NCBI GenBank assembly: GCA_036941025.1 | Contig: JAYMNP010000001.1 | Location: 1,550,001 to 1,614,000 of the forward strand | DNA from: Lachnospiraceae bacterium JLR.KK002 | GTDB taxonomy: Bacteria; Bacillota; Clostridia; Lachnospirales; Lachnospiraceae | DNA: 64,000 bases | Direction: 5' to 3' | Shown: piece after piece, positions 1-64,000 of the stretch | Layout of the letters: each line of letters starts with the position of its first letter | Numbering within the stretch: the first letter of the stretch is position 1 | Notes under the pieces: generated by a model | The model's input: the letters and a program-made list of their open reading frames with translations, nothing else | The model's database searches: none | Told to the model about the DNA's origin: nothing | Position numbers and translations under genes: made by a program

Positions 1-693
1 GTTTTTGATATGCTGCACAACATGCGCCAGATTGACGACACCACTTATGCCCACAGTATCAATGTGGCCATTATCAGCCGTATGATGGGTAAATGGCTTT
101 CATTTTCCGATGAAGATCTGGAAATTCTGACTCTGGCCGGTTTGCTGCACGATATCGGAAAGTGCAAAGTTGACCCGAACATTCTTTCCAAGCCCGATAC
201 GCTGACTCCGGCAGAATTCAGACAGGTAAAACAGCATCCCCGGTACGGCATGGAGATTCTTGCCGATTTCAATCTGGACGAACGGGTCCGCTCCGCGGTT
301 CTCATGCACCATGAACGCTGCGATGGTTCCGGCTACCCTTCCGGGCTGAAAGGAAATGCCATCGCCGACTTTGCCAAAATCATCGCCATCGCCGATGTAT
401 ACGACGCCATGACCTGCAACCGCTGTTACCGGAAGGGAATCTGTCCCTTTGAAGTGATTGCCACTTTTGAGCGCAAAGGCTTTGAACGATATGAGTCTGC
501 GTATCTGCTTCCTTTCCTGACGAATATTATCAATACCTATATTGGCAACACGGTGCTGTTAAACGATGGTTCCTCCGGCAAAATCATCCTCATTAACAAA
601 CAGTATCTGTCCCGGCCGGTCATCAGCACTCCGGCAGAGAAATATCTGGATTTGTCCAGACATCCGGAACTTTATATTCAGGCAATTATATAG
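1..693 (+). CDS. HD-GYP domain protein, 5' end outside window
   Basis: The frame is open from base 1, so the first visible ATG (base 10) is probably internal and the gene begins upstream. Counting from that ATG, an HD pair lies at residues 47-48 (LLHDIGK), preceded by His15, followed by HHE at 100-102 and a GYP triad at 108-110 inside DGSGYPSGLKG. These are the metal-binding and signature residues of HD-GYP phosphodiesterases, which hydrolyse cyclic di-GMP. No sensor domain is visible here; it would lie in the missing N-terminal part. The last 70 residues form a small extra domain after the HD core. The family call is firm. Cyclic di-GMP as substrate follows from the family and is not proven by this fragment. 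Confidence 0.88.
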   Translation, partial: VFDMLHNMRQIDDTTYAHSINVAIISRMMGKWLSFSDEDLEILTLAGLLHDIGKCKVDPNILSKPDTLTPAEFRQVKQHPRYGMEILADFNLDERVRSAVLMHHERCDGSGYPSGLKGNAIADFAKIIAIADVYDAMTCNRCYRKGICPFEVIATFERKGFERYESAYLLPFLTNIINTYIGNTVLLNDGSSGKIILINKQYLSRPVISTPAEKYLDLSRHPELYIQAII

Positions 694-733
694 CAGCAAC
701 TTTACAGGGAAAGTAAAAGAAAAGAGGTAAATT

Positions 734-1075
734 ATGAGTGAAAAGCCCAACACCAGCCCCGAAACTGACGGAATGGAAGACGATGATTCCGACATACTTG
801 TGACTCTGTCTCTGGACGACGATTCCGAAGTGGAATGCAGAATTCTTACGATTTTTGAACTGGAAGACCAGGATTACATTGTACTTCTCCCGCTGGACAA
901 AGACGGCAATGACAATGAAGAAGGAGAAGTGTTCATTTACCGTTATCACGAAGATGACGACGGCAATCCTTCTCTGGAAAATATCGAAGATGACAACGAA
1001 TACGAGGCAGTCACCGACCGGTTTGACGAACTTCTGGATGAAGCAGAATGGGATTCTCTCCTGGGTGAAGACTGA
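734..1075 (+). CDS. DUF1292 (YrzB-like) acidic protein
   Basis: This 113-residue protein is very acidic. Its central block (DYIVLLPLDKDG through the EVFIYRYHED stretch) is typical of the DUF1292 family, small Firmicutes proteins of unknown function often found near cell-division or tRNA-modification genes. The start is supported by an AGAGGT ribosome binding site about 8 bases upstream. It follows the HD-GYP gene by 40 bases on the same strand and is followed directly by a strong terminator, so it ends that transcription unit. Asp/Glu-rich runs occupy residues 9-35 and 70-110. No enzymatic motif is visible and I assign no function. Confidence 0.8.
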   Translation: MSEKPNTSPETDGMEDDDSDILVTLSLDDDSEVECRILTIFELEDQDYIVLLPLDKDGNDNEEGEVFIYRYHEDDDGNPSLENIEDDNEYEAVTDRFDELLDEAEWDSLLGED

Positions 1076-1082
1076 CAGAGGC

Positions 1083-1134
1083 CATGCGGCATAAGTTATG
1101 ACAGAGCAATTCATAACTTATGCCGCATGTTTTT
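1083..1134 (+). terminator. Rho-independent terminator after the DUF1292 gene
   Basis: A perfect 19-bp inverted repeat (1083-1101 with 1111-1129, 9-base loop) is followed on the plus strand by GTTTTTCATTTT. The minus side has no T run, so it serves the rightward unit; the converging helicase gene ends 10 bases further on. Confidence 0.88.
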
Positions 1135-1138
1135 CATT

Positions 1139-2992
1139 TTAAGAAGTCCGGGAAGATTCTTCCGGCTGCATTTCTTCCAGAAACCGGGAAACATCCAGTT
1201 CCCTGCCATTGTAGTTCCTGACACTGTGAATACAGAGTTCTTTTCTGGCTCTGGTAACTCCCACATAGAACATTCTGCGTTCCTCCTCCAGCTCCATATC
1301 CAGAACAGCTTTCTTATAAGGCATCAGTTCTTCATTCACATCCAGGATATGTACTTTTTCGTACTCCAGCCCTTTGGCACTGTGCAGGGTGGCCAGAGAA
1401 ACGCAGTCTGTCAGCAGTTCCTGCTGCTGTTTCTGCCGCTGCAGTTCCTTCGTATATTCCTCCATATGGTCAAACCACTCCTCATAAGAGGAAAATTGTC
1501 TGGCACCGCCCTGAAGTTCATCCAGCACTTCCAGCAAATGCTCTCCGCTGATTCTGCGGTATTGCGCATAAGCCTCCAGAAATTCCTCATATCCGATTCC
1601 CATTCGGATATAATTGATGGCAGCATAAGGCCCGATTCTGCTTAAAACACGCAAATCCGCTTCTAACTGTTCAATCCGTTCTGCAACCCAGTGCTGCTTT
1701 TTCTCATAAAAATAATCTGCCCACACGTCAAACGCCACCGTGTCTTCCGGCAGACTGTCTCTGGTGATATACCGGTTGGGCCGGTTCATAATCTGAAGCA
1801 TGTCCTTCCGGCTCCGGCTTCCCTGCCCAAGACGTATGTAAGTCAGAATATCTCTGGTTATCCAGTGCTCATAAAGATTCGGAATATTATCTCTGGTGCG
1901 GAAAGGAATGTTGTACGCCATAAGCCGGGACATAAAGATGCGGGGCTGGGTATTGGTGCGGAACAGAACCGCCATATCATTGTAACCGTACCCGGCTTTC
2001 ACATCCTGTAAAATCTGTTCAACCACCCCTTTTCCCTCCTCCTGCTGATTTTCCCAGAGGTAATACTGTACTGTGGCATCCTGATTTCCGCCGGACTGAA
2101 GGTTTTTTTCAAACCGCCGGGTATTATGGGAAATCAGCCGCCGGGATGCATCTACAATGGATTTTCCAGAGCGGTAATTTACATCAAGAAGCACCTGCCC
2201 GGCCTCCGGATATACCTGTGTAAATCCCAGCATCAGTTCCGGTTTTGCACCCCGGAACCTGTAAATGGACTGATCGTCGTCTCCTACCACAAACAGATTA
2301 TTTTCCGGCAGCGCCAGCATTTTCACGATATCGAACTGAAGTTTGTTGATATCCTGAAACTCATCAATTAAAATATACTGATATTTCCGCTGCCAGGCTG
2401 ACAGAATATCCTTCCTCTGGTCGAACAGTTCATAACAGTACACCAGCATATCGTCGAAATCAATCAGGCGGTGCTGCTTCATCCTGTCGTCATAGTTCCG
2501 GTAAATCTGCTCAAAAATTTCTTTGGCGCATGTTTTGGAATAATAATGCTCCAGAGCAATTCCGGTATTTTTCATCAGACTGATTTCTCCCAGCAAATCC
2601 CCCATAAATTCTTTTTCGTCTTCATATTCCAGATGCATATGCCGTATAATATCCCCCATAAACTGAAAACGTTGTTCTTCCCGGATAATATTCCCTGCGT
2701 GAAATCCATAGGCGTGTTTGAGAATATGAAAAAAGACGGCGTGAAAGGTTCCGAACGTAACCGGATACTTTTTCCCGCCTGTGAGACGGTAAAACCGTTC
2801 CTTCATTTCTGTTGCTGCCGCTCTGGTAAATGTGATTACGAGAATATGGGACGGGTCTGCGTGCTGATTTGTAATCAGGTATTTTGTCCGCTCCGTGATA
2901 ACCCTGGTCTTGCCAGACCCCGGACCTGCCAGTACAAGCAGCGGTCCGGCGGTATGTCTGACTGCCTGGGTCTGAGATTTGTTCAGACTCAT
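1139..2992 (-). CDS. UvrD/PcrA-like superfamily 1 DNA helicase
   Basis: A 617-residue 3'-5' helicase of the UvrD/Rep group with all the SF1 motifs in order. Walker A GPGSGKT is near residue 24, DEFQD is motif II, GDDDQSIYRFRGA is motif III, LDVNYRS is motif IV, TLHSAKGLEYE is motif V and VGVTRARK is motif VI. It is about 100 residues shorter than PcrA and lacks its C-terminal extension, so it may be an accessory helicase rather than the essential PcrA. Its ATG lies 3 bases after the gltX stop, and it is probably co-transcribed and coupled. It acts on DNA in repair or replication restart; the exact role cannot be read from the sequence. Confidence 0.92.
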   Translation of the reverse strand: MSLNKSQTQAVRHTAGPLLVLAGPGSGKTRVITERTKYLITNQHADPSHILVITFTRAAATEMKERFYRLTGGKKYPVTFGTFHAVFFHILKHAYGFHAGNIIREEQRFQFMGDIIRHMHLEYEDEKEFMGDLLGEISLMKNTGIALEHYYSKTCAKEIFEQIYRNYDDRMKQHRLIDFDDMLVYCYELFDQRKDILSAWQRKYQYILIDEFQDINKLQFDIVKMLALPENNLFVVGDDDQSIYRFRGAKPELMLGFTQVYPEAGQVLLDVNYRSGKSIVDASRRLISHNTRRFEKNLQSGGNQDATVQYYLWENQQEEGKGVVEQILQDVKAGYGYNDMAVLFRTNTQPRIFMSRLMAYNIPFRTRDNIPNLYEHWITRDILTYIRLGQGSRSRKDMLQIMNRPNRYITRDSLPEDTVAFDVWADYFYEKKQHWVAERIEQLEADLRVLSRIGPYAAINYIRMGIGYEEFLEAYAQYRRISGEHLLEVLDELQGGARQFSSYEEWFDHMEEYTKELQRQKQQQELLTDCVSLATLHSAKGLEYEKVHILDVNEELMPYKKAVLDMELEEERRMFYVGVTRARKELCIHSVRNYNGRELDVSRFLEEMQPEESSRTS

Positions 2993-2995
2993 AGA

Positions 2996-4456
2996 TTATA
3001 ATTCCTTTTCCAGTCTTGCAATGGCTGCCTGAATCCTTGCCACTGATTCCTCTCTGCCCAGAACCTCCATAAGCTCCGTAGCTCCTCCCGGCGTCATCTG
3101 CTTTCCGGAAACCGCAGTGCGCACGGGCCACATGGCATATCCGTTCTTGCAGCCTTTTTCTTTCACATATCCGCAGAGAGTATCGTACAGGGCGTCATTG
3201 GAATAGTCCTCCTGCTTTTCAAAAACGGGCAGAAGCTCCCGCAGCACCTCCAGCGAAGATTCCGGGGTGGTTTTCATTTTCTTATGGGCATACATGGAAA
3301 TTTCATATTCCGGTACGGCGTCAAAGAAATCCACATGTTCCGCAATATCCGGAAAAACTTCGATTCTGGTCTTTACCATAGCCGCAATCTTCTTCAAATC
3401 ATAAGGTTTATGAACCGACTCTTTCAGGTAAGGCTCTGCCAGTTCATAAAACCGGTCAAACTCCATGGCTTTCAGATATTCCCCGTTCATCCATTTTAAT
3501 TTGACCATATCGAACACTGCCGGAGACTTGCTTATTCTGCGGTAATCAAAATCCCGTATCAGTTCTTCCAGAGAAAAGATTTCTCTGTTTTCCTCAGGGC
3601 TCCAGCCCAAAAGGGCAATAAAATTCACCACTGCTTCCGGGATAAAACCCTGCTCCAGCAGTTCTTCAAAAGAGGCATGGCCGCTTCGTTTGGACAGCTT
3701 TTTGTGATTTTCGTCGGTAATCAGGGGCAGATGGATATATACCGGGGACTCCCATCCAAAAGCATCATACAGCCGCTGATACTTGGGTGCGGAGGACAGA
3801 TATTCATTTCCCCTCACCACATGGGTGATATGCATGGTATGGTCGTCCACCACATTTGCAAAATTATAGGTAGGGTATCCGTCCGACTTGATTAAAATCA
3901 TATCATCCAGTTCCGCATTTTCCACAGTAATGTCTCCGTACAGTTCATCGTGAAAGGTGGTGGTCCCTTCCCTGGGAATATTCTGACGAATCACAAAGGG
4001 CTTTCCGGCTGCCAGATTCCCTTTTACTTCTTCTTCTGACAGAGACAGGCAGTGCTTGTCATACATCATGATTTCCTTGCCTTCCACAATCTCTGTTTTC
4101 AGAGATTCCAGACGCTCTCTGTCACAGAAACAGTAATATGCCTCGCCCTTTTTCACCAGTTCCTCCGCATATTTCATATAAATTCCTGTTTTCATCCGCT
4201 CGCTCTGGACATAGGGGCCGAATCCCCCGTCTCTGTCCGGGCCTTCATCATGGACAAGCCCTGCCTGCTCCATGGTGCGGTAAATAATCTCCGTGGCTCC
4301 TTCCACAAAACGCTCCTGGTCCGTGTCCTCAATCCGGAGCATAAATTCTCCGCCCGCATGTTTTGCAATCAAAAATTCATACAGTGCGGAACGAAGGTTA
4401 CCCACATGCATTTTCCCGGTTGGGCTCGGCGCATATCTTGTTCTCACTTTGCTCAT
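2996..4456 (-). CDS. gltX: Glutamyl-tRNA synthetase
   Basis: This 486-residue class Ib aminoacyl-tRNA synthetase charges tRNA-Glu with glutamate, and in bacteria lacking GlnRS also tRNA-Gln. The HIGH-type signature APSPTGKMHVGN is at residues 9-20 and the KMSKS-type loop KLSKR at 253-257; both bind ATP. Length is normal for the family. AAAGGAGA sits 5 bases before the ATG. It is flanked by a 54-codon ORF upstream (21-base gap) and the helicase downstream (3-base gap), making a three-gene leftward unit. Whether it is discriminating cannot be told without anticodon-domain comparison. A tRNA-Glu(CTC) gene lies elsewhere in the window at 60145-60216. Confidence 0.97.
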   Translation of the reverse strand: MSKVRTRYAPSPTGKMHVGNLRSALYEFLIAKHAGGEFMLRIEDTDQERFVEGATEIIYRTMEQAGLVHDEGPDRDGGFGPYVQSERMKTGIYMKYAEELVKKGEAYYCFCDRERLESLKTEIVEGKEIMMYDKHCLSLSEEEVKGNLAAGKPFVIRQNIPREGTTTFHDELYGDITVENAELDDMILIKSDGYPTYNFANVVDDHTMHITHVVRGNEYLSSAPKYQRLYDAFGWESPVYIHLPLITDENHKKLSKRSGHASFEELLEQGFIPEAVVNFIALLGWSPEENREIFSLEELIRDFDYRRISKSPAVFDMVKLKWMNGEYLKAMEFDRFYELAEPYLKESVHKPYDLKKIAAMVKTRIEVFPDIAEHVDFFDAVPEYEISMYAHKKMKTTPESSLEVLRELLPVFEKQEDYSNDALYDTLCGYVKEKGCKNGYAMWPVRTAVSGKQMTPGGATELMEVLGREESVARIQAAIARLEKEL

Positions 4457-4477
4457 GTTTTCTCCTTTATATTCCTG

Positions 4478-4642
4478 TTATATTTCCACATTAAAAAAAT
4501 CCAGCATATAGGTAATTTCTGCCAGACCCACTGCCGCGTCATGAATGGCCCCCAGGTCTTTTTCCCTGAATCCTTTTTCCAGTTCCTGTTTGGAAACCTC
4601 GAACATCTCCCGCAAATCTTCTTCCTTAATCTCCATATCCAT
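4478..4642 (-). CDS. Small acidic protein of unknown function upstream of gltX
   Basis: A 54-codon ORF that is easy to miss. Translation from the ATG at 4642 gives a protein starting MDMEIKEEDL and ending MLDFFNVEI. A clear GGAGAA ribosome binding site lies about 9 bases upstream. It is predicted to be helical and acidic, without membrane segments or cysteines, and it ends 21 bases before the gltX start, so the two are very likely co-transcribed. I do not recognise a family. A longer antisense-looking frame over the same DNA (4453-4725) reads as a Trp/Arg/Lys-rich shadow and is not the gene. Confidence 0.62.
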   Translation of the reverse strand: MDMEIKEEDLREMFEVSKQELEKGFREKDLGAIHDAAVGLAEITYMLDFFNVEI

Positions 4643-4741
4643 TTCTGTTTTCTCCTTTCCTGATTACTGGCGCTCAATAAAGTATTATACAACGATTTTA
4701 CTCCAATAAAAAGGGTTTCCTGCAAGAAAATAAAAAAATTT

Positions 4742-4883
4742 GTAACTATTCAGCCTTCGGCTTCATAGTTACTGAATCCGGCCTGTTCCGGTTTGCCTTC
4801 GGCAAAGAGGCCAGATTCTTCTCAACCACTACACATTCTCACGGACTTTGCAGCAAGCGCAAAGTCCTGGGCTGAACTGTTAC
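4742..4883. repeat. 142-bp element bounded by GTAACWRTTCAGCC inverted repeats
   Basis: The left end GTAACTATTCAGCC (4742-4755) and the right end GGCTGAACTGTTAC (4870-4883) are inverted copies matching at 12 of 14 positions. The interior is GC-rich and full of small hairpins, with no ORF. Related half-sites occur in other gene gaps of this window (5606, 52798, 59954). It resembles a miniature mobile or REP-like element, but no target-site duplication is evident. Confidence 0.55.
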
Positions 4884-4935
4884 AAAAAATAAAACAGACC
4901 GCATTTCTTCTATGGCAAAAGAAATGTGGTCTGTT
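4882..4935 (-). terminator. Terminator of hsp20
   Basis: A 17-bp stem (4893-4909 with 4919-4935, one G-U) is followed on the minus strand by TTTTATTTTTTG. It lies 36 bases after the hsp20 stop codon. Confidence 0.88.
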
Positions 4936-4971
4936 AAATCAGGATTCTACAATATTTTATCAAATGCAGAT

Positions 4972-5421
4972 TTATTTAATTGTAATATACTTTTTGTCCT
5001 CCACTGCGGGAGCTTCCTTCTTCGGAAATACAAGTTTTAAAACCCCGTTTTCAAAGCTGGCATGAATATCTTCCTGTGTTACGTTCTTTCCCACAAAGAA
5101 ACTTCTCTGGCAGCTTCCCATGTAGCGCTCCCGGCGTACAAATCTGCCCTTATCGTCTTTTTCTTCCTTACTCTCATTGCGCTCTGCGGAAATGGTCAGA
5201 TATCCGTCCTTCAAATCTGCCTTCAAATCTTTCTTCTCATATCCCGGCAGCTCTACTTCCATCTGATATCTGTCACCCAAATCCTGTATATCGGTAGACA
5301 TACATGCAAGGCTGTTGCCCCGTTCAAAGGGCGAGCGGAATGCATCCCGGAACATATGGTCAAAAGAATCACCGAAAAAATCATTGCTGAGACTGTTATT
5401 AAAAATACTGGGTACTAACAT
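4972..5421 (-). CDS. Hsp20 / small heat shock protein
   Basis: This 149-residue protein has an alpha-crystallin domain from about residue 40 to the C-terminus. Typical elements are ELPGYEKKDLKADLKDGYLTISAER and the late ENGVLKLVFPKKE strand pair. Small heat shock proteins hold unfolded proteins in the cytoplasm without using ATP and form oligomers. The start is fixed by AAGGAGGAAGG a few bases upstream. The gene is single, with its own terminator. Its promoter overlaps a CIRCE element at 5553-5579, so repression by HrcA is expected. The short N-terminal arm and the IxI-like tail (ITIK) fit the family. Confidence 0.95.
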   Translation of the reverse strand: MLVPSIFNNSLSNDFFGDSFDHMFRDAFRSPFERGNSLACMSTDIQDLGDRYQMEVELPGYEKKDLKADLKDGYLTISAERNESKEEKDDKGRFVRRERYMGSCQRSFFVGKNVTQEDIHASFENGVLKLVFPKKEAPAVEDKKYITIK

Positions 5422-5536
5422 AGGTCCTTCCTCCTTACAGATACTTCTGTTTATTATTTGTGATTACTGTTCTTTTATTCCAAAACAAAAGCAGGTTTTT
5501 CTGTTCTTCCGGCTGCCTCTGTTTTGTTCTATATGT

Positions 5537-5565
5537 AATATAACACTATTTATTAGCACTGTCAA
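5537..5565 (-). promoter_or_regulatory. hsp20 promoter (sigma-A)
   Basis: On the minus strand TTGACA (5560-5565) and TATATT (5537-5542) are separated by exactly 17 bases. The -35 box lies inside the CIRCE element. Confidence 0.85.
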
Positions 5566-5579
5566 TAGGTGAGTGCTAA
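5553..5579. promoter_or_regulatory. CIRCE operator (HrcA site)
   Basis: TTAGCACTG, a 9-base spacer, then GAGTGCTAA. This matches the CIRCE consensus (TTAGCACTC-N9-GAGTGCTAA) at 17 of 18 arm positions. It overlaps the -35 box of hsp20, so bound HrcA would block polymerase. Confidence 0.93.
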
Positions 5580-5603
5580 AATTGTGTGAAAATTTTGTGA
5601 TTT

Positions 5604-5636
5604 CAGTAACAGTTCAGACGAGCTGCCCTGTTACTG
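5604..5636. repeat. GTAACAGTTCAG-type palindrome
   Basis: CAGTAACAG (5604-5612) pairs with CTGTTACTG (5628-5636), and the left arm continues as GTAACAGTTCAG (5606-5617). This is the same end sequence as the element at 4742-4883. It lies between the hsp20 promoter and the SGNH gene terminator. Confidence 0.5.
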
Positions 5637-5646
5637 ATTTCTGCCA

Positions 5647-5688
5647 GAAAAGAATCCACCGCCTGCTAACCGACGATGGATTCTTTTT
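5647..5688 (-). terminator. Terminator of the sialic acid operon
   Basis: AAGAATCCA (5650-5658) pairs with TGGATTCTT (5677-5685), with T runs on both sides (TTTTC on the minus strand, TTTTTTC on the plus strand). It lies 80 bases after the last gene of the leftward nan operon. Confidence 0.65.
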
Positions 5689-5767
5689 TCTCCCGATATC
5701 TGACATGGGCACGCTTACTCCTGAATGGATAAATGATATGGTTTTCCTCCTTTTCTCCGTCAGTCCT

Positions 5768-6421
5768 TCAGGACGTTTCCGTAATTGTTACAATTTCTTC
5801 TGCAAGGGCTTCTGCAAACTGCCGGTGTCCTTCCTCAGTCAGGTGCATATAATCAATGTCATTGGGTTCAGCCGAAATTACCTTATTTCCGTCCAGATAA
5901 TGGCATCCCGTCAGTTCCGCTATTTTCCGAAATTCTTCCGCCAGTTTCTCTGATTTTTCTGCACATCCGCTCCCCATGGTTTCCGCAATTTCCGTATGGG
6001 CATAATTCCGGTGAATATTCTGAGGAGTCACAATCAGGATATTTGCCTTTCCTCCGCGCCAGCAGTCCACCGTCGCAATGGCTTTTTCCACCAGCCGCTT
6101 CAGCCCCAGGGCGATGCAGGCAGCGGAAGAACCGAACCGCTCTTTCGTATCATTGGTTCCAAGCATAATTACCAGCAAATCCACAGGTTCATGGCTCATC
6201 AGACAGGGATAAATATACTCCAGCCCGTTCAATCCTTCATGTATGGGGTCTGAAAAGCAGGTGGTACGTCCGCTTAATCCTTCTTCTATAATAAGATACT
6301 CTTCCCCCAGTTTGTTCTGAAGAAGACAGGTCCACCGCTGCTCTTCTCCAAACCTTCCTCCTGTCCGGGCACAGTAACCATGGGTATTGGAATCCCCAAA
6401 ACAAACAATATGTTTTATCAT
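5768..6421 (-). CDS. SGNH/GDSL hydrolase, candidate sialate O-acetylesterase
   Basis: This 217-residue SGNH esterase has block I GDSN at residues 9-12 (Ser nucleophile), block III GTND at 88-91, and block V with Asp189 and His192 (IDYMH). It has no signal peptide, so it acts in the cytoplasm. Its ATG overlaps the nanE stop in an ATGA junction, so it is translationally coupled to the sialic acid genes. From that position I infer removal of O-acetyl groups from imported sialic acids, or another amino sugar deacylation; the sequence alone shows only an SGNH esterase. Related cytoplasmic SGNH proteins are annotated as arylesterases, so the substrate is open. Confidence 0.8.
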   Translation of the reverse strand: MIKHIVCFGDSNTHGYCARTGGRFGEEQRWTCLLQNKLGEEYLIIEEGLSGRTTCFSDPIHEGLNGLEYIYPCLMSHEPVDLLVIMLGTNDTKERFGSSAACIALGLKRLVEKAIATVDCWRGGKANILIVTPQNIHRNYAHTEIAETMGSGCAEKSEKLAEEFRKIAELTGCHYLDGNKVISAEPNDIDYMHLTEEGHRQFAEALAEEIVTITETS

Positions 6422-7122
6422 GCCTGCCTTCCTTCCACTGCCTGGATAAACCGCTGAGCAATCTCAAGAGGTCTTGTAATTGCACCGCCTACCACTACTG
6501 CAAAGGCTCCGGCTTCCAGCATTTCCACCGCCTGCCGGGGACTATGCACCCTTCCTTCTCCAATGACCGGAATATCCAGGGTATCAGACAGTTTCCGAAC
6601 CAGTTCATAATCCGGTCCCGGAAGTTTCGGTGTGTAGGAAGTATAACCGCTCATGGTGGTTCCTACAAGGTCCATGCCCAGCTTCCAGGCATTTACCCCT
6701 TCTTCATAGGTGGAAATATCTGCCATCAGAACAGCTTCCGGATATTTTTCCCGGACTTCCCGGATAAATTCACTGACCGTTTTTCCGTCTCCCCGCTTCT
6801 GCTCCGTACAGTCCAGGGCAATGACGTCCGAGCCGGCTTCCACCAGTTCGTCCACTTCTTTCATGGTCGGGGTGATATAACTCTCAAATCCTTCATACTG
6901 TACTTTAATCAGCCCAATGACCGGAAGCCCGGTTTCTTCTTTGATGGCCAGCACATCCCGGATGCTGCTGGTACGGATGGCCGGTGTTCCGGCCTGTTTT
7001 GCAGCCCTGGCCATCAGATACATAATGGATTTTTCCTCCACATACAGAGGTTCTCCCGGCACTGCCTGACAGGATACAATCACTTTTCCTTTTATTTTTT
7101 CAAAAATTTCTTCTTTTTTCAC
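6418..7122 (-). CDS. nanE: N-acetylmannosamine-6-phosphate 2-epimerase
   Basis: A 234-residue TIM-barrel enzyme that converts ManNAc-6-P to GlcNAc-6-P. Catalytic Lys73 (GLIKV) and Glu189 (VIGEGR) sit where the family has them, and the phosphate-binding end reads VVVGGAITRP. I take the GTG at 7122 as start because AGGAGG lies 8 bases before it. A longer frame to 7251 adds 43 Arg-rich residues read from the intergenic hairpin and is unlikely. It follows nanA by 97 bases and overlaps the esterase gene by 4. Its product feeds nagA and nagB in the divergent operon. Confidence 0.94.
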   Translation of the reverse strand: MKKEEIFEKIKGKVIVSCQAVPGEPLYVEEKSIMYLMARAAKQAGTPAIRTSSIRDVLAIKEETGLPVIGLIKVQYEGFESYITPTMKEVDELVEAGSDVIALDCTEQKRGDGKTVSEFIREVREKYPEAVLMADISTYEEGVNAWKLGMDLVGTTMSGYTSYTPKLPGPDYELVRKLSDTLDIPVIGEGRVHSPRQAVEMLEAGAFAVVVGGAITRPLEIAQRFIQAVEGRQA

Positions 7123-7171
7123 TGCTGTTTCCTCCTGACTCACTGTTTCTGCATTTTTAATCCAAATGCTT

Positions 7172-7207
7172 CTGCGCACGGAATGTTGCCTGACATCCCG
7201 TGCGCAG
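7172..7207 (-). promoter_or_regulatory. Intercistronic hairpin between nanA and nanE
   Basis: CTGCGCACGG (7172-7181) pairs with CCGTGCGCAG (7198-7207), a perfect 10-bp stem without a T run. It may protect or process the mRNA between the two genes; it is not a clear terminator. Confidence 0.5.
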
Positions 7208-7219
7208 TTGTATACATAT

Positions 7220-8140
7220 CTACCGGCAGTACTGTTCCATTGCCTTGTCAATCAGAGCCACACACGTTCTGACCTGCTCTGCATCTTCCGGAATCAGGGA
7301 CGGAAGGGGTTTCCTTACACCGCCCAAATCCAGCCCCTCCCGGATTTTCAGAATTTCCTTAATTACGCCGTACATGTTTCCATGGCAGGCGCACATGGCA
7401 TAAATCACTTCGTTTGCCGCATACTGCACCTTTCTGGCTTCTTCCAGATTTCCTGCTTTCACCAGTTCTTCTATTTTCAGATAAAGCTCCGGCATAACTC
7501 CATAGGTACCGCCGATTCCTCCGTCCGCCCCGATGGCAAGACCGGAAACAAGCTGTTCATCAGGTCCGTTAAACACCACAAAATCTTCTCCGCCTTCTGC
7601 CTTGAACATCTGAATGTCCTGAACAGGCATGGAGCTGTTCTTTACTGCAGCTACCCGCGGATTTTTCCTCATTTCCCGAAACAGGGGCATGGTCAGTGCA
7701 ACGCCTGCAAGCTGGGGAATATTGTAGATGACAAAATCCGTATTGGGCGCCCCGGCAGAGATATCATTCCAGTATTCCGCAATGGCATATTCCGGCAGAT
7801 GGAAATAAATGGGAGGAATTGCCGCAATGGCGTCTGCTCCAAGGCTTTCCGCATGTGCTGCAAGTTCCCGGCTGTCCGCTGTGTTGTTGCAGGCAACGTG
7901 GGCAATTACTGTCAGTTTTCCTTCTGCTGCTTTCATCACGTGTTCCAGCGTCAGTTTCCGGTCTGCGACGCTCTGGTAAATGCATTCTCCGGAGGAACCG
8001 CCCACATAGACGCCTTTCACACCTTTTCTGACCATATATCTGGTTAAAAGTTCCACCCGCTCTCCGTCTATATTGCCATGTTCATCGTAGCAGGCATAAA
8101 ATGCCGGGATGATTCCCTGATATTTTTCTGTATTTTTCAT
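7220..8140 (-). CDS. nanA: N-acetylneuraminate lyase
   Basis: A 306-residue DHDPS-family aldolase that splits N-acetylneuraminate into ManNAc and pyruvate. The Schiff-base lysine is K167 (AAVKNSS), the catalytic tyrosine Y139 (IYNIP), and the carboxylate-binding loop GGSSGE is at 47-52, matching E. coli NanA spacing. I prefer the ATG at 8140 to the GTG four codons earlier, because GAGGAG then has proper spacing. Length fits the family. The neighbours (yhcH upstream, nanE downstream, ABC transporter) make sialic acid the clear substrate rather than another 2-keto acid aldolase reaction. Confidence 0.95.
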   Translation of the reverse strand: MKNTEKYQGIIPAFYACYDEHGNIDGERVELLTRYMVRKGVKGVYVGGSSGECIYQSVADRKLTLEHVMKAAEGKLTVIAHVACNNTADSRELAAHAESLGADAIAAIPPIYFHLPEYAIAEYWNDISAGAPNTDFVIYNIPQLAGVALTMPLFREMRKNPRVAAVKNSSMPVQDIQMFKAEGGEDFVVFNGPDEQLVSGLAIGADGGIGGTYGVMPELYLKIEELVKAGNLEEARKVQYAANEVIYAMCACHGNMYGVIKEILKIREGLDLGGVRKPLPSLIPEDAEQVRTCVALIDKAMEQYCR

Positions 8141-8181
8141 TTTTTCCCTCACTCCTCAAAGCTGTTCTGTCAACTGTCAAC

Positions 8182-8634
8182 CTATCCTGTATATACTTTC
8201 ACTACTGCCTTTTTTACTTTGGAGGGTTCTTTGACCGCAAGTTTCACTTTATGGGCATCCTCCGGCAGGGTAATCAGTACCTTTCCCGGTTTCAGATGCA
8301 TATAGTGCTCCACCGCACCTCCAACTTCCATAAGATCTGCTTCTTTATTCAAAGATTTTACTGTAACTGCGGAAAGCTCCGAAACACCCACCAGTTCTTC
8401 TCCGGTGATGGTTATGTGGATATCCGCATACCTTTCGTGGGCTTCAAAAAATGCCTGTTCCTCCGGAATGGTCTCGTATTCAAACACGTTCAGATAAATC
8501 AGATTACCGTCAATCTCATAGTGGCCCGTGTCCAGTTCTTCCAGCGGATGGCTGCACAGATACTCAATGGCCCTGTCCAGACATTTTCCCAGTCCAAGAT
8601 AGCGTTTCAGACTGTCCAGTTCTGTATAAATCAA
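8182..8634 (-). CDS. YhcH/YjgK/YiaL family protein, probable sialic acid anomerase
   Basis: A 150-residue cupin-like protein of the DUF386 (YhcH) family. Typical stretches are HYEIDGNLIYLNVFEYET near residues 40-57, EAHERYADIHI with the metal-ligand-type Glu and His residues, and the late MHLKPGKVLITLPEDAHK. E. coli YhcH (NanQ) has been reported to speed the interconversion of sialic acid anomers, which fits this operon. The start appears to be a TTG at 8634, since GGGGGC lies about 6 bases upstream and the family starts at this point (MIYTELDSL); the frame upstream is a shadow of the permease. It lies 47 bases after the permease. Confidence 0.87.
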   Translation of the reverse strand: MIYTELDSLKRYLGLGKCLDRAIEYLCSHPLEELDTGHYEIDGNLIYLNVFEYETIPEEQAFFEAHERYADIHITITGEELVGVSELSAVTVKSLNKEADLMEVGGAVEHYMHLKPGKVLITLPEDAHKVKLAVKEPSKVKKAVVKVYTG

Positions 8635-8681
8635 TACGTCGCCCCCTGTCCTTCCAATCGTCCTGCGTTCTCTCTGGACTT

Positions 8682-9584
8682 CTATCCTTTTACCGCACCC
8701 ATGGTAATTCCTTTTGTAAAGTATTTCTGGAACACCAGGAATACGATAATAATCGGAATAGCCGCCAGGGATGCGCCCGCCATAATCAGCCCGAAGTCCG
8801 TGGCATTTTCTGCCTGCAGCTTGGCGATACCAAGAGAAATGGTCAGTGTATCGGTACTGCTCAGCATAATCAACTGCATAAAGTAATCGTTCCATGAATT
8901 GATAAAGGTGAAAATTGCCAGCGCGCCGATTCCCGGCTTAATCAGGGGAAGGGCAATGGTATAGAAGGTTTTCCACTCTCCTGCCCCGTCAATTCTGGCC
9001 GCTTCCATCATTTCTCCCGGTATGCCTTCCGCAAACTGCTTCATCAGGAATACGCCGAAGGGCCATCCCACAATTGGGAAAATTACCGCCCAGATGGTGT
9101 TATAAAGTTCCAGAGAAGACATTTCCCGCAGCAACGGAATCAGAATTACCTGTTTCGGCAGCGCCATGGCGCACACAATCAGTGAAAACATGATGGTGCG
9201 TCCCACAAAACGTTTCTTTGCCAGCGCATATCCCGCCATAGCCGCGGTAATACAGGTAAGAATCATGGACGCCACGGCCATAAACACGGTGTTCAGAAGC
9301 CAGCGCATGGCTGCCGGTACCTCCGGCCCTGCGAAGCTGGTATCTGTAAAGGGAATGTGAATCTCCCACAGAGGCGCTACCTGACGGCTGAACAGTTTCT
9401 GATAATTATCCATAACCCATTCCTGAGGCCACCACTGAGGTGTTGTGGAATTGATGGCGGCAGGTGTTTTAAAGGAGCCTGTAATAATCCAGTAAAGAGG
9501 AAATGCAAATGCAAGAGCAAAAATCGCGATAATAATCACGGAAACCACTTTGTATCCGCCGGTCCGGTTTAATTTTTTATCCAT
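8682..9584 (-). CDS. Sugar ABC transporter permease (MalG type)
   Basis: A 300-residue inner-membrane permease with six predicted membrane segments, starting at about residues 12-32. The EAA loop near residue 200 reads MEAARIDGAGEWKTFYTIALP and contacts the ATPase. It belongs to the CUT1 carbohydrate family. AGGGAGGAGG precedes the ATG. It forms the transmembrane pore with the preceding permease gene (16-base gap). No ATPase gene is in the operon, which is usual for CUT1 systems served by a shared MsmK-type ATPase. The position before yhcH-nanA suggests sialic acid or ManNAc as cargo. Confidence 0.92.
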   Translation of the reverse strand: MDKKLNRTGGYKVVSVIIIAIFALAFAFPLYWIITGSFKTPAAINSTTPQWWPQEWVMDNYQKLFSRQVAPLWEIHIPFTDTSFAGPEVPAAMRWLLNTVFMAVASMILTCITAAMAGYALAKKRFVGRTIMFSLIVCAMALPKQVILIPLLREMSSLELYNTIWAVIFPIVGWPFGVFLMKQFAEGIPGEMMEAARIDGAGEWKTFYTIALPLIKPGIGALAIFTFINSWNDYFMQLIMLSSTDTLTISLGIAKLQAENATDFGLIMAGASLAAIPIIIVFLVFQKYFTKGITMGAVKG

Positions 9585-9600
9585 AATACATCCTCCTCCC

Positions 9601-10497
9601 TTATTCTGATTTGGCCATCTTAAACTGTACGGCGGAAAGAACTGCGATGATAATTGCCAGGATTACACCCATGGCATTTCCATAACCGTAACGATACAGT
9701 TTAAATGCATTGTAATAAATGTAATACATAATGGTATCAGTGCTGTGGTTCGGCCCGCCGCTGGTCAGAAGCTGAATCAGTGCAAAACACTGGAAACTGT
9801 TGATGGTTGTAATAACCAGTATGTACAACGTGGTGGGCATAATCTGGGGCCATTTGATTTTCCAGAAACACTGCATTTTCGTGGCGCCGTCCACTTCGGC
9901 AGCTTCTACCAGAGACTGGTCCACATTGTTCAGCGCCGATACGTACAGCACGATGGGCTGGCCCACAGAGGTGGTGAGAAGAATCAGGATAATGCACCCA
10001 AGAGCAAATCTTTCATCTCCCAGCCAGTTAATATTCTGTTTTAACAGTCCCGTACTGGTTCCCACATAGTTAAAGATACCGTAATAGTTATTGAACATCC
10101 ATTTCCATACCACCGTTACCGCAACAGAGCCCGTTACCACCGGAAGATAAAAGATACAGCGAAACGCCGAACATACCGGCCCTTTTAAATCATAGATAAC
10201 GGAACTTACCCAAAGAGAGAAAATACAGGTAACCGGAACGGAAACAATCACGATGATAAAGGTATTTTTCAATGCCCCCATAAAAATTTCATCCTGAAAC
10301 AGTTCTTTGTAATTGGCAAGCCCTACAAAAACATCCGCGCGATTCATGGTCGAATCAAAAAAACTGGTAAATACGCACTGTACCATAGGATAAATGACAA
10401 AGCCCAGAAAGAAAATCAGGCTGGGAATCATAAAGGCATAGCCTGCGATTGTTTCCCGGCGCACCAGCGCCCTGCTCATGGGATTCTTCTTTTTCAT
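9601..10497 (-). CDS. Sugar ABC transporter permease (MalF type)
   Basis: A 298-residue CUT1 permease with about six membrane segments. The EAA loop reads EAAEVDGATKMQCFWKIKWP around residue 195. AAAGGGGGAA precedes the ATG. It pairs with the MalG-type gene that follows. A 270-base gap separates it from the binding-protein gene; that gap carries a terminator-like hairpin and a repeat element, so permease expression is probably lower than that of the binding protein, as usual in such operons. Confidence 0.92.
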   Translation of the reverse strand: MKKKNPMSRALVRRETIAGYAFMIPSLIFFLGFVIYPMVQCVFTSFFDSTMNRADVFVGLANYKELFQDEIFMGALKNTFIIVIVSVPVTCIFSLWVSSVIYDLKGPVCSAFRCIFYLPVVTGSVAVTVVWKWMFNNYYGIFNYVGTSTGLLKQNINWLGDERFALGCIILILLTTSVGQPIVLYVSALNNVDQSLVEAAEVDGATKMQCFWKIKWPQIMPTTLYILVITTINSFQCFALIQLLTSGGPNHSTDTIMYYIYYNAFKLYRYGYGNAMGVILAIIIAVLSAVQFKMAKSE

Positions 10498-10534
10498 TAA
10501 AAGTTCCCCCTTTCCACATCCTTCAAAATTTTAT

Positions 10535-10687
10535 AAAAAAGAATTTCGTTTTACGAAATTCTGCGCCGCAAATGCGTCGCCCTGGCGACATATTTCCTTT
10601 GCATTTGCGTGTGCATCTTTGTTTTTATCTTACAGGAAAGACACTTTCATGATTTAGCGTGACAAGGTCTTACCTGTTAAGATAAAA
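10535..10687 (-). repeat. Composite three-hairpin repeat, copy A
   Basis: Hairpin I is AGAATTTCG/CGAAATTCT (10540-10548, 10554-10562). Hairpin II has outer stem GCAAATGC/GCATTTGC (10568-10575, 10601-10608) around the invariant inner GTCGC-CCTG-GCGAC (10576-10589) and ATATTTCCTTT. Hairpin III is TTTTATCTTACAGG pairing with CCTGTTAAGATAAAA (10623-10687). Read on the minus strand, it begins in the T tract of the upstream gene's terminator and ends with hairpin I plus six T's. Copies B, C and D are at 16112, 32774 and 32893. Confidence 0.72.
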
Positions 10688-10726
10688 AACACCCCTTCCC
10701 TCAGATATTCACTCTTCGGGAAGGGG
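10681..10726 (-). terminator. Leaky terminator between binding protein and permeases
   Basis: CCCCTTCCC (10692-10700) pairs with GGGAAGGGG (10718-10726), followed on the minus strand by TGTTTTTTATC. Since the operon continues, read-through is expected and would set binding protein above permease. Confidence 0.75.
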
Positions 10727-10767
10727 CGCAAATTCCATTCAAAATATCAGAATCTCTGCACTGCTTC

Positions 10768-12150
10768 CTATTCTGCCGCGCCGGCCGCTGCTGCTGCATT
10801 GGCGGTACTTACAAATTCATCTACCGCTTCTTTCACATCGGTCCCTGTTCCAATCTTCTGCAGCATATTCCACCATGCGGTACGTGCTTCTGCCCATCCG
10901 CCGACAACCTGATAGTAGTCGCCCATAAACGGGATGAATTTGGAATACTCTGTCATCAGCTCATCGCCTTCATAGATATTGCCCAGGTCTTTTACCGGCC
11001 AGTAGCTGGATGCTTTTACACTTTCCACAACCTGTGTTTCGTCATTTGCCATAAAGTCAATAAAGGTTTTTGCTGCTTCAATCTTAGCTGCATCGCCGTT
11101 GTCAAAAATACCGAATCCCCAGATACCGCCGCAAAGCTGCGGGTCGCCGCTCTCTGTGGGGAATGCCATGGGCAGAACATCAAAGCTGAGATTTTCCGCA
11201 TTGTTCTTTTCCTGAGATACGTTCCAGCAGAATGCCATTGCCAGCGTACCATTGCAGAACAGGTTGATTTCATCGCCGCCCTGAATTGATGCGTCAAAGG
11301 TAATTCCTTCCATTCCGCTTAACAGTTCCAGTGCCTTGATATTTTCATCACTGCCTGCGGTATATTCCGTATGCTCCGGATTGGTAAAGGTTCCGCCATA
11401 CAGGTTGTTAATCAGTGCACGTGTTCCCTGGTCGCCGCCCTGGCCGCCGCAGTAAACTGCTCCAACCTGTGTCTGGCCGGAAGCTGCAACTGCTTCTACC
11501 GCTTTCTGGAAGTTCTCAGTTGTCCAGGTTCCTTTTTCCGCATCCAGATACTGGAGTGCGTCTGCTTTCTCAAAGATGTCTTTGTTGATTGCCATGGTAT
11601 GTGCAGTCATACACAGGGGGTATTCATAGAATACACCGTCATTGTTCTGACATGCATTTTCCACAGAATCATAAATTGCTTCTTTGGCTTCGTCTGTCCA
11701 CAAATCGGAAAGGTCTACCATCAGCCCTTTTGCTCCCCAGTTTGCCACCAGACGTTCCGGTCCTTCCATTACAAGATCCGGTGCTTTTCCTCCTTCAATG
11801 GCAGTGTTAATCTGGTCGTCGCCATTGGTATAGTCCAGATATTCCACAGTTACATTGATGTCCGGATGAGCCTTGTTAAAGTTTGCAATCAGACCGTCCA
11901 CGGTAGCGGAATCTCCCCAGTTTCCAATGGGATATGTCCACAGTGTAATGTCTGTGCTGTCTCCGGACGCTGCAGCACCCTCGTCGCCTTCGCTGTCATC
12001 CGCCTGGCTGCTGTCTTCCTTCTGGTCACTGCTGTCTTCCTTCTGAGTGGTGTCTTCTTTCTTGTTGTTTCCGCCGTTGCTTCCGCAGGCTGCAACAGAA
12101 AACGCCATCACACAGCTTAACGCCAGTGCCAGGATTTTACGATACTTCAT
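10768..12150 (-). CDS. Sugar ABC transporter substrate-binding lipoprotein
   Basis: A 460-residue extracellular solute-binding protein of the MalE-like family 1. The N-terminus has a lipoprotein signal with lipobox SVAAC, so Cys22 would be lipidated and hold the protein on the outer face of the membrane. An Asp/Glu/Lys/Ser-rich linker (residues 25-65) follows, then the two-lobed binding fold. AAAAAAGGAGG precedes the ATG. It is the first gene of the leftward operon with a consensus promoter 70 bases upstream. Sialic acid as ligand is inferred from yhcH, nanA and nanE downstream; the binding pocket cannot be judged by eye. Confidence 0.93.
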   Translation of the reverse strand: MKYRKILALALSCVMAFSVAACGSNGGNNKKEDTTQKEDSSDQKEDSSQADDSEGDEGAAASGDSTDITLWTYPIGNWGDSATVDGLIANFNKAHPDINVTVEYLDYTNGDDQINTAIEGGKAPDLVMEGPERLVANWGAKGLMVDLSDLWTDEAKEAIYDSVENACQNNDGVFYEYPLCMTAHTMAINKDIFEKADALQYLDAEKGTWTTENFQKAVEAVAASGQTQVGAVYCGGQGGDQGTRALINNLYGGTFTNPEHTEYTAGSDENIKALELLSGMEGITFDASIQGGDEINLFCNGTLAMAFCWNVSQEKNNAENLSFDVLPMAFPTESGDPQLCGGIWGFGIFDNGDAAKIEAAKTFIDFMANDETQVVESVKASSYWPVKDLGNIYEGDELMTEYSKFIPFMGDYYQVVGGWAEARTAWWNMLQKIGTGTDVKEAVDEFVSTANAAAAAGAAE

Positions 12151-12217
12151 AATTCATCCTCCTTTTTTACACATGACCTTTATCTCAGGTAGCTCATGTT
12201 ATGTATTTTGTAATTTC

Positions 12218-12246
12218 ATAATATAGTTAGTCGCACCATTTGTCAA
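12218..12246 (-). promoter_or_regulatory. Promoter of the leftward sialic acid operon
   Basis: TTGACA (12241-12246) and TATTAT (12218-12223) on the minus strand with a 17-base spacer. Confidence 0.87.
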
Positions 12247-12254
12247 TAGATTTT

Positions 12255-12293
12255 TGAAAATATTTTTCATTTTATTTTAATTTTGAAAATTTC
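12255..12293. promoter_or_regulatory. Possible RpiR-family operators between the divergent promoters
   Basis: Two AT-rich dyads lie between the two promoters: TGAAAATATTTTTCA (12255-12269) and GAAAATTTC (12285-12293). RpiR-type sialic acid regulators bind GAAA/TTTC-type palindromes, and such a regulator is encoded in the rightward operon. This is a positional inference only; AT-rich DNA gives such dyads easily. Confidence 0.4.
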
Positions 12294-12315
12294 TAACATT
12301 TTTTTATCTATTTCA

Positions 12316-12344
12316 TTGAAAGAACGTGACAGGTATGGTATAAT
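12316..12344 (+). promoter_or_regulatory. Promoter of nagB-nagA-ROK-RpiR operon
   Basis: TTGAAA (12316-12321) and TATAAT (12339-12344), 17-base spacer, 55 bases before the nagB ATG. Confidence 0.87.
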
Positions 12345-12399
12345 GGCGGCAGATACTTATAAACTTTTCACCTGTTTTCAAAATCAAATGGGGGTTATC

Positions 12400-13137
12400 A
12401 TGAGAATTTACAGAACAAAAGACTATGACGCCATGAGCCGCAAAGCGGCTAACATTATTTCCGCACAGATTATTACGAAACCGAACTGTGTCCTGGGCCT
12501 GGCCACCGGTTCCACGCCGATTGGCACCTACCGCCAGCTTGTGGAATGGTACAATCAGGGGGATCTGGATTTTTCGGAAATCACTACCGTAAATCTGGAT
12601 GAGTACAAAGGGCTTCCCCGCCACAACGACCAGAGCTACTTTTACTTTATGAACAAGCATCTGTTTGAAAAGGTAAATATTGACAAGAGCAGAACTTTCC
12701 TGCCGGACGGTACGGAAGCCGACAGCGACGCCGCCTGCAGAAATTACAATGAAATCATCCATTCTGTGGGAGGCGTGGATCTCCAGCTTCTGGGGCTTGG
12801 GCACAACGGCCATATCGGTTTCAATGAGCCGGATACTTCCTTTGCCAAAGAAACCCACTGCGTAACTTTATCCGAACGGACCATTCAGGCAAACATGCGG
12901 TTTTTCGCGTCTGAAAAAGACGTACCCCGCCAGGCATATACCATGGGTATACAGACCATTATGTCCGCCCGCAGTATTCTGGTGCTGGTTTCCGGAGAGG
13001 ACAAAGCTGAAATTGTAAAAACTGCATTTTTCGGCCCGGTAACGCCTCAGGTTCCCGCTTCCATCCTGCAGTTCCACAGCAATGTAACTCTGGTGGCCGA
13101 TGAGGGAGCCCTGTCGCAGTGTCCCGATATCTTATAA
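12400..13137 (+). CDS. nagB: Glucosamine-6-phosphate deaminase
   Basis: A 245-residue enzyme that converts glucosamine-6-P to fructose-6-P and ammonia. It shows GLATGSTPIGTY near residue 33 (phosphate loop), NLDEY with Asp67, and GLGHNGHIGFNEP at 132-144 with the catalytic His and Glu. Asn136 replaces the Asp of the E. coli enzyme, as in other Firmicutes. The start is the ATG at 12400; the open frame runs upstream across the promoter and cannot be transcribed from there. It is first in the rightward operon, 17 bases before nagA. The short form without the E. coli C-terminal extension is the usual Gram-positive type. Confidence 0.95.
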   Translation: MRIYRTKDYDAMSRKAANIISAQIITKPNCVLGLATGSTPIGTYRQLVEWYNQGDLDFSEITTVNLDEYKGLPRHNDQSYFYFMNKHLFEKVNIDKSRTFLPDGTEADSDAACRNYNEIIHSVGGVDLQLLGLGHNGHIGFNEPDTSFAKETHCVTLSERTIQANMRFFASEKDVPRQAYTMGIQTIMSARSILVLVSGEDKAEIVKTAFFGPVTPQVPASILQFHSNVTLVADEGALSQCPDIL

Positions 13138-13154
13138 CAGAAAGGCAGACCATT

Positions 13155-14300
13155 ATGACTGTAAAACACAAAATTATCCACGGACAGGTATTTCAGGAGG
13201 AAGGTGTATTTTCTCTCGGAACTGTTTATATCTGCGGCGACCGAATGGTATCGGAAGAAGAATATCAGGCTGCGCCGGGGGAAGAAACCGTTACGGACGC
13301 CTGCGGCAGCTATGTGATTCCCGGACTGACGGATATTCATTTCCATGGCTGCATGGGCAGGGACTGCTGTGACGGAACCACCGAAGCATTCCGTACCATT
13401 GCCCGGTACGAACTGCGCCAGGGAGTTACTTCCATCACTCCTGCCACCATGACCATGTCTGAGGAAGTCCTTTCTCAGATCTGTCAGGCAGCCAGGGACT
13501 TCTCCTGTCCGGACGGTGCAGATTTCTGCGGACTGTATATGGAAGGCCCCTTTATCAGTCTGGAAAAAAAGGGCGCTCAGAATGCGGCTTACATCCATCG
13601 GGCCGATACTGCCATGCTGAAACGCCTGCAGGATATTTCCGGAGGCTGTATCCGCACCGTTGTAGTAGCGCCGGAAACAGAAGGCGCCATGGAATTTATC
13701 CGCCAGAACAGCGGAACCATCAATATTTCTCTGGCCCATACCACTGCTGATTATGAGACGGCCAGAGAGGCATTTTCTCTGGGCGCTTCACAGCTTACCC
13801 ACACGTACAACGCCATGCCTCCCCTCACCCACCGGGCTCCCGGCCCCATCGGAGCTGCTGTGGAACAGGAACACTGTATGGCGGAACTGATCTGCGACGG
13901 TGTGCACATCCATCCTTCCGTGGTCCGCGCCACGTTCAAACTGTTCAGTGATGACAGAATTATCTTAATCAGCGACAGTATGCGGGCTGCCGGCATGGAA
14001 GACGGTTCCTACGATCTGGGCGGCCAGACCGTAAAAGTCAGCGGCAATCTGGCTGTACTTGAGGACGGTACGATTGCCGGCTCTGTGACAAACCTGATGG
14101 ACTGCCTGCGCACTGCTGTGAAAGACATGGATATCCCTCTGGAAAGCGCAGTGAAATGTGCGGCTGCCAATCCGATAAAAGCCATTGGACTCTGGAAAGA
14201 CTACGGCAGCCTGACGCCAGGCAAATACGCCAACCTGGCCCTGCTGGACGAAACCCTTGCTCTGAAACAGGTCATTCACAGGGGCGTATCCGTATATTAA
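13155..14300 (+). CDS. nagA: N-acetylglucosamine-6-phosphate deacetylase
   Basis: A 381-residue amidohydrolase that removes acetate from GlcNAc-6-P. Metal and catalytic residues are visible: HFH at 62-64, Glu130 in MEGPF, His195 (LAHT), His216 (THTYNAM) and Asp274 (LISDSM). DGVHIHP near 249 binds the substrate. The start is the ATG at 13155 with AAAGG upstream; the longer frame overlaps nagB. It is flanked by nagB (17 bases) and the ROK kinase (29 bases). It joins the sialic acid route (through nanE) to glycolysis (through nagB). Confidence 0.95.
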   Translation: MTVKHKIIHGQVFQEEGVFSLGTVYICGDRMVSEEEYQAAPGEETVTDACGSYVIPGLTDIHFHGCMGRDCCDGTTEAFRTIARYELRQGVTSITPATMTMSEEVLSQICQAARDFSCPDGADFCGLYMEGPFISLEKKGAQNAAYIHRADTAMLKRLQDISGGCIRTVVVAPETEGAMEFIRQNSGTINISLAHTTADYETAREAFSLGASQLTHTYNAMPPLTHRAPGPIGAAVEQEHCMAELICDGVHIHPSVVRATFKLFSDDRIILISDSMRAAGMEDGSYDLGGQTVKVSGNLAVLEDGTIAGSVTNLMDCLRTAVKDMDIPLESAVKCAAANPIKAIGLWKDYGSLTPGKYANLALLDETLALKQVIHRGVSVY

Positions 14301-14329
14301 AATATGCGAACACACAAGGAGGACTCAGT

Positions 14330-15217
14330 ATGTCCACAATGGTACTTGATATCGGCGGCACTGCCATCAAATCCGGCCTGTATCAGAACGGAGCTTTATC
14401 CGAAATCCGTGAAACAGCCACAGAAGCCGCAAAAGGCGGCCCTCATGTGGTAAACCGGGCCATGGAAATTATTCGGAAATATAAGAAGACATATTCTTTT
14501 GAAAAAATCGGTATCAGCACTGCCGGACAGGTAGACCCGGACAAAGGCTGCATTATTTACGCCAATGAAAATATTCCGGGCTACACCGGAACCATGTTAA
14601 AAGATATTATGGAACAGGAATTCCAGGTTCCCGCCGCTGTGCAGAATGATGTGAATGCGGCAGCCATCGGAGAGGCTGTATTCGGAGCGGGACGCGGGCA
14701 GAAAGATTTCGTCTGTCTGACTTACGGAACCGGCGTGGGCGGCGCCATTTTCATCAATGGAACTCTCTGCTCCGGATGCAGTTGTTCCGCCGGAGAATTC
14801 GGAGGAATTATCGTCCATCCTCAGGACAGGAATCCGGAATCAGATATTTTTTCCGGATGTTATGAGCGTTATGCTTCCACCACCGCCCTGGTAAAGGCTG
14901 CCATGGAGCTGGATCCTGCCCTTTCCAATGGAAGAGCCATATTTGAACGCCGGCAGGAACCGCCGGTCCAGCAGGTAATTGACCGTTGGATTATGGAAAT
15001 TGTATATGGCCTGATTTCCATTGTCCATACCCTCAACCCATCCTGCGCGATTCTGGGAGGCGGTGTAATGGAGCAGTCCTTCGTACTGCAGCAGGTACAG
15101 GAAAAACTGTATCGGAATCTGATACCCAGCTTCCGCCATATTCAAATCAGAAAAGCAGAACTGGGCAATCAGGCAGGTATGCTGGGGGCTGCTGTCCTGG
15201 ACGGCTTCTCCCCCTGA
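14330..15217 (+). CDS. nanK: ROK-family sugar kinase, probable N-acetylmannosamine kinase
   Basis: A 295-residue ROK protein. The phosphate loop DIGGTAIKSG is at residues 7-16, and the catalytic Asp lies in QNDVNAAA near 104. The typical GTGVGGAI motif follows, then AILGGGVM. ManNAc is the expected substrate because nanA and nanE are present and no other kinase is in the cluster. The zinc motif of most ROK proteins (CxCGxxGCxE) is degraded: only the last part, GCYERYAS, remains, while the His before it is kept. Other NanK enzymes without a full zinc site are known. AGGAGG precedes the ATG; a longer frame overlaps nagA. The family is certain, the substrate inferred. Confidence 0.82.
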   Translation: MSTMVLDIGGTAIKSGLYQNGALSEIRETATEAAKGGPHVVNRAMEIIRKYKKTYSFEKIGISTAGQVDPDKGCIIYANENIPGYTGTMLKDIMEQEFQVPAAVQNDVNAAAIGEAVFGAGRGQKDFVCLTYGTGVGGAIFINGTLCSGCSCSAGEFGGIIVHPQDRNPESDIFSGCYERYASTTALVKAAMELDPALSNGRAIFERRQEPPVQQVIDRWIMEIVYGLISIVHTLNPSCAILGGGVMEQSFVLQQVQEKLYRNLIPSFRHIQIRKAELGNQAGMLGAAVLDGFSP

Positions 15218-15239
15218 CCACCCCCAAGGAGGCGATATT

Positions 15240-16097
15240 TTGAACGGCAATATTCTGGAATACATCACGGAACAGTATCATTCCCTCACACGCTCCGGCA
15301 AAAAGCTGGCAGACTATATTTTTACCAACACTTCCAGGGCCCAGTACCTTTCCATTTCCACACTGGCAGAAAACAGCGGCGTTTCCGAAGCCTCTATCAC
15401 CCGTTTCTGCCACGGTCTGGGACTGTCCGGGTACAATGATTTTAAACTGGCGCTGGCAAAAGCAGCTTATGTCACCGATTTGGGGGATCCTTCCGACTCC
15501 CCGGAGACCATTACCTCGGAAGATACAATGAACAGCGTTTTTCACAAGCTGCACGCTTCCAATGTACTTTCCCTGAATGAAACGCTGGAACTTCTGGATG
15601 AAAGAGATGTGTCAAAAGCCGTGGATCTGCTCTCCTGCGCAGACCGGATATTCTGTCTGGGCCAGGGAGGCAGCATGGTTATGGCCATGGAAGCCTGGGC
15701 GCGCTTTTCCACAGCCTCCTCACGTTTTATCCATATTTCAGACTCCCATATGCAGGCCATGAATATTGCGCTGGCAACCTCCAGGGATGCAATTTTGTTT
15801 TTTTCCTATTCCGGCTCCACCAAAGATATGGAAGACATTATGAGTATTGCCAAAACCAGAAACATACCCATTATACTGATTACCCACTTTCCCAAATCCC
15901 GTGCAGCAGAATTTGCAGATGTAATCCTGCTCTGCGGTTATAACGAAAGTCCGCTCCAGTCCGGGTCTGTGGCCGCCAAAGTGGGACAGCTTTTCCTGAT
16001 TGAATGCCTTTTTTATGTATTCTGTAAACGCAATCCGGAGCTGTTTGCCGCAGCCAGAACTGCCACTGCGGAAGCCATAACCAGGAAACTGCTGTAA
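15240..16097 (+). CDS. RpiR-family transcriptional regulator of sialic acid genes
   Basis: A 285-residue regulator with an N-terminal HTH_6 domain (TLAENSGVSEASITRFCHGLG around residues 41-61) and a C-terminal SIS sugar-phosphate-binding domain (from about 105, with ILFFSYSGSTKDME). It starts at TTG 15240 after AAGGAGGCG. SIS-type RpiR regulators respond to phosphosugars such as ManNAc-6-P in the NanR proteins of Gram-positives. As last gene of the nagB operon and next to both divergent promoters, it is the natural candidate to control them. Whether it represses or activates cannot be read from the sequence. Confidence 0.88.
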   Translation: MNGNILEYITEQYHSLTRSGKKLADYIFTNTSRAQYLSISTLAENSGVSEASITRFCHGLGLSGYNDFKLALAKAAYVTDLGDPSDSPETITSEDTMNSVFHKLHASNVLSLNETLELLDERDVSKAVDLLSCADRIFCLGQGGSMVMAMEAWARFSTASSRFIHISDSHMQAMNIALATSRDAILFFSYSGSTKDMEDIMSIAKTRNIPIILITHFPKSRAAEFADVILLCGYNESPLQSGSVAAKVGQLFLIECLFYVFCKRNPELFAAARTATAEAITRKLL

Positions 16098-16111
16098 AAG
16101 AAAGAACATAA

Positions 16112-16211
16112 AAAAGAATGCGCTTGCACATCCCGCCCGGAAGGCTTTATCTTATAGGAAATCTATACTCTTTAACACTTCACAGTAACACGGTATTTCC
16201 TATAAGATAAA
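16112..16211 (-). repeat. Composite hairpin repeat, copy B (short form)
   Basis: TTTATCTTATAGGAAAT (16146-16162) and ATTTCCTATAAGATAAA (16195-16211) form a perfect 17-bp inverted repeat, the same as hairpin III of copies A and D. Hairpin II is missing its GTCGC core. On the minus strand it begins in the T tract of the terminator at 16215 and ends in a small hairpin followed by TTCTTTTTTATG. Confidence 0.62.
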
Positions 16212-16214
16212 AAA

Positions 16215-16246
16215 AAGCTGCCGCAAAATTGCGGCAGCTTTTTTGG
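16215..16246. terminator. Bidirectional terminator between RpiR and FAD oxidoreductase genes
   Basis: AAGCTGCCGCAA (16215-16226) pairs with TTGCGGCAGCTT (16229-16240), with A8 on the left and T6 on the right, so it can serve both converging units. Confidence 0.88.
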
Positions 16247-16262
16247 CTCATGCAAATGATAT

Positions 16263-17642
16263 CTATTCGGATGGTTTTGCAGTATCTTCCAGTCCATGTT
16301 GGGCCGGCCCGTTTATCAGCTTTCCCTCTGACGTAAAACAGGAACCATGGCAGGGGCATTCCCAGGTGTGTTCATCCGGATTTTCTTCCAGTTTACATCC
16401 CATGTGAGGGCATTTACCCGGAAATTTTTCCATGGAAATGGCCTGTTTTGACAGGCCTTTCACAGCCTGAATGGCATTTTCCGTAAAATTTTCAGACAAT
16501 GCCGCCACCGGAAAGCGCCGGGGTGCAAAAACTTCTTCGTCTTCATGGGTTTTCCCGGTAATCATATCAGAAATTATGGACGCCGCTGCCATGGATGACG
16601 TCATTCCCCATTTTCCGAATCCTGTGGCCACATACCAGTTGGGAATTTCGGAGGAAAAATATCCGATATAGGGAACTTTATCCATGGGCATACAGTCCTG
16701 CGCAGACCAGCAGGCAATTTCCCGGCTGCCCGGAAACCACTCTCTGCCCTTTTTGCGGAGCAGCTCATATTTTCCGCCGGATTGGTTCTCTCCGGTGCGA
16801 TGTCCCCCGCCGCCCAGAAGAAGAATCCTCCTCCCGTCCTGTTCCATGGTTCGAAAAGAATACCCCTCCGGTTCCAGACCCAGATACATGCCTTCCATCG
16901 GTTCCCATTCTGATATATCCAGAGCAACCACATAACTCCGCTCCTGATGCATTCTGAGAAAATAATATCCCGGCACAACCTGCCAGGGATAGTGGACTGC
17001 AAACACCACATGCTCCCCTTCCACCATTCCCCGTTCGGTAAACACACAGTTATTTTCCAGGCGCACTACCCTGGATTCCTCATAGACTGTTACTTTTTCG
17101 CTTATTTTCCTGATAAACTCCAGAGGATGAAATCTGGCCTGATTCTCAAACCGCACTGCTCCCTCCACCGGAAAAGGAAGTTCTGTGTCCGTAACAAAGG
17201 ATGCTGCAATCCCCAGGGACTTTGCTGTCTCCACCTCCTGTTCCAGTTCTCCTCTCCGGCTTTCTTCTCTGGTATAGAGAAAGGAGGGGCACCGCAGGAA
17301 CTGGCAGTCCACACGTTCTTTTTCTATGATACGGGCATAGTTCTCAATAGCCTGCTGGTTGGCATGGGCATACATTCCCGCCTTTTCGGCGCCGAATTTT
17401 TCCCGTAAATATCCATAAATCAGGTTATGCTGGGATGTGATTTTGGCGGTGGTATTGCAGGTCTGTCCGCCTGCAATACGCCCTGCTTCCAGCACCACTG
17501 TCTCCACGCCCTGTTCCTGCAGCAGATAAGCTGTCAGAAGCCCTGCCATGCCGGCCCCTATGACTGCCACTTTCGTGTGAAGTCCCTTTTCCAGTCTTCC
17601 CCTGCGGGGAATTTCAATATTTTTCTTCCAGACAGATTCCAT
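16263..17642 (-). CDS. FAD-dependent oxidoreductase with C-terminal Rieske domain
   Basis: A 459-residue protein in two parts. The FAD part is DAO-like, with the dinucleotide fold VIGAGMAGLLTAYLL near residue 27, ATGFGKWGMT near 345 and GGQTCNTTAK in between. The C-terminal Rieske [2Fe-2S] domain has C411-P-H413 and C429-x-x-H432. This fusion is widespread in Firmicutes but its substrate is unknown; it probably passes electrons between flavin and the iron-sulfur cluster. It is a single gene between a bidirectional terminator and the ABC exporter genes. No signal peptide or membrane segment is seen. It should not be called glycine oxidase on the FAD part alone. Confidence 0.88.
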   Translation of the reverse strand: MESVWKKNIEIPRRGRLEKGLHTKVAVIGAGMAGLLTAYLLQEQGVETVVLEAGRIAGGQTCNTTAKITSQHNLIYGYLREKFGAEKAGMYAHANQQAIENYARIIEKERVDCQFLRCPSFLYTREESRRGELEQEVETAKSLGIAASFVTDTELPFPVEGAVRFENQARFHPLEFIRKISEKVTVYEESRVVRLENNCVFTERGMVEGEHVVFAVHYPWQVVPGYYFLRMHQERSYVVALDISEWEPMEGMYLGLEPEGYSFRTMEQDGRRILLLGGGGHRTGENQSGGKYELLRKKGREWFPGSREIACWSAQDCMPMDKVPYIGYFSSEIPNWYVATGFGKWGMTSSMAAASIISDMITGKTHEDEEVFAPRRFPVAALSENFTENAIQAVKGLSKQAISMEKFPGKCPHMGCKLEENPDEHTWECPCHGSCFTSEGKLINGPAQHGLEDTAKPSE

Positions 17643-17709
17643 ACTATTTCCTCTTTTTTATTCAGTAGTATGGCTCAGTTTTTTCAAACTATGCATAAAA
17701 CTGATTTTT

Positions 17710-18897
17710 CTATCTGGAAAACATGACTTTTTCACTGTCAAACATTTTCGTCAGAACAAAAACTCCGATTCCGGCATAGCAGATATTGGCCGCCACTGTC
17801 ACAGCAATATTTACCATATTCATATTCAGTGAAAAGATTCCGTTCATGCACTGTACGCTGTTGTACAAAGGTATTAAAAACCATACCGGCTCTGTTTTGC
17901 AAAGGCTTTCCACCATGGAAGTCACTCCCAGAAGCATGGAAATAATCATAATGGGCGTTACCCATCCGGAAGCCTCCTTTACATTTTTGGCAAAGGCAGA
18001 CACAATGGATACAATTGCCACAATCACCAGAACCGTAGACAGAATCACCAGAAGCAGCATCAGATAATCCTGTATGCCATAAACGTCCGCGTTAATTGTT
18101 CCCCCGTCTCCCATCAGTTTTGGAAACGACAGCATGGTGCCCAGAAAACTGGAAAGGCCGCTCAGAAGCGCGATAAAACTTAAGCTCACTATTTTCCCCA
18201 GAGCAAGGTGGCTTCGTTTCATGGGCGTTACCAGCAAAGTGGCAATGGTTCCCCTCTCTTTTTCTCCGGCGATGGATTCCGGCGCAATGGCCATACAGCC
18301 GCTGAACAGAAAGGCCATCATCAGCATGGGAATAATCATGGAAAACATCTGAGCGGCCAGGTCTTCCTCCGAGGCCAAATCATACCCTTCTCCTGGATTG
18401 ACGTCAAATTTATTGGCAAGGGCAGATTCGTAGCCGTCCAGGAGCTGTATCATCATGGTATAGGCTGACTGGGAATCCGTATCGCTGGAATTGTAATAAA
18501 CCTCCACTGCCGGAGCAGGCTGTCCGGAAGACACCTCATATTCTGCTATCATGGTATCGAAATCTTCCGGGAAAGACACCAGAAGATGGTATGCACTCTC
18601 TCCTTCTGACAGGGATTCCAGAATTGCTTCCTTTTCCTGCGCTCCCGACAGTTCCGTATATTCCAGAGGGATATCCTGGTTCCACATGGATTTCATGCTG
18701 TCCGGCAGAGATTCTACCTTTACCCTGGCCTTAAAGTCCTCAGCTTCGCCGTACTGGGAGGAAAATCCCTGACCCATCAGAGAATACATGAGATAAATCA
18801 TAAGGCCTGGCATCAGCAGCGTGGTAAGCACCATTCGTCTGTCGGTAAAAAATCGTGTCAGTTCCTTCTTCATCACGGTCATCATATTGCTTTTCAT
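17710..18897 (-). CDS. ABC-2 type exporter permease (NatB-like)
   Basis: A 395-residue membrane protein with one N-terminal segment (about residues 20-40), a long extracytoplasmic part (45-165), then five segments. This is the NatB/ABC2_membrane_3 layout. The start overlaps the stop of the ATPase gene in an ATGA junction, so the two are made together. NatAB systems export sodium or small drugs and peptides; the cargo is not readable here. It is the last gene of a two-gene unit that begins at the dyad-bearing promoter at 19689-19741. Confidence 0.88.
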   Translation of the reverse strand: MKSNMMTVMKKELTRFFTDRRMVLTTLLMPGLMIYLMYSLMGQGFSSQYGEAEDFKARVKVESLPDSMKSMWNQDIPLEYTELSGAQEKEAILESLSEGESAYHLLVSFPEDFDTMIAEYEVSSGQPAPAVEVYYNSSDTDSQSAYTMMIQLLDGYESALANKFDVNPGEGYDLASEEDLAAQMFSMIIPMLMMAFLFSGCMAIAPESIAGEKERGTIATLLVTPMKRSHLALGKIVSLSFIALLSGLSSFLGTMLSFPKLMGDGGTINADVYGIQDYLMLLLVILSTVLVIVAIVSIVSAFAKNVKEASGWVTPIMIISMLLGVTSMVESLCKTEPVWFLIPLYNSVQCMNGIFSLNMNMVNIAVTVAANICYAGIGVFVLTKMFDSEKVMFSR

Positions 18898-19670
18898 ATG
18901 GCCTCACCTGCTCTTTCTGCATAAATATCAAAGAATTTTTCTTCCAGAGATTTTTCTTCCGTTAAATGTTCCAGTGTATCACAGACCACCATGGTTCCGT
19001 CAATGATAATGCCCACCCGGTCGCAGATTTTTTCAATCAGACTGAAAATATGGGTGGATACCACAATGGTCTTGCCCTGTTCTTTCAGTTCCAGCAGGAA
19101 ATCCGTTACCACTTTCGCTGTCAGTACGTCCAGTCCGTTGGTAGGCTCGTCGAAAATAATAATATCCGGATTATGTACAATGGAAATTACCAGAGACACC
19201 TTCTGCTTCATACCTGTGGAAAGATTGGCTACTTTCACTTCTGCAAATTCCGAAATCTGAAACCGGTCAAACAGATCCCTCTTCCGCTTTGCGGCTGTTT
19301 CTCTGTCCACCCCATGGAGTTCTGAAAAGAAATCGAACAGATAATTGGGGGTAAAAAATTCTTCCAGTTTCAGTTCGCTGGTGAGAAATCCAATCTTGCT
19401 GCGGACTTCCGCCGGATGTTTCACCACGCTGGTTCCGTCCACCAGCACATCCCCTTCATCCGGCGTAATCAGAGAAGCCATCATGCGCAGTGTGGTGGTC
19501 TTTCCTGCACCGTTGGAGCCAAGGAGCCCAAATACTTCTCCCTGATACGCGGTAAAGGTCAGATGATTGACCGCTACCTTAATCTTTTCTTTTGTTTTCT
19601 GAATCTTCTGCTGTTTTGCGGATATTTTAAACGTCTTTTTTAAATCCCGCACCTGTAGTAATTCTTTCAT
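18894..19670 (-). CDS. ABC transporter ATP-binding protein (NatA-like)
   Basis: A 258-residue ATPase with Walker A GSNGAGKTT near residue 50, signature LSTGMKQK near 150, Walker B IIIFDEPTNGLD near 170 and the switch His in STHIFS. It powers the NatB-like permease encoded immediately downstream with a 4-base overlap. It has a 35-residue Lys-rich N-terminal stretch before the nucleotide fold proper, slightly longer than usual. A promoter and an 11-bp dyad precede it, which suggests its own repressor; no GntR gene lies nearby, and the PadR gene is upstream in a separate unit. Confidence 0.92.
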   Translation of the reverse strand: MKELLQVRDLKKTFKISAKQQKIQKTKEKIKVAVNHLTFTAYQGEVFGLLGSNGAGKTTTLRMMASLITPDEGDVLVDGTSVVKHPAEVRSKIGFLTSELKLEEFFTPNYLFDFFSELHGVDRETAAKRKRDLFDRFQISEFAEVKVANLSTGMKQKVSLVISIVHNPDIIIFDEPTNGLDVLTAKVVTDFLLELKEQGKTIVVSTHIFSLIEKICDRVGIIIDGTMVVCDTLEHLTEEKSLEEKFFDIYAERAGEAI

Positions 19671-19688
19671 ATCTATTCCTTTCTTTTT

Positions 19689-19741
19689 GTATTATTGTAC
19701 TATTCGTATAATACAATAATACATATTATGCTTTCTGTCAA
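19689..19741 (-). promoter_or_regulatory. natAB promoter with dyad operator
   Basis: TTGACA (19736-19741) and TATTGT (19713-19718) on the minus strand, 17-base spacer. A perfect 11-bp dyad GTATTATTGTA / TACAATAATAC (19689-19699, 19712-19722) covers the -10 box and the start site. The -35 box overlaps the last codons of the DUF2812 gene. Confidence 0.72.
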
Positions 19742-20322
19742 GGGAAAATTTTTTCCTGTCTGAGGCGATGTATTTTTCCTGTGAGACGCAGTGTCAAAAA
19801 CAGGAACAGCACCATGACAGCATAGCTGGCCGCCAGAGGCGGCAGCCAGAAAAAATCACCGTCGGTAAAAAAATTCCATGTTCCGGATGCCAGAGATTCA
19901 CTGATATATTTCCGGAAACTGCAGGTATTAGTTACTGATATCCCCACGCCATACAGGAAAAATATCAGAAACAGCAGCCGAATACGCCGATACAGCCGGA
20001 TTCGGGATTCCGCATCTGTATATAACCTGAATTCTCCCTTCGCTGTTTCTTTCCGGAAAATTACCCAGACTGCCCAGGAACACACATATTCTGCCCCTGT
20101 GGATTCCACAAACTCAATATATTCTCTCTTCGCTTCCCTTCGTCTGCCAAACATTCCGGAAATTTCCGGCAAATCAATCCGATAAGTATAGGCTCCGGGT
20201 TCACATGGCACAAAAGTAAAAGCTCCCAGAAAAAAATTTGTCATGGCCCAGCCCTGGCCGCTCATTTTATTCAGCCAGGCTTCCTCTTTTTCCTTGTCAT
20301 AATATAATCTGAATTTTCTCAT
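19738..20322 (-). CDS. DUF2812 membrane protein
   Basis: A 194-residue protein with an N-terminal DUF2812 domain (MRKFRLYYDKEKEEAWLNKMS and the following WVIFRK strand) and two membrane segments near residues 118-136 and 160-180. DUF2812 proteins are almost always encoded next to a PadR regulator, as here; their role is unknown, but a membrane sensor or stress function has been proposed for such pairs. The start at 20322 has GGGAGGAA upstream and overlaps the PadR stop (ATGA); a longer frame overlaps PadR and is rejected. Confidence 0.84.
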   Translation of the reverse strand: MRKFRLYYDKEKEEAWLNKMSGQGWAMTNFFLGAFTFVPCEPGAYTYRIDLPEISGMFGRRREAKREYIEFVESTGAEYVCSWAVWVIFRKETAKGEFRLYTDAESRIRLYRRIRLLFLIFFLYGVGISVTNTCSFRKYISESLASGTWNFFTDGDFFWLPPLAASYAVMVLFLFLTLRLTGKIHRLRQEKIFP

Positions 20323-20708
20323 GATATTCCTCCCGGAATTACCTCTGCTGCCGGCAGGCACCTTTCTTCTGGAATCTCCAGATCTGCAGCATTTACGGAT
20401 AATACATGTCTGCCGTTTTCCACTAATTCTTCCAGCCTTCTGACCTCCTGCTGCAAAGCCAGCAATCCCTGCTCCGTCAGAATATACTGTTTCTTTCTCC
20501 TGGACTTCTTATCTTCGCTGTACAGCCGAATCCACTGTTTATCCATCAGAGTACTGAGAGCCCCATAAAGGGTTCCGGCTCCCAGCTCCAGCCTTCCTCC
20601 GGTCAGTTCCAGCGTATTCTGTATAATTCCATAGCCGTGATTGGGCCGCTGCAGGGATAAAAGAATATAATAGACTGCTTCTGTCATTGCAGTCTGCTTT
20701 TCTGCCAC
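20319..20708 (-). CDS. PadR-family transcriptional regulator
   Basis: A 129-residue regulator with a PadR winged helix over residues 8-85: YYILLSLQRPNHGYGI, LGAGTLYGALSTL (recognition helix) and the KKQYILTEQG wing. A C-terminal helix for dimerisation follows. It starts at GTG 20708 with GGAGGTGG upstream. PadR proteins usually repress their own operon and are released by a ligand. Two identical palindromes in its promoter (20744-20788) fit autoregulation, with the DUF2812 gene as co-transcribed target. Confidence 0.92.
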   Translation of the reverse strand: MAEKQTAMTEAVYYILLSLQRPNHGYGIIQNTLELTGGRLELGAGTLYGALSTLMDKQWIRLYSEDKKSRRKKQYILTEQGLLALQQEVRRLEELVENGRHVLSVNAADLEIPEERCLPAAEVIPGGIS

Positions 20709-20743
20709 GGTTCCACCTCCTGTTTCTCACTTATCAATCTCTG

Positions 20744-20795
20744 ATATATCGCTACTCGATATATTAAATATATCAGATAACGATATATTTGTCAA
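20744..20795 (-). promoter_or_regulatory. PadR promoter with two identical operators
   Basis: TTGACA (20790-20795) and TATATT (20767-20772) on the minus strand, 17-base spacer. Two copies of ATATATC-N7-GATATAT lie at 20744-20764 and 20768-20788, centres 24 bases apart. One fills the spacer of the promoter and the other covers the start site. Confidence 0.82.
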
Positions 20796-20810
20796 GGATA
20801 TATATAATGA

Positions 20811-20848
20811 AAAGGCGCAAAGCCTTTGGTAACAAGCTCTGCGCCTTT
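20811..20848 (-). terminator. Probable terminator of the surface-protein operon
   Basis: AAAGGCGCA (20811-20819) pairs with TGCGCCTTT (20840-20848), 10 bases after the stop of the last surface-protein gene. The T tract is poor (TTTTCATTATA), so termination may be partial. Confidence 0.6.
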
Positions 20849-20857
20849 CGCATAAAA

Positions 20858-23800
20858 TTATGCTTCTCCTGTCTTCGGACTCTTCCGCTTACCGGAATCA
20901 CTGTCCTCTTTCTCCCCGCTGTCGGTGGTAACGGGATTTTCTTTCTTCTTAATCTCTGCCATATCTCTTTTCTGTCCGGTCTTCTCAGCGTTTTCCTCTG
21001 ATTTGGAACTCTCTTTCCCTTTCTCCGGACGGTCAACTACCACCACATAGTCCGATGCATGGGAGAAGGAAATGCTGATATTTCCGTCTTCTCCGATCTG
21101 CCCCGCATTCCGGAAAATCAGTTTCCCCGCACTGTCATAATAGTACAGGTTTCCCGTTCCTCCGCTGTTCTCACTTCCCATATTCAGGGTCAGATCCGCA
21201 CGGAACCCGAATTCCCCGTTGTGGGTTAAGGTAAGCTGGGTGGTGGGTTTCCCCTCTGCAAGTTCATTAATCAGGCCTGTGGGTACCGCACCCGTATCCG
21301 CCTTTACTTCCAGATCAATGTCCTTCAGCTCTGCTGCCGCCACTTCCGTTCCTCCGATGGTCCAGCTGTAGCTTCCCATGTCAAGGACAATCTGTACTTC
21401 TTTCCCCTGAATGGCTTCCAGCACCTCTTTTGGCACCACTGTGGCCTGCTTCATGTCTATGGTTATGGTTTCCCCTGACCCTGCCTGTTCGATTTCCGCC
21501 ACAATCCGGCTGATTTCCTCTTCCGGCAGCTTCACTCCCAGGGGGCCTTCTTCCGTTCCGTCTTTTAACTTTCCGGCACATGCAAGGAATTCCCGGTCTT
21601 CTGTAATCACCACGGTTTCGCCTTTTTCGCATCCTTCCCACAGCAGGTCCGTGTATTTCTCATTTTCTGTGGGCAGGGTAAACTTCTCACCTTTGTTCAC
21701 AACGATATACTGGCAGCTTTCATCCGGGAACTTCAGAATCACCACGCAGTTGTAATACTGTGCCCGGAACCGGATGCTCTTATATCTTCCCTGATTCACT
21801 TCCATATCGCCTTCCCATTCGGACAGCATCAGGCCTTTCAGGTGGTTCACTTCCTTAAACACACCGGTGGCTTCTCCCTGGACTGCCGCATCGGAAAGGT
21901 TTTCCCCGTTCAGGAACATCAGCCTGTTTCCGGTGGCCAGCTTCCCGTCCTCTCCCCGGTAAGTATATAACACATCCACCGTGGTTTTTCCCCGATAAAC
22001 TGCTGTCACTTCCAGCTCCGTCATGGGGGAGGAGAGTATATCATCTTCCGTTCCCTTTGTCAGAACCCAGCCCTCAAACTCCATTCCTTCCGCTGTTTCC
22101 GGTGGCTCCAGCTCTGCCAGGGCGTCCTTAACGGTCATACCTTTTTCATAAGATTTTACAACCCCTTTCTCTGCTCCCATTCCATCGCTTCCCTGATATC
22201 TGGTGCGCCAGGATACCTGACAGTTATTATACTCCGCTTCTGCTGACATCCAGCCAACGCCCCATATCTGTGAATTTTCATCCTGCCCTTCTCCCAGACG
22301 GAATCCGGAAAACCCTGTTTCACTGGCATCCTCCGGCAGCTTTAACTGCTCCAGCACTTCCCGGCAGGTGGAGCCCGCTTCCACAAAAACAGGTACCATT
22401 GCTGTTTTGATTCCCTGTTCTTTTGTCATATAGGTCAGGGACACATTGGCACAATCCCTGTCATAATTGCCATAAATACTGATGTCCACAGGGTCCGTAC
22501 CGGCAAATATCAGTTCTGTGTTTTCATCCACCTCCGGCCCATAGCCAATCTGGCTGTTTCGTGTCCAGGTTACATTTATGCCTTCCGGAGCCTGGGGCAA
22601 TGATACCCCCAGTTCTTTCAGGGAAGCTCTCCGTCCCACTTTTTCCACAGTCCTGGAAGATATCAGCCTGTTATACCGATAACTTCCATTTTCCTGGCGT
22701 ACAAATCCAAGCACCGTAACTGTAACGTCTTTAAAATCTTCCCGATAGGTGTTGTCTGTTTTTACCCGGTAATACCAGGGACAGTTTATTTCCCAGAATT
22801 TGTCGAAATCCCGCAGAGAGGCTTCGTTTCCTTTGGTATCCGATATGGACAGTTCCGTCAGCATCCATTCACAGGGATAGGTATTCTCTGTAATGGAAGT
22901 GGTTCCAATATATTCTCCGGTATCCTGATTATACTTCAGACTGATATCCGCATTAGAGGAAACATTCGCCACCTGAGGAGAAAAACGTGCCCTGGCAGTT
23001 TGAGCCGGATGGTCTTCCTTCACTTTTACCTTCAGGGTAACAGTATCGCCAGGCAGCACCCACTGGCCCTTTTTATCAATGGTTATGCTTTCGATGACCG
23101 GATCTTCCCTGTCTGGCCGGTATCCTTCCGGGTCCACGGTATAGTACCAGGGGCAGTTCGTTTCCCAGTCTTCCTGAATATCCGAGAGCATTGCATTATG
23201 CCCTTTACGGTCAGACAGCTCCAGTCTCTCCAGTTCCCATTTGCAGGGATATGTCTCATCTGTAATATCAATCTGCCCTGTATATTCCATAGTTTTCCGA
23301 TTTAAGGTCAGACTGTTATGATAATAAATAATACCTGTACCACTGGGACGAAACAGTATCTCCGCCTCATCTCTTGGGTTTTCTTCTTCCACCTTTATCG
23401 TTATGGTAACTTTATCCCCGGCTTTCACCATCTGTCCGTTTTTATCAATGTTTATACTCTTAATTATGGGCCGCTGTGTATCATATGTCTCCTGGACTAC
23501 CGTAAACTTTAAATTTGCATCCGGCTCATTTCTGTTTGGATAAAAGCAGTAAGATATTCCGGATTTTGTCCATACCGTCATCTTCTCCCAGAACCATTCT
23601 GCCGGGTAGGTATCCTCTGTAACGGTATAAGTACCTGTCATGGTTCCACTGTCAGCATCCCAATTCATTTTTATGTAATCACTGTGACTGACAGTATTGG
23701 CCTTCATTTTGATAAACATATCTCCTTCCCCGGTCAGTTCTCCGCCTTCACAGGTCAAACGGGCGCTAAACGTTACCTTATCTCCCGGCCGTAACTTTCC

Positions 23801-24493
23801 GTCATCTCCTGATGATGTTATCTCTATTCGGAAATCGGACCCGGAAACTTTTTCGTTATTTACTTCCGGTTCCGGATACGCTACCTCAAACCGGTAAAGA
23901 AAACAGCCATCCTTCCTGGTTTCCTCTTCCGCATAATTACCGGCTTTATCTTCCACCTGAATCCTGGTGACATGAACACTGTTTCCCCCACGTCTGGTAC
24001 AGGGATATTCCCCGGTATACAGATTTCCTTCTCCGCTTTTGTGTAACTTTACTTCTATTTCACGGTAATCATAACCATATCCATTCAGGTAAACCGTAAC
24101 GGATTCGATACCACTGTCCGCATCGTAAGCCCACAGTTTAAAGTGCACCGTCTCATCTGTCGTAACTGTCTGCCCGTTTTCCACCAGTTCAAATTTCTCA
24201 ATGACCGGCTGATTAATGTCATAACCGGCTGACAGAGGCATAACAGACTCTGTTTCTTCCATCTGAATATTTTCCGAAACTTCTTTTTCTGCCTCTTCCC
24301 GCTGCTTTTCAGGCTGCTGTATTTCTTCCACAGATTCCATCATCCTGTTTTCTTCTGATGATTCTTTTTTTTCCACACGTTCCATTTTTCTTTCTGCTTC
24401 GGCTGCTAATGCAGCTTCCATGGGAAACACTGCCGTCAGAGCCATGGAAACTGCCAGAAAAATTCCCAGCCATTTTTTCCCTGTTTTTTTCAT
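20858..24493 (-). CDS. Large secreted Ig-repeat protein ending in SPKTG (paralogue 1)
   Basis: A 1211-residue secreted protein. It has a signal peptide (residues 1-31, ending near ALAAEA), a Glu-rich spacer to about 75, then four beta-rich modules of roughly 120 residues. The modules share a TYPxxW motif and a closing LxxxDxxG strand; two begin with PVIESITIDK-like text. A middle part (590-900) resembles bacterial beta-grasp/Ig adhesin modules, and a last folded part closes with YYYDSAGKLIF and a DYVVVVD strand. The Lys/Ser/Glu-rich tail ends KSPKTGEA and stop. SPKTG is a class B sortase type motif, but the hydrophobic segment and basic tail that normally follow are absent. It is the last gene of the operon. 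Function unknown; adhesion or matrix building is a guess. Confidence 0.8.
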   Translation of the reverse strand: MKKTGKKWLGIFLAVSMALTAVFPMEAALAAEAERKMERVEKKESSEENRMMESVEEIQQPEKQREEAEKEVSENIQMEETESVMPLSAGYDINQPVIEKFELVENGQTVTTDETVHFKLWAYDADSGIESVTVYLNGYGYDYREIEVKLHKSGEGNLYTGEYPCTRRGGNSVHVTRIQVEDKAGNYAEEETRKDGCFLYRFEVAYPEPEVNNEKVSGSDFRIEITSSGDDGKLRPGDKVTFSARLTCEGGELTGEGDMFIKMKANTVSHSDYIKMNWDADSGTMTGTYTVTEDTYPAEWFWEKMTVWTKSGISYCFYPNRNEPDANLKFTVVQETYDTQRPIIKSINIDKNGQMVKAGDKVTITIKVEEENPRDEAEILFRPSGTGIIYYHNSLTLNRKTMEYTGQIDITDETYPCKWELERLELSDRKGHNAMLSDIQEDWETNCPWYYTVDPEGYRPDREDPVIESITIDKKGQWVLPGDTVTLKVKVKEDHPAQTARARFSPQVANVSSNADISLKYNQDTGEYIGTTSITENTYPCEWMLTELSISDTKGNEASLRDFDKFWEINCPWYYRVKTDNTYREDFKDVTVTVLGFVRQENGSYRYNRLISSRTVEKVGRRASLKELGVSLPQAPEGINVTWTRNSQIGYGPEVDENTELIFAGTDPVDISIYGNYDRDCANVSLTYMTKEQGIKTAMVPVFVEAGSTCREVLEQLKLPEDASETGFSGFRLGEGQDENSQIWGVGWMSAEAEYNNCQVSWRTRYQGSDGMGAEKGVVKSYEKGMTVKDALAELEPPETAEGMEFEGWVLTKGTEDDILSSPMTELEVTAVYRGKTTVDVLYTYRGEDGKLATGNRLMFLNGENLSDAAVQGEATGVFKEVNHLKGLMLSEWEGDMEVNQGRYKSIRFRAQYYNCVVILKFPDESCQYIVVNKGEKFTLPTENEKYTDLLWEGCEKGETVVITEDREFLACAGKLKDGTEEGPLGVKLPEEEISRIVAEIEQAGSGETITIDMKQATVVPKEVLEAIQGKEVQIVLDMGSYSWTIGGTEVAAAELKDIDLEVKADTGAVPTGLINELAEGKPTTQLTLTHNGEFGFRADLTLNMGSENSGGTGNLYYYDSAGKLIFRNAGQIGEDGNISISFSHASDYVVVVDRPEKGKESSKSEENAEKTGQKRDMAEIKKKENPVTTDSGEKEDSDSGKRKSPKTGEA
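21031..22440 (-). repeat. Homologous 3' block shared by the three surface-protein genes, copy 1
   Basis: About 1.4 kb nearly identical in DNA to 24707-26130 and 29140-30560. Long stretches match without change, including third codon positions, which points to recent duplication or gene conversion. Confidence 0.85.
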
Positions 24494-24533
24494 ATCTTAT
24501 ACCTCCCTGATAAAAATGCATAATGAAACATTT

Positions 24534-27500
24534 TTATTCTCCGGTCTTTGGACTCTTTCGCTTATTGGAATTACTGTTGTCTTCATCTGTTCCGCTGTCT
24601 GTCGTAACCGGATTCTCTTTCTTCTTAATCTCTGCGTTCTCTCCCTCTTTCCAGGTTTTCTCTCCCTTTTCCTCTGAACGGGCACTGTCTTTCCCGTTCT
24701 CCGGCTGGTCAACTACCACCACATAGTCCGATGCATGGGAGAAGGAAAGGCTGATATTTCCGTCTTCTCCGATCTGCCCCGCATTCCGGAAAATCAGTTT
24801 TCCCGCGCTGTCATAATAGTACAGGTTGCCGGTCCCTCCGCTGTTCTCACTTCCCATATTCAGAGTCAGATCCGCACGGAACCCGAATTCCCCGTTGTGG
24901 GTTAAGGTAAGCTGGGTGGCGGGTTTCCCCTCTGCAAGTTCATTAATCAGGCCTGTGGGCACCGCACCCGTATCCGCCTTTACTTCCAGATCAATGTCCT
25001 TCAGCTCTGCTGCCGCCACTTCCGTCCCTCCGATGGTCCAGCTGTAGCTTCCCATGTCAAGGACAATCTGTACTTCTTTCCCCTGAATGGCTTCCAGCAC
25101 CTCTTTTGGCACCACTGTGGCCTGCTTCATGTCTATGGTTATGGTTTCCCCTGACCCTGACTGTTCGATTTCCGCCACAATCCGGCTGATTTCCTCTTCC
25201 GGCAGCTTCACTCCCAGGGGGCCTTCTTCCGTTCCGTCTTTTAACTTTCCGGCACATGCAAGGAACTCCCGGTCTTCTGTAATCACCACGGTTTCGCCTT
25301 TTTCGCATCCTTCCCACAGCAGGTCCGTGTATTTCTCATTCTCCGTGGGCAGGGTATACCTGGCCCCCCTGTTTACCACAATATACTGGCAGCTTTCATC
25401 CGGGAACTTCAGGATTACCACACAGTTGTAATACTTTGCCCGGAACCGGATGCTCTTATATCTTCCCTGATTCACTTCCATATCGCCTTCCCATTCGGAC
25501 AGCATCAGGCCTTTCAGGTGGTTCACTTCCTTAAACACACTGGTGGCTTCTCCCTGGACTGCCGCATCGGAAAGGTTTTCCCCGTTCAGGAACATCAGCC
25601 TGTTTCCGGTGGCCAGCTTCCCGTCCTCTCCCCGGTAAGTATATAACACATCCACCGTGGTTTTTCCCCGGTAAACTGCTGCCACTTCCAGTTCTGTCAT
25701 TTCTCCGGACAGTACTTCCTCTTCGCTGCCTGTGAGCAGCATCCATCCTTCAAACTCCATTCCTTCCACTGTTTCCGGTGGCTCCAGCTCTGCCAGGGCA
25801 TCTTTTACGGTCATGCCTTTTTCATAGGATTTTACAACCCCTTTCTCTGCTCCCATTCCGTTGCTTCCCTGATATCTGGTATGCCAGGATACCTGACAGC
25901 CATTGTATTCCGCTTCTGCCGAAAAACGGACAGTTCCCCATATCTGCCAGTTTTCCTCATATCCCTCTCCCAGACGGAATCCGGAAAATCCTGTTTCGCT
26001 GGCGTCCTCCGGCAGCTTTAACTGCTCCAGCACTTCCCGGCAGGTGGTTTCCCGCTCCACAAAGACAGGGACTATTGCTGTTTTGATTCCCTGGTCTTTT
26101 GTCATATAGGTCAGAGATACATTGGCACAGTCTTTGTCATACGAAGCGTAAAAACTAACATCCATATGCCCATTGTCCCCAAACAGCAGTTCTGTATCCT
26201 CCGTTACCGCCCCGGAATTACGTCTCCATGTGGCAGTTACGCCCTCAGGCGCCTGCGGAAAGGACACACCCAGTTCCTTCAGTGTGGTTCTCCGTCCCAC
26301 TTTCTCCACGGTGGGGCCGGGAATCGCGACGTAATCCTGATAACTGCCGTCTTCCTGAAGCGCCAGACCATAAAACGTAAATGTTACATCCCGGTAATCT
26401 TCCCGGTAGGTATCTCTGGTTTTCACCCGGTAGTAAAATGGATACGTTGCATACCAGTCCTCCATGTACTGCGATACGTTGGCTCTGTATCCGTTCTGGT
26501 CCTCTATACGCAGATCCGTCATCATCCATTCACAGGGATAGGTATCTTCTGTAATGGGAATCGTCCCTGTATATTCCATGGTGTCGGGATGAAACTGCAA
26601 ATCCACACATTGATATCCGGAAACATTCGATACCTGAGGATAGAAATATGCATATCCATACCAGGAAGGATGTTCCTCTTCCACTTTCACGGTCAGAGTC
26701 AGGGTATCTCCCGGCTGAACCCACTGGTTATTCTTATCAAGGGTGATGCTTTTAATCACCGGCGCCTGATTATCCACATGGTATCCCTCCGGGTCTACCG
26801 TATAATACCAGGGATATACTGTCTCAAAGTCCTCCTGAAAATCTTTGAGACAGGCTGTATGTCCATTCGTATCCCGGACTTCCAGATTTTTGATGTTCCA
26901 TCTGCCGGGATATGTCGCCTTTGTAACAGAAATTTCCCCCTGATAGGCTCCCAGTTCTTCTTTCCAGTACAGACTGGTATAGGATGATTTCGTATAATCC
27001 TCTGCTGATTTACAATATACACGCGCCCAGCTCTGCGGGTTTTCTTCTTTTACCTTCACAGTAACAGTAACTTTATCCCCGGCTGTTACCATCTCTCCGT
27101 TTTTATCAAGGGTGATACTTTCAATAACCGGAGCTTCCGTATCAAAGTTCTCCTGAACAACTGTAAATTTCAAACTTTCCTCCGAACGAAAAACATAGCT
27201 TCTTCCGGACTGAGTATAAACATAGATATATTCCCAGAGCCATTCGGAAGGATACGTGGTATGTTCCACCGTATACGTGCCTGTCATGATCTGAGTTTCC
27301 TCATTATAAGTCATGTTTATCTCTTTTGCATGATAAACTTTGGCCCCAACAGTGCCAAATCTCATCTTTGCATTCCTCAGCTTACTGCCCTCACAGGTCA
27401 TACGAGCAGAACAGGTTACCGTATCCCCCGGTTTCAATGTTCCATCTTCACCGGAAGCACTGGTCTTCATCTGAAAATCAGTGACGGAAACCTTTTCTTC

Positions 27501-28109
27501 TGTCGGTTTTACCTTTATGGTAACATGATAACGGCAATTGTAATTATCATCATATATATCTCCGTCCACATAGTTTTTCGCCCGGTCTTCTACCCGGATT
27601 TCCGTAACATGGTGTTCTCCGCTCCAGAAAGAACTGCATGGATACTCTGCAGTATACAGTTTTTCTTCTCCGCTTTTCTGTAATTCTATTCTCTGGCCGC
27701 TCATCACAACATACACAGAACTGATATCGCTGTCTGCGTCATAGGCCCACAGTTTAAAATGAAGGGTATCGTCATCTGTCAGTGTCTGACCGTTTTCTTC
27801 AAATTCAAAGCCTTCGATTACCGGCTGGTTAATATCATATCCGTCAGACAGAGGCATGACAGGCTCTGTTTCTTCTGTAAGGACTGCTTCGGGCATTTCT
27901 TTCTCTGCCTGCTCCTGCAGTTCTCCCGGAAGCCTTACATCCTCCATGGTTTCCATCATCACTTTTTCTTCGGATGATTTCCCTGTTTCCACACGTTCCA
28001 CTTCTTTGTCAGTTCCGGCCGCCATGGCGCCCTGCATTGGAAATACTGCCGCCACGGTCATGGACGCCGCCAGTATAACCCCCAGTAATTTTCTCCCTGT
28101 TTTCCTCAT
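24534..28109 (-). CDS. Large secreted Ig-repeat protein ending in SPKTG (paralogue 2)
   Basis: A 1191-residue paralogue with the same layout: signal peptide (1-31), acidic spacer, four TYPxxW beta modules, middle beta-grasp-like region, conserved late domain, and charged tail ending KSPKTGE then stop. No membrane anchor follows; the next gene starts 40 bases on. The second to fourth modules differ from paralogue 1 but are close to paralogue 3 from about residue 370. A ribosome binding site (AAAGGAGG) precedes the ATG. It is third in the leftward operon, 92 bases after the sortase gene. A surface or matrix role is inferred from the signal peptide, repeats and sortase neighbour. Confidence 0.8.
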   Translation of the reverse strand: MRKTGRKLLGVILAASMTVAAVFPMQGAMAAGTDKEVERVETGKSSEEKVMMETMEDVRLPGELQEQAEKEMPEAVLTEETEPVMPLSDGYDINQPVIEGFEFEENGQTLTDDDTLHFKLWAYDADSDISSVYVVMSGQRIELQKSGEEKLYTAEYPCSSFWSGEHHVTEIRVEDRAKNYVDGDIYDDNYNCRYHVTIKVKPTEEKVSVTDFQMKTSASGEDGTLKPGDTVTCSARMTCEGSKLRNAKMRFGTVGAKVYHAKEINMTYNEETQIMTGTYTVEHTTYPSEWLWEYIYVYTQSGRSYVFRSEESLKFTVVQENFDTEAPVIESITLDKNGEMVTAGDKVTVTVKVKEENPQSWARVYCKSAEDYTKSSYTSLYWKEELGAYQGEISVTKATYPGRWNIKNLEVRDTNGHTACLKDFQEDFETVYPWYYTVDPEGYHVDNQAPVIKSITLDKNNQWVQPGDTLTLTVKVEEEHPSWYGYAYFYPQVSNVSGYQCVDLQFHPDTMEYTGTIPITEDTYPCEWMMTDLRIEDQNGYRANVSQYMEDWYATYPFYYRVKTRDTYREDYRDVTFTFYGLALQEDGSYQDYVAIPGPTVEKVGRRTTLKELGVSFPQAPEGVTATWRRNSGAVTEDTELLFGDNGHMDVSFYASYDKDCANVSLTYMTKDQGIKTAIVPVFVERETTCREVLEQLKLPEDASETGFSGFRLGEGYEENWQIWGTVRFSAEAEYNGCQVSWHTRYQGSNGMGAEKGVVKSYEKGMTVKDALAELEPPETVEGMEFEGWMLLTGSEEEVLSGEMTELEVAAVYRGKTTVDVLYTYRGEDGKLATGNRLMFLNGENLSDAAVQGEATSVFKEVNHLKGLMLSEWEGDMEVNQGRYKSIRFRAKYYNCVVILKFPDESCQYIVVNRGARYTLPTENEKYTDLLWEGCEKGETVVITEDREFLACAGKLKDGTEEGPLGVKLPEEEISRIVAEIEQSGSGETITIDMKQATVVPKEVLEAIQGKEVQIVLDMGSYSWTIGGTEVAAAELKDIDLEVKADTGAVPTGLINELAEGKPATQLTLTHNGEFGFRADLTLNMGSENSGGTGNLYYYDSAGKLIFRNAGQIGEDGNISLSFSHASDYVVVVDQPENGKDSARSEEKGEKTWKEGENAEIKKKENPVTTDSGTDEDNSNSNKRKSPKTGE
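24707..26130 (-). repeat. Homologous 3' block, copy 2
   Basis: Matches 21031-22440 and 29140-30560. It differs from both in a segment at about 25675-26060, where copy 3 follows copy 1 instead. Confidence 0.85.
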
Positions 28110-28201
28110 TCCTTATACCTCCTTTAACTAAGTATACATAACTCAAAAATCCTGGAACAACATAAAGTATCTGTGTCCGGTGCAGTATCCTCCCCCTGCA
28201 C

Positions 28202-28963
28202 CTATGATTCTTCCGCCAGCACTGCCTGAATCAGAAGCCGGTTTTCATCCCGTCCGCTGTAGCAGGTTGACAGAGTAAGAATTTTATCGCTGCTTACCAC
28301 CTCCGTTTCATGTCTGAAATTCACTTTGCATGATTCCACATCCTCCAGATATCTCCGGATTTCGGAATCCTCGGTAAAATCATACTCATAGGGAATCAGC
28401 ACGTCCGAAAAATCTGCCGCCGCAAAGATTTCATAAATCAAAGTATCATCCGGCGTATAAATAATGACCTGTCGGTTCTCCTCAAAAAATTTACTGTCCT
28501 CAAACTCATGAAGGCTGCTGAACATCCCTCCGTTTTTCATATTATGTCCATACAGAACCGTAACCGAATCCTTAAAATCTCTGCTGTTTACAGGCTGAGT
28601 ATAGATAGCGCCCGGAAATCCTTCCGACAAATCCGCCTTATGGTCCAGATAATAATTATCGTAAATATCTTCCGTGCCGCTTTTCTGCAGCACCGGATAG
28701 TCTATACCGGTTCCCGGAACGGTAATCCAGGCATAAATATCCGGGTTCTGGGCCTGCAGCAACTCAAAATCAATCTTTATTTCTCCGGATTCATCCCTGT
28801 ACTTTACTTCATCCGCCACGGAATCCTGTGACAAATCCAGCGTGGCAGCAGGGGATATGGTATCCCCTGCATATTCTCCGTAATAACCTGCCAGAAACAC
28901 TGACACGCCAAAAGCAATGACCAGAAGTGCCGACAGGATTTTCTTCTTCTCTGATTTTATCAT
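28202..28963 (-). CDS. Class B sortase
   Basis: A 253-residue membrane-bound transpeptidase. An N-terminal membrane segment (residues 9-27) places the catalytic domain outside. The active site shows the His in LYGHNMKNGGMF (about 140), Cys in TLSTCYSG (about 234) and Arg in ENRLLIQAVL (about 243). The TLSTC form and the overall layout fit class B. C. difficile SrtB is known to recognise (S/P)PxTG motifs, and the three neighbours end in SPKTG. The ATG comes 3 bases after the stop of paralogue 3, so the two are coupled. The natural reading is a dedicated sortase for these proteins. Confidence 0.93.
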   Translation of the reverse strand: MIKSEKKKILSALLVIAFGVSVFLAGYYGEYAGDTISPAATLDLSQDSVADEVKYRDESGEIKIDFELLQAQNPDIYAWITVPGTGIDYPVLQKSGTEDIYDNYYLDHKADLSEGFPGAIYTQPVNSRDFKDSVTVLYGHNMKNGGMFSSLHEFEDSKFFEENRQVIIYTPDDTLIYEIFAAADFSDVLIPYEYDFTEDSEIRRYLEDVESCKVNFRHETEVVSSDKILTLSTCYSGRDENRLLIQAVLAEES

Positions 28964-28966
28964 GTT

Positions 28967-31900
28967 CTATTCTCCTGTTTTCGGGCTTTTTCGTTTACTG
29001 GTATTACTGTTGTCTTCATCTGTTCCGCTGTCTGTCGTAACCGGATTCTCTTTCTTCTTAATCTCTGCGTTCTCTCTCTCTTTCCAGGTTTTCTCTCCCT
29101 TTTCCTCTGAACGGGCACTGTCTTTCCCGTTCTCCGGACGGTCAACTACCACCACATAGTCCGATGCATGGGAGAAGGAAAGGCTGATATTTCCGTCTTC
29201 TCCGATCTGCCCCGCATTCCGGAAAATCAGTTTTCCCGCGCTGTCATAATAGTACAGGTTGCCGGTCCCTCCGCTGTTCTCACTTCCCATATTCAGAGTC
29301 AGATCCGCACGGAACCCGAATTCCCCGTTGTGGGTTAAGGTAAGCTGGGTGGCGGGTTTCCCCTCTGCAAGTTCATTAATCAGGCCTGTGGGCACCGCAC
29401 CCGTATCCGCCTTTACTTCCAGATCAATGTCCTTCAGCTCTGCTGCCGCCACTTCCGTCCCTCCGATGGTCCAGCTGTAGCTTCCCATGTCAAGGACAAT
29501 CTGTACTTCTTTCCCCTGAATGGCTTCCAGCACCTCTTTTGGCACCACTGTGGCCTGCTTCATGTCTATGGTTATGGTTTCCCCTGACCCTGACTGTTCG
29601 ATTTCCGCCACAATCCGGCTGATTTCCTCTTCCGGCAGCTTCACTCCCAGGGGGCCTTCTTCCGTTCCGTCTTTTAACTTTCCGGCACATGCAAGGAACT
29701 CCCGGTCTTCTGTAATCACCACGGTTTCGCCTTTTTCGCATCCTTCCCACAGCAGGTCCGTGTATTTCTCATTCTCCGTGGGCAGGGTATACCTGGCCCC
29801 CCTGTTTACCACAATATACTGGCAGCTTTCATCCGGGAACTTCAGGATTACCACACAGTTGTAATACTTTGCCCGGAACCGGATGCTCTTATATCTTCCC
29901 TGATTCACTTCCATATCGCCTTCCCATTCGGACAGCATCAGGCCTTTCAGGTGGTTCACTTCCTTAAACACACTGGTGGCTTCTCCCTGGACTGCCGCGT
30001 CGGAAAGGTTTTCCCCGTTCAGGAACATCAGCCTGTTTCCGGTGGCCAGCTTCCCGTCCTCTCCCCGGTAAGTATATAACACATCCACCGTGGTTTTTCC
30101 CCGGTAAACTGCTGTCACTTCCAGCTCCGTCATGGGGGAGGAGAGTATATCATCTTCCGTTCCCTTTGTCAGAACCCAGCCCTCAAACTCCATTCCTTCC
30201 GCTGTTTCCGGTGGCTCCAGCTCTGCCAGGGCGTCCTTAACGGTCATGCCTTTTTCATAAGATTTTACAACCCCTTTCTCTGCTCCCATTCCATCGCTGC
30301 CCTGATATCTGGTACGCCAGGATACCTGACAGTTATTATACTCCGCTTCTGCTGACATCCAGCCAACGCCCCATATCTGTGAATTTTCATCCTGTCCTTC
30401 TCCCAGACGGAATCCGGAAAACCCTGTTTCACTGGCATCCTCCGGCAGCTTTAACTGCTCCAGCACTTCCCGGCAGGTGGTTTCCCGCTCCACAAAGACA
30501 GGTACTATTGCTGTTTTGATTCCCTGGTCTTTTGTCATATAGGTCAGAGATACATTGGCACAGTCTTTGTCATACGAAGCGTAAAAACTAACATTCATAT
30601 GCCCATTATCCCCAAACAGCAGTTCTGTATCCTCCGTTACCGCCCCGGAATTACGTCTCCATGTGGCAGTTACGCCCTCAGGCGCCTGCGGAAAGGACAC
30701 ACCCAGTTCCTTCAGTGTGGTTCTCCGTCCCACTTTCTCCACGGTGGGGCCGGGAATCGCGACGTAATCCTGATAACTGCCGTCTTCCTGAAGCGCCAGA
30801 CCATAAAACGTAAATGTTACATCCCGGTAATCTTCCCGGTAGGTATCTCTGGTTTTCACCCGGTAGTAAAATGGATACGTTGCATACCAGTCCTCTATGT
30901 ACTGTGATACATTGGTCCTGTATCCGTTCTGGTCCTCTATACGCAGATCCGTCATCATCCATTCACAGGGATAGGTATCTTCTGTAATGGGAATCGTCCC
31001 CGTATATTCCATGGTGTCGGGATGAAACTGCAAATCCACATATTGATATCCTGAAACATTCGATACCTGAGGATAGAAATATGCATATCCATTCCGGGAA
31101 GGATGTTCCTCCTCCACTTTCACGGTCAGAGTCAGGGTATCTCCCGGCTGAACCCACTGGTTATTCTTATCAAGGGTGATGCTTTTAATCACCGGCGCCT
31201 TATTATCCTCATAATACCCATCCGGGTCTACGGTATAATACCAGGGATATACTGTCTCAAAATCTTCCTGAAAATCTTTCAGACGAGTTGTATGTCCATG
31301 TATATCCCTGACTTCCAGATTTGTGATATTCCATCTGCCCGGGTAGGTTTCCTTTGTAATAGGAATTATCCCCTGATAGGCTCCCAGTTCTTCTTTCCAG
31401 TACAGACTGGTATAGCCTTTCTTTCTGTAATCATCTGCTGATGTATAATACACACGCCCCAAACTCCGCGGGTTTTCTTCTTTTACTTTTACGGTAATGG
31501 TAACTTTATCCCCGGCTGTTACCATCTCTCCGTTTTTGTCAAGGGTGATACTCTCAATCACCGGGTCTTCCAGATCAAAATTTTCCTGAACTACTGTAAA
31601 CTTCAAACTTTTATCCGGACGAACTTTACTGCCTTTCCCGGACTGCGTGGTAACCGTGATATATTCCCAGCTCCATTCGGAAGGATACGTGGTATCTTTT
31701 ATAGTATATATACCTGTCACAGTCTGACTTTCTTCGTTGTAAGTCATGCTCATTTCTTCTGTATGGTATACTTTGGCCCCAATGGTACCAATTTTCATTC
31801 GTCCATCTCTCACCTTTCCGTTTTCACAGGTCACGCGGGCAGAACAGGTTACTGTATCGCCTGGCACTAATGCCCCGTCTTCACCGGAAGCACTGGTCTG

Positions 31901-32575
31901 AATCTGAAAATCAGTGACAGAAACTTTTTCTGCAGGTTTTGTATTCTGTACTATAACATAGTAAAGACAATTGTAATTATCGTCATGCACATCTGCCTCT
32001 GTATAATTTTTCGCCCTGTCTTCCACCCGGATTTCAGTGATACTAACTGTTCCATTTTTGAAAGAACTGCAGGGATACTCTGCAGTATACAGTTTTTCTT
32101 CCTCACTTTTCTGTAAATCTATTCTGCGGCCACCTGCTTCAACATATACAGAACTGATATCACTGTCCGCATCGTAAGCCCACAGCTTAAAATGAAGGAT
32201 ATCTTTTTCTGTCAGTGTCCGGCCGTTTTCTTCCAGCTCAAACCTTTCGATTACCGGCTGGTTAATATCGTATCCGTCAGACAGAGGCATGACAGGCTCT
32301 GTCTCTTCCATAGACAGAGGCACGACTGACTCTGTCTCTTCCATCTGAATTTCTTCGAAAACTCCGCTTCCTGCCTCTTCCTGCTGCTTTGCAGGCTGCT
32401 GTACCTTCTCCGGGGTTTCCTCCATCCATTTTTCCTCTGATGATTCCTTTTTTTCCACATGTTCCGCTTCTCTGCCAGTTTCCGCTGCCATGACGCTCTG
32501 TATCGGAAATACCGCTGCCACAGTCATGGATGCCGCCAGCAAGACTCCCAGTAATTTTCTTCCTGACTTTTTCAT
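28967..32575 (-). CDS. Large secreted Ig-repeat protein ending in SPKTG (paralogue 3)
   Basis: A 1202-residue paralogue and first gene of the operon. It has a signal peptide (1-31), an acidic spacer with a short internal duplication (PLSMEETE-type repeat near residues 76-100), then the same four TYPxxW modules, middle region, late domain and tail ending KSPKTGE then stop. It is mostly like paralogue 2 but carries a segment (bases about 30114-30470) that follows paralogue 1, so it is a mosaic. AAGGAGG precedes the ATG. TATAAT-like boxes lie 110-125 bases upstream without a clear -35. Function unknown; surface-exposed and sortase-linked by context. Confidence 0.8.
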   Translation of the reverse strand: MKKSGRKLLGVLLAASMTVAAVFPIQSVMAAETGREAEHVEKKESSEEKWMEETPEKVQQPAKQQEEAGSGVFEEIQMEETESVVPLSMEETEPVMPLSDGYDINQPVIERFELEENGRTLTEKDILHFKLWAYDADSDISSVYVEAGGRRIDLQKSEEEKLYTAEYPCSSFKNGTVSITEIRVEDRAKNYTEADVHDDNYNCLYYVIVQNTKPAEKVSVTDFQIQTSASGEDGALVPGDTVTCSARVTCENGKVRDGRMKIGTIGAKVYHTEEMSMTYNEESQTVTGIYTIKDTTYPSEWSWEYITVTTQSGKGSKVRPDKSLKFTVVQENFDLEDPVIESITLDKNGEMVTAGDKVTITVKVKEENPRSLGRVYYTSADDYRKKGYTSLYWKEELGAYQGIIPITKETYPGRWNITNLEVRDIHGHTTRLKDFQEDFETVYPWYYTVDPDGYYEDNKAPVIKSITLDKNNQWVQPGDTLTLTVKVEEEHPSRNGYAYFYPQVSNVSGYQYVDLQFHPDTMEYTGTIPITEDTYPCEWMMTDLRIEDQNGYRTNVSQYIEDWYATYPFYYRVKTRDTYREDYRDVTFTFYGLALQEDGSYQDYVAIPGPTVEKVGRRTTLKELGVSFPQAPEGVTATWRRNSGAVTEDTELLFGDNGHMNVSFYASYDKDCANVSLTYMTKDQGIKTAIVPVFVERETTCREVLEQLKLPEDASETGFSGFRLGEGQDENSQIWGVGWMSAEAEYNNCQVSWRTRYQGSDGMGAEKGVVKSYEKGMTVKDALAELEPPETAEGMEFEGWVLTKGTEDDILSSPMTELEVTAVYRGKTTVDVLYTYRGEDGKLATGNRLMFLNGENLSDAAVQGEATSVFKEVNHLKGLMLSEWEGDMEVNQGRYKSIRFRAKYYNCVVILKFPDESCQYIVVNRGARYTLPTENEKYTDLLWEGCEKGETVVITEDREFLACAGKLKDGTEEGPLGVKLPEEEISRIVAEIEQSGSGETITIDMKQATVVPKEVLEAIQGKEVQIVLDMGSYSWTIGGTEVAAAELKDIDLEVKADTGAVPTGLINELAEGKPATQLTLTHNGEFGFRADLTLNMGSENSGGTGNLYYYDSAGKLIFRNAGQIGEDGNISLSFSHASDYVVVVDRPENGKDSARSEEKGEKTWKERENAEIKKKENPVTTDSGTDEDNSNTSKRKSPKTGE
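29140..30560 (-). repeat. Homologous 3' block, copy 3 (mosaic)
   Basis: Matches copy 2 except for about 30114-30470, where diagnostic bases (for example 30120-30181) equal copy 1 at 22020-22080. Confidence 0.85.
32278..32346 (-). repeat. Tandem duplication in the N-terminal spacer of paralogue 3
   Basis: Two diverged 33-base copies (GACAGAGGCA... at about 32280 and 32313) encode the repeated PLS-MEETE text. Paralogues 1 and 2 have one copy. Confidence 0.7.
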
Positions 32576-32773
32576 TTCCCATACCTCCTTAATAATAATT
32601 ACTTACCTCAAAACAACACAAAATTTATGTGTCTGATAAATATCTCCCCTCCTTCCCTCACAATAATCAGGACTTCTTTCCTATTATAGTCCTAATTATA
32701 CATTTTTTTTTTCAAAATGGAAGATTTTTCCTGATTTTTTTCAGGATTTTTTCTGATTTCGGCAATATATCCA

Positions 32774-32892
32774 TAAAAAAAGAATCTTTTTATGCAGGAT
32801 TCTCTCTCCAGTTTGGTTGTGCATATTATTTTTTATTCTATAAGAAGATACTTTCGCGCATTAGCGTGACAGGGTCTTTCCTGTAAGAGAAC
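32774..32892 (-). repeat. Composite hairpin repeat, copy C
   Basis: Hairpin I is AGAATC/GATTCT (32781-32803), preceded by A7. Hairpin II is reduced and lacks the GTCGC core. Hairpin III starts TTTTATTCTATAAG (from 32831), and its interior ATTAGCGTGACAGGGTCTTTCCTGT nearly equals that of copy A. It runs directly into copy D. Confidence 0.65.
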
Positions 32893-33021
32893 AAAGAATC
32901 CTGCAAAGCAGGATTCTCCGCCTGCGGCGGGTCGCTTTAGCGACATATTTCTTTTCCGCCGCAGTGTGATAATTGTCTTTTATTCTATAGGAAATCCAGA
33001 GGAATTTCCTATAGAATAAAA
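32893..33021 (-). repeat. Composite hairpin repeat, copy D (complete)
   Basis: Hairpin I is AGAATCCTGC/GCAGGATTCT (32895-32904, 32908-32917). Hairpin II has outer stem CTGCGGCGG/CCGCCGCAG (32922-32930, 32956-32964) around GTCGC-TTTA-GCGAC (32931-32944) and ATATTTCTTTT. Hairpin III is TTTTATTCTATAGGAAAT/ATTTCCTATAGAATAAAA (32978-32995, 33004-33021), a perfect 18-bp stem. All three stems differ from copy A by paired changes. Confidence 0.72.
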
Positions 33022-33063
33022 AAGGTACCCTGTCTGTGGCTCATTCCACAGGCAGGGTACCTT
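33011..33063 (-). terminator. Terminator of the hydrogenase gene
   Basis: An 18-bp stem (33022-33039 with 33046-33063, one G-U) is followed on the minus strand by TTTTTTATTC. The T tract is shared with the end of repeat copy D. Confidence 0.88.
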
Positions 33064-33085
33064 CCGGTTCCGTTTTCAGATTCTT

Positions 33086-34534
33086 TTATTCCCGATGCAT
33101 GGAGAAACTGTCCATATCGTAATTTCCAAGATTCTCATGGATTCCCCGGCTGTCCGCCTGAGAAATCAGCGTATCGCGGTTCTTTCTGGATGATATCTGG
33201 TCATTGAATGCACTCGGACCTCCCACGCAGCCACCGTCGCAGATCATGCCTTCCACAAAATCTTCCGGCAGTTTCGCAGCTCTTAAGAGAAGCAGCGCTT
33301 TCTTACATTCTGCCGCTCCGTTGGCTTTGCAGACTTTCGCGTCGATTTCATGGCCGGACTCTTTCAGGCTCTGCAGCACTGCTCCGGTCACTCCGCCGGA
33401 ATTTGCAAACCGTTTGCCATAAACAGACGAAATCTGGTCGTCGTTTTCGCATGGCTCCAGCTTCACGTCCCTGGCCTTCATAATGGCACGGATTTCACTG
33501 TAAGTCAGCACATAATCCGCATTTCCCGGAATCTTCTGGTCCACAACCTCTGACTTCTTGGCAAGGCAGGGCCCGACAAATACGGTTACAGCATCCGGCT
33601 CCTTAGCCTTAATCAGGCGGGATACGGCGCACATGGGGGAAACCGTAGCAGATACGCAGTCTGCCAGCTGAGGATAGTGGAGACGTACCATATTTACAAA
33701 TGCCGGACAGCAGGAGGTTACTTTCTTCTTCCCTTCCTGATATGCTTCCGCCCATTCTTCCGCTTCATAAGCGGCTGTCATATCTCCGCCGAGACCTACA
33801 TCGTAGAAATCTTCAAAGCCCAGTTCTTTCATGGCCTTCTTCCAGCTTGCTGTGGTGATATCCGCGCCAAACTGGCCTTCTGTTGCAGGAGCTGCCATGG
33901 CATAGACCTTTTTGCCGGATTTCAGCGCTTCCACCACATCCACAATAAAGGTTTTGGAGCCAATAGCCCCAAAGGGACAGCTATGGATACATTTTCCGCA
34001 TCGAATGCACTTTTCTTTGTCGATAATGGAAATTCCGTGCTCGTCGTATGTAATGGCGTCTACGGGACAACTGTACTTGCAGGGACGTTTCAGATGGGCA
34101 ATGGCGTTGTAGGGACAGGCCTGCGCACATTTTCCGCACTCCTTGCATTTGGACGCATCAATATGGGAACGGTCCCTGCCCATTTCAATTGCGCCGAATT
34201 TGCAGGCATTGATACATGCCTTTCCAATACAGTTCTGGCAGTTCTCCGTAACGGTGTAACTGGAAATGGGACAATCCTCACAGGCGGAGCTGATCACCTG
34301 GATTACGTTTCCGTCATCCACAGCTCCCGGCGCTTTGCCTTCTGCCAGGCGGACTCTCTGCCGGATGATCTCTCTCTCTTTGTAAATACAGCAGCGGAAC
34401 TTCGGTGTGGGTCCGGGAATCAGTTCCAGAGCAATGTGATCCCGTTTGGCGTCCAGTTCCCCGGCAAATGCCAGTTTTGCAACTTCATAGAGTACATCGT
34501 GTTTGATTCTAATCACATTTTCATCAGCGAACAT
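33086..34534 (-). CDS. Monomeric [FeFe] hydrogenase (group B type)
   Basis: A 482-residue iron-sulfur enzyme. The N-terminal 90 residues have a family-specific part with Cys pairs (ACEDCPIS). Ferredoxin-like clusters follow: CQNCIGKAC, CKECGKCAQACP and CIRCGKCIHSCP (about 98-190). The H-cluster domain comes next, with L1 TSCCPAFV (about 274), L2 VGPCLAKKSE (about 322) and L3 CDGGCVGGP (about 432). The L1 form TSCCPAF and SPMCAVSR are typical of group B enzymes. It makes or uses H2 with ferredoxin in the cytoplasm. The maturases HydEFG are not in the window. It sits beside feoAB, which supplies iron; co-regulation is not shown. Confidence 0.93.
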   Translation of the reverse strand: MFADENVIRIKHDVLYEVAKLAFAGELDAKRDHIALELIPGPTPKFRCCIYKEREIIRQRVRLAEGKAPGAVDDGNVIQVISSACEDCPISSYTVTENCQNCIGKACINACKFGAIEMGRDRSHIDASKCKECGKCAQACPYNAIAHLKRPCKYSCPVDAITYDEHGISIIDKEKCIRCGKCIHSCPFGAIGSKTFIVDVVEALKSGKKVYAMAAPATEGQFGADITTASWKKAMKELGFEDFYDVGLGGDMTAAYEAEEWAEAYQEGKKKVTSCCPAFVNMVRLHYPQLADCVSATVSPMCAVSRLIKAKEPDAVTVFVGPCLAKKSEVVDQKIPGNADYVLTYSEIRAIMKARDVKLEPCENDDQISSVYGKRFANSGGVTGAVLQSLKESGHEIDAKVCKANGAAECKKALLLLRAAKLPEDFVEGMICDGGCVGGPSAFNDQISSRKNRDTLISQADSRGIHENLGNYDMDSFSMHRE

Positions 34535-34567
34535 GGTCTTTACCTCTCTCTTTTTTTGTTTGACAAC

Positions 34568-34597
34568 ATTTTAACACTGTATGGTTCTTTCCTGCAA
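34568..34597 (-). promoter_or_regulatory. Probable hydrogenase promoter
   Basis: TTGCAG (34592-34597) and TAAAAT (34568-34573) on the minus strand, 18-base spacer, about 35 bases before the start codon. Confidence 0.55.
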
Positions 34598-34634
34598 GAG
34601 AATTTTCTTTTGTATTTCAGAAAATACGATATTT

Positions 34635-34692
34635 CGTTACTTTTTGGGCCGGATGCCGTTACCGGAACACCCGTAGGGTGTGAACAGTAACG
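34635..34692. repeat. Palindromic intergenic element downstream of feoB
   Basis: CGTTAC (34635-34640) and GTAACG (34687-34692) bound nested hairpins, including ACACCC-GTA-GGGTGT. GAACAGTAACG at 34682 resembles the GTAACAGTTC end of the repeat at 4742. It may also act as the feoB terminator, though no good T tract is present. Confidence 0.4.
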
Positions 34693-34707
34693 ATATTTCT
34701 CCATTTT

Positions 34708-36690
34708 TCACAAAAGGGAACCCGCCTGGTACACAAGTACTGCCATAATCCAGGCAACCCCAAGCTGGAACAGAAGCATTTTCAGCGTAAATTTCAGAGA
34801 ACCTGTTTCCTTTTTGATGGTCCCGATAGTGGCCGCGCATGGCACATAGAGCAGACAGAAAATCATCATGCAGTATGCGTTCAGAGGGCCGAATCCCGCT
34901 TCCGCAAGCTGGCCTGTCAGGGCAGCCATGCCCGCTGCGGAATTTACATTGCTGACGCCAAACAGCACGCAGAAACTGCTGACCACCACCTCTTTTGCGG
35001 AAATCCCGGAAATCAGAGCCACGCCAATCTGCCACATGCCCAGGCCTGCCGGAGCCAGTACGGGCTCCAGCCAGTGTCCCAGCACCGCTCCGAAGCTCTC
35101 CGATACTTCCTCTGTCATACCGTGAATTCCAAAGTTCAGCAAAAACCAGATGATAATGGAAGCAATAAAAATCGTGGTTCCCGCTTTCGTCAGGTAATCC
35201 TTGATTTTCTCCCATACATAAACTGCAATGGTTCTGGCATTGGGCGTCTTGTACTCCGGCAGCTCAATCAAAAGGGTGTGATGTTCCGTGTGAGTTTCCA
35301 CCCGATGAATCACCAGAGCAATTACTATGGCAACAGCCATTCCCAGAAAATACATGGATATTGCAGCCAGGGAAGCATATCTGCCAAAAAACATACCCGC
35401 AAACAGCACATAGATGGGAAGCCTTGCGGAGCAGGACATAAACGGTGTAATCAATATGGTCCGTCTCCGGTCAGATTCTTTTTCCAGCGCTCTGGTGGCC
35501 ATAATGGCAGGAACCGTACAGCCAAATCCCAGAACCATAGGCAGAAATGCTTTTCCGGAAAGGCCCAGAGAGCCCATCAGCCCATCCATCACATAGGCAA
35601 CTCTTGCCATATATCCGCTGTCCTCCAGCAGCGCAAGGGCCAGAAACAAAATAAAAATGTTGGGCAGAAATGTGAGAATCCCTCCCACTCCCGCAATGAT
35701 TCCGTCCACAACCAGCGAAATCATCCAGGGGGCCACATGCATACGCTCCAGCAGGTGCAGCATACCGTTGGATGCGGATTCCAGAAGCACCTCGAATCCG
35801 CCTTTCAGAGTATCCCCCACAAAAAAAGTCAGGAAAAATACCACCGCCATCACGCCGAAGAAAATGGGCATTCCCCATATGGGATGGGTCAGTATCCCGT
35901 CCACCTTATCTGTAAAAGCCGCCTTTTCTGATTTATAAAACAGGGTGTCCTCCATCACTTCTTCTATGTAATCGTACTTCTGATTGATAATATCCTTTTC
36001 ATAGCTTCTGTCCAGTACTTCCGGCAGTTCCACCGGATAAAGAGAAGTAATTTCTTCATCCTGTTCCAGCAGCTTGATGGCATACCAGCGGGCATTTTCC
36101 GGAATCTGATATGACTCTTCCAGAGCCTGCTCCAGCAAATGGATTTTCTCCTCTATATCCTTCCGGTAAGTGACAATTTCCGGCCGGTGCATTTCCTCAT
36201 AATGGTGTACCGCCGCATGGAGCAGTACATCCAGCCCGCTTCTTTTTCTGGCGGAAACAGGTACCACAGGAATACCGCCCAGCATTTCCGGCAGGCGGTG
36301 CAAGTCAATTTCCATGCCCCGTTCTTCCACAATATCCATCATATTCAATGCCAGAATCACCGGTTTGCCCAGCTCCAGAAGCTGCATGGTCAGATACAGA
36401 TTCCGCTCCAGGGCCGATGCATCCACAACATTGACAATCACGTCCACTTCATGTTTCATAATGCACCGTCTGGAAACTTTTTCTTCAATAGAATAAGACG
36501 TAAGACTGTAAATTCCCGGCAAATCAATAAGTTTCAGCTTCTGACCTTTGTAAACGGTTTCTCCTTCCACTTTTTCCACTGTCACGCCGGGCCAGTTGGC
36601 CACTTTCAGATTTGCCCCGGTATATGCATTAAACAGCGTGGTTTTCCCGCAGTTGGGATTTCCCACAAATCCAACTCTAATGACTTCCAT
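34708..36690 (-). CDS. feoB: Ferrous iron transporter FeoB
   Basis: A 660-residue membrane protein that takes up Fe2+. The N-terminal G domain has G1 GNPNCGKTT at residues 11-19, G3 DLPG near 57 and G4 NMMD near 116, followed by a helical insertion domain. The membrane part has about eight segments with the Gate motifs (GFGCTVPAIMATRAL and the second VPCAATIGTIKKE). It is shorter than the 773-residue E. coli form and has no C-terminal FeoC-like domain, as in many Clostridia. It overlaps feoA by 14 bases, and both follow a Fur-boxed promoter. Confidence 0.96.
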   Translation of the reverse strand: MEVIRVGFVGNPNCGKTTLFNAYTGANLKVANWPGVTVEKVEGETVYKGQKLKLIDLPGIYSLTSYSIEEKVSRRCIMKHEVDVIVNVVDASALERNLYLTMQLLELGKPVILALNMMDIVEERGMEIDLHRLPEMLGGIPVVPVSARKRSGLDVLLHAAVHHYEEMHRPEIVTYRKDIEEKIHLLEQALEESYQIPENARWYAIKLLEQDEEITSLYPVELPEVLDRSYEKDIINQKYDYIEEVMEDTLFYKSEKAAFTDKVDGILTHPIWGMPIFFGVMAVVFFLTFFVGDTLKGGFEVLLESASNGMLHLLERMHVAPWMISLVVDGIIAGVGGILTFLPNIFILFLALALLEDSGYMARVAYVMDGLMGSLGLSGKAFLPMVLGFGCTVPAIMATRALEKESDRRRTILITPFMSCSARLPIYVLFAGMFFGRYASLAAISMYFLGMAVAIVIALVIHRVETHTEHHTLLIELPEYKTPNARTIAVYVWEKIKDYLTKAGTTIFIASIIIWFLLNFGIHGMTEEVSESFGAVLGHWLEPVLAPAGLGMWQIGVALISGISAKEVVVSSFCVLFGVSNVNSAAGMAALTGQLAEAGFGPLNAYCMMIFCLLYVPCAATIGTIKKETGSLKFTLKMLLFQLGVAWIMAVLVYQAGSLL

Positions 36691-36925
36691 CTGCTTCCTC
36701 CCCTTCCGCAGGATTCACCAGAATTCCTCCTGCAATATCTTTTCCGATTGCCCAGCGGGTACCCCGCACTTTGATAATGACGGTTCCGTTCCGCTTCCGG
36801 TTCATCAGACGCAGCTTCGTTCCGCTGTTAATGCCCAGTGCTTCCAGCCGCCGCATAATGGGGCCTTCTATGGAAATATCCGTTACAATATAGGTACCGT
36901 CTATGATTCCGTCTACAATTGTCAT
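36677..36925 (-). CDS. feoA: Ferrous iron transport protein FeoA
   Basis: An 82-residue SH3-like protein (RRLEALGINSGTKLRLMNR and the following IIKVRGTRWAIGKDIA) that works with FeoB at the inner face of the membrane. I place the start at the ATG 36925, after GCGAGGAAC. The frame is open to 36979, but that first ATG lies within the -10 box and cannot be in the mRNA. The C-terminal tail (NPAEGEEADGSH) is acidic and overlaps the feoB start. Confidence 0.92.
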   Translation of the reverse strand: MTIVDGIIDGTYIVTDISIEGPIMRRLEALGINSGTKLRLMNRKRNGTVIIKVRGTRWAIGKDIAGGILVNPAEGEEADGSH

Positions 36926-36977
36926 ATACTGTTCCTCGCTTCTTTTTTCTTTCAGATATTCTCTTATGCTCAAAGCC

Positions 36978-37006
36978 ATTATACTCTAAATGATAATGAT
37001 TATCAA
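36978..37006 (-). promoter_or_regulatory. feoAB promoter
   Basis: TTGATA (37001-37006) and TATAAT (36978-36983) on the minus strand, 17-base spacer. Confidence 0.85.
36991..37005. promoter_or_regulatory. Fur box
   Basis: TGATAATGATTATCA matches the 7-1-7 Fur consensus TGATAATNATTATCA at every position and lies over the -35 box and spacer of the feoAB promoter. Iron-loaded Fur should therefore repress feoAB. Confidence 0.93.
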
Positions 37007-37061
37007 TAGTAAGTATTACAGATATTGACGAAATCAAAGAATCTACCCTGTCTGAATTGCA

Positions 37062-37802
37062 TCAGTCCTTTTCATATCCATTTCTTCGATAAAGTACTAA
37101 AAATACAAGAATACTGATTATCAATTCTCCCACAAGCACTGCGATATCCAGAGGTTTTAACGTATATGACATTCCTTCTGCAAATCCGCTCGCCATCTCT
37201 GTCAGCACCCCGGTAAACAAAAATCCTGAGATATGGTGCAATTTTTCGGAAAGATTTCCAAACATTGGAATCATCATAAACACGATCATCAATGGATAGG
37301 AAATCAGATTTGCATTCATCTGATTTCTGGCGCAGAGACCGACAATCATTCCCATTACGCAGCTGATCAGGGAGGCTGCTGCACTGACCAGTAAGAAAAC
37401 CGCAACCGATACCTGGCTCATGGAAATACCACTAATCACCAATACCACAATATTGATTATGTTCATCAGCACAAACGGAAACAGAATACTTCCGATAAAA
37501 TACTGCATTCCCGTGACCGATGACGTCATTAAAACCCGTAACGTATGTTTCTCTTTCTCTTCTGCTATGGCAGTTCCTACCATCAGGAATCCATCCATAC
37601 ACAAATTAAGGGAAATTCCCAGACTCAGGATCAAAGACACCAGAACCGGTGACAACTCACCTCCTGAATTGATACCATATAAAATTTTGAACATCCATAC
37701 CATGGCCACAGTCAGAAGGGGCCCAATCATAATCGCCGTATTGCGGCTGATACAAATCCATTTAATCTGTGCAACTGCTGCTAATTTATTGATATTATTC
37801 AT
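37062..37802 (-). CDS. ABC-2 type transporter permease
   Basis: A 246-residue membrane protein with six predicted segments (first about 22-42) and no large outer domain, as in exporters for lantibiotics, peptides or drugs (ABC2_membrane type). GAGAGGAG precedes the ATG. It follows its ATPase gene by 13 bases. Together with the LytTR/histidine kinase pair upstream it looks like a peptide-sensing, self-protection or export module. The cargo is unknown. Confidence 0.86.
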   Translation of the reverse strand: MNNINKLAAVAQIKWICISRNTAIMIGPLLTVAMVWMFKILYGINSGGELSPVLVSLILSLGISLNLCMDGFLMVGTAIAEEKEKHTLRVLMTSSVTGMQYFIGSILFPFVLMNIINIVVLVISGISMSQVSVAVFLLVSAAASLISCVMGMIVGLCARNQMNANLISYPLMIVFMMIPMFGNLSEKLHHISGFLFTGVLTEMASGFAEGMSYTLKPLDIAVLVGELIISILVFLVLYRRNGYEKD

Positions 37803-37815
37803 CTTAAAACTCCTC

Positions 37816-38682
37816 TCACATACTGGCTAATCCAAGGGATGCCCCTGTTACCTGTAAAAATACACGTTCCAGTGTTGGCTCACAGGAATGAATACACTGT
37901 ATTTCATCTCTCTGCATCCATTCTGAAATTTTTGCAATATTTTGAGGACTCTGCTCTAAGATGACTTCTTCCTGATTATTCAAAAGCAGATGATATTTTT
38001 TATTTTGATTATATTTCAGGCAAAGTTCTTTGGGCGAGCCGCACTCGACAATTTTCCCCTGATATAAAAGTGCAACTCTGTCACAAAGTTTTGTGGCTTC
38101 TTCCATATTATGTGTGGTCAGAAAAATTGACATACCTTCTTTTTTCAGTCCCAGCAACATTTTATGAACAGCTACCGCAGTCGATGGATCTAATCCGCTT
38201 GTGGGCTCATCCAGAAATAAAATTCTTGGCTTATGAAGCACTGCCCTGGCCAGAACAAGTCTCTGCGTCTGCCCTCTGGAAAGTTTACCTGCCGGCTTTT
38301 TCCGATGTTCATACAATTCCACCTGATGTAAGACTTCCTCCACTCTTCCCCTGGGAACACGCCATATTTTTGCAAACATACTTAAATTCTGCCATACTGT
38401 CATTTTCTCATAAATTCCGCTCTGATCAGAAACCACGCCGATTTTTTCATAAATTGATTCATCAATATTAACCGTATCCGTATCAAGAATTTTCGCCTCT
38501 CCGGATGTCTGTCTTAACTGTCCTGTGATTATTTTAATCGTGGTAGTTTTTCCAGCGCCCGACGGCCCTAAAAATCCCAGAATTTCACCTTTATGAAGGG
38601 TAATATTGATATCCTTAAGCGCCAGTTCCGTCTTATAGCGTTTGGAAATATGTGATAAATCCAGTAATACGTTTTGTTCCAT
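37816..38682 (-). CDS. ABC transporter ATP-binding protein
   Basis: A 288-residue ATPase with Walker A GPSGAGKTT near residue 40, signature LSRGQTQRL near 134, Walker B ILFLDEPTSGLD near 155 and the switch His in TTHNME. A C-terminal extension (about 215-288) is typical of CcmA/NatA-type exporter ATPases. GAGGG precedes the ATG. It pairs with the permease downstream. A direct repeat of the LytTR type at 38790-38819 lies about 110 bases upstream, so this ABC pair is probably switched on by the neighbouring response regulator. Confidence 0.93.
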   Translation of the reverse strand: MEQNVLLDLSHISKRYKTELALKDINITLHKGEILGFLGPSGAGKTTTIKIITGQLRQTSGEAKILDTDTVNIDESIYEKIGVVSDQSGIYEKMTVWQNLSMFAKIWRVPRGRVEEVLHQVELYEHRKKPAGKLSRGQTQRLVLARAVLHKPRILFLDEPTSGLDPSTAVAVHKMLLGLKKEGMSIFLTTHNMEEATKLCDRVALLYQGKIVECGSPKELCLKYNQNKKYHLLLNNQEEVILEQSPQNIAKISEWMQRDEIQCIHSCEPTLERVFLQVTGASLGLASM

Positions 38683-38789
38683 AACATAACCCTCTTTCTG
38701 AATATTTTCTTTATAATTGCCCTGTTTTCTGTTCCAGAGTAATTATGATGGAAGTATCGTATCATGTTTTATCACCTTTTTGCCGAGTT

Positions 38790-38819
38790 CTGCCTGAATG
38801 ATATGCCATACTGCCTGAA
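38790..38819 (-). promoter_or_regulatory. LytTR-type direct repeat upstream of the ABC operon
   Basis: Two identical 9-mers, TTCAGGCAG on the minus strand (38790-38798 and 38811-38819), are separated by 12 bases. That 9-12-9 spacing is the geometry bound by AgrA/LytTR regulators. A -10-like box (TACGAT or GATACT) lies about 30-40 bases downstream with no good -35, as expected for an activated promoter. Confidence 0.68.
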
Positions 38820-38841
38820 ACGGCCTGTAAAACGCTGTCAG

Positions 38842-39576
38842 CTAAATTCTGCTCAGCAACTCCCCTTTCATACTTTTGGAAAACAGACATTTTTCTCCGT
38901 TCTCCATAAGAATTTCCCGATGCTTTAAATCTAACTCCTGAATCTTATTTACATTCACCAGATATGACCTGTGAACCCTTAAAAAATGCTCCCCAAACTG
39001 CTCCTGCAGCTCCTGTATACTGCCAATAAAATCAATACATTCATTCTTCCCATGAAGTTCTATTCTGTGTGTACGGACACTCGTTTCAAAGAACATAATT
39101 TCATCCACCGGAATATGCCTGACAATATCCAGCACCTTTACCGTAAAGTATTCCTTTTGCTCTCCCTGCTCCTTACACATCCGCTCCGTAATAATCGCAA
39201 GGTTTTTGTGCATTCCAGCCAGCATTTTTTCAGTATTGCCCTTTACTATATAGTCCAGCGCTTCCAGGTGATAACGAAATGTCTCAAATGCCAGATCCGG
39301 AAAGGAAGTCACATAGATCAGAAAGCCTCTGGTATCAAACTTTCGAATCTGTTGTCCCAGCATAAATCCATCCATCGCCTCATCCTTAAGCTCCACATCC
39401 AGAAAATAAATCCCTCTCTTTGGATGCGCTGCCACCGCTTCAATAATTTCCTGGGGATGCCTGCTGCACAGAGCAATCTGCATATCATATCCTTCGATCA
39501 TAATCTGTTTTTCCAAAAACTCTCTCTGTGCAGCGAGTATCATCCCATCATCTTCACAAATATAAACCGGAAGCAT
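38842..39576 (-). CDS. LytTR-family response regulator (AgrA-like)
   Basis: A 244-residue regulator. The receiver domain spans 1-125, with CEDD at the N-terminus and the phosphate-accepting Asp in YFLDVELKD near residue 60. The LytTR DNA-binding domain spans about 145-240 (EIMFFETSVRTHRIELH, FLRVHRSYLVNVNKI). The start is ATG 39576 after GGAGG; a TTG five codons earlier is unlikely. It is encoded directly after its kinase (28 bases). It should bind the direct repeat at 38790-38819. Confidence 0.94.
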   Translation of the reverse strand: MLPVYICEDDGMILAAQREFLEKQIMIEGYDMQIALCSRHPQEIIEAVAAHPKRGIYFLDVELKDEAMDGFMLGQQIRKFDTRGFLIYVTSFPDLAFETFRYHLEALDYIVKGNTEKMLAGMHKNLAIITERMCKEQGEQKEYFTVKVLDIVRHIPVDEIMFFETSVRTHRIELHGKNECIDFIGSIQELQEQFGEHFLRVHRSYLVNVNKIQELDLKHREILMENGEKCLFSKSMKGELLSRI

Positions 39577-39604
39577 ATTTTTCCTCCACAACTTTTCACA
39601 CTTC

Positions 39605-40981
39605 TTATTCCTGTATCTTTAACTCCTGAATAAAATAGCCATCCCTTACTGTTGTCAGAGAGAAGACATTTTCATAATGTTGTAAAATATTTTTATAACT
39701 TGCAAGGCCAATTCCTCTGTCCGCCCCTCTGGTAGAATAACCCTGCTGCCAGATTTTGTGAAAATCAACGTTTGAATACAATGGATTTCTTACCTGAAAT
39801 GTTGTGCATTCTTCCTGTCTGCTAATCATAATATGTACCTGCGGTTTTGGCTTCTTACCTTTTTTCCCCTGTACTTCATCAATAGCATTGTCAATCAGTA
39901 TCCCCAGGCATCTGCACAGGTCAGTGGTTCTCAGCCGTGTTCTTTCAAATGGACGCAATACTTCCAGTTCACAGGAAATCTGCTCCTGGTGCATTTTTTC
40001 CATTTTCCCCAACAGCAGCCCTTTTACCTCAGGCATATGGATATTTCCAAGCTGTGTCAATCTTCGTATCTGTTCCCCCACCTGATAATCAAAATCACTT
40101 GTCATATCCTGGATAAAATTCTGCACTGCTTCCATATTTCCCTCTTTTGCCTGAAGGTACATGCCAGACATCATATTTTTATAATCATGACGGAATCTTC
40201 GCATTTCATTCTGCAGTTTTTCCAGACTCTCAATATAAGCATTTTGCTGCTGCATACTAATCTGCTGAGTCTGAATTTGCTTCTTTTGCATTTCCTGACG
40301 CCCTGCATAACCAAAAATAATAAAAACAATCAGCAGATATAACAGAGAAACCACTGCATTATCGTTACCAACCCGTTCTCCCATTTGCACCATAAAATAA
40401 AGTATTTCAGACAAAATCGGGTATAAGCTGATAAAAATAATACTTAGCTTTTTCGATTCTTTCCGTTCCATCCACAGTCGGAACATTTTCCCAACTCCGG
40501 TTTTATATAGAAGCAGCACCCAGATAATCTCTATGAGTGGTGTTAATACATACAGAAAAAAATAATATATGAACCGTTCTTCCAAAATATCCAAATGAAA
40601 AATCATATCAGGTGAAAATAAAATCCCTATGTGTACCGCAAAAGATTCCAACATTTCTAAAAAAACAGCCGAAATCCAACAAGCCAGCAGATTTTCCCGA
40701 TAGAGAAAATATAAATAAAACATTGCTCCCGTCATTCCCATATAGGTAAACAGGATTTGTCCTGCATTATACCCCCATCGAAAAATACCCATTTTATAAA
40801 AAACTGTCCCTGTCAATGCCCAGACACAGATAAATAATATAGTAAAAGCAATTATTTTCACTTTGCGCTCTCTTATTTGATATGGTTTCCGCTCCAAAAG
40901 CAACATGGAGGTCCAGAGCATAAATAACACACTTATTGTCAGCCCAAAGGTATTACTGCAGAAAAGCCCCCAAAAACTCAT
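39605..40981 (-). CDS. Membrane sensor histidine kinase (AgrC-like)
   Basis: A 458-residue kinase with six or seven N-terminal membrane segments (to about residue 240), a Gln-rich coiled coil (QKKQIQTQQISMQQQNAY, about 250-275), the phospho-His in RRFRHDYKNM (about 287), and an HATPase_c_5 domain with N box LGILIDNAIDEV and G box RGIGLASY. This is the quorum or peptide-sensing AgrC/HPK10 layout. No small signal peptide gene or AgrB-like protease is seen next to it, so the signal may be an external peptide or an antibiotic. AGGAGG precedes the ATG. It is first in its operon. Confidence 0.92.
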   Translation of the reverse strand: MSFWGLFCSNTFGLTISVLFMLWTSMLLLERKPYQIRERKVKIIAFTILFICVWALTGTVFYKMGIFRWGYNAGQILFTYMGMTGAMFYLYFLYRENLLACWISAVFLEMLESFAVHIGILFSPDMIFHLDILEERFIYYFFLYVLTPLIEIIWVLLLYKTGVGKMFRLWMERKESKKLSIIFISLYPILSEILYFMVQMGERVGNDNAVVSLLYLLIVFIIFGYAGRQEMQKKQIQTQQISMQQQNAYIESLEKLQNEMRRFRHDYKNMMSGMYLQAKEGNMEAVQNFIQDMTSDFDYQVGEQIRRLTQLGNIHMPEVKGLLLGKMEKMHQEQISCELEVLRPFERTRLRTTDLCRCLGILIDNAIDEVQGKKGKKPKPQVHIMISRQEECTTFQVRNPLYSNVDFHKIWQQGYSTRGADRGIGLASYKNILQHYENVFSLTTVRDGYFIQELKIQE

Positions 40982-41079
40982 AATCTTCTTTTACCTCCTA
41001 CAATTTCTCACAATCCGGGATTTGCATTTTTCTTACTGCTGATATGTTTATCCGGTAAGCCTGATTATTTTTTATGTAT

Positions 41080-41111
41080 AATAAAATAGAGCCTTATGGC
41101 TCTATTTTATT
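41080..41111 (-). terminator. Terminator of the NlpC/P60 gene
   Basis: A perfect 14-bp stem AATAAAATAGAGCC/GGCTCTATTTTATT with a TTAT loop, 35 bases after the stop codon. T-rich sequence follows on the minus strand. Confidence 0.85.
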
Positions 41112-41145
41112 ATATGTGAAACAAAAAAGCACATACTTATTATTC

Positions 41146-42162
41146 TCAATCACTAATCAGTCTCGTAGCACAAATGGGCGTACGGTAGAATGCATTGGAA
41201 ATCTTAATTCCCGTTTTCGCTGAACTTGCATGTACCACCTGTCCGTTTCCGATATACATGGCAACGTGGTTAATTCCTCCTCCGTTTCCATAGAAGAACA
41301 GGTCTCCCGGTTTTGCTTCAGAAGGATTGATTCTGGTTCCATATCCTGACTGGGCGCTGGAGGAATGGGGCAGATAAATACCATATTTCTCATAAATCCG
41401 CATGGTAAATCCGGAACAGTCCACACCGTTGGTCAGACTTGTGCCGCCCCATACATAACGGTTGCCCACAAACTGACATGCATACTGAACCATATCCACA
41501 CGCACATCGGAAATTCCTTCCCCATAACGAATCTCAGTCATGGTCATTGCCTTGGGAAGCTGCTCTGACAGTTCCACAAATTCTCTGGCCACATAACACT
41601 CGTCACCGTCCACATCTACTTTCAGCCATTCGCCCTGATCTTCCAGCATTTGCAGCTCTTCGCCTTCTGCAATCATGGTCCAGATGGAACAGTCCGTATT
41701 GGGCTCCACTCTCGCATTCAGCGTCTGAGTTACGGAAGTTGCAACAATGGATTTCACTTCATCCGCCCTGGCCGCTGCCTCCTGTCCGGTCAGCAGAAAC
41801 TCGCCTTTCACATATCCGGTTACTTTTCCGGAGCGAATCTGAAACCATTCTCCCTCCTGGGATAATATCTCACATCCGGCGTCTACCGGTAATTTTCCTA
41901 CCAGATCATATTCTTCTCCGGCCCCTTCACGAATATTCAGATGATTCTCCACCTGTGCAATTCCAAGGTTGGTATAGCCGCATACAGTTGACGGAACCTG
42001 GGGTTCTTCCCCGGCGGCATCCGAATCCGTGGTAAGGCTCGCACTGAGCATGGCAGTCACTCCCGCGTCCACATTTGCTGCTTCTGCCGGTATCTGAACC
42101 ATACCAAAAATCATTGCTCCTGACATACATGCTGCGATTGCTTTCCTGAATCTGTTCTTCAT
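41146..42162 (-). CDS. Secreted NlpC/P60 peptidoglycan hydrolase with two SH3 domains
   Basis: A 338-residue wall enzyme. It has a signal peptide (1-28, ending near PAEAA), two bacterial SH3 domains (about 60-125 and 138-200; HLNIREGAGEEYDLVG and LNARVEPNTDCSIW), and a C-terminal NlpC/P60 domain with the catalytic Cys in GVDCSGFTMRIY and His in NHVAMYIGNG. Such enzymes cut the stem peptide between D-Glu and the diamino acid. The start at ATG 42162 has GGGAGG at good spacing; an ATG six codons earlier has none. A perfect sigma-A promoter and a WalR-like box lie upstream, so it probably belongs to the WalKR wall-maintenance regulon. Confidence 0.94.
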   Translation of the reverse strand: MKNRFRKAIAACMSGAMIFGMVQIPAEAANVDAGVTAMLSASLTTDSDAAGEEPQVPSTVCGYTNLGIAQVENHLNIREGAGEEYDLVGKLPVDAGCEILSQEGEWFQIRSGKVTGYVKGEFLLTGQEAAARADEVKSIVATSVTQTLNARVEPNTDCSIWTMIAEGEELQMLEDQGEWLKVDVDGDECYVAREFVELSEQLPKAMTMTEIRYGEGISDVRVDMVQYACQFVGNRYVWGGTSLTNGVDCSGFTMRIYEKYGIYLPHSSSAQSGYGTRINPSEAKPGDLFFYGNGGGINHVAMYIGNGQVVHASSAKTGIKISNAFYRTPICATRLISD

Positions 42163-42271
42163 CTCTGACCTCCCGGACATTTTTCTATCTTCAGTTACCT
42201 GCTTATCTTCATACTTCTCCGGACATGACAGCTCTCTCCTGCTCCCCGACTGCCTGTCCTGTTCATTTGCA

Positions 42272-42300
42272 ATTATATCAACTGAAAATTACATTGTCAA
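42272..42300 (-). promoter_or_regulatory. Promoter of the NlpC/P60 gene
   Basis: TTGACA (42295-42300) and TATAAT (42272-42277) on the minus strand, 17-base spacer; both hexamers are full consensus. Confidence 0.9.
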
Positions 42301-42306
42301 GATTGT

Positions 42307-42323
42307 CGTAATATTTATGTAAT
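42307..42323 (+). promoter_or_regulatory. WalR-like box
   Basis: CGTAAT-ATTTA-TGTAAT on the plus strand; the WalR/YycF consensus is TGTWAH-N5-TGTWAH, so 11 of 12 positions fit. It lies 6 bases upstream of the -35 box of a cell-wall hydrolase gene, the usual place for activation. A third weaker repeat (TTGTAGAA) follows at the same 11-base period. Confidence 0.6.
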
Positions 42324-42397
42324 ATTTGTAGAAATTCACAGTCCTTATCCATGTTCCGTCTCCGCAGGGTGTCAGTTATCCACAAAACAGTATCCGC

Positions 42398-44029
42398 TCA
42401 GTCCGTTTTCTCCTCCGGGTCCTTATCCAGAATGGAAAAAGCAATGTTGGTGGCGTGGTCTGCCACACGTTCCAGCCCTGTTACCAGATCCGTAAAAATT
42501 ATACCGGACATGGGAGAGCATTTTCCTTTGGCCATCCGCTTCACATGGTTCTGCTGCAGTTCGCGCTCCATATGGTCAATGTCATCCTCCAGTTCCAGAA
42601 TATCCTGCAGGTTCTTTTCATCCAGCGTCACAAACATTTCCATGGCCTTTTCCAGGATTATCATGGTTTTCCGGTGCATTTCCTGAATTTCCCTGGCGCC
42701 TTTCCTGGTAAAATCCAGATGTTCCTCCAGACACTTCACTGCAAAATCCGCAATATTTTCCGCATGATCCCCGATTCGCTCAATATCGCTGACCACATGG
42801 AACAGGCCGCCGATTCGTTTCGCATCCACAACGGGAAGCTGAAGCTGGTTGATTTTTACCAGGTAATCCGTCAGCTCATGGCTCAGGAAATCAATCTGCT
42901 TTTCCGTCTTGTAAACTCTGGCAATCTTTTCTTCATTTCCCTCAAAAAATGCTTCCATGGCAAGATTTAAATTCTGCCGGGCCATGGTTCCCATCCGCTC
43001 GATTTCCTGAGTGGTTTCCACCACTGCTGTGGAGGGGGAGAAAATATTCTGTTTTCCGATATAGAGAAGCTGGTATTCTTTGTTTTCCACATCTTCTCCC
43101 GGTATCAGCCGCCTGGTCAGCGATACAAACTGAGAGGAAACCGGAAGAAAGATAATGGTCTGGAAAATTTTGAACAGGGAATCCGCATTTGCCACGCATC
43201 GTCCCACATCCGCACCTGAAATATGTAAAATAAAAGATTCAAACTGCTTCATGCCAAATGCCAGCAGAATGCCGATAATCACCATGCCGAACACATTGAA
43301 CATCACATGAATCAGTGCCGCCCGCTTTGCATCTTTTTTGGCGTCCAGGCTGGCCAGCACTGCCGGCGTACAGGAACCGATGTTACATCCCAGAACCACA
43401 TAAAAGCAGACCGGAAGAGCCACCAGGCCCTGGCTGGCCATCAGAAGCAGAATGCTGACTGTTACCGAGGAACTCTGAACAACAACCGTAATTACCGTTC
43501 CCAGCAGAATTCCAAGTATCGGGTTATCCAGACTGGCCAGAATATTCAGTACATTCTGATATTCCCGCAGACCGGACATGGCGTCTTTCATCATACTGAT
43601 TCCCAGAAACAGTGCGCCGAACCCCAGAATAACTTCTCCGACTTTTTTCACCATAGGCCGCTTTCCGAACATCATAAAGACCGCGCCTACAAAAAGAATC
43701 ACGGGAGCAACTCCCGTCAGGTTAAAGGCTACAAGCTGAGACGTAATCGTGGTACCGATATTGGCTCCAAAGATAATCCCCACTGACTGGGCCAGCGTCA
43801 TAATTCCGGTATTTACAAAGCTGACCACCATAACGGTAGTGGCGCCTGAGGACTGAATAATCGCTGTAAACAGGGCTCCGAACAGCACCGCGATAATTTT
43901 ATTTTTCGTCATGGCCTCCAAAATGCTCCTGAGCCTGGCTCCTGCCGCTTTCTGCAGGCCCTGGCTCATAAAGCTCATACCGAATAAAAACAGTCCAAGA
44001 CCTCCAAGCAATGTTACTATTAATTCCAT
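42398..44029 (-). CDS. Na+/phosphate cotransporter with C-terminal PhoU domain
   Basis: A 543-residue membrane protein. The two QSS motifs that mark the inverted repeats of the NptA/SLC34 family are present (AIIQSSGATTVMVV near 58, VVVQSSSVTVSIL near 185), with about eight membrane segments over residues 1-310. A PhoU-like helical domain follows (about 340-530; GGLFHVVSDIERIGDHAENI is its metal-binding type motif). It takes up phosphate with sodium. AAAGGGAGAA precedes the ATG. It follows ribF by 72 bases and may be read from the same mRNA, but it is not a standard part of that operon. Confidence 0.93.
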   Translation of the reverse strand: MELIVTLLGGLGLFLFGMSFMSQGLQKAAGARLRSILEAMTKNKIIAVLFGALFTAIIQSSGATTVMVVSFVNTGIMTLAQSVGIIFGANIGTTITSQLVAFNLTGVAPVILFVGAVFMMFGKRPMVKKVGEVILGFGALFLGISMMKDAMSGLREYQNVLNILASLDNPILGILLGTVITVVVQSSSVTVSILLLMASQGLVALPVCFYVVLGCNIGSCTPAVLASLDAKKDAKRAALIHVMFNVFGMVIIGILLAFGMKQFESFILHISGADVGRCVANADSLFKIFQTIIFLPVSSQFVSLTRRLIPGEDVENKEYQLLYIGKQNIFSPSTAVVETTQEIERMGTMARQNLNLAMEAFFEGNEEKIARVYKTEKQIDFLSHELTDYLVKINQLQLPVVDAKRIGGLFHVVSDIERIGDHAENIADFAVKCLEEHLDFTRKGAREIQEMHRKTMIILEKAMEMFVTLDEKNLQDILELEDDIDHMERELQQNHVKRMAKGKCSPMSGIIFTDLVTGLERVADHATNIAFSILDKDPEEKTD

Positions 44030-44101
44030 GGTATTCTCCCTTTTTCATTCCCGCTGCCGAACATCCCGCCGCGGGGTTCTGCTTCCTCCGGTATCATCCG
44101 G

Positions 44102-45049
44102 TTAATTTCCGCGGATGATACAATGTGTATCAAAATATTTCCTTCCGTATAAGATGTCCTGCTCCATCTGAGATTTCAGTACTTCCAGGCTGTCAAACCT
44201 GCGTTCTTCCCGCACCCGGCTTAAAAATTTCACTTTGACCTGCGCTCCGTACATATCCTCCGATACGTCAAAAAGGTGGGTTTCCACTCCCACCGGGTTC
44301 TCTCCCTCAATGGTGGGCTTGCACCCCACATTGGTAATACCCGGATATTCCGCTCCGCAATATTCTGTCACGGTAAGATATACGCCAAAAGGCGGCAGCA
44401 GCTTGTCCGCCGGGGGCTCAAGGTTGATAGTGGGAATACCCAGCACAGGCTTCCCCAGCTTCTTTCCATGGAGAATCTGCCCTTCCACAAAAAATTCATA
44501 TCCCAGCAGCCGGTTTGCTTTCTCCATATTTCCTCCGGCAATTTCCTCCCGGACAAAAGTACTGCTGATATCTCTGCCTTCCTCCTGCATTTTGTCCACC
44601 ACTTCCACTTCATATCCATACCGGAAAGCATACGCTTCCAGCATCCGGTAATCGCCCCGGCGTTTGTGGCCAAACCGGAAATCCGTTCCCACCACCATAT
44701 ATTTCACGTGAAGCCCTGTCACAATCCGTTCTATAAATTCCTCCGGCTCCATGCGCATAATTTCTTCTGTAAAAGGACATTCAATCAGATAATCAATGCC
44801 GATACTCTCAAAAAGTTTCACTTTTTCCTGATTGGTGGTCAGTACCTGGACCGGTGTATTCTGAATCTGTTTCCCCGGCGGTATGTCAAAAGTAAAAATC
44901 ACTGCCTTTAATCCCGGATTCTCCTTTTTTCTTTTTGCCATATAATCCATCAGCAGTTCATGTCCCCGGTGAAGTCCGTCAAACTTTCCCAGAGACAGTA
45001 CCGTCGGCTCCTTGATTTCAAAAGTGATACTTTGCTTTATGTATTCCAT
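44102..45049 (-). CDS. ribF: Bifunctional riboflavin kinase / FAD synthetase
   Basis: A 315-residue enzyme that makes FMN and then FAD from riboflavin. The N-terminal adenylyltransferase domain has KFDGLHRGHE at residues 22-31 (HxGH-type nucleotide site). The C-terminal flavokinase domain has GIPTINLEPP near 200 and a late YGAQVKVKFLSRVREERRF. The start is ATG 45049 after GAGGAGG; a longer frame adds 14 residues without a ribosome binding site. It follows truB in the usual infB-operon order. No FMN riboswitch is seen before it. Confidence 0.95.
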   Translation of the reverse strand: MEYIKQSITFEIKEPTVLSLGKFDGLHRGHELLMDYMAKRKKENPGLKAVIFTFDIPPGKQIQNTPVQVLTTNQEKVKLFESIGIDYLIECPFTEEIMRMEPEEFIERIVTGLHVKYMVVGTDFRFGHKRRGDYRMLEAYAFRYGYEVEVVDKMQEEGRDISSTFVREEIAGGNMEKANRLLGYEFFVEGQILHGKKLGKPVLGIPTINLEPPADKLLPPFGVYLTVTEYCGAEYPGITNVGCKPTIEGENPVGVETHLFDVSEDMYGAQVKVKFLSRVREERRFDSLEVLKSQMEQDILYGRKYFDTHCIIRGN

Positions 45050-45104
45050 GTTCGTTTCCTCCTCAGGGCAATGCTCACTTTGCCTTTCCATGTAAAAACC
45101 GCCC

Positions 45105-46046
45105 TCAGGGCAGGTCCATGAACATCCGGACCGGCTTCAGTTCTTTTCTTTTTTCATCCCAGCGGTAAATACCAGCAAATGACTGCTTTTCATCATAAAG
45201 ACGCAGGATGGTCTGACGATATTCTTCGTGCCATTCTGTCAGCCACTCCGGTTTCAGTGCGTTTCCATTGTATAACAGTCCGGAAAATTCTTTCTGCACC
45301 GAGGAACAGGGATATGGAAGAAATACACAGTCCGTATTTTTTACCAGTCCCGGCAAATCTTCCCTGGTCAGCTCTTTCTGAGGGTCATGTGCCCTGACTG
45401 CCTGTACCTGAGCTTCCACTTCCGCCAGCCGGACGGCATCCTGTACTTTAAAATCCGCCACTCTGGTACGCAGCAATGCTTCCATACATCCGCCGCAGCC
45501 CAGTTTCTGTCCGATATCGTGGCACAGCGTCCGAATATAGGTTCCTTTGGAGCAATGCACCCGCAGCCGCACCCTGGGAAGTTCCTCTTTCAGAACCTGA
45601 ATGGAAAATACTGTAATCTCCCTGGGTTTCCGCTCCACTTCAATCCCCGCCCTTGCCAGATCACAGAGCTTTCTGCCGTTGACCTTCAGAGCGGAATACA
45701 TGGGAGGAATCTGCCGCTGTGTTCCTGTAAATCCTGCGATTACTTCCATCACCTGTTCCGGGGGACAGGTTACCTCTTTTTCCTCCAGAACCGTCCCTGT
45801 CATGTCCTGGGTATCCGTGGTCTTTCCCAGCAGCAGTGTGGCCTCATACACTTTGTCTTTCTCTGTCAGCATGTCGCAGACCCTGGTGGCTCTGCCAAGG
45901 CAGACCGGAAGCACTCCTTCCGCTTCCGGGTCCAGCGTTCCCGTATGGCCAATCTTTTTCTGCCTCAAAATTCCCCGGAGTTTTGCCACCACATCGTGGG
46001 ATGTATATCCTTTTTCCTTGTATACATTAATGATTCCGTTTATCAT
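45105..46046 (-). CDS. truB: tRNA pseudouridine(55) synthase
   Basis: A 313-residue enzyme that makes pseudouridine 55 in the T loop of tRNAs. The catalytic Asp39 sits in HTGTLDPEAEGVLPVCLG. Further motifs are KVYEATLLLGKTTDTQD and GTYIRTLCHDIG. Its ATG overlaps the stop of the DHH phosphoesterase gene in an ATGA junction. It is placed after rbfA and nrnA, the usual Firmicutes order, which links translation initiation with tRNA maturation. Confidence 0.96.
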   Translation of the reverse strand: MINGIINVYKEKGYTSHDVVAKLRGILRQKKIGHTGTLDPEAEGVLPVCLGRATRVCDMLTEKDKVYEATLLLGKTTDTQDMTGTVLEEKEVTCPPEQVMEVIAGFTGTQRQIPPMYSALKVNGRKLCDLARAGIEVERKPREITVFSIQVLKEELPRVRLRVHCSKGTYIRTLCHDIGQKLGCGGCMEALLRTRVADFKVQDAVRLAEVEAQVQAVRAHDPQKELTREDLPGLVKNTDCVFLPYPCSSVQKEFSGLLYNGNALKPEWLTEWHEEYRQTILRLYDEKQSFAGIYRWDEKRKELKPVRMFMDLP

Positions 46047-47023
46047 GTTCTGACTGCTCCCTGCGCATCTCCGCTCTGAAGCTGTTTTTTCATTTCTTCA
46101 CAGAGCTTTTCGATGACTGACTCGCTGCTGCCTTCCATGGTGGCTCCGGCTGCCCGGACATGTCCTCCCCCCTGGAATTTCACGGCAATTTCCGCCACAT
46201 CCACTCTTTCGTTGGAGCGCATACTGATTTTCCAGGAACCGTCTTCATTTTCATAGAGAAATATGGCGGCTTCCGCGCCTTTTGTCACCCGAAGCTGGCT
46301 GACAATCCCGTCCAGATGTTTGGGAAGGACATGATACCTCTCCATTTCTTCTCTCGTGACTGCTGCGGCAATTACCTGGTTTTCCAGATAACGCCTGCTG
46401 TTTAACAGGGCCTGTCCCAGAATCTTATTCTGCTCAAAGGTTTTGGTATAGAAGGTTTCATCTATGATTTTCGTATAGTTGATACCCTTTCCCATGAGAA
46501 TTCCCGCAACGTTCATGGTCTGCGGGGAAGTGCTGGAATACTGGAATACCCCGGTGTCATGCACAATACCCACATAAATGCATTCCGCAATTTCCTTTGT
46601 AATCCTGTCTTCCTCCAGCAGTTCAAAAATCAGTTCCGAGGTGGAACTTTTCTCCGGAAAAATATAATTTTCGTCTGCAAAGCTGTCATTGCTCACATGA
46701 TGGTCAATACAGATGGTCTTTTTTGCCGTATTGAAATATTTTACCGCTGCCCCAAGACGGGCAGTATCCCCGCAGTCCTGCACAATGCAGAGGTCGTAGA
46801 CTTTATCGCTTTCGCAGGTATGGCATATCCGGTCCGCATGATGCAGAAATTTAAAAATATTGGGTATGGGCTCCAGATACAAATCCACTTCCGTCCGGGG
46901 AAACCAGGTGGTGATGTAATTATAGGTTGCCAGGCAGGAGCCGACGCAGTCCCCGTCCGGCCTCACATGTCCTGCAACGGCAACTGTTTTTACCTGAGCC
47001 AGTTCTGACGCTAAATCTTTCAT
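46043..47023 (-). CDS. nrnA: DHH phosphoesterase, nanoRNase/pAp phosphatase type
   Basis: A 326-residue DHH/DHHA1 protein. The motifs are GHVRPDGDCVGS at residues 18-29, QDCGDTARLG, DHHVSND near 118, and the DHHA1 signature GGGHVRAAG near 285. NrnA proteins degrade 2-5 nt RNAs and dephosphorylate pAp. The position between rbfA and truB is typical. The ATG is preceded by AGGGAGAA. Family and role are well supported; whether it prefers nanoRNA, pAp or cyclic-dinucleotide products is not visible. Confidence 0.92.
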   Translation of the reverse strand: MKDLASELAQVKTVAVAGHVRPDGDCVGSCLATYNYITTWFPRTEVDLYLEPIPNIFKFLHHADRICHTCESDKVYDLCIVQDCGDTARLGAAVKYFNTAKKTICIDHHVSNDSFADENYIFPEKSSTSELIFELLEEDRITKEIAECIYVGIVHDTGVFQYSSTSPQTMNVAGILMGKGINYTKIIDETFYTKTFEQNKILGQALLNSRRYLENQVIAAAVTREEMERYHVLPKHLDGIVSQLRVTKGAEAAIFLYENEDGSWKISMRSNERVDVAEIAVKFQGGGHVRAAGATMEGSSESVIEKLCEEMKKQLQSGDAQGAVRT

Positions 47024-47046
47024 TGCTGTGTTCTCCCTGTCTGTGT

Positions 47047-47415
47047 CTATCGCTGCGGTTCCTGCTGTCTGTTCACATCGTCAATAAGTTTCGACATGCT
47101 CACGCCGTATTCAATGGACTGGTCCAGTACAAACCGGATTTCCGGCGTATTTCTCAGGTTGATATTCCGGGCCAGTTTGCTGCGGATATAGCCTTCCGCA
47201 CTTTTTAAGCCGGCCAGCGTACTGGTCTGTGAATCCTGGTCTCCCAGTACGCTGATATACGCCTTGCAGCTTTTTAAATCCGGAGCCACTTCCACTGCCA
47301 CCACAGAGGTCATGGGGTTGATTCTGGGGTCTTTGATTTCCCCCCGGATGATGTTGCTCAGCTCCCGCAGGACCTCCTCGTTGATTCTTGTATTTTTAAT
47401 GCTGTTCTTTTTCAT
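47047..47415 (-). CDS. rbfA: Ribosome-binding factor A
   Basis: A 122-residue KH-fold protein for late 30S maturation. RINEEVLRELSNIIRGEIKDPRI at the start and DLKSCKAYISVLGD in the middle are typical of RbfA. It lies 11 bases after infB and 23 before nrnA. A ribosome binding site (AAAGGCAG) precedes the ATG. Normal length. Confidence 0.95.
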   Translation of the reverse strand: MKKNSIKNTRINEEVLRELSNIIRGEIKDPRINPMTSVVAVEVAPDLKSCKAYISVLGDQDSQTSTLAGLKSAEGYIRSKLARNINLRNTPEIRFVLDQSIEYGVSMSKLIDDVNRQQEPQR

Positions 47416-47426
47416 ATTCTGCCTTT

Positions 47427-50228
47427 CTAACGGGGCACTTCCACCATGGTATATGCTTCTACCACATCCAGTTCCTGAATATCGTTGAAGCCCTCAAATA
47501 CCAGGCCGCATTCATAGCCCGCTTTTACTTCCTTCACGTCATCCTTAAACCGCTTCAGAGATGCCAGATTCCCTTCGAAAATCTGTTCTTCTCCTCTGGA
47601 AATACGTATCTTGCAGCCTCTCTGGAACACACCGTCCAGCACATAGGAGCCGGCAATATTTCCCACTCCGGAGGCTTTGAATATCTGGCGCACTTCCGCA
47701 TGGCCCAGCACCTTTTCTTCAAATACGGGGTCAAGCATACCTTTCATTGCCGCCTGTACATCCTCAATGGCATTGTAAATTACTTTATACAGACGCATAT
47801 CCACGCCTTCCCGCTCTGCCGTCGCTTTTGCAGTGGCGTCAGGACGCACGTTAAATCCAATGATAATGGCGTTGGAAGCAGAAGCAAGACTCACATCGGA
47901 CTCGTTGATAGCCCCCACGCCTCCATGGATGACTTTTACCACAACTTCTTCGTTGGAGAGTTTTACAAGACTCTGCTTTACCGCTTCCACGGAACCCTGT
48001 ACGTCCGCTTTCACAATAATGGGAAGTTCTTTGATATTTCCGGACTGAATCTGGGAGAACAGATCATCCAGAGACATTCTGGATTTTGTCTCTTCCAGCA
48101 TTTTCTCCCGTCCCTCGGAAATAAAAGTATCCGCAAAGCTCTTGGCCTCTTTTTCCGAATCTGTACATACAAAGATTTCCCCGGCATTGGGCACATTATT
48201 CAATCCTAATATTTCCACCGGTGTGGAAGGCCCTGCTTCTTTCACTCTCCTGCCCTTGTCGTCAATCATGGCTCTTACTTTTCCGTAACAGCTTCCGCAG
48301 GCTACCGGCTGCCCTACCTTCAAAGTTCCCTTCTGAACCAGAATGGTGGCTACAGAACCCCGGCCTTTATCAAGCTGGGCCTCAATCACAAGACCTCGTG
48401 CATTCCGGCTGGGATTTGCCTTTAACTCACAGATTTCCGCTGTCAGCAGAATCATTTCCAGCAGTGTGTCAATTCCCTCATGGGAATGTGCGGATACCGG
48501 TACAAAAATAGTACTTCCGCCCCAGTCTTCCGGAATCAGCTCATATTCTGCCAGTTCCTGTTTCACCCGTTCCACATTGGCGCTGGGCTTATCAATCTTA
48601 TTAATTGCCACGATAATTTCCACGCCTGCCGCTTTGGCATGGCTGATGGCTTCCACCGTCTGGGGCATAACACCGTCGTCTGCAGCCACTACCAGGATGG
48701 CAATGTCTGTTGCATTGGCCCCTCGCATACGCATTGCGGTAAATGCCTCGTGTCCCGGTGTGTCCAGAAACGTAATCTTTTCCCCGTTGCACTCTACCAT
48801 ATAAGCGCCGATGTGCTGGGTAATGCCGCCTGCCTCCCGGTCAATCACATGGGTATCGCGAATTGCATCCAGCAGGGATGTTTTTCCATGATCCACGTGT
48901 CCCATAACACACACAACCGGAGGACGTTTTTCCTGAACGGACACGTCTTCTTCTTCCTCTTTCAGCAGTTCCGCTATTACGTCTATCTTTTCTTCCTGCT
49001 CGCAGATACAGTTGAATTCCAGCGCGATTTCTTCTGCTGCCGCAAAATCAATTTCACTGTTCACGGTTACGATATTGCCCTGTAAAAACAGTTTTTTGAT
49101 AATCACAGAAGGCTGGATTTTCATGCGGTCCGCCAGCTCCCGGATAGTAAGTTTTTCCGGAATGGTAATCGTCTTAATCGTCTCTTCCTCTTTCTTCTGA
49201 GGCTGCTGGGGCTGCTGAGGCTTTTTGCCTCTGGTTTTCTTTTCCAGATTGTCAAACCGTTCTTTTTTCCTGCCCATCAGCTCTTTTTCATGCCGCTGAT
49301 TGCCGCCCTTGCGGTTGTCACGCTCCCGGCTTTCCTTCCCTCTGGTTTCTTCCATGGAGGAGGATGGCGCATTCTGATTCATCTTATGAATTTCCTGCTC
49401 AAAACGATTTTTCTGTCCGGGACGTCCGTTCTGGAACGGACGGTTATTCCGGTCTCCCTGGGACCTGCTGTTTCTGTCTCCCTGCGGTCTTGCCGGTCTG
49501 TCTCCCTGCGGACGGTTATTTCTCTCTCCCTGCGGCCTTGTTCCCCGCTCTCCCTGCGGTCTTGCCGGTCTGTCTCCCTGCGGACGGTTATTTCTCTCTC
49601 CCTGCGGACGGTTATTTCTCTCTCCCTGCGGTCTTGCCGGTCTGTCTCCCTGTGGACGGTTATTTCTCTCTCCCTGCGGTCTTGCTCCCCGTTCTTCCTG
49701 AGCCCGAATATTTTTCTCTCCGTTCTGGGGCCTTACCGGTCTGTCTCCCTGCGGACGGTTATTTCTCTCTCCCTGCGGTCTTGCTCCCCGCTCTCCCTGC
49801 GGACGGTTATTTCTCTCTCCCTGCGGCCTTGCCGGACGTCTCGGTGCAGTCTTGCTGTTCTGGGGATTAAACACAGCAGTGATACTGGATTTTTTTCTGG
49901 GACGTTCTGTTTCCTGTTTTCCTGTTTCCGGTTTATCGGCTTCTGCTTTCACTGGTCTGGCTGCATCTCCTTTTTTCGTTTCATTCTCAGGCGCTGCCCC
50001 TTTCGCCTGGATATTTTTGGACGATTCTTCTTTTTTCTTTTCTGTTTCCGTTTTCGGACTGTCTGCTTTTCCCCCGTTAAATTTCTTTTTTACCATATCA
50101 ATTACATCATCTTCTATGGCACTGCTTGCCGTCTTTTTTACTATATTTTTCTCCTTCAGAAATTCGATTACGTCTTTAGATTGTATGTTCAATTCATTTG
50201 CAATTTCATATATTCTGACTTTTGCCAT
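47427..50228 (-). CDS. infB: Translation initiation factor IF-2 with a PQGER-repeat linker
   Basis: A 933-residue GTPase that brings initiator tRNA to the ribosome. The N-terminal IF2-N helix bundle ([20 protein letters not shown]) is followed by a Lys/Glu-rich part and then about 140 residues of RPQGERNN / RPQGDRPA repeats (about 130-275). A second IF2-N type domain follows ([20 protein letters not shown]), then the G domain with GHVDHGKT near 440, DTPGHEAF and NKID, and domains II to IV. GGAGG precedes the ATG. The repeat linker is longer than in most IF-2 proteins; linkers of this factor vary widely. Confidence 0.96.
49440..49830 (-). repeat. 24-bp tandem repeats inside infB
   Basis: About sixteen units built on TCTCCCTGCGGACGG plus 9 more bases encode the Arg/Asn/Gly/Gln-rich linker of IF-2. 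They are in frame, so copy number changes would keep the gene open. Confidence 0.85.
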
Positions 50229-50243
50229 ATGTTACTACCTCCG

Positions 50244-50564
50244 TTATTCCGTTACATCTGCTATTTTCAACTTTTCTATCAGGTTTGCGGCAAATCCTTC
50301 ATCCAATACTGCAAGACTGGCGCGATACTGTTTGCCGATGGCATGGCCCAATGTCTCTTTCGGAGCGTACAGATACATTGGAACATGATAATAAGAACAC
50401 ATATTTCGAAACATTTTTTTCGTATTTTCCGAAGCTTCCGCAGAAATAATCACAAGAAATGCCTGATGGGATTTCACCGCCTTTTCTGTGGAAAACTCTC
50501 CGCTTGCTATTTTCCCCGCTTTCGCCGCCAGCCCAAGCATGGACAGAATCTTATCTTGCTGCAA
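50244..50564 (-). CDS. L7Ae-family RNA-binding protein (YlxQ-like)
   Basis: A 106-residue L7Ae/L30e/S12e/Gadd45-fold protein, the YlxQ of nusA-infB operons (ILSMLGLAAKAGKIASGE at the start). It probably binds kink-turn RNA. The start is a TTG at 50564 with AAGGAG 10 bases upstream; it overlaps the ylxR stop by 14 bases. Its exact target is not known. The alternative ATG eight codons later would cut into the conserved first helix. Confidence 0.9.
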   Translation of the reverse strand: MQQDKILSMLGLAAKAGKIASGEFSTEKAVKSHQAFLVIISAEASENTKKMFRNMCSYYHVPMYLYAPKETLGHAIGKQYRASLAVLDEGFAANLIEKLKIADVTE

Positions 50565-50823
50565 TGGCTTCCATCTCCTTTGTCAGATTTTCGATTATTT
50601 CTTCCGGTATGGATATTTTCAGAGAACGTTCCAGTCCCTTTCCTTTCAGAGCCTTTTCAAGACATTCTCTGCCGGGACAGAGATAGGCGCCTCTCCCGTT
50701 CTTCTTTCCGGTGACATCCAGAAGAATTTCATCTTCTCCGGTTCGGATGACCCGCAGAAGTTCCTTCTTGCTTCTCATTTCACCGCAGCCCACACACTGG
50801 CGCATGGGAATCTTTTTAGTCAT
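50551..50823 (-). CDS. YlxR (DUF448) RNA-binding protein
   Basis: A 90-residue protein with the DUF448 signature: PMRQCVGCGEMRSKKELLRV at the start and GRGAYLCPGRECLEKALK in the middle. YlxR members bind nucleic acid, and some act on RNase P or transcription. The ATG at 50823 follows GAGGGGAA and overlaps the nusA stop by 8 bases. The frame is open further upstream only because it crosses the repeat-rich nusA tail; that longer form (starting at 50970) is rejected. Confidence 0.92.
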   Translation of the reverse strand: MTKKIPMRQCVGCGEMRSKKELLRVIRTGEDEILLDVTGKKNGRGAYLCPGRECLEKALKGKGLERSLKISIPEEIIENLTKEMEAIAAR

Positions 50824-52117
50824 TTTTATTCCCCTCTTCTTCGTATTCAGATTCTCCCTCATATTCGGATTCTCCCTCGTACTCAGAATCTTCTTCATAT
50901 CCGGATTCTCCCTCATACTCAGAATCTTCTTCGTATCCTGACTCTCCCTCATACCCGGATTCTTCTTCATATTCTAAATCAGGATCTTCCTCGTAATATT
51001 CTTCCGCCTCATCGTAATCGCCGGCTTCATAATCTTCTTCGTATTCCTCATATTCATTTTCATAATCCATAAAGTCTCCGGCTTCTCTTGCCTGAGTCTC
51101 ACTTTTAATGTCAATCTTAAATCCGGTCAGCCTTGCGGCAAGTCTTGCGTTCTGCCCTTCTTTTCCGATTGCCAGAGATAACTGGTAATCCGGCACCACC
51201 ACTCTGGCTGTCTTTTCTTCCGCATCTGCAATAACGGAAATTACTTTTGCAGGGCTTAACGCATTTTCAATCAGCATTGCCGCATTATCGCTCCAGTTGA
51301 TAATGTCGATTTTCTCTCCCCGCAGTTCATTGACAATGGCGTTTACCCTGGCTCCGTTCAGCCCCACACAGGCCCCTACCGGGTCCACATCCGGGTCATT
51401 GCTCCAGACTGCAATCTTGGTTCTGCTTCCGGCTTCTCTGGAAATGCTTTTGATTTCCACAATTCCTTCTTTTACCTCTGTCACTTCCGACTCAAACAGA
51501 CGCTTCACCAGTTCCGGATGGGTTCTGGACACCAGGATTTTCGGACCCTTGGAGGTTGATTTTACTTCCAGGATATAGAGCTTAATCCTCTCCGTAGGCT
51601 GGAATACTTCGCCTTTTACCTGCTCGTTTTCACTTAAAATAGCGTCTACCTTGCCCAGATTGATACTGATGTTCTTCCCTACATACCGCTGTACAATTCC
51701 GGTTACCACATCTTTTTCTTTTCCATAATACTGGTCAAAGAGCACCTTGCGCTCTTCCTCCCGAATCTTCTGCAGAATCACATTCTTGGCATTCTGAGTG
51801 GCAATACGTCCGAATTCTTTGGATTTTACCTCAATATTGACGATATCTCCCACATCATATTTGGAATCAATCATTCTGGCATTGGCAACGCTGATTTCCA
51901 TCACGCTGTCTTCCACTTCCTCCACCACTGTTTTTTCCGCATACACATGGAATTCACAGGTTTCCGGATTGATGTCGACTTTGATATTGTCTGATTTGCC
52001 AAAATGATTTTTACATGCGGTAATCAGCGAATTTTCTATTGCTTCCAGCAAAGTATCTTTGCTGATATCTTTTTCTTTCTCCAGTATGTTCAACGCTTCC
52101 AATAATTCATTGTTCAT
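50816..52117 (-). CDS. nusA: Transcription factor NusA with acidic repeat tail
   Basis: A 433-residue factor that controls RNA polymerase pausing, termination and antitermination. The N-terminal polymerase-binding domain ([18 protein letters not shown]), S1 domain (about 135-200) and two KH domains ([18 protein letters not shown] and [21 protein letters not shown]) are complete by about residue 350. The last 80 residues are an acidic, Tyr/Gly/Ser repeat tail ([18 protein letters not shown] units) not found in B. subtilis NusA and unlike the acidic repeats of E. coli NusA. It follows rimP by 27 bases. Confidence 0.95.
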
Positions 52118-52144
52118 TTCTTTTACCCTCCTGAAACGTTTGTA

Positions 52145-52612
52145 TTAAAAATCGAAAGCCAGACGGATTAATGCAATGTCTGTCTTTGCAAACACCTTTT
52201 CTTCCTGATTCTCCACTTCTATGGTTACCGTAGTTTTATCATATGATTTTAAGACGCCGTAAAATTCTTTTTCTTTCTCGATAGCCCGGTAAGTCCTGAT
52301 TTCCACTTCTTTCCCCAGACTTCTCTTAAAATCCTTCTCTTTCTTCAGAGGCCTTCCCAGCCCCGGAGAGCTCACTTCAAAAATATAGGATTCCTCAATA
52401 AAATCCTGCTCATCCAGCAAGTCGCTCATTCGTCTGCTGACAATTTCACAGTCGTCCACGGTAATTCCGCCTTCTTTATCAATGTAGGCTCTCAGATACC
52501 AGTTTCCGCCTTCCTTCACATACTCCACATCCACCAGTTCAAACTGATACTCTTCTATAATCGGAAGCAGCAGTTCTTCGGTACGCTGCTCGTAAGTTTT
52601 CTTTCCTGACAT
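52145..52612 (-). CDS. rimP: Ribosome maturation factor RimP
   Basis: A 155-residue protein needed for 30S assembly. ELVDVEYVKEGGNWYLRAYID and the signature SSPGLGRPLKKEKDF are typical, and a C-terminal SH3-like domain follows. The ATG at 52612 has GAAGG upstream; the frame reaches back to 52699 through the leader hairpin, but no start there is supported. First gene of the nusA-infB operon. Confidence 0.94.
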   Translation of the reverse strand: MSGKKTYEQRTEELLLPIIEEYQFELVDVEYVKEGGNWYLRAYIDKEGGITVDDCEIVSRRMSDLLDEQDFIEESYIFEVSSPGLGRPLKKEKDFKRSLGKEVEIRTYRAIEKEKEFYGVLKSYDKTTVTIEVENQEEKVFAKTDIALIRLAFDF

Positions 52613-52687
52613 TTCCACACCTTCTTTCCACTCAGCTTCCGGGCACACATTCGTCAGATTTTTTCTGCGGGCCCTGTGCATAAAATT

Positions 52688-52711
52688 GAGAGTGGACAAA
52701 AGCCCACTCTC
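52688..52711 (-). promoter_or_regulatory. Leader hairpin of the rimP-nusA operon
   Basis: GAGAGTGG (52688-52695) pairs with CCACTCTC (52704-52711), just after the presumed start site. A hairpin of this type is commonly found before rimP in Clostridia; NusA autoregulation through it is a guess. Confidence 0.55.
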
Positions 52712-52740
52712 AAGTCTGAGTTTATCATGTTATCGTACTT

Positions 52741-52769
52741 ATGATAGCACTTAACGGAATCAAATGCAA
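52741..52769 (-). promoter_or_regulatory. Promoter of rimP-nusA-infB operon
   Basis: TTGCAT (52764-52769) and TATCAT (52741-52746) on the minus strand, 17-base spacer. Confidence 0.78.
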
Positions 52770-53001
52770 GGGAAAATACAGGATATTTCCATTTTTTGTA
52801 ACAGTTCAGCCATAGACTGCATTCTGTGTACGAGATTCTTACAGGAGGAACCATCAGGGTTCTTCCCACTTCGTGGTTTTCCCCTCATGGTAAATACATG
52901 AATGAACAGGTCTTGCCGGTTATGAGCGGAGCTCACCTTAAGCCTCAGACAGGCGCTGCGGCAGCAGCAAAGCCTGCCTGGCAGGCGATCTGTGACTTGT
53001 T
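52770..53001. other. Gene gap with GTAACAGTTCAGCC repeat
   Basis: No gene is seen. GTAACAGTTCAGCC stands at 52798-52811, identical to the right end of the element at 4742-4883. GC-rich small palindromes follow (for example GCCTGCCTGGCAGGC near 52972-52986, just after the end of a GCAGCAGC run). No terminator with a clear T tract is visible for the DUF624 gene. Confidence 0.5.
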
Positions 53002-53616
53002 TTATAAAATCTTTTCTTTCTCAAATATCCACAGCAGCATCTTCCCATGAACCACTGCCAGCAGCGAACCTCCGGCCAGCAAAACCACATAAAATACAGG
53101 CGTCCACAGAAGTCCGGCAGTAAGAAACAGAACCGTAAAAAACAAAAGATACAGAGACTGAGGCAGATACTTAAACATCAGCAAAATCCCATTGCGCCAG
53201 GTCACTCCTGCCTTTGTATCCATTCTCGCAGCAAGGGGAAAGATATAAATTGCCAGCACAAACCACAGACCGGACAAAACACAGATAAATCCCCTCATAG
53301 CTCCGGCAAAATCTCCTTCAGTATTCCTCCAGAACAGATAATCCAGACACAGGACAACTCCTCCGGTAAAAAAAGGAATCCATAATTTCAGAGACAATTT
53401 CATCTTTTCCCGATACACTTTCCAAAAACCCCGAAACACATAACCCTCCTCATCTTTCAGAATCTTTACTGCCATGACATGCAGGGCGCAGAGGGCGGCC
53501 CCTCCTGTTATCAGAGGAAGCGAACATACCATCCACAAAAAATTCAGTTTTATCAGTGCAAATGCTTTTTCCAAAATCCGAAATACTCTGCCTTCCAAAT
53601 GAAACGCTCCTTCCAT
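53002..53616 (-). CDS. DUF624 (YesL-like) membrane protein
   Basis: A 204-residue membrane protein with about five segments (first near residues 22-42, FLWMVCSLPLITGGAALCAL). DUF624 proteins usually sit next to CUT1 sugar ABC transporters, as here, and their function is unknown. The start is ATG 53616 after GGAGGG; a longer frame overlaps the permease gene and is rejected. It is the last gene of the fructan/sucrose operon. Confidence 0.86.
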   Translation of the reverse strand: MEGAFHLEGRVFRILEKAFALIKLNFLWMVCSLPLITGGAALCALHVMAVKILKDEEGYVFRGFWKVYREKMKLSLKLWIPFFTGGVVLCLDYLFWRNTEGDFAGAMRGFICVLSGLWFVLAIYIFPLAARMDTKAGVTWRNGILLMFKYLPQSLYLLFFTVLFLTAGLLWTPVFYVVLLAGGSLLAVVHGKMLLWIFEKEKIL

Positions 53617-53671
53617 GATTCCCTCCGTTATGATTTGTGATATTCTTATGGACTTTGCAGGAAAACTTCTT

Positions 53672-54508
53672 TTAGCCCTTAATTCCTGTAGATGCAATAC
53701 CTTCCACATAGTATTTCTGCAGGAAGATAAACATAATCAGCATCGGAATGGCAGAAATAGTAAGGGACGCCATAATGGGCCCGTAATTGATGGGTTTGGA
53801 ACCGAAAAAGGTCTGGATTGCCAGCTGAATGGTACGTTTTTCTTCTCCCGTCACTACCAGCAGCGGCCACATAAAGTCATTCCAGTGAGCCACAAAATCC
53901 AGAATAAAAATCGTGGCATACACAGTTCCTGATATGGACATTACCACTTTGAAAAATGTCCGTACCGGACCGCAGCCGTCGATGGAAGCTGCTTCCAGCA
54001 ATTCATCCGGTATGCCCAGAAAAAACTGGCGGAACATATAGATACTGAAACATTTTGCTACAAAAGGTACAATCAGAGAGGCCCAGGAATTAATCCAGCC
54101 CAAATCCGCCATCTCCCGATACATGGGAAGCATAATCGCCTCTGCCGGAAATACCATCAGACTGATAACAAGGGTCAGCAGGAGACTTTTTCCCCGAAAT
54201 TCAAATTTCGCCAGCGCATACCCGCAAATGGAATTCACCAGAAGGTCCAGGACAATAATAATCAACACATAAAACAGGCTGTTCCCGATAAATTTCCACA
54301 TATTGATTCTCTGAAATACTTCTATATAATTGTTAAGGGAAGCCCCTTTTGGGAAAAAGGTGGACATTGAATTCAATCCCTTAAAAATCTCCGATTCCGG
54401 CTTTAAGGAAGACGAAATCATCCATATAAGAGGCGATACAAAAATCAGTGCAACCAATGTATTGCCAAGATAAAACACAATATTTTCAAATGTTTTTCTC
54501 TTCGTCAT
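53672..54508 (-). CDS. Sugar ABC transporter permease (MalG type), fructan/sucrose operon
   Basis: A 278-residue CUT1 permease with six membrane segments. The EAA loop reads EAASIDGCGPVRTFFKVVM near residue 172. It ends ASTGIKG, the typical tail of MalG-type proteins. GGGAGGAGG precedes the ATG. It pairs with the permease gene upstream (19-base gap). No ATPase gene is in this operon either, so both CUT1 systems in the window may share one encoded elsewhere. Confidence 0.93.
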   Translation of the reverse strand: MTKRKTFENIVFYLGNTLVALIFVSPLIWMISSSLKPESEIFKGLNSMSTFFPKGASLNNYIEVFQRINMWKFIGNSLFYVLIIIVLDLLVNSICGYALAKFEFRGKSLLLTLVISLMVFPAEAIMLPMYREMADLGWINSWASLIVPFVAKCFSIYMFRQFFLGIPDELLEAASIDGCGPVRTFFKVVMSISGTVYATIFILDFVAHWNDFMWPLLVVTGEEKRTIQLAIQTFFGSKPINYGPIMASLTISAIPMLIMFIFLQKYYVEGIASTGIKG

Positions 54509-54527
54509 AAGAATCCTCCTCCCAAAT

Positions 54528-55412
54528 CTATTCCGCTTTGATAATTTTCTTCATTCCCAGTGAAAGGCTGATAACAATTACAAAGAAAACAGCCGCCACC
54601 GCACAGGCGTATCCGAAATTCCGCTTCTGGAAGCCCTGTTCATAAATATAATACACCAGCGTACGGGTAGAATTCTGAGGACCGCCTTTTGTCATAACAT
54701 AAGGCTGAGTAAAGAGTTTCATAGCCTGGATTACGGTAATCATTACCACATACTGAATAACGCTCTTAAGACCCGGAAGAGTCACATAGAAGAAGCTCTG
54801 TATTTTCCCCGCACCGTCGATGGAAGCCGCTTCATACTGCTCTCTGGAAATCCCCTGCAGTCCGGCCAGGAAGATCATCATCTGGTATCCGGCACCCTGC
54901 CATGCAGACATAAAAATAATGGAATTCATCGCCGTTTTCGGGTCGTTCAGAAATCCGCAGGGTTCCAGTCCCAGCTTTACCAGCAACGCATTTAACAAAC
55001 CGCTGTCCGGGCTGGAATTATACATGACCGTCCAGAGGATTGCCACAACTACCATAGAAGTTACCTGCGGGCTGAAATACGCTGCCCGAAACACAGACAC
55101 GCCTTTTCTCCTGGAGGAAATCAAAAGAGCCAGGGCCAATGCCAGAATCGTCTGAAACGGCACCACCAGAACTGTAAAATAAAGGGTATTTTTTACCGCA
55201 ATCCAAAAATCTTCATCCTGAAACAGTTCTGCAAAATTATTAAACCCGCAGAACACAATCCGATCCGGACGCATAATATTATAATCCGTAAAGGCATACC
55301 GAATGGTCTGCAGAGACGGATAAATTAAAAATGCTGCCAGCAAAGCTACGGCCGGAATCACGAAAAGATACGCCGCTCTTCTTTCACTTACTTTATTGAT
55401 GGATTTCTTCAT
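54528..55412 (-). CDS. Sugar ABC transporter permease (MalF type), fructan/sucrose operon
   Basis: A 294-residue CUT1 permease with six membrane segments (first about 14-35). EAASIDGAGKIQSFFYVTLPG is its EAA loop. The start is ATG 55412 with GGGGGA upstream; 31 more residues are open upstream but lack a site and overlap the binding-protein tail. It follows the binding-protein gene by 19 bases. Confidence 0.92.
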   Translation of the reverse strand: MKKSINKVSERRAAYLFVIPAVALLAAFLIYPSLQTIRYAFTDYNIMRPDRIVFCGFNNFAELFQDEDFWIAVKNTLYFTVLVVPFQTILALALALLISSRRKGVSVFRAAYFSPQVTSMVVVAILWTVMYNSSPDSGLLNALLVKLGLEPCGFLNDPKTAMNSIIFMSAWQGAGYQMMIFLAGLQGISREQYEAASIDGAGKIQSFFYVTLPGLKSVIQYVVMITVIQAMKLFTQPYVMTKGGPQNSTRTLVYYIYEQGFQKRNFGYACAVAAVFFVIVISLSLGMKKIIKAE

Positions 55413-55431
55413 AGCCAATCCCCCTTCTGTA

Positions 55432-56730
55432 TTAATCTTTCCCATAATATTTTTTATAATCTTTATCTGTGGCTGCTGCGGCTGCATCCAGGGCTTCCTG
55501 CGCATCTACGCCGGTAAAAATATTCAGCATTGCTTCTGCAAATTCTGCCGTCAGTACGCTGTAAGAAGGCGTTCTCGGCCTTGGATGCCCGGTTTCCATC
55601 AGCTGTTCTTTAAAAATGGAGCGAGGATACTCATTGTATTCCGTCAATACGTCATAACTGGAAATCCTGGTAGGAGGCTTTGAAATCGCCTGCGCATAAG
55701 TAGTTACATTTTCCTCTGAAAACAGAAAACGCATCACCTCTCTGACAGCATCCATGTCCTGAACATTTTTTGTAACAGCCGCTGCCCAGTCGCCGGTAGG
55801 AGAAGTAAGAACCCCGTCTTCGTCGGCCACCGGAAACCAGGTAACGCCCCAGTTCAAATCCGGATAATCCTTTTCCAGCGTTGCCACTTCCCAGGAACCG
55901 CCCAGCATGGTTGCCGCTTTACCGTTATGGAATTCCTTCTGAACAGGGTCAATATTGGCATACCCATCCCGAATCAGGCTGTTTAAAAATTCTGCCGCTT
56001 CCACACCTTCCGGGCTGTTCAGCCATCCATTGGCGGAACTTCCGTCTTCATTGACAAAATCCGTCCCGTTGGAAATCCAGAACTGTTCCAGCACATAGGA
56101 GAGGCCTTCTCCCTTATCCATAATAATATTGGTTCCCACTACTCCGTCTTTTGTAAGTTTTTTTGCCGCATCATAATATTCACTCCAGGTCCAGGCATCT
56201 TCTTTGCGCTCCGGCACGGAAATCCCTGCTTCATCCAGCATATCCTTATTGTAGTACAATGCCACGGAGCTTTCCGTTGCACCTGCCGCATAAATTTTTC
56301 CGTCATAAGTATTCTGCTGTCTGGAGGAATCAAAAAAATCACTCCATTCTTCCTCGGAAAAGAAATCATCCAGGGGAAGAATTATTTCATTTGCCGCATA
56401 AATAGATACATTCGGTCCGTCCACATACAGGATATCCGGTAAATCGTTGGAGGTTATGGCCGCATTGACCTTATCTTCATATGCATAGGAATCCGCACGT
56501 ACAATGGCTTCCCTGCGCAGCTCAATTTCCCCCTCGTGGGCATGATTGAAGGCTTCAATTTTCTCCACCCACCATTCTTCAATCGCCGGCTCGTCACTGG
56601 GGCTCCATACGGTAATTACCGATTCCCCGTCTTCGTTTACCCGCTCCTTCGCTCCGCCGCAGCCGGTAAGGGTACACATACCTGACGCCACTGCAGCTGC
56701 AAGTAATGCCGCAATTACTCTTTTTCGCAT
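55432..56730 (-). CDS. Sugar ABC transporter substrate-binding lipoprotein, fructan/sucrose operon
   Basis: A 432-residue extracellular binding protein of family 1. The lipobox LTGC gives Cys24 as the lipidated residue. The start at ATG 56730 is set by AAGGAGAGG; the 34 residues of open frame upstream are not plausible. It lies between GH32 and two permeases, so sucrose or fructo-oligosaccharide binding is the natural inference. Normal length for the family. Confidence 0.92.
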   Translation of the reverse strand: MRKRVIAALLAAAVASGMCTLTGCGGAKERVNEDGESVITVWSPSDEPAIEEWWVEKIEAFNHAHEGEIELRREAIVRADSYAYEDKVNAAITSNDLPDILYVDGPNVSIYAANEIILPLDDFFSEEEWSDFFDSSRQQNTYDGKIYAAGATESSVALYYNKDMLDEAGISVPERKEDAWTWSEYYDAAKKLTKDGVVGTNIIMDKGEGLSYVLEQFWISNGTDFVNEDGSSANGWLNSPEGVEAAEFLNSLIRDGYANIDPVQKEFHNGKAATMLGGSWEVATLEKDYPDLNWGVTWFPVADEDGVLTSPTGDWAAAVTKNVQDMDAVREVMRFLFSEENVTTYAQAISKPPTRISSYDVLTEYNEYPRSIFKEQLMETGHPRPRTPSYSVLTAEFAEAMLNIFTGVDAQEALDAAAAATDKDYKKYYGKD

Positions 56731-56822
56731 CTTTCCTCTCCTTTTTCGTTTTTCCGCCGATGAATTCCATTTGGAAAATACTGTTCCATCCATCTGAATC
56801 TGTTCCATGCACACCGATCCGG

Positions 56823-58547
56823 TCACTCCCATATGGATTTCATGCGGAATATTTCCACCTTTTTAATACATGCCGGCATCTCCGTATGCAATATAAAACA
56901 CCCGCTGTCCCGGATATCATAAAATAATTTTGTTCCCACTGCTTCGCCGTCATTTACATAAATTTCCACCGTCCTGCGGTCCGTAAAAATTTCCAGCTTT
57001 TCCACTTTATCCACCTCCGCCGGAAACAGAACATGTTCGCTTTTTACCCCTTTTGTTTCCAGATGCAGTCCTTTCTCATCATAAACAAGCAGAATCTTCC
57101 GTGCCGTATCTCCGCCCAGCCGGACAGAAAATGGAATGTTATTCTCAAATTCCAGTTCTGCCTTATACACATTGGGATGAATTTCTTCCAGACAGACATT
57201 CTCTCCATGTCCCCGGTACAGGCACTCTGCTTTCAGAGATTCCATTTCCTTAACCGGCGTAAGATACAATCGGCTGCCCCGGATATGCATTTCTCTGGGA
57301 ATCGTCATGCTTCCGCAGGCTCCGTTTTCAAGTTCCAGATGTTCCTCATAAAAATCAGCAATCCATCCAATGCTGATTCTGCGGCCCTCGTGCTCAAAAC
57401 TCTGCATTGCGTAACAATTGCCGCCGAAATCAAACCATCCTCTGTCTTCTTCCGTAAATATACCGTTTTGAAACTCCCCTGTATAATATCTGCACATCTG
57501 ATATCTGCCTCCGGCATCACGATGCTGCATCAATGCTCCGATTACCAGAGCTTTCCCGTCCAACTCCATAAAATCGGGACACTCCATACAGCGGATACCG
57601 TTTTCCTGTTCCACAAGCAGCGGACCGAAATAACTCCAGTGTTCCAGATCTTCGGATTCATACAGCAAAACAGCCGCTTTTTCTTCCAGAGCGCTTCCCA
57701 GAACCATATACCATTTTCCTTCTGCCCGTATTACTTTTGGATCTCTGAAATCAAAAGACGCTCCCTGAGGCGGCCTGTCAATCACCAGCTTTTCTTCCGT
57801 AAAATGCAGCATATCTCCACTCTTTGCCATCCACTGCTGCTGTAGTGTTTTCGCACTGTCAATATGAGGACCGCTGCTCCGGGTCAGAAAAAATACCGCT
57901 TCATTTCCATATACTACGGCAGAGCCGGAAAATGCGCCTCCTTTGAATTGTTCCGGATTCTTCAGTATCTCTTCCTGCGGCTCCAGCACAACCGGAAGAT
58001 GAACCCAGTGAACCAGATCTTTACTTGCCGCATGACCCCAGTACATCTGAGACCACTGCTGGCTGTGGGGATTGAACTGGAAAAACAAATGGTAATATCC
58101 CTGAAACCAGCACAGCCCGTTAGGATCATTGAGCCAGTTTTTCCAGGGGGAAAAGTGATATGCCTCCCGTACAGGGGAATCATACTGTTCCTTCTGACTG
58201 CCTTTTATAAATCTTCCGTTCTCCTTTTCCTGTTCCAGATAACAGACCCCGGTTTCCAGAATATGTTCGCAGCCGCTGAGATAACAGAGAGAAACCCTAC
58301 ATCCTTCGCAGAGGATTTCATACTCTGTTTCCTGCTCCACCGGTATTCTGAGCCATCTGTAATATCCGGATTCCACCGGTATTTCCTGACAGTTCTCCGG
58401 AACGGAACTCTGCTTTAATGTCGACAGATTTCTGCTTTTTGCAAAAACCTCCTGCTGTCTGCCTCCTCCGGAAAGCAAACGGATTTTTCCGCCCGACTGC
58501 AATGCTTCTGCAAATATCTCCAGCATTGTATAATCTCCCGTATTCAT
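56823..58547 (-). CDS. GH32 beta-fructofuranosidase with N-terminal extension
   Basis: A 574-residue GH32 enzyme (sucrase, invertase or fructanase). The nucleophile Asp is in WLNDPNG (about residue 140), the stabiliser in FRDPKV (about 270) and the acid/base Glu in ECPDF (about 325). A C-terminal beta-sandwich follows. There is no signal peptide, so it cleaves sugar after uptake. Unusually, about 125 residues precede the first motif, against 30-40 in standard invertases; this part contains several Cys residues and looks beta-rich. The start is ATG 58547 after AGGAGGAG. It is the first gene of a LacI-controlled operon. Confidence 0.93.
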   Translation of the reverse strand: MNTGDYTMLEIFAEALQSGGKIRLLSGGGRQQEVFAKSRNLSTLKQSSVPENCQEIPVESGYYRWLRIPVEQETEYEILCEGCRVSLCYLSGCEHILETGVCYLEQEKENGRFIKGSQKEQYDSPVREAYHFSPWKNWLNDPNGLCWFQGYYHLFFQFNPHSQQWSQMYWGHAASKDLVHWVHLPVVLEPQEEILKNPEQFKGGAFSGSAVVYGNEAVFFLTRSSGPHIDSAKTLQQQWMAKSGDMLHFTEEKLVIDRPPQGASFDFRDPKVIRAEGKWYMVLGSALEEKAAVLLYESEDLEHWSYFGPLLVEQENGIRCMECPDFMELDGKALVIGALMQHRDAGGRYQMCRYYTGEFQNGIFTEEDRGWFDFGGNCYAMQSFEHEGRRISIGWIADFYEEHLELENGACGSMTIPREMHIRGSRLYLTPVKEMESLKAECLYRGHGENVCLEEIHPNVYKAELEFENNIPFSVRLGGDTARKILLVYDEKGLHLETKGVKSEHVLFPAEVDKVEKLEIFTDRRTVEIYVNDGEAVGTKLFYDIRDSGCFILHTEMPACIKKVEIFRMKSIWE

Positions 58548-58607
58548 CTGTCTCCTCCTTTCCTTCACTGAATAAATTCTCTGTGTACCTGTCAGAATTT
58601 TATTGTA

Positions 58608-58625
58608 TATAAAACCGGTTCCATA
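58608..58625. promoter_or_regulatory. LacI-type operator 2
   Basis: TATAAAACCGGTTCCATA: an imperfect palindrome with the central CG of LacI-family sites and the GGTTCCATA half shared with operator 1. It lies in the transcribed leader, 61 bases before the GH32 ATG. Confidence 0.68.
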
Positions 58626-58675
58626 TAATATAATATTAAATTTATAATATCTATTTTTTCTTTTTCTCTTATCAT

Positions 58676-58693
58676 TATGGAACCCGTTCCATA
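58676..58693. promoter_or_regulatory. LacI-type operator 1
   Basis: TATGGAACCCGTTCCATA: 8 of 9 pairs of the palindrome match. It covers the expected transcription start of the GH32 operon, so a bound repressor would block it. Confidence 0.78.
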
Positions 58694-58698
58694 TATGG

Positions 58699-58727
58699 AT
58701 TGTAGTACACTATGAGAAATTTGTCAA
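58699..58727 (-). promoter_or_regulatory. Promoter of the GH32 operon
   Basis: TTGACA (58722-58727) and TACAAT (58699-58704) on the minus strand, 17-base spacer. Confidence 0.85.
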
Positions 58728-58755
58728 TTATCTTTCGGCCCTTTTTCCTCTGACA

Positions 58756-58801
58756 ACAAAAAAGAAGATTTTGTATTGTGCAATTTATACAAAATCTTCT
58801 T
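58756..58801 (-). terminator. Terminator of the LacI-family regulator gene
   Basis: A 14-bp stem AAGAAGATTTTGTA/TACAAAATCTTCTT (58762-58775, 58788-58801) followed on the minus strand by TTTTGTTG. Confidence 0.85.
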
Positions 58802-58862
58802 TCTTAACTATTTTCACTAAATCTTGTTTATGGTTTTTTTACAATTTCACTAAAAATTTCGA

Positions 58863-59837
58863 TTATGCTGTTCCTCCAGGCTGGATTTCCACGTCCAGAA
58901 TCAGACGATGAGGCACATTTTTCCGCTGTTCCACGATGTCCAGCAGGGTATTCACCGAAACTTCAGCCAATAATTCTACATTTTGCCGAATTGCAGTCAG
59001 CCGGGGATATACCATATTGGAAGGCGTTGTGGCATCAAATCCAATAATCGAAATATCTTCCGGTACCCGCAGCCCTCTTTTCTGTGCCATGTTCAGACAG
59101 GCAATGGCGGCCAGATCCCCTCCAAAAATTCCGTCAATATCGGGATAGTTCTTAAAAATTTCTTCCGCCATTTTATAATGTGCATCCCAGTGAAATATAT
59201 TCCATTCCATTACTTCCCTGAGAACCGTGACTCCTGTTCCTTCCATTTTCCGCATAAATGCAAGGTATCTGTCATTTGCCGTAACATTCGGCGAAATTCC
59301 GGAAACCAGGTATATTTTCTTTCGCCCGGCCTTAATCATAAGTTCCGCCGCCAGTCTCCCGCCCTTTGCATGGTCGCAGCCTATCAGTGGAATCTGAGGC
59401 CCAAGATCACGGTCTATAGAGACAATAGGCTTCACCTGCCTGCGGTATTCTTCCACCTCCAGACCATGAGAAGCTGTGATAATCCCGTCCACCATGTTCC
59501 GCCCCAGCATATCCAGATATTCCTGTTCCCGGCTGCTGATGCCTACCGTATTGCAAATCATGGTTTTGTATCCCTGTTCATATAATTCCATTTCAATATA
59601 TTTCACCAGGGAAGCAAAAAAGGGATGATCCAGATCAGGCACGATCACTCCCACGATTCCTGTTTTATTATGATAGAGATTTCTTGCCAGCTCATTAGGC
59701 GTATAGTTCAGCTTCCTGGCTGCTTTTTCAATTTTTTTCCTTGTCTCGGCCGAAACATACCCGGAACCATTCAGGGCGCGTGACACGGTTCCCACTCCTA
59801 CTCCTGCTTCCTGTGCTACTTCTCTGATACTTGCCAT
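58863..59837 (-). CDS. LacI-family transcriptional regulator
   Basis: A 324-residue repressor. The HTH and hinge are at residues 4-50 (IREVAQEAGVGVGTVSRALNGSGYVSAETR), followed by a periplasmic-binding-protein-like sugar domain (IVGVIVPDLDHPFFASLVKYIE onward). It lies directly upstream of the GH32 operon and has its own promoter and terminator. Two palindromes with central CG or CC in the GH32 promoter region are its likely sites. Effector is unknown; sucrose, fructose or a phosphosugar are candidates. Confidence 0.93.
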   Translation of the reverse strand: MASIREVAQEAGVGVGTVSRALNGSGYVSAETRKKIEKAARKLNYTPNELARNLYHNKTGIVGVIVPDLDHPFFASLVKYIEMELYEQGYKTMICNTVGISSREQEYLDMLGRNMVDGIITASHGLEVEEYRRQVKPIVSIDRDLGPQIPLIGCDHAKGGRLAAELMIKAGRKKIYLVSGISPNVTANDRYLAFMRKMEGTGVTVLREVMEWNIFHWDAHYKMAEEIFKNYPDIDGIFGGDLAAIACLNMAQKRGLRVPEDISIIGFDATTPSNMVYPRLTAIRQNVELLAEVSVNTLLDIVEQRKNVPHRLILDVEIQPGGTA

Positions 59838-59894
59838 TTTATTTCCTCGTTACCTTCTGTTTTCGGCAAATAAGGTATCTGCCTCTTTATTATT

Positions 59895-59923
59895 GTTTTA
59901 ATATATTTTTGCAGAAAAGTCAA
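59895..59923 (-). promoter_or_regulatory. Promoter of the LacI-family regulator
   Basis: TTGACT (59918-59923) and TAAAAC (59895-59900) on the minus strand, 17-base spacer. Confidence 0.65.
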
Positions 59924-60069
59924 TGTGCCTGAGGACAATTTACCGTCTCCATTCCAACAGTTCAGCCTATGCCCTTTGAACAGGCCACAGACAGCCTGCC
60001 CGCTTCCGGAGACCAGAAGGGCGGAAAACCTGCGAATACATCTGTCCGGTTCATAATTCCGGCAAAATT

Positions 60070-60114
60070 CCAACAAAACGCCGGGAATACCATTATCAGG
60101 TATCCCGGCGTTTT
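60070..60114 (-). terminator. Terminator after tRNA-Glu
   Basis: AAAACGCCGGGAATACC pairs with GGTATCCCGGCGTTTT (60075-60091, 60099-60114) with one bulged base, 30 bases after the tRNA. Confidence 0.8.
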
Positions 60115-60144
60115 ATCGGGTTGGGCTATTCAATTATAGCTTAG

Positions 60145-60216
60145 CAGCTCGTAGGGGAATCGAACCCCTGTTTCCGCCGTGAGAGGGCGGCGTCTTGACC
60201 GCTTGACCAACGAGCC
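60145..60216 (-). tRNA. tRNA-Glu (anticodon CTC)
   Basis: A 72-base cloverleaf on the minus strand. The acceptor stem GGCTCGT pairs with ACGAGCT (first pair G-U). The anticodon stem CCGCC/GGCGG carries loop CTCTCAC, so the anticodon is CTC. The T arm is AGGGG-TTCGATT-CCCCT. CCA is not encoded. It is a single gene with its own promoter and terminator. It reads GAG codons. Confidence 0.96.
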
Positions 60217-60258
60217 ATACTTTGACTTTGACTTTGTTCTTCAAAACTCAACAAATTC

Positions 60259-60287
60259 ATTATACATATTACAGGTTGGAAAGTCAA
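60259..60287 (-). promoter_or_regulatory. tRNA-Glu promoter
   Basis: TTGACT (60282-60287) and TATAAT (60259-60264) on the minus strand, 17-base spacer. Confidence 0.87.
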
Positions 60288-60352
60288 GAACAATTTTTAT
60301 TTTTTTACATAATTGTCCATGGAATCCATATCTCCCCTTTCAGGGCTCCCGG

Positions 60353-61714
60353 TTAATTTCCCAGGAGTCCTTTTACAATCAGAAACAGGATCAGCACAGG
60401 CAGGATAAACGTCAGATAAGGACGAATCCACCGGGGCAGCTTAAGACCGTTACCGGTATTGGTTTCTTTTCTGTAATTTTCAAAGCCCCAGCCGAACCGT
60501 GTCACGCAGAACAGAAGATAGCAGAGGGAACCGATGGGCAGTATCAGGTTGCTTACCAGAAAATCTTCCAGATCCAGAACCGTGCTGCCTGCGCCGAGAG
60601 GCTGAAAATCAGACCACAGATTATAGCCGAATACACAGGGCAGAGACAGAAGGATAATTGCCCCCAGATTAATCAGGCAGGACTTCTTTCTGCTCCAGTG
60701 AAATAAATCCATACCGCAGGAAATGATATTTTCAAATACAGCCAGTATGGTGGAGAAGGCCGCAAACGTCATAAAGATGAAAAACAGCGTACCCCAGACG
60801 CGTCCGCCGGCCATTCCGTTAAATACATTGGGCAGCGTGACAAAAATCAGGCGCGGTCCCATATCCGGGCTGATGCCGAAAGAAAAGCAGGCGGGGAAAA
60901 TAATCAGACCGGAAACAAGAGCCACAAAGGTGTCCAGAAGGGCGATATTTACCGATTCGCTCAGGAGCCGGTGGCTTTTATCAATGTAGCTGCCGAATAT
61001 TCCCATGGCGCCGATTCCAAGGCTCAGGGTGAAAAACGCCTGATTCATGGCTGCGGTAACCGTTTCCCAGATGCCCACTTCCTGCATTCTCTGAAAATCA
61101 GGAAGCAGATAAAATTTCAGCCCTTCCAGACCATTTTCCAGCGTACAGCTATGGACTGCCAGAAGAACAATAATGGCAAGCAGCATACTCATCATAACCT
61201 TGGTAATCTTTTCCACACCTTTCTGCAGGCCCATGGAACAGATGAATATTCCTGCGGCCACAATGATTACCATGGCAGAACCCAGAATCTGCGGGCTTAA
61301 AAGCATATCCTGAAACATCTGTCCTACCTGTCCGGCGTCTTTTCCCTGAAATTTTCCGGTGAGCATCTGGTAAAAATAGTACAGCATCCATCCGGTTACC
61401 GTGGTGTAGAACATCATCAGAAGATAGTTGCCTGCCATTCCAGGATAACCATTCAGATGCCATTTCTGTCCCGGTTTTTCCAGTTCCTGAAAACTTCGGA
61501 CAATGCTTTTCCTGCTGGCCCGGCCCACAGCAAATTCCATGGTCATGACCGGAACGCCCATGATAATCAGGAAAAACAGATAGAAAAGCACAAAGACGCC
61601 TCCTCCATACATACCGGCCACATAGGGGAACCTCCATACGTTGCCGATTCCGATTGCGCAGCCTGCGGACAGTAAAATAAATCCAAGGCGGGAACCTAAT
61701 TTTTCTCTTTCCAT
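60353..61714 (-). CDS. Neurotransmitter:sodium symporter family transporter
   Basis: A 453-residue membrane protein of the NSS/LeuT family, with about 11-12 segments. TM1 carries the unwound substrate and Na+ site CAIGIGNVWRFPY (about residues 18-30), followed by GGGVFVLFYLFF. It should take up an amino acid with sodium; which one is not readable. I choose ATG 61714 as start, since the family begins there (MEREKLGSRLGFILLSAG); an ATG 17 codons earlier lies 12 bases after mtaB and has no clear site. A hairpin (CGGCTGCA/TGCAGCCG) stands just before the start. Confidence 0.9.
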   Translation of the reverse strand: MEREKLGSRLGFILLSAGCAIGIGNVWRFPYVAGMYGGGVFVLFYLFFLIIMGVPVMTMEFAVGRASRKSIVRSFQELEKPGQKWHLNGYPGMAGNYLLMMFYTTVTGWMLYYFYQMLTGKFQGKDAGQVGQMFQDMLLSPQILGSAMVIIVAAGIFICSMGLQKGVEKITKVMMSMLLAIIVLLAVHSCTLENGLEGLKFYLLPDFQRMQEVGIWETVTAAMNQAFFTLSLGIGAMGIFGSYIDKSHRLLSESVNIALLDTFVALVSGLIIFPACFSFGISPDMGPRLIFVTLPNVFNGMAGGRVWGTLFFIFMTFAAFSTILAVFENIISCGMDLFHWSRKKSCLINLGAIILLSLPCVFGYNLWSDFQPLGAGSTVLDLEDFLVSNLILPIGSLCYLLFCVTRFGWGFENYRKETNTGNGLKLPRWIRPYLTFILPVLILFLIVKGLLGN

Positions 61715-61777
61715 TGTTCTGTTCCGGCTGCAAAAGCGATACCTGCAGCCGTTCTCTCCTTCCATAAATTTTTCAGA

Positions 61778-63175
61778 TTATTCTTCCTCCATAAACTCCA
61801 GCAGCAGCACATCCTCCGTCAGCACCGACGCCACCCGGCCTTTCACCAGCTTATTTGCCAGATTTCGGGATGCTCCATCCGGCAAATGTACCGCTGCTTT
61901 CACGTATTCCCCTGTGTGGCCCAGAAAATACTTTTTTCCTTCCACAGAAATTTCTTCTTCCATCAGAACTTCCACCTCCCGGCCGGAATACCAGTCCAGA
62001 AATTCCCGGTTCATCCGGGACAGGTCTGTAAAAAGTGCGTCGCTGCGCTCTGCTTTCACCTGCTCCGGTATCTGATGTTCCATTCCGGCCGCAGGCGTTC
62101 CCTCCCGGCGGGAATAGCGGAAAATATGGATTTCAAAGAATCCGATACTTTTAAGAAATTTTCTTGTAACTGCAAATTCGTCTTCTGTCTCTCCCGGAAA
62201 ACCCACAATTACGTCCGTGGTAATGGCCGGATGGGTAAAATATTTCCGCAGCAGCCCACACCCTTTTGCATACTCCTCACAGGTATATTTCCGATTCATC
62301 CGTTTTAAGGTGGCGTCACAGCCGCTCTGCAGGGACAGATGAAAATGAGGGCAGACTTTCGGCAGCTTTGACAGCGCCCGGACAAAATCTTCTGTTACAA
62401 TTTTCGGCTCCAGAGACCCCAGCCGGATACGTTCAATTCCCTTTATTTCATGGACTTTCTGAACCAGCGCCAGCAGGCTGATTTCTTCCCTGGCCGGAGT
62501 ATCCTGCCGGTTCAGGTCTGTCCCGTAAGAACTCAGATGAATGCCTGTCAGCACCACTTCCCGGTATCCGTTGGCAGCCAGGGCTTCCACTTCCCGGAGT
62601 GTATGTTCCGGATTCCTGCTTCTGACCCGCCCTCTGGCATAGGGGATAATGCAGTAACTGCAGAACTGGTTACAGCCGTCCTGTACTTTTACAAATGCCC
62701 GCGTATGCTCTCCGGCCCGGTTCACGCCGGATTCTTCATAGATTCTGTCCTCTGCAATATTTTCCACCAGCACGCAGGAAGCATTTCTTTCCTCCTGCGC
62801 AGGCATCATACTTTCTTTCTGCTTTTCCCGCTCTGCAAAAAAATGTTCCAGCAAATCTGCCAGTTCATGTTTCTTATTATTTCCTATTAAAATATCAGCA
62901 GCCCCGTCTTCCCGGACATGTTCCTCTGCCGTCTGTACATAACAGCCTGCCGCCACCACCACACTTCCCGGATTCCTTTTTCTGGCCCGGTGAATCATCT
63001 GTCTGGATTTCCGGTCAGCCATATTTGTCACAGAACATGTATTGATGACATAGACGTCTGCCTGTTCTTCAAATGGGACAATCTCATATCCGGCTTCTTC
63101 CAGAATCCGGCGCATACTTTCTGTCTCATATGCATTCACTTTACATCCCAGATTATGCAGCGCTACTTTTCTCAT
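61778..63175 (-). CDS. mtaB: tRNA (N6-threonylcarbamoyladenosine(37)) methylthiotransferase MtaB
   Basis: A 465-residue radical SAM enzyme that adds a methylthio group to t6A37 in ANN-decoding tRNAs. The N-terminal UPF0004 domain has Cys ligands in NLGCKVNAYE, NTCSVT and AAGCYVQ. The radical SAM cluster motif is CNQFCSYCIIPYARGR (about 168-183), and a C-terminal TRAM-like domain ends the protein. The MtaB form (KVNAYETE) separates it from MiaB and RimO. The start is ATG 63175; the open frame to 63289 is not supported. Confidence 0.94.
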   Translation of the reverse strand: MRKVALHNLGCKVNAYETESMRRILEEAGYEIVPFEEQADVYVINTCSVTNMADRKSRQMIHRARKRNPGSVVVAAGCYVQTAEEHVREDGAADILIGNNKKHELADLLEHFFAEREKQKESMMPAQEERNASCVLVENIAEDRIYEESGVNRAGEHTRAFVKVQDGCNQFCSYCIIPYARGRVRSRNPEHTLREVEALAANGYREVVLTGIHLSSYGTDLNRQDTPAREEISLLALVQKVHEIKGIERIRLGSLEPKIVTEDFVRALSKLPKVCPHFHLSLQSGCDATLKRMNRKYTCEEYAKGCGLLRKYFTHPAITTDVIVGFPGETEDEFAVTRKFLKSIGFFEIHIFRYSRREGTPAAGMEHQIPEQVKAERSDALFTDLSRMNREFLDWYSGREVEVLMEEEISVEGKKYFLGHTGEYVKAAVHLPDGASRNLANKLVKGRVASVLTEDVLLLEFMEEE

Positions 63176-63275
63176 ATTCCAAAAACCTTTCTTTTTTCCC
63201 TGCCGACAGGCCTTTTCCAACGTCAAACTGCCGAAAAACCTGTTGCATTTATCTGTGAAATTGGTTACGGTGTTA

Positions 63276-63304
63276 TTGACTTTTCCCATGAAAGACGGTA
63301 GTAT
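63276..63304 (+). promoter_or_regulatory. Promoter of the HPr-like gene
   Basis: TTGACT (63276-63281) with TAGTAT (63299-63304), 17-base spacer; a full TATAAT overlaps at 63302-63307 (20-base spacer). Confidence 0.6.
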
Positions 63305-63384
63305 AATAGAAAATATTTCAAATATTTACCTGTATTTACAGAACATTATTGTTCCGCAGGTACCATCATGAAGGAGGTTCTTAC

Positions 63385-63615
63385 ATGAAAACAGTTCAGA
63401 TTTCTTTAAATTCTATTGATAAGGTGAAATCTTTCGTAAATGCCATCTCTCAGTTTGAGTTCGATTTCGATTTGATTTCCGGAAGATACGTGATTGACGC
63501 AAAATCTATTATGGGTATTTTCAGCCTTGACCTTTCCAAGCCCATTGATCTGGCAATCCATGCGGAAACAGAAGTGGACGACATTATGGAAGCGTTAAAA
63601 CCATATCTGGTTTAA
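63385..63615 (+). CDS. HPr-like protein lacking the phospho-histidine (Crh-like)
   Basis: A 76-residue HPr-fold protein. The region around Ser46 of HPr is well kept (AKSIMGIFSLDL, Ser41 here). The active-site loop GxHARP of true HPr is replaced by NSIDKVKS, so no His15 is present and it cannot carry phosphate in the sugar PTS. This is the pattern of Crh, which acts only through serine phosphorylation and CcpA. Similar His-less HPr paralogues are common in Clostridia. AAGGAGG precedes ATG 63385. It is a single gene with its own promoter and terminator. Confidence 0.83.
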   Translation: MKTVQISLNSIDKVKSFVNAISQFEFDFDLISGRYVIDAKSIMGIFSLDLSKPIDLAIHAETEVDDIMEALKPYLV

Positions 63616-63633
63616 TCTGAATGATACCGACGT

Positions 63634-63658
63634 CCCCCATGAATCCATGGGGGTTTTT
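63634..63658 (+). terminator. Terminator of the HPr-like gene
   Basis: CCCCCATG-AATC-CATGGGGG followed by TTTTT, 18 bases after the stop codon. Confidence 0.9.
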
Positions 63659-63731
63659 GTACGGGAAAAAACCCGCAGCAAGCTGACGGGGTATGCAACT
63701 TGCATGGTTCACTGCTCGCGGAAATAAACAT

Positions 63732-64000
63732 TTATTCCACCACAATCGTCTCTGCTGTCTCAATGGCAGTCCGTACCATTTCATCAATCTTTTCTTTCAG
63801 ATGAGTTTCCGAACGCCTGATTACTTTCAGACTGGGTTTTGTTACCGGGTGCTTTGCCACAAAAATGGTGCAGCAGTCCTCATAAGGCAGAACGGAAGTC
63901 TCGTAAGTGCCGATTTTCTCTGAAACTGCAATAATCTCCTGTTTGTCAAAGCCAATCAGCGGCCGGTATACCGGAAATCTGCATACTTCGTCCGTAGCTG
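63732..64000 (-). CDS. thiI: tRNA 4-thiouridine synthase ThiI, 3' part only
   Basis: The frame is open to the end of the window, so only the C-terminal 89 residues are seen (ATDEVCRFPVYRPL to TIVVE). GFDKQEII, YEDCCTIF and KHPVTKP are typical of the ThiI adenylation domain's C-terminal part, which contains the conserved double-Cys loop. ThiI puts sulfur into U8 of tRNA and into the thiazole of thiamine. No rhodanese domain follows, as in most Firmicutes. Confidence 0.92.
   Translation of the reverse strand, partial: ATDEVCRFPVYRPLIGFDKQEIIAVSEKIGTYETSVLPYEDCCTIFVAKHPVTKPSLKVIRRSETHLKEKIDEMVRTAIETAETIVVE

Follow-up and report, generated by a model that had tools for sequence, protein, structure and literature searches.

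Secreted Lachnospiraceae proteins that end at a class B sortase motif without a membrane tail

The classical sorting signal of a surface protein consists of a motif, a hydrophobic domain and a charged tail. In the stretch of DNA that we analysed, hereafter the window (64,000 nucleotides of contig JAYMNP010000001.1 from Lachnospiraceae bacterium JLR.KK002), three large proteins encoded beside a class B sortase stop at the motif itself. What, then, can a sortase do with substrates that have no membrane tail?

Three tail-less putative substrates and the adjoining sortase

Substrate gene 1 (positions 28967..32575 of the window, minus strand) encodes a secreted protein of 1202 aa with weak Ig-like matches. 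It terminates in KRKSPKTGE, and its KSPKTGE codons (28970..28990, minus strand) are followed immediately 3' by TAG. The signal-peptide region of this copy (32483..32575, minus strand; about 31 residues, placed by eye) is kept across the family, as judged from a consensus of 51 rows. Gene 2 (24534..28109, minus strand; 1191 aa) has the same KRKSPKTGE terminus (KSPKTGE codons at 24537..24557, minus strand) and gene 3 (20858..24493, minus strand; 1211 aa) ends in KRKSPKTGEA (20864..20884, minus strand). These reading frames agree with the first-pass annotation of this DNA, which described three large paralogues stopping at a sorting motif. The spacing that it gave was also confirmed: the sortase ATG lies 3 nt past the stop of gene 1, genes 2 and 3 are 40 nt apart, and a terminator-like hairpin of 16 pairs stands 3' of gene 3 (20810..20849, minus strand). 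The hairpin is a consensus match only, and terminator-like sites as a class showed no excess in the hairpin region (12 versus a shuffled-control mean of 13.3). The window substrates carry the pentapeptide of an LPXTG-type sorting signal, SPKTG, near the C-terminus, but just one or two residues follow it where a canonical signal continues with a hydrophobic domain and a charged tail.

The further statement that no hydrophobic segment follows the stops in any frame is literally wrong, as two are present. The N-terminal membrane segment of the sortase begins in frame 3 nt past the gene 1 stop, and the stop of gene 2 is followed, in a different frame, by the signal peptide of the next gene. What stands is that neither segment anchors a substrate, because 5 of 13 close substrate–sortase pairs are out of frame and because no sortase follows copies 2 and 3.

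The sortase gene, srtB (28202..28963, minus strand; 253 aa), lies between genes 1 and 2, where a class B sortase had been annotated. Its product carries TLSTC and passes TIGR03064 narrowly (156.3 bits, cut-off 153.75). Fold matches 1–19 of its AlphaFold2 model in the PDB are class B sortases, including C. difficile SrtB (4ux7 and 5gyj) and, as match 4, Spy0129 (3psq). The catalytic residues are intact: His140, Cys234 (of TLxTC) and Arg242 are invariant in 29/29 rows of alignment A3, in which the numbering is one lower since the first row lacks Met1. The protein falls outside NF040525, the AbpA-type sortase family (80.8 bits, cut-off 200). We rejected the NF040525 score as a separator of the two designs, since seven other SrtBs with anchor-less substrates scored 89–102 bits and three with anchored ones 94–98. 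A longer loop between 'YPVLQ' and 'YYL' was likewise dropped as a marker of anchor-less systems, the unmatched rows showing exceptions in both directions (short in L308; long in L306, L332, L340, L350 and L352).

Conservation, pairing and recurrence

In their 3' parts the three copies in the window barely differ (86–100% in 16 of 18 block values) and are therefore weak evidence against truncation. The earlier inference that the conserved anchor-less ends are no random truncation was nonetheless right, on the strength of a family-wide survey: SP[KR]TG lies within five residues of the C-terminus in 104 of the 120 homologues listed, out of 166 found. KSPKTGE is near-invariant among the 52 representatives that share less than 70% identity (K 51, S 52, P 52, K 51, T 52, G 52, E 50), while the linker before it is weakly conserved. 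From these sequences we conclude that the tail-less ending is not a truncation. One lysine of the C-terminal domain is also invariant and is common to anchored relatives. The large substrate family forms one clade; some substrates exceed 1200 residues, some occur in cultured gut bacteria, with the genes present in Petralouisia muris NM01_1-7b, Schaedlerella arabinosiphila DSM 106076 and Eubacterium sp. 14-2, and one orthologue (L065) as called has a start that is not signal-peptide-like. A profile of 56 proteins, compared by sequence only, matched no PDB chain at E 0.1.

Substrate and sortase genes are paired. A SrtB lies within 305 bp of the substrate gene in 19/23 orthologue loci; the Schaedlerella orthologue (L050) has none adjoining. 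Of 28 genomes in the genus, the same nine hold both a strong substrate match (E <= 1e-250) and the cognate SrtB (>330 bits), giving a Fisher p of 1.4e-7 with thresholds chosen after the scores were seen and kinship not corrected. We do not claim absence of the module from the same-species genome G835, which gave no SrtB match: the contig there breaks off within the first substrate gene. Among the options raised in the first-pass annotation, action of a sortase on substrates that have no membrane tail is backed by this pairing and by the AbpA precedent described below. For attachment to a partner in trans no evidence emerged: any third gene cluster was shared by at most 13 of the 23 orthologue loci, and a search of the genome for further SPKTG proteins returned 23 motif matches with no other SPKTG ORF among them.

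The arrangement recurs in other Lachnospiraceae, where anchor-less [SA]PKTG ends adjoin related SrtBs. These substrates include proteins of just 184–293 aa and one of 2310 aa, and one family of small proteins has both anchored and anchor-less members. Anchor-less-labelled SrtBs outside the window's family numbered 11 of 30, and the same SrtB lineage also has anchored neighbours with the same motif (e.g., at L303, L312 and L322). The SrtB tree requires at least three forced changes between the anchored and anchor-less designs, and a single clade was rejected (p-AU 0.035). A survey of 80 loci taken by TIGR03064 rank revealed 10 anchored proteins and no real anchor-less neighbour, the one automatic match, NPATG, being unconvincing; under later labels, its 75 SrtB ORFs comprised 0 anchor-less, 9 anchored and 66 neither.

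Known systems and possible fates of the substrates

A natural tail-less substrate has been described before. The adhesin AbpA of oral streptococci has no hydrophobic domain or charged tail, yet is anchored to the wall in vivo by its SrtB and partly released (Liang et al. 2016, PMC4974636, in part); that study reports the gene pair from oral streptococci and from no other bacterial species. AbpA was the only native tail-less substrate found in the open-licence PMC literature searched, from which the string 'SPKTGE' was absent. The first-pass annotation was silent on a published anchor-less SrtB substrate. As in AbpA-SrtB (NF040525), a dedicated class B srtB adjoins the gene of a secreted protein with a conserved signal sequence, in the window and the 19 loci above, and the motif of most listed homologues sits at the extreme C-terminus. 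The systems differ in that the end is KSPKTGE rather than LPKT(S)AVK (e.g., LPKTSAVK), so that the AbpA-system pattern LP(K/N)T(S/A/H)-A(V/A)K does not fit the window substrates; that the substrates measure about 1100–1670 aa, with weak Ig-like matches, rather than 195–228 aa (PMC5399409); and that the sortase belongs to another family and to Lachnospiraceae rather than streptococci.

In class, SPKTG motif and fold, the window SrtB resembles that of C. difficile, which has (S/P)PXTG substrates. However, the C. difficile substrate CD3392 has a hydrophobic domain and charged tail that are needed for membrane association and sorting (PMC5569036). The Lachnospiraceae SrtBs of L303, L312 and L322 share both lineage and motif with the window SrtB, but their substrates have the tail. 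In M. gnavus, SrtB3 (with IbpA/B) is required for the wall location of SPXTG proteins, according to parts of PMC13121745.

We consider it likely that a tail-less sorting signal is used here by a dedicated SrtB to join adhesin-like proteins to peptidoglycan; the ending that relatives in many gut bacteria keep so strictly is probably a functional form of wall attachment. The module would amount to sortase B surface display in which the recognition motif is all that is left of the cell wall sorting signal. The conserved signal peptide would send the three large Ig-like repeat proteins through Sec, and the membrane-held SrtB of the same operon would bind their last residues, KSPKTGE, and cut between Thr and Gly, so that only Gly-Glu is lost. 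The Thr carboxyl would then pass to a cell wall amine, most likely of meso-diaminopimelic acid in peptidoglycan or lipid II. Part of the substrate would probably be shed into the medium, because nothing holds it at the membrane. Consistent with such chemistry, SPKTG peptides are cut by C. difficile SrtB and transferable to meso-DAP (PMC4371152, in part), and SrtA of S. aureus attaches LPETG peptides supplied without the anchor (sections of PMC3929722 and PMC4723074). Counting against the proposal, the peptides in S. aureus required high concentrations (PMC4723074, same sections). Moreover, CD3392 minus its whole sorting signal goes to the supernatant, and two C. difficile proteins with weak hydrophobic domains fail to be anchored (PMC5569036); the C. 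difficile SPKTG sortase therefore wants the tail. The lack of an adjoining SrtB at L050 and the start of L065 also weigh against it.

Other fates are less probable. It is unlikely that SrtB links the anchor-less proteins to each other or to another protein, besides or instead of the wall, in pilus-like ladders of very long subunits. Ladders of AbpA that depend on SrtB were seen both in the wall fraction and in vitro (PMC4974636, in part), several long tandem subunits are served by a single sortase here, and Spy0129 of S. pyogenes is titled a class B sortase involved in pilus biogenesis. However, the operon has no anchored base subunit, anchored relatives also possess the invariant C-terminal-domain lysine, and other anchor-less substrates measure only 184–293 aa. 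Lower still, and improbable in our view, is that the products are secreted and soluble, with SrtB either hydrolysing off the last two residues or unrelated to a motif that has some other use. The behaviour of CD3392 without its signal and the hydrolysis also performed in vitro by C. difficile SrtB (PMC4371152, in part) would fit soluble products. Against them, every recognition position is conserved almost perfectly, even the Glu that follows Gly; the substrate gene is paired with SrtB; and SrtBs of this lineage also have anchored neighbours that carry the motif.

Two further readings have very little probability. An anchor could have been missed because of an assembly error, a frameshift or read-through of the stop codon into the sortase membrane segment, as the in-frame sortase ATG 3 nt past the first stop and 8 in-frame close pairs of 13 might suggest. 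The same ending nevertheless recurs in most listed homologues, and L050_13, L055_13, L060_7 and L065_8 have no strongly hydrophobic stretch past the stop in any frame; such copies, with the out-of-frame pairs, rule out read-through as a general explanation. Nor do we give more credence to vestigial ends, left behind when anchors disappeared, with the motif persisting through gene conversion or recent common descent. The near-identical 3' parts of the window copies and the single clade of the large family would agree with this, but KSPKTGE was kept while linkers diverged, and the pattern is seen again in other families beside SrtB.

Implications for sortase B sorting

Tail-less sorting is not wholly new, given AbpA; what sets the Lachnospiraceae version apart is its motif, its substrates and the family of its sortase. 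Surface-protein prediction that requires the tail likely misses proteins of this kind, because the signal is classically defined with it. A broader idea, which we regard as rather unlikely, is that SPKTG-recognising class B sortases of gut Lachnospiraceae can generally use tail-free signals, an option that evolved repeatedly. As the substrate would be free in solution, the sortase might then act after release, recapturing proteins from outside or on neighbouring cells, or joining them into extracellular chains, and one operon might supply soluble and wall-bound pools. If wall attachment by the tail-less signal is confirmed, class B sorting would be able to do without the anchor in more than one lineage. 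The means by which a sortase captures a protein lacking the tail would become accessible to direct test, and the substrate family with both anchored and tail-less members would offer a natural comparison.

Anatomy of the operon and its sortase

The operon lies on the minus strand and opens with substrate 1 (28967-32575, 1202 aa, C-terminus KSPKTGE), followed by the class B sortase gene srtB, second in operon order (28202-28963), and by substrate 2 (24534-28109, 1191 aa, KSPKTGE) and substrate 3 (20858-24493, 1211 aa, KSPKTGEA). A terminator-like hairpin of 16 pairs (20849-20810, minus strand) is the last element. Judged from sequence, the N-termini of all three substrates are signal-peptide-like. 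Their Ig-like matches (Big_7, Ig_3, DUF7035) are weak and mostly below curated cut-offs, and a profile built from 56 substrate-family proteins obtained no sequence match among PDB chains.

SrtB narrowly passes the class B sortase profile TIGR03064 (156.3 bits; cut-off 153.75), and its catalytic His, Cys and Arg are present in 29/29 alignment rows. The predicted structure (model pLDDT 83) has a class B sortase fold, and PDB fold matches 1-19 are all class B sortases. We conclude that the window sortase is class B, while its substrates fail the canonical sorting-signal definition. The genome belongs to a member of the Lachnospiraceae closely related to Eubacterium sp. 14-2, the two SrtBs being 98% identical over 251 columns.

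Immediately upstream of the operon (33086-36979) are genes encoding an iron-only hydrogenase-like protein, FeoB and FeoA; gene clusters apparently equivalent to the hydrogenase-like and FeoB genes occur in 5/23 and 6/23 orthologue loci, respectively. A repeat about 50-150 bp long lies in the upstream intergenic region (~32812-32959), and the same-species genome G835 contains dozens of incomplete copies (50 matches listed, one being the locus itself).

Conservation of the tail-less end and pairing with SrtB

The first-pass annotation argued against random truncation from the conserved ends of the three copies. Alone, these are little proof of selection because the 3' parts of the genes are nearly identical (86-100% identity in 16 of 18 values across the last six 300-nt blocks); the first four blocks diverge (57-81%), a pattern that suggests gene conversion. 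In the Eubacterium sp. 14-2 record (L052), runs of unread bases occur in ORFs at the corresponding near-identical region.

The argument does hold family-wide. A homologue search found 166 proteins, and 104 of the 120 listed carry SP[KR]TG within five residues of the C-terminus. Of the rest, two extend 22 and 42 residues further past the motif; ordinary membrane tails are found on eight distant relatives (P0113-P0120), and the last six, probably fragments, lack the motif. Among 52 representatives that share less than 70% identity, residue counts along the motif are K 51, S 52, P 52, K 51 (R 1), T 52, G 52 and E 50; from -30 to -6 the commonest residue never exceeds 27/52. In the window family, mean conservation is 0.68 over the first 32 filled columns, 0.30 over the next 28 and 0.59 over all columns. 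One orthologue ORF (L065:9884-13870) ends in KSPKTGE and adjoins SrtB, and its start as called has no signal-peptide-like segment, through either an error in the start or frame or a genuine loss.

The named-genome scan gave 74 loci, 23 orthologue loci (L046-L068) and 51 others. A same-strand SrtB lies within 305 bp of the substrate gene in 19 of the 23; in three of the other four, which are second contigs, the assembly's SrtB lies at a different orthologue locus (L057 at L065, L061 at L067, L064 at L063), and the fourth, Schaedlerella L050, has no SrtB next to it. Apart from substrate and SrtB, no gene cluster occurs in more than 13/23 orthologue loci; the third, of ABC ATP-binding proteins, is found in 13/23. 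Many of the remaining 51 share the C-terminal domain only, and just one of the 51 (L101) has a sortase match. Among 28 genus genomes (G000-G027), substrate matches at E <= 1e-250 and cognate SrtBs above 330 bits coincide in the same nine (Fisher p 1.4e-7, with thresholds chosen after the scores were seen and kinship ignored); the two sets overlap, several of the nine being records that also supply loci within L046-L068. Beyond the nine, G006, G007 and G026 have SrtBs at 41-45% identity. In the organism's own genome, [S-type]PKTG DNA (exact PKTG core required) matched 23 times, versus 53 in the reversed control, and these matches held no SPKTG ORF beyond the three substrates; two TPKTG ORFs both have ordinary tails.

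Anchor-less and anchored neighbours of other class B sortases

An SPKTGE-stop pattern gave 17 matches in 11/397 Lachnospiraceae genomes (reversed control, 8). Ten are open-frame C-termini (G000 two, G416 one, G454 one, G363 five, G061 one, where the open frame continues a few residues beyond), and the other seven look like chance. Among 341 genomes of the class G000 alone matched, against 10 reversed-control matches.

We surveyed neighbours within 2.5 kb of 155 SrtB ORFs, a non-random sample from 80 TIGR03064-ranked, 60 similarity-ranked and 23 orthologue loci plus the window (one gene appears as both L297 and L055). An anchor-less neighbour, ending at the sorting motif without a membrane tail, accompanied 30 of them and an anchored neighbour 35; the other 90 had no neighbour of either kind. 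The respective counts were 0, 9 and 66 for TIGR03064-ranked SrtBs (n=75), 12, 26 and 22 for similarity-ranked (n=60), and 18, 0 and 2 for orthologue loci plus window (n=20). Among the sortases most like the window SrtB, anchored neighbours therefore outnumber anchor-less ones.

Eleven of the 30 SrtBs with anchor-less neighbours fall outside the window's family. Their substrates are proteins of 184-293 aa (G363, G448, G055, G206, G454, G114) and a 2310-aa secreted protein adjoining SrtB in G061 (L336:5197-12129; C-terminus KSPKTGEWRFPWE). By BLAST, the 2310-aa protein matched neither the window family nor the small substrates, and the window family matched neither of the other two. The small substrates are related to each other as well as to anchored neighbours of related SrtBs, so that one family holds both designs. 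In Schaedlerella arabinosiphila, a SrtB (178.6 bits) adjoins a 250-aa protein ending ...TSPKTGEF.

On a tree of 88 SrtBs (33 with anchor-less and 29 with anchored neighbours; three labels hand-set), the label needs six changes, at least three forced by well-supported branches; support is good for both the window clade (21 rows) and another of 8 rows. A single clade of all 33 was rejected (p-AU 0.035, a modest value that assumes a group named beforehand). In the C-terminal-domain tree, which also holds 15 unlabelled rows and several long branches, 28 anchor-less rows form one clade versus 37 anchored relatives.

In five Lachnospiraceae genomes (G040:C19, G055:C9, G062:C1, G094:C11, G021:C16), sortase-B-like domains also sit within open frames 1644-1670 codons long, unusual for a sortase. 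An ORF of ~270-350 aa adjoins SrtB and the small SPKTG protein at loci such as L305 and L326; we take it to resemble LytR-CpsA-Psr (LCP) proteins. In M. gnavus, capsule display reportedly requires srtB4, which lies near a capsule cluster containing LCP enzymes (PMC13121745).

Precedents and a proposed mode of action

C. difficile SrtB is described as cleaving SPKTG and able to use meso-DAP, with hydrolysis products also forming (PMC4371152). In that species, deletion of the entire sorting signal is reported to release CD3392 into the supernatant, and two proteins whose hydrophobic domains are weak stay unanchored (PMC5569036), which points to a need for the tail there. Against this, S. aureus SrtA is described as incorporating added LPETG peptides that lack the anchor parts (PMC3929722, PMC4723074). 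In oral streptococci, the adhesin AbpA, with C-terminus LPKTSAVK, is reported to be cleaved between T and S and anchored by the neighbouring SrtB; it forms ladders and is partly found in the supernatant (PMC4974636). Among AbpA proteins, the signal sequence and the end are described as conserved and the middle as variable (PMC5399409). The window operon is not a member of the AbpA-SrtB family: its motif is KSPKTGE, unlike LPKTSAVK, and its SrtB scores 80.8 bits against NF040525, the profile of the AbpA-SrtB sortase, whose cut-off is 200.

The AbpA and SrtA precedents and the like conservation pattern are why we think that the window operon works like AbpA-SrtB. Beyond the observed anatomy, conservation, pairing and catalytic residues, the substrates would be exported, cut between SPKT and GE, and joined to an acceptor for wall attachment, and part of the substrate may be shed.
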